A DNA stretch of 8,600 bases from Thermoproteota archaeon (lineage in GTDB: Archaea > Korarchaeota > Korarchaeia > B14-G2). Each line of letters begins with the position of its first letter. Positions within the stretch are counted from its first letter, which is position 1. Under the pieces are notes generated by a model, which searched no databases, was not told the origin of the DNA, and saw only the letters and a list, made by a program, of their open reading frames with translations. Of the stretch, positions 1-8,600 are shown piece after piece. The stretch spans positions 1 to 8,600 of the forward strand of contig QMWA01000064.1 in the NCBI GenBank assembly GCA_003661385.1, in the 5' to 3' direction. A program made the translations under genes and the position numbers.

Positions 1-618
1 CAGTGGGCTTATGTCGCTGGCTTGCCTCGAGGCCTCGTACTCGAAGCCAGCCGAGGACTCTCCTGCCTCCTCTGCTACAGCGTAGGCTGAGGCGTGAGCT
101 GAGGTGCCCTGAGCTGAGAGAGCTAGGCCTTTGCTATTGGCTATGGCTGAGGCATGTGCTGCGAAGCCTACTCCTCCGCTGCCAGCCTTGACCCTAGCGT
201 CTACCTTCATGGCCTCTATCATCTGCCTGGCCAGCTCAGCTGCGTCTTCTAGAGTGGCTTCAGCAGCCTTGGGGTCGTAGAGCCCCTGCACGCTGGCGGG
301 CTCAGCTGGCCCAGGGAGCCCAGGCCACAGAGGGTCCTCTGGCTTCGCCTTAGCTACCTCAACTGCCCTCTCAGCTGCCTTCCTGATGGAGTCTGGTGTG
401 AGGTGTGAGGTGAAGGAGAAGCCGACCTTCCTGCCCAGAGCCACCCTCACCCCGAGGCCTGCCTCCACGTGTGCTCTAGCACTCTTCAGCTGGAGCTTCT
501 CCACCTCGACTCCGACAGCCCTGCTCCATGTCGCTATGGCCTCTGCTTCACCTGCACCGAGCTTGAGAGCCTCCTCAACAGCCTTCTCACACATGGATAG
601 GAGCTCCTCAGGCTTCAC
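1..618 (-). CDS. tldE: TldE/PmbA-family protein, N-terminal part (runs off left edge)
   Basis: Seen: 206 codons are open on the minus strand up to the window edge, with no internal stop. The first residues read VKPEELLSMCEKAVEEALKL, followed by the GAGEAEAIATWSR segment and then GLGVRVALGRKVGFSFTSHL. This is the usual TldE/PmbA N-terminal pattern: a helix, then a strand-rich domain with a GxGVRV-G-xGFxxT core. Known: TldE is the partner of the zinc peptidase TldD. It lacks the metal site itself, and the heterodimer degrades unfolded peptides and matures some modified peptides. Context: it lies directly downstream of tldD. The chosen start is a GTG (618-616) that overlaps the tldD stop as GTGA, preceded by GGTGGTAGG. 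A shorter alternative is the ATG at 594-592, which would remove part of the first helix. The C-terminal half lies outside the window. Identification is firm; the exact start is less so. Confidence 0.88.
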   Translation of the reverse strand, partial: MKPEELLSMCEKAVEEALKLGAGEAEAIATWSRAVGVEVEKLQLKSARAHVEAGLGVRVALGRKVGFSFTSHLTPDSIRKAAERAVEVAKAKPEDPLWPGLPGPAEPASVQGLYDPKAAEATLEDAAELARQMIEAMKVDARVKAGSGGVGFAAHASAIANSKGLALSAQGTSAHASAYAVAEEAGESSAGFEYEASRQASDISPL

Positions 619-2000
619 CTCCTACCACCTACCACAGCTTCTCTTATCCTCACGTGGGGGCCTCCATCTCCAACAGGGACCATCTGCCCTGCCTTGCCAC
701 AGAACCCTACTGAGAGCTCCATGTCCCTCCCGACGGCGTCTATGTGCTTCAGCGTCTCTAGGATGAGGCCGCTGAGCGAGACGTCTGTCAGGAGCTTCTT
801 GAGCTCACCCTTCTCTATGAGCCAGGCCTCCTGTGCGTTGAACTGGAAGTAGCCTACAGCAGGGTCCACCTGGCCTCCTCTGCTCCCCTTGACGTAGACC
901 CCGTAGCTCACGTCCTCCAAGAGCTCTTCGAACCTGTAGTCTCCAGGCTGGATGTATGTGTTGCTCATCCTGACTATGGGTGGGTGCCTGAAGCTCATCG
1001 CCCTAGCTGACCCGTTAGGCCCCATCTTGAGCTTGAATGCTGACTCCCTGTTCAGCATGTAGGACTTGAGGGCTCCCTCCTCTATCAGGACTCTCCTCGC
1101 TGTCTTGACTCCCTCGTCGTCGTACTCCTCTGACCCCCACCAGTCTAGGGTCGAGTCGTCTACTATGGTCACGATGTCTGAGCCTATCTTCTCCCCTATC
1201 TTCCCTGCTAGGCAGCTTTCCCCAGCTACCACAGCGTCAGCCTCGCATGCATGGCCTACAGCCTCGTGGACGAAGACCCCTATGTGCTCTGGGTCAGCTA
1301 TCACAGTCATCTTACCTGAGGGCGGGGCCTCAGCCTCAAGGAGCATGCATGCCCTCTCAGCTGCCTTCCTCGCTTTCTCAGCCGGCTCCTGCTCCAGAAG
1401 CTTCTCCAGCCCCCCGTAGGCTGCAGCCCTGGTCCTGTATGACTGGATCCTCCCGTTCTCCCTTGCCACAGCAGTGTGGGAGAGGTAGCACCTGCTCCCA
1501 ACAGTCTCCACAAGCGTGCCCTCGCTGCTAGCAAAGACCTTCCTTCCATAGGCCTCCTCGTAGAGGACCGTCGTGCTCTTCACCTTAGGGCTGTAGCTTG
1601 TCATGGCCTTGTCTGAGTCCAGCGTGATCTTGAGCTTCTCCTCCAGGGGGGTGTCCTCCAGCCTCTTGGCGCCGAGCTTAACGACCCTAGCCTTTACAGG
1701 CTTGGCCTCAGCTAGCTCAACTGGCTCCTTAGGCTCCCCCATGGCTAGAGCTGACCTCACAGCCTCCTCAGCAGCCTTCTTGACTCCCTCTCTGGTGAGG
1801 TCTGTTGTGGAGGAGAAGCCCCACCTCCCCCTCACCAGAGCTCTCACTCCAGCCCCGGCATCAGAGCCACAGCTCAGCCTCTCTATCCTCCCCTTGCTGA
1901 CCTCTATCCTGCACCTCTGGTATAGCTCGATCCTGATGTCAGCATAGCTTGCCCCAAGCCTCAAGGCTTCCTCTACTGCAAGCTGAGCTAAGTCCTCCAA
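615..2000 (-). CDS. tldD: TldD-family zinc peptidase
   Basis: A complete protein of 461 residues, the usual TldD length. Seen: the metal-binding HExxxH motif is HEAVGH at residues 245-250. The late cysteine expected as third zinc ligand is C434 in the GFCGKAGQ segment, followed by the conserved VPVGDGGPH. The N-terminal half carries the GAGVRAL...GFSSTTDLT pattern shared with TldE. Known: TldD is the catalytic subunit of the TldD-TldE heterodimer, a cytoplasmic protease that cleaves extended, unfolded peptides. All catalytic elements are intact, so it should be active. The start is TTG at 2000-1998; no ATG or GTG lies upstream in frame, and the N-terminus MEDLAQLAVEEAL fits the family. It is the first gene of a two-gene operon with tldE (4-nt overlap) and is divergent from the aminotransferase gene. 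The physiological substrate cannot be inferred here. Confidence 0.94.
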   Translation of the reverse strand: MEDLAQLAVEEALRLGASYADIRIELYQRCRIEVSKGRIERLSCGSDAGAGVRALVRGRWGFSSTTDLTREGVKKAAEEAVRSALAMGEPKEPVELAEAKPVKARVVKLGAKRLEDTPLEEKLKITLDSDKAMTSYSPKVKSTTVLYEEAYGRKVFASSEGTLVETVGSRCYLSHTAVARENGRIQSYRTRAAAYGGLEKLLEQEPAEKARKAAERACMLLEAEAPPSGKMTVIADPEHIGVFVHEAVGHACEADAVVAGESCLAGKIGEKIGSDIVTIVDDSTLDWWGSEEYDDEGVKTARRVLIEEGALKSYMLNRESAFKLKMGPNGSARAMSFRHPPIVRMSNTYIQPGDYRFEELLEDVSYGVYVKGSRGGQVDPAVGYFQFNAQEAWLIEKGELKKLLTDVSLSGLILETLKHIDAVGRDMELSVGFCGKAGQMVPVGDGGPHVRIREAVVGGRR

Positions 2001-2029
2001 CCAAGACCCCCTAGGGTATGTGCTCTCTC

Positions 2030-2037
2030 TTTAAATA
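2030..2037. promoter_or_regulatory. Shared TATA box for divergent tldD and aminotransferase operons
   Basis: TTTAAATA on the plus strand reads TATTTAAA on the minus strand, so it can serve as a TATA box in both directions. The box centre is about 30 bases before the plus-strand ATG (2064) and about 33 bases before the minus-strand TTG (2000). Archaeal transcription normally starts about 25-27 bases from the TATA centre, so leaders of only a few bases, or leaderless messages, are expected both ways. No other comparable AT-rich stretch exists in the 63-base gap. The position is seen; its use by both operons is inferred. Confidence 0.7.
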
Positions 2038-2063
2038 GTGGTGGCTAGTGGGACTCGATAGGC

Positions 2064-3308
2064 ATGAGGGGGAAGGTATCGAGTTTAGCCAGGTACACTC
2101 TCGAGAACCCGAGCTCCATTAGGGAGATAATGAGTGTCGTCGAGGACTACAGGCTCCACCCTGAGAAGTACCCGAGGGAGCTCATCTACCTCGGTGGAGG
2201 GTGGCCTCAGGACCCACCGATGGAGGAGCTCAGAGAGGCTCTGTGTGAGGTTGCTGAGAGCAGCGAGCTCTTCAGGTTCTCATCCAGGTACACGCCCACT
2301 AGGGGGCGAGGAGACCTGCTAGAGCTCCTGTGCAGCTACGAGAAGGAGGTCTTCGGCAGGAGCTGCGAGAGCAGCGAGCTCATGCTGGGCTGTGGGAGCA
2401 CAGACCTGACTACAGCCTTGATGCGTGCTGTGGTGGATAGCGAGGACACGGTAGTCGTGACTAGGCCGACATACCTGAACTACAGCAGGCAGCTTGCTGT
2501 AGCAGCTGGCCTATCGCCTAGGTTGGTCTACTGGAACTGCCTGCACGATGGAAGGTACTCTCCTAGCTTAGATGAGCTCCAGGAGCTCATATCAGAGAGG
2601 AAGCCTAGCATGGTGATCATCATCTCCCCAGGGAACCCAGATGGGAAGGTCATGCCGCCAGAGGTGTACGAGGGTGTCGCTGACATAGCTGAAGACAAGG
2701 GCATCTGGCTCATGGTAGACGTGGCCTACAGGGCCTTCTGCTTCAGCGAGTACCCCAGCTACTACAGCAGAGGGAGAAGGGAGTGTGAGATATGGATGTG
2801 CACGCTATCAAAGGAGATGAGGGCCCCAGGCTGGAGGCTTGGGTACATCATAGCTGACCCAGAGCTCATCAGAGCTGTAGAGACCATCGAGCAGGCCTCG
2901 ACTCTGGCTCCAAGCTCCATAGCCCAGGCTGCCCTGGTCAAGCTGCTGAGCAGAGAGGGCATCTTCAGGAGGATAAGGGAGTTCTACTCCAAGGGAGCTG
3001 AGAGGTATGCTGGGGTGGCTGCTGAGGCCTGCCAGGCCTTGAGGAAAGCTGCCCCAGAGGCCAGGGTGCTTGAGCCAGACGGCGGCTTCTACGTGTTCTT
3101 CGACGCCTCAAGGTACCTAAGAAGCTCAAGGGAGCTGTGCAGCAGGCTCCTAAGCGAGTGGCAGGTTGCACTCGCGCCTGGGGTAGACTTCGGCTGCGAG
3201 GGCTGGGTAAGGCTCTCCTATGCCCCAGTGGTTGAGGAGCCCCACAAGCTGAGGGAGGCCTTAGAGAGGATGAAAGCCTTCTTCAGCTCTCTAGGTGAGG
3301 GAAGCTGA
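2064..3308 (+). CDS. PLP-dependent aminotransferase, class I/II (fold type I)
   Basis: 414 residues, typical for an AspB/ARO8-like aminotransferase. Seen: substrate-entry segment YLGGGWPQDPP (42-52); GCGSTD at 109-114, where the cofactor phosphate loop sits; RPTYLNY (134-140) with the aromatic that stacks on PLP; SPGNPDGK (188-195), with N191 the conserved Asn; DVAYRAF (219-225), with D219 and Y222 contacting the pyridine ring; TLSKEMRAPGWRLGY (247-261), with K250 the Schiff-base lysine and R258 the phosphate ligand; and R383 in GWVRLSYA, the expected substrate carboxylate binder. It is a cytoplasmic enzyme that moves an amino group between an amino acid and a 2-oxo acid; the amino acid specificity cannot be read from the sequence. 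One oddity is Asp where the family usually has Thr in NPTG. It is the first gene of an operon whose next gene begins inside its stop codon. Confidence 0.92.
   Translation: MRGKVSSLARYTLENPSSIREIMSVVEDYRLHPEKYPRELIYLGGGWPQDPPMEELREALCEVAESSELFRFSSRYTPTRGRGDLLELLCSYEKEVFGRSCESSELMLGCGSTDLTTALMRAVVDSEDTVVVTRPTYLNYSRQLAVAAGLSPRLVYWNCLHDGRYSPSLDELQELISERKPSMVIIISPGNPDGKVMPPEVYEGVADIAEDKGIWLMVDVAYRAFCFSEYPSYYSRGRRECEIWMCTLSKEMRAPGWRLGYIIADPELIRAVETIEQASTLAPSSIAQAALVKLLSREGIFRRIREFYSKGAERYAGVAAEACQALRKAAPEARVLEPDGGFYVFFDASRYLRSSRELCSRLLSEWQVALAPGVDFGCEGWVRLSYAPVVEEPHKLREALERMKAFFSSLGEGS
3294..3300 (+). promoter_or_regulatory. Ribosome-binding site deciding the CTG start of the permease
   Basis: GGTGAGG lies inside the last codons of the aminotransferase gene (the GGTGA core is at 3295-3299 within a base), about five bases before the CTG at 3305. 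GGTGA is complementary to the archaeal 16S rRNA 3' end. No such motif stands before the ATG at 3368, so the site supports the upstream start. Confidence 0.6.
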
Positions 3309-5527
3309 AGAAGGCTCTGGCTCTCCTCGCAGCCACGCTAGCAGCCCTCCTGGCATGCAGGTGGCTGATGCCTAGCGTGCCTGAGCCAGCTGAAGCTGAG
3401 ATATACGTGAGGAGCTACGCTAGGGCGCTGGAGCAGCTTGGCCTTAACATGAGCTTCGAGCTCTCCATGGTCGATGAGGCAGCTGAGAAGGCCAGGGAGA
3501 GCGAGGCTCTGGCTAAAGCTGGAGCCAGGGAGGAAGCTGACCTCAAGCTCAAGGCCTCTAGGGGGCTGCTCAACACAGCTAGGACCTCAGTTGACCTCAA
3601 GCTCGATGGGCTGAAGCTCTCCTCAGCTTTCACCATAGGCCTGCTTGCCTTCCTCTCAGCTAGCTTAGCGTGCATAGCTGGATCCAAGGAGGCTGCACCG
3701 CTCATCTTCCTGGCTGCATTCAGCTACCTCAGCGCCTTAGGCAGCTCTGTTGCGCTTGCCTCAGCCTGGTTCTTCTCAAGGGCATTCAGGCTGAGCAGCT
3801 GGACGCTGAGCGAGCTCGGGTGGCTTGCCTCAGCCATCTTCTTCAGCGTGGCCTCGCTGCTGGCATGTGAGGTGATGTCGAGGAGCTTCAGCTTCAGGTT
3901 CTGCAGCTACCAGCTTAGGGCCAGAGGAGCGCAGTCAGCTTCCACAGTGGTCTCAGTTACGCTGGTTGTCGCATCCATGCTGGCGCTGGTCTCAGTCCAG
4001 TCCACGTACGGGACTACGGGGGCTCTAGCTGGCAGGACATCGTGCGCAGACAGCATAGCAGTCGAGTGGAGCAGAGTCTACTTCAGCCCAGAGCTCATCG
4101 AGAGGTATGTGGCACCAAGGTACCAAGGCAGGTACTATGTGAGCAGCTATGAGGTTGGCGCCGAGAAGATAGCTAGGATAACACTGAATGGCGCTGAGCT
4201 GAACGCTGTCATAGTCCTGTGCACAGACCCCCAGGCCCTAGACGTGCTCTTCAGGCTAGAGGAGTTCCTGTCAGCTGGGAGGCTCCCTGAGTGGGGTGAG
4301 AAGGCTATACTGCTCACAGACAGCTACGCAGAGTACATCGGAGCCAAGCTGGGCGACGAGGTCAACCTCACAGTCTACAGGGTAGGTGGCCCCAGGGCTA
4401 GGACCTCGCTGGTCAAGTACGTGAGCATTAGGGGCGAGCTCATCGGGCTACTAGACCACAAGAAGGCCATGAGAGAGCTGAGGGATGCTACTGGAGCTAG
4501 GCTCCAGCCCTCGATAAAGGCTCTCGTAGTCTACAGCACACGGTACCCCAAGCCCCTCAGGGGGGCTAGGAGAGTACACTACGTGATACCAGAGGACGAG
4601 GAGAGCTTCACTAGAGCACCGAAGCTCGTTGAGGAGTACAGCATCGGGGGGGCTGCAGGCTGGTATGTCGGGTACCATGTGTGGGTGAACAGGAACGGGC
4701 TGTCAGTCAGGTACTCCAAGGAGTACACACCAACCCTGCTAGGCGGGGAAGCAGCTAAAGCCTCTGTGATACCTGCCTCGATATGCGTGCTCCTAGTGCT
4801 TCAGGCCTTCCTATCTGAGCTTGAGAGGAGGAGGGAGGAGATCAAGGTCTACAGCATAGTTGGGATGCCCCCATCCGCTGTCAGGGGGGCCTTCCTGGCT
4901 CAGGGCGCTGTCCTAGGTGCAATAGGGAGCTCAGCTGGAGCAGGCCTCGGAACGCTGCTCTCCAAGCTAGCTGGGCTTGGAGGCTATGTGAGCCCGCTCT
5001 GGCTTACGGTAGCTGTCTCAGCTGGAGTAGTCCTCGCGATGGTGGGGTCGGTGATCCCAGCTTCCAGGGCAGCAACCCTCACCACGCCCTCGCTCGAGAG
5101 GAAGTGGAGGCTCCAGGAGCAGGCTGCCTCAGCAGAGGACAGGATAGTCAGCGTCCTCCCAGTGAAGCTGAGGCCACAGGACGAGGAGGCATTCCTAGCT
5201 CACGTCAGGAGGTCCATAGAGGAGAGCTCTAAGATGAGCGGGTTTGTCCTCCAGAGGCCGAAGCACATATCAGGGGAGGTAAGCTTAGGCGAGTTCAGAG
5301 GGTACCAGTTTGAAGCCCTCTACACGTCGGAGATGGGGACCTTCGGCTCAGTGTTTAAGGCTAGAGTGTACCTGCTTAAGCATGAGGGCGAGACCAAGGT
5401 CGTGATGTCTGTGATAATCCCGCCATTCGCCACCGGGTCTATGAGGGTGCTGAAGAGGAACGCTGAGGAGGTCATAAGGAGGATCAGAGAGCTCCTGCTG
5501 AAGTGGGTTGAGGAGGTGGGAGGTTGA
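3305..5527 (+). CDS. FtsX-like (MacB-type) ABC transporter permease with coiled-coil N-terminal domain
   Basis: 740 residues if translation starts at CTG 3305; 719 from the ATG at 3368. I prefer CTG: it overlaps the previous stop as CTGA, has GGTGAGG just upstream, and adds MKKALALLAATLAALLAC, a classic signal peptide or first membrane helix ending in a lipobox-like LLAC. Numbered from ATG 3368: residues 10-80 are charged, helical and coiled-coil-like. Hydrophobic segments lie near 84-106, 110-136, 148-168, 190-211, 463-483, 505-530 and 541-563. Residues 212-460 form a large probably extracytoplasmic domain. The FtsX signature is clear after the fifth of these segments: ELERRREEIKVYSIVGM and, after the last, VIPASRAATLTTPSLE. 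Residues 580-719 form a mixed alpha/beta tail of unknown function. Known: such permeases pair with an MacB/LolD-type ATPase to transmit force across the membrane. No ATPase gene is in the window, so the partner is encoded elsewhere. Cargo is unknown. Confidence 0.82.
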   Translation: MKKALALLAATLAALLACRWLMPSVPEPAEAEIYVRSYARALEQLGLNMSFELSMVDEAAEKARESEALAKAGAREEADLKLKASRGLLNTARTSVDLKLDGLKLSSAFTIGLLAFLSASLACIAGSKEAAPLIFLAAFSYLSALGSSVALASAWFFSRAFRLSSWTLSELGWLASAIFFSVASLLACEVMSRSFSFRFCSYQLRARGAQSASTVVSVTLVVASMLALVSVQSTYGTTGALAGRTSCADSIAVEWSRVYFSPELIERYVAPRYQGRYYVSSYEVGAEKIARITLNGAELNAVIVLCTDPQALDVLFRLEEFLSAGRLPEWGEKAILLTDSYAEYIGAKLGDEVNLTVYRVGGPRARTSLVKYVSIRGELIGLLDHKKAMRELRDATGARLQPSIKALVVYSTRYPKPLRGARRVHYVIPEDEESFTRAPKLVEEYSIGGAAGWYVGYHVWVNRNGLSVRYSKEYTPTLLGGEAAKASVIPASICVLLVLQAFLSELERRREEIKVYSIVGMPPSAVRGAFLAQGAVLGAIGSSAGAGLGTLLSKLAGLGGYVSPLWLTVAVSAGVVLAMVGSVIPASRAATLTTPSLERKWRLQEQAASAEDRIVSVLPVKLRPQDEEAFLAHVRRSIEESSKMSGFVLQRPKHISGEVSLGEFRGYQFEALYTSEMGTFGSVFKARVYLLKHEGETKVVMSVIIPPFATGSMRVLKRNAEEVIRRIRELLLKWVEEVGG
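5512..5518 (+). promoter_or_regulatory. Ribosome-binding site for the TTG-started membrane protein
   Basis: GGAGGTG, a near-perfect archaeal Shine-Dalgarno sequence, lies within the last permease codons, five bases before the TTG at 5524. It supports that TTG, which overlaps the permease stop as TTGA, as the true start. Confidence 0.7.
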
Positions 5528-5979
5528 GTGAGGAAGCTGAGCTAGCTCTCCAAGCCGACCTCCAGGTCGATGAGGCTCTCGGTGAAGCACACAAGGCCAC
5601 ATTCAAGCAGTACTTGGTGACCAGGCTAGCTGCCTCAGCCTTGCTCTCAGCTCTGCTAGCTGCCTCACTCAGGTACCCAAGCCCCACCCCTCTAGCCTAC
5701 ATCGCGTGGTCTGCTCTATCTGGGCTGGCACACGGCTTAGTTGGAGCTGTAAGGCTCTACCTGGAGCTCAGGAACCCCCTAATCCCCTACCACGGCTACG
5801 ACCTCGTCTACTACATGTCCCTCTCAGCAATCGTATACTCAGCTATCACGGTGGCAGTCTACTGGCTAGCTGGCTTCTACCTCAGCTGGCCGCTTAAGGG
5901 GCGTAGGAGGCTCAGGTCTCTCATCTCAGCTACCATAGCTCTTTCGTCAGCAGCAGTCATCATGATCTCAGTCATCTGA
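5524..5979 (+). CDS. Small four-helix membrane protein of unknown function
   Basis: 151 residues with no family I recognise. Seen: a charged, helical N-terminus of about 28 residues rich in Glu and Ala, followed by four hydrophobic segments near 31-49, 56-79, 94-121 and 131-151. A basic patch, KGRRRLR (125-131), lies between helices three and four and should face the cytoplasm. The C-terminus ends inside the last helix. The start is TTG at 5524, overlapping the permease stop by four bases and preceded by GGAGGTG. The tight translational coupling to the FtsX-like permease suggests that the two proteins are made together and may form one membrane complex; this is inference from position only. 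It is not an ATPase: there is no Walker A or B motif. Confidence 0.75.
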   Translation: MSEEAELALQADLQVDEALGEAHKATFKQYLVTRLAASALLSALLAASLRYPSPTPLAYIAWSALSGLAHGLVGAVRLYLELRNPLIPYHGYDLVYYMSLSAIVYSAITVAVYWLAGFYLSWPLKGRRRLRSLISATIALSSAAVIMISVI

Positions 5980-6078
5980 TTTCAGCTAGCTCATGAGAGA
6001 TGCGCGGAGTTATTCTAGAACCGTGTTCGTAATACAATTGAGTGTGAGTTTGACAAGGCTGATGGGCGGAGGGTAGAC

Positions 6079-6086
6079 TTATAAGT
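6079..6086 (+). promoter_or_regulatory. Upstream TATA-like box of the vapBC region
   Basis: CTTATAAG is a palindromic TATA-like octamer about 84 bases before the vapB ATG. If used on the plus strand it would start transcription near 6109 and give a leader of about 60 bases containing the inverted repeat at 6108-6125. It may be a second vapBC promoter or may belong to an unseen small RNA. It is symmetric, so orientation is not certain. Confidence 0.4.
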
Positions 6087-6107
6087 TGAGGGGGAGCACG
6101 GTACTGG

Positions 6108-6125
6108 CTGGGACTCCAAGTCCAG
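6108..6125. repeat. Small inverted repeat next to the vapB promoter
   Basis: GGACT-CCA-AGTCC (6111-6123) is a perfect 5-bp inverted repeat with a 3-base spacer. It extends outward to CTG...CAG if one G is bulged out. It ends only five bases before the TATA box at 6131-6138. VapB-type antitoxins commonly bind short inverted repeats near their own promoter, so this is a candidate autoregulatory operator. A short RNA hairpin made from the upstream promoter is the alternative. Confidence 0.4.
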
Positions 6126-6130
6126 ACCCC

Positions 6131-6138
6131 TTATATAG
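6131..6138 (+). promoter_or_regulatory. TATA box of vapBC
   Basis: TTATATAG, preceded by CCCC, is the best TATA-like element in this gap. Its centre is about 32 bases before the vapB ATG at 6167, so transcription should start near 6160 and give an almost leaderless message. Confidence 0.65.
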
Positions 6139-6166
6139 GATGTGGAAGAGGTGTCCGGGTGATACG

Positions 6167-6379
6167 ATGCCTGTCGTCTCATTCAGGGTGCCTAAGGAAG
6201 TCAAGGAAGAGATGCAGAAGATAAAGATAAACTGGCCGGAGTACCTGAGAGAAGCTGTCAGGCGTAAGATAAGGGAGGAGAAGGTCAAGCAGGCTGCGAT
6301 GGTGATGGACGAGTCTAGAGCTAAGACAGAGGGCGTTGAGTTCAGGAGTGAGGAAGCAGCCAGAGAGGTGCGTGAGTAG
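6167..6379 (+). CDS. vapB: VapB-type antitoxin, ribbon-helix-helix DNA-binding
   Basis: 70 residues starting MPVVSFRVPKEVKEEMQ, then NWPEYLREAVRRKI. This is a short beta strand followed by two helices, the ribbon-helix-helix pattern of archaeal VapB antitoxins. The C-terminal half (residues 36-70) is highly charged and probably disordered until it wraps the toxin. Known: such antitoxins neutralise the VapC ribonuclease and repress their own operon as dimers. The ATG at 6167 is preferred over the upstream in-frame ATGs at 6086 and 6140: it has GGTGA just upstream, lies about 32 bases after a good TATA box, and puts the beta strand at the N-terminus as in the family. The vapC gene follows one base after the stop. 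Confidence 0.83.
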   Translation: MPVVSFRVPKEVKEEMQKIKINWPEYLREAVRRKIREEKVKQAAMVMDESRAKTEGVEFRSEEAAREVRE

Positions 6380-6380
6380 C

Positions 6381-6806
6381 TTGAGGCGGATAGTAGTAGA
6401 CGCGAGCGTAGTCTCAAAGTGGGTGATCCAGGAGCCGCTGACGGACAAGGCCCTGAAGATAAGGGAGAAGAGCGCTAGCGAGGAGCTTGAGCTCATAGCG
6501 CCCTCAGTGATGCTCTATGACTTCTGCCACATCTTGAGCAGGCACCCAGCAAAGACCCCAGAGGACATTGAACGCGACTTGAATGCCGTCCTCCAGTTCA
6601 ACATAAGGCTGGAGGACGTTAGGGACCCAGAGTTCCTTAGGAAGGCTGTTGAGGTTGCGAAGAGCACTAAGCTGACCTTCATAGAGGCATCCTACGTCGC
6701 TCTCTCAGAGAGGTATGGGTGCCCTCTCGTTACAGCTGACAGCAAGCTAGCTGAGAGGCTTAAGGACAAGATTGAGGTCATAGAGCTCAAAGACTGGAAG
6801 GACTAG
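6381..6806 (+). CDS. vapC: VapC-type toxin, PIN-domain ribonuclease
   Basis: 141 residues from TTG 6381. Seen: RRIVVDASVVSKWV at the N-terminus with the first acidic residue D7; APSVMLYDFCHIL (40-52) with D47; LTFIEASYVALSERYGCPLV (98-117) with E102; and TADSKLAERL, with D120. These are the four acidic positions of a PIN active site that bind the metal ions for RNA cleavage. Known: VapC toxins are endoribonucleases, often cutting tRNA or rRNA; the target here is unknown. The middle two positions show Asp and Glu where the family more often has Glu and Asp, so charge is kept with the side-chain lengths exchanged. The start is TTG one base after the vapB stop, with GAGGTG about ten bases upstream; GTG at 6372, overlapping vapB, is an alternative. 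The gene converges on the radical SAM gene with a 5-base gap. Confidence 0.87.
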   Translation: MRRIVVDASVVSKWVIQEPLTDKALKIREKSASEELELIAPSVMLYDFCHILSRHPAKTPEDIERDLNAVLQFNIRLEDVRDPEFLRKAVEVAKSTKLTFIEASYVALSERYGCPLVTADSKLAERLKDKIEVIELKDWKD

Positions 6807-6811
6807 CCCTC

Positions 6812-7650
6812 TCACCCCACTATTTTTGAGATCGGAGGGTAGACCTGCTTCAGAGGCCACTCGATCTTGAAGCCAGCTAGCTTCAGCCTAGCTAGGGCTG
6901 TGTCATAGGGGTCGCAGACCTCCTCCTCAAGCACCTTAGGCAGCTCAGGGGATATCCCAGCTAGCCTCCTGTACAGCTCGAGCCTCTCCTCTGGGGACAT
7001 GAGCCTTGGGTCTGCGCTCATAGCTGCGACATGAAACGACGCTCCAGCCTCCATCAGGTTCCTTATAGCCTTGAATGGGAGCTCGAATGCCTCTGGTATG
7101 GCCCCTGTCTTCCTGGTGAAGTCCTCTGGTGTCCCAGCCTTCAGGGACACCCTGACGTGGACCTTGCTGAAGGCAGCTACCTCCTCTGCTAGGCTCCTAT
7201 CTGCCCCCATTAGTATCCCGTTTGTCTCGAGGATGAACAGCCTTATCGCGCTCGACTTCTCCACGTGCCTGAGGAGCTTGAGGAGGTGCTCTGGGCACAG
7301 GGTCGGCTCGCATCCTGATACCCTGGCTTTCCTCACCCCGTACTTCCTTGCTGCAGCCTCTATCCTGCGAGCCGCCCTCTCTGGGCTGTGGAAGCTCCCG
7401 TACTTCTCTGGGAAGTCCCTGCTCCAGCTCACCCAGCAGAAGACGCACCGCAGGCAGCAGCCTACAGCATAGCCTGTAGCTATGCCACCGTGAGCGCGCC
7501 ACGTGGCTATACGCCGGTGGCATAGAAAGCCTCGTACTTCCTCTCTACCCCTGCAGGCGTCCTTCTACATGCTATCTCTCTTGTGAGCTCAGCTAGCTCC
7601 AGTGGGTTGAATGGCTTGAACCCTGGGGTCAGGTACCGGGGGTACTCCAT
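6812..7650 (-). CDS. Radical SAM protein, interrupted by a 17-nt BHB intron (join 7650-7509, 7491-6812)
   Basis: Read without splicing, the frame from ATG 7650 (MEYPRYLTPGFKPFNPLELA...) stops at TAG 7509-7507 after 47 residues, while the catalytic part is open in another frame with no ATG, GTG or TTG before its cysteine motif. Removing 7508-7492 joins them into 273 residues. Seen in the joined protein: RKYEAFYATGVYGGIATGYA (37-56), then C59-x3-C63-x2-C66 in CCLRCVFCW, the ligands of the radical SAM [4Fe-4S] cluster, then RVSGCEPT, equivalent to the GGEP motif that contacts S-adenosylmethionine, and LETNGIL further on. Known: these enzymes cleave SAM to a 5'-deoxyadenosyl radical. It resembles the MoaA/PflA-like archaeal radical SAM proteins, where a YGGIAT...GC segment precedes the cluster; the substrate is not recognisable. 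It is divergent from the formiminotransferase gene and convergent with vapC. A true frameshifted pseudogene is the alternative, but every conserved motif is intact. Confidence 0.82.
6823..6827 (+). terminator. Possible T-run terminator after vapC
   Basis: TTTTT begins 17 bases after the vapC stop, inside the end of the convergent radical SAM gene. Archaeal polymerase can terminate at short U-runs without a hairpin, and no better run exists nearby. Five T's is short, so this is tentative. Confidence 0.3.
7480..7525 (-). other. Bulge-helix-bulge RNA fold around the intron
   Basis: Five elements in order. (1) Exon helix, 11 perfect pairs: CTATGCCACCG (7525-7515) with CGGTGGCATAG (7490-7480). 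(2) A 3-nt bulge UCA (7493-7491) on the 3' strand. (3) Central helix of four pairs: GCGU (7514-7511) with GCGC (7497-7494), one being U-G. (4) A 3-nt bulge AUA (7510-7508) on the 5' strand. (5) Intron helix of three pairs, GCC (7507-7505) with GGC (7500-7498), closed by an ACGU loop. This is the hBHBh' order of archaeal tRNA introns, with exon bases pairing to intron bases in the central helix. Confidence 0.85.
7492..7508 (-). other. 17-nt archaeal BHB intron in the radical SAM gene
   Basis: The intron is AGCCACGTGGCGCGCTC on the minus strand. The 5' cut falls between 7509 and 7508 (AU^A) and the 3' cut between 7492 and 7491 (UC^A). Each cut follows the second base of a 3-nt bulge, the standard position for archaeal tRNA-splicing endonuclease. 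It is a phase-1 intron in codon 48: T^AG, an amber stop before splicing, becomes T^AC, tyrosine. Its length (17, not a multiple of three) is exactly what is needed to join the two frames. Inside the intron GCC-ACGT-GGC forms the terminal hairpin. Splicing itself is inferred; the structure and the frame correction are seen. Confidence 0.82.
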
Positions 7651-7670
7651 GGGAGCATGCTGCCATGGAG
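7645..7670. repeat. 26-bp near-perfect palindrome over the radical SAM start codon
   Basis: The left arm is CTCCATGGgAGCA and the right arm TGCTgCCATGGAG; 24 of 26 positions are palindromic, the only mismatch being a symmetric pair (7653 and 7662). The centre is at 7657.5, next to the predicted minus-strand transcription start (about 7653), and the left arm contains the radical SAM ATG (7650-7648). It also lies just upstream of the divergent formiminotransferase promoter. A dimeric regulator bound here could block the radical SAM promoter. Known operator identity: none recognised. Confidence 0.55.
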
Positions 7671-7674
7671 TGTG

Positions 7675-7684
7675 ATAAGCTTAA
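7675..7684. promoter_or_regulatory. Shared AT box for divergent radical SAM and formiminotransferase genes
   Basis: ATAAGCTTAA, with TAAGCTTA fully palindromic, is the only AT-rich stretch in the 59-base gap. Its centre (7679.5) is about 30 bases from the plus-strand ATG at 7710 and about 30 bases from the minus-strand ATG at 7650, so one element could place TBP for both genes and give leaderless messages. It is a weaker TATA match than the one at 2030-2037. Confidence 0.5.
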
Positions 7685-7709
7685 TGGCATGGTGGAGCTG
7701 AGGCTTCTC

Positions 7710-8600
7710 ATGAGGAGGATAGTCGAGTGTGTTCCGAACTTCAGTGAGGGGAGGAGGAAGCATGTCATAGACGCGATCGTAGCCAGGGCTAAGGAGACTC
7801 CTGGGGTGAAGGTCCTTGATGTCCTCTATGATGGCTACTACAACAGGATGGTGCTGACCTTCGCTGGCGAGCCTGAGGCTGTCAGGGCTGCAGCCATGGC
7901 TACAGCTGAGGAGGCTATCAAGCACATCAACATGGAGGAGCACAAGGGGCAGCACCCTAGGATTGGTGCAGTGGATGTTGTGCCCTTCGTCCCAGTGAAG
8001 GGGGTCAGCATGGAGGAGGTTGTTGAGCTCACTAGGAGCTTTGCCAGGGAGCTTGCTGAAAAGTTTGACCTGCCAGTCTACCTCTATGGGGAGGCTGCAC
8101 TCAGGCCTGAGAGGAGAGACCTCGACTACATAAGGAGAGGGGAGTATGAGGGGCTGAAGAGGGAGATCCACCTCCCAGAGAGGAGGCCTGACTTCGGGCC
8201 AGCTAGGATGCACCCCACTGCTGGCGCCAGCATAGTGGGGGCTAGAGGCTTCATGGCTGGGTTCAACGTCAACCTGGGGACAAGCGACATCAAGGTAGCC
8301 AGGAAGATAGCTAGAGCGCTTCACGCGAAGAAGGGTGGGCTGGCTTTCGTGAAGGCCATGGGAGCCTCTATCCCTGAGAAGGGGATAACCCAAGTTGGGA
8401 TGAGCGTCTACATGCCTGAGAAGACACCACTCTACAGGGTGTTTGAGCTCCTGAAGATAGAGGCTAGCAGGTACAATGTGCCAGTGCTCAGCAGCGAGGT
8501 AGTTGGGGTTTGGCCTGTCCAGGTGCTCATAGATGTCGTGAGGTACTACCTGAAGGTCGAGAACCTGGATAGGAGCAAGGTTCTTGAGGTCGCGCTCTAC
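7710..8600 (+). CDS. Glutamate formimidoyltransferase (formiminotransferase), partial at right edge
   Basis: 297 codons to the window edge, still open. Known reaction: transfer of the formimino group from N-formimino-glutamate to tetrahydrofolate (or an archaeal folate analogue), the last step of one histidine degradation route. Seen: MRRIVECVPNFSEGRRKHVI at the N-terminus carries the family signature; NRMVLTFAGEPEAV (45-58); HKGQHPRIGAVDVVPFVPV (78-96) with H82, at the same position as the proposed catalytic His82 of the mammalian enzyme; GARGFMAGFNVNLGTSDIKV, the start of the C-terminal subdomain; then QVGMSVYMPEKTPLYRVFELL and SSEVVGVWPVQVL, both family hallmarks. Nearly the whole formiminotransferase domain is present; whether a cyclodeaminase domain follows cannot be seen. 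The ATG at 7710 is preferred because it matches the family N-terminus and lies about 30 bases from the AT box; an in-frame ATG at 7689 would add seven residues. No other histidine degradation gene is in the window. Confidence 0.92.
   Translation, partial: MRRIVECVPNFSEGRRKHVIDAIVARAKETPGVKVLDVLYDGYYNRMVLTFAGEPEAVRAAAMATAEEAIKHINMEEHKGQHPRIGAVDVVPFVPVKGVSMEEVVELTRSFARELAEKFDLPVYLYGEAALRPERRDLDYIRRGEYEGLKREIHLPERRPDFGPARMHPTAGASIVGARGFMAGFNVNLGTSDIKVARKIARALHAKKGGLAFVKAMGASIPEKGITQVGMSVYMPEKTPLYRVFELLKIEASRYNVPVLSSEVVGVWPVQVLIDVVRYYLKVENLDRSKVLEVALY

Follow-up and report, generated by a model that had tools for sequence, protein, structure and literature searches.

A putative 17-nt bulge-helix-bulge intron in an archaeal radical SAM protein gene and its recurrence in a second phylum

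An interrupted gene for a radical SAM protein

The window, the whole stretch of 8,600 nucleotides that was analysed, is contig C64 of the 1.74 Mb genome of an uncultured archaeon (G000; 206 contigs, 91 % complete). The class to which this genome belongs forms part of a small phylum and includes the single-contig 1.6-Mb genome G002. A gene for an iron-sulphur radical SAM protein, with its start codon at 7650, is encoded on the minus strand of the window and is interrupted by 17 nt (7508..7492, AGCCACGTGGCGCGCTC). The following features can be distinguished, with the basis of each in brackets:

7509..7650, minus strand: exon 1 of the radical SAM gene, with 47 complete codons and the T that opens a split Tyr codon (spliced translation; homologue start)
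7492..7508, minus strand: putative 17-nt bulge-helix-bulge (BHB) intron (fold, frame joining, same site broken in genome G050)
6812..7491, minus strand: exon 2, the rest of the radical SAM protein to the stop codon (C59xxxC63xxC66 and Radical_SAM domain)
7515..7525, minus strand: 5' strand of the outer helix, CUAUGCCACCG, in exon 1 (fold)
7480..7490, minus strand: 3' strand of the outer helix, CGGUGGCAUAG, in exon 2 (fold)
7511..7514, minus strand: 5' strand of the central 4-bp helix, GCGU, in exon 1 (fold; identical in G050)
7494..7497, minus strand: 3' strand of the central 4-bp helix, GCGC, in the intron (fold; identical in G050)
7508..7510, minus strand: 5' bulge AU^A (predicted cleavage at the 7509/7508 bond)
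7491..7493, minus strand: 3' bulge UC^A (predicted cleavage at the 7492/7491 bond)
7498..7507, minus strand: intron hairpin GCC-ACGU-GGC, 3 bp (fold)

The frame that opens at 7650 reads MEYPRYLTPGFKPFNPLELAELTREIACRRTPAGVERKYEAFYATGV and terminates at a TAG created at the predicted splice bond, an in-frame stop met immediately if the intron is left unspliced, while another minus-strand frame carries GGIATGYAVGCCLRCVFCW and the remainder of the radical SAM protein. Removal of the 17 nt fuses the exon 1 frame with that of the CxxxCxxC motif into a protein of 273 amino acids, in which T and AC form the Tyr codon and the joint reads FYATGV-YGGIATGY...CCLRCVFC. The initial annotation had joined the frames through GTA-T and AC-GGT, and the spliced translation does run on into the cluster-motif frame. 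The extent of exon 1 rests on the spliced minus-strand translation (MEYPRYLTPGF...FYATGV, followed by the split Y) and on homologues that start at about the same residue. Membership of the radical SAM superfamily is supported by the cysteines C59, C63 and C66 and by a PF04055 match of 62.9 bits against a cut-off of 29.5 (E 3e-17 for the exon 2 frame; 5e-17 for the spliced protein).

The BHB is both the MFE and the centroid structure of an 81-nt minus-strand segment (z = -3.3; 0/200 shuffles as good) and fulfils the definition of the motif, with two 3-nt bulges on opposite strands, a 4-bp helix between them and flanking helices. The succession of 11-bp helix, 3-nt bulge, 4-bp helix, opposite 3-nt bulge and hairpin recognised in the initial annotation is exact to the base, and the predicted cuts after the second base of each bulge would, as it had claimed, excise precisely these 17 bases and join 7509 to 7491. 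Downstream of the radical SAM gene, at 6086-6806 on the plus strand, a small antitoxin-like ORF is followed by a PIN-domain-like ORF; both this and the assignment of the pair to the toxin-antitoxin type were made by eye only.

Uninterrupted homologues and the rarity of the motif

The homologue in Baldrarchaeum (G139) is 67 % identical over residues 2-272 and continuous at the joint. Further homologues without a gap at this position occur in G143 (65 %), in two more genomes of the G143 phylum (63 %), in Bathyarchaeota (62-66 %), in Planctomycetota (60-64 %) and in many others. Close homologues (63-67 % identical) are uninterrupted at the site, which had been put forward as a check, and they read FYATGVYGGIATGY, FYATGVYRGIATGY or similar across the joint. 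A stop flagged in the G143 homologue proved to be the natural end of an uninterrupted gene. In approximately sixty uninterrupted homologues the positions equivalent to the outer helix form at most 10/11 pairs and mostly 4-9, with none reaching 11/11.

With the peptide fixed and the codon usage of G000 applied, the probability of 11/11 exon pairing is 0.0038, and the radical SAM BHB is the only one with eleven Watson-Crick outer-helix pairs in 1.03 Mb of the genome. It heads the ranking when 657 kb is scanned for structure and frame combined, and comes second, behind an intron in cbf5, when 1.03 Mb is scored on constrained-fold energy and frame. The top four matches of the structure-plus-frame scan over 1.03 Mb comprise three introns and, at rank 3, an apparent gene boundary; most of the remaining matches were judged by eye to be junctions of neighbouring genes. 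The motif in the radical SAM gene is beyond chance. As the scan covers 1.03 of 1.74 Mb (59 %) and is tuned to canonical cores, it represents a partial census.

The same bond is broken in a genome of another phylum

Genome G050, the sole member of its phylum in the data set and of a different phylum from the window genome, encodes a radical SAM homologue broken at the same codon, where frame 1 ends in ...NFYATGVY and frame 3 resumes with GGIATGYAIGCMLRC. Its insert, located at the same bond, is 38 nt long and unrelated in interior sequence to the 17-nt intron, and the predicted fold is CUAUGCCACUG-GCGU-(AUA)-...-GCGC-(GAA)-CGGUGGUAUAG. The central helix (GCGU/GCGC) is that of the window, the spliced joint is likewise T followed by AC, and the outer helix retains 11/11 pairs, synonymous changes having turned two into G-U and broken none. 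When 204 kb of G050 was scanned, this intron likewise came out first. A conserved position and boundary pairing with a variable interior are therefore found, for the window and G050 only. Pairing in related genomes had been named beforehand as a check, and this distant genome supplies it, with the same two-frame break, a retained BHB and a different interior; no relative with the break and without the motif, which would have spoken against an intron, was found. Judged from sequence, this recurrence is the decisive evidence for the intron. The window and G050 genes were not resolved as sisters in a gene tree, so that the two introns may reflect common descent, the transfer of a gene already carrying one, or separate gains. 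On contig C51 of G050 (L159), endA lies approximately 4.5 kb from the intron-bearing gene.

These comparisons bear on the possibility that the gene is a pseudogene, broken by a small insertion beside an incidental hairpin. The frame is indeed broken, and an in-class relative, G020, carries a degenerate copy of the gene without the cluster motif. However, coding statistics are kept in both exons and the gene is homologous throughout, without any further lesion. Moreover, two distant genomes share the broken bond and the BHB with inserts of different length, and 11/11 exon pairing is confined to the interrupted genes, which leaves a pseudogene very unlikely. The G020 copy (contig C65, L041, about 2060-2130), in which the CxxxCxxC segment is missing and the frames are scrambled, was considered as a third intron case and ruled out as a deletion-bearing remnant.

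Putative introns in cbf5 and pcm of the same class

Two further genes of G000, cbf5 and pcm (protein-L-isoaspartate methyltransferase), are interrupted in a comparable manner:

L197:6638-6659, contig C4, plus strand: 22-nt BHB intron in cbf5 (BHB and frame)
L195, cut after 5024, contig C2, minus strand: 20-nt BHB intron in pcm (BHB and frame)

The cbf5 gene is broken between GHCGTL and DPPASG, the classic crenarchaeal position, with 22 nt between CCCU(AG^C) and GGGG(AU^A), and removal joins G to AT as the codon of the catalytic Asp. The pcm gene is broken between GQTISAP and HMV, with 20 nt between CGCC(AC^A) and GGCG(AG^A); removal joins C to AC and gives a protein whose whole length matches PCMT (E 3e-64). 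Pfam matches span the joint in both spliced proteins. The pcm intron is found at the same codon in six more genomes of the class (G006, G007, G009, G020, G021 and G025), with a constant CGCC/GGCG core and an inner hairpin that varies by paired substitutions (for example, CGGCU..AGCCG, CGGAUCC..GGAUCCG and CGGAUUCC..GGAAUCCG). The cbf5 intron occurs in nine more genomes, five in the class (G006, G007, G009, G020 and G021), three elsewhere in the phylum (G026, G027 and G028) and one of another phylum (G053). The central helix is fully paired (4/4) in 17/17 cbf5 and pcm introns, in the class and beyond, and the 3+3 bulges lie at the reading joint. Where full-length matches were recovered in genus g2 of the class, both introns are absent. 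The radical SAM, cbf5 and pcm genes are all split in phase 1, after the first base of an NAY codon (Tyr, Asp and His, respectively) and within highly conserved segments, and the 3' bulge ends in A in 19/19 introns seen.

It is probable that splicing of pre-mRNA by the tRNA endonuclease is a regular trait of this class and affects several genes, at least three in G000 (cbf5, pcm and radical SAM), two of them across family-level distances, with the radical SAM intron present in another phylum too. The initial annotation had described such introns as known mainly from crenarchaeal cbf5 with few other reports. This stands for the literature searched (cbf5 and one Haloferax 5'-UTR intron), but not for the organism's own class, which has more (cbf5 and pcm). 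Translational recoding, in which the ribosome would hop or shift past the insert without RNA splicing, finds some support in the strong hairpin at the frame break. It is nevertheless scarcely credible, given that the inserts of 17 and 38 nt have unrelated interiors, that the bases skipped would coincide in both with the two EndA cuts, and that the logic of splicing extends to pcm and to cbf5, splicing of which is established in Crenarchaeota (PMC2738675).

Splicing machinery

The tRNA splicing endonuclease (EndA) of G000 is a single 370-amino acid protein with two tRNA_int_endo domains (L100:1480-2589, minus strand, contig C7), an arrangement also observed in six relatives tested from the class and phylum; no EndA match was found in G021, which is 66 % complete. 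Its C-terminal half retains the motifs YG.DF, DHGPY and SVRK, of which the Tyr, His and Lys are the catalytic residues. The same half matches the crenarchaeal catalytic subunit 3p1z. In G050, EndA is a single-domain protein of 185 amino acids, the only endA gene recovered by profile search being of the one-domain kind, and would class as the homotetrameric type. The lengths of several tRNA genes in G000 and G050, which exceed that of an uninterrupted tRNA, indicate that these putatively hold introns too.

RtcB is the usual archaeal tRNA ligase. An rtcB gene is present in G000 (L102 and L103, contig C181), with a 1-nt frameshift after ...FAELD in the assembly; sequencing error, true lesion and recoding cannot be told apart from these data. 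A further intron was ruled out here, since the alignment requires one added base rather than removal of a stretch. Because of the state of rtcB in the assembly, the ligase step is the weakest link in the proposed pathway. The frameshift also shows that small errors are possible in this fragmented, metagenome-type assembly of 206 contigs, but next to no weight can be given to the 17 bases having been added by assembly or sequencing error, as the inserted sequence does not duplicate the flanking bases, folds into a canonical BHB and has a counterpart at that bond in the unrelated assembly of G050; a 17-nt error that produced a perfect BHB found again in a second genome is implausible.

Proposed splicing of the radical SAM mRNA

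It is proposed that, in the nascent mRNA, coding sequence of both exons would pair as the 11-bp helix and present a canonical 3-4-3 BHB to EndA, which would cut after base 2 of each bulge and free the 17 nt; an RNA ligase, putatively RtcB, would then seal 7509 to 7491, completing the Tyr codon and the 273-amino acid frame. That the 17 nt constitute a BHB intron cut by EndA and sealed by RtcB is considered highly probable (approximately 95 %), with cleavage and ligation in the cell and the enzymes responsible inferred in the absence of RNA data. The anatomy, the frame, the homology, the recurrence in a second genome and an EndA with the catalytic motif are observed. Unspliced mRNA would stop at codon 48, after 47 residues and before the iron-sulphur motif, from which it is inferred that splicing is needed for an active enzyme. 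A regulatory role for the intron is speculation.

The literature searched, which was mainly non-subscription, yielded no account of introns in radical SAM or pcm genes, and an earlier description is not excluded; a plasmid search gave no match. The radical SAM intron is of a known kind, the BHB pre-mRNA intron, in genes for which that literature holds no report. Archaeal coding-sequence introns have been documented essentially for one gene, and the radical SAM (two phyla) and pcm cases add to these and make archaeal pre-mRNA splicing open to comparative study. BHB splicing of archaeal mRNA appears to be commoner than the literature states. If splicing is a regular feature of this class, the mRNA introns of archaea would extend beyond cbf5, and genes carrying them may move between phyla. 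Before a broken gene in an archaeal metagenome assembly is called a pseudogene, it should be examined for a BHB.

Comparison with known systems

The documented coding-sequence case is the cbf5 pre-mRNA intron of the Desulfurococcales and Sulfolobales (Watanabe 2002; Yokobori 2009, PMC2738675); Korarchaeum is listed there (PMC2738675) without a cbf5 intron, and the same paper mentions introns predicted in other genes but unconfirmed. Like the cbf5 introns, the radical SAM intron is short, of BHB type and located in coding sequence in phase 1, with predicted cuts between bulge bases 2 and 3, conserved boundaries and a variable interior. The cbf5 introns are removed by EndA, the enzyme also proposed here. 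In contrast, the radical SAM intron occurs in a different gene and in other lineages, and its BHB is a strict 3-4-3 with an 11-bp outer helix, whereas most cbf5 BHBs are unconventional. Furthermore, the EndA of G050 has one domain, unlike the heteromeric enzyme with which cbf5 introns have been associated. This combination of a one-domain EndA and a strict 3-4-3 BHB bears on the idea that mRNA introns need a heteromeric endonuclease of relaxed specificity.

HVO_1309 of Haloferax volcanii carries a 46-nt BHB intron in its 5' UTR, an EndA substrate cleaved in vitro (PMC7714728). It shares with the radical SAM case an mRNA with a BHB motif, but differs in its length of 46 nt and its location in an untranslated leader, where it restores no reading frame. 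Rudivirus genes have been described with putative 12-bp introns, whose splicing was not demonstrated (Peng 2004, as cited in PMC2738675). They are likewise very short, putative and situated in archaeal coding sequence, but 12 bp preserves the frame, whereas 17 nt breaks it and must be removed. Archaeal pre-tRNA introns share the BHB motif and presumably the same enzymes; they differ in that the radical SAM exons are protein-coding and the outer helix is built of codons.
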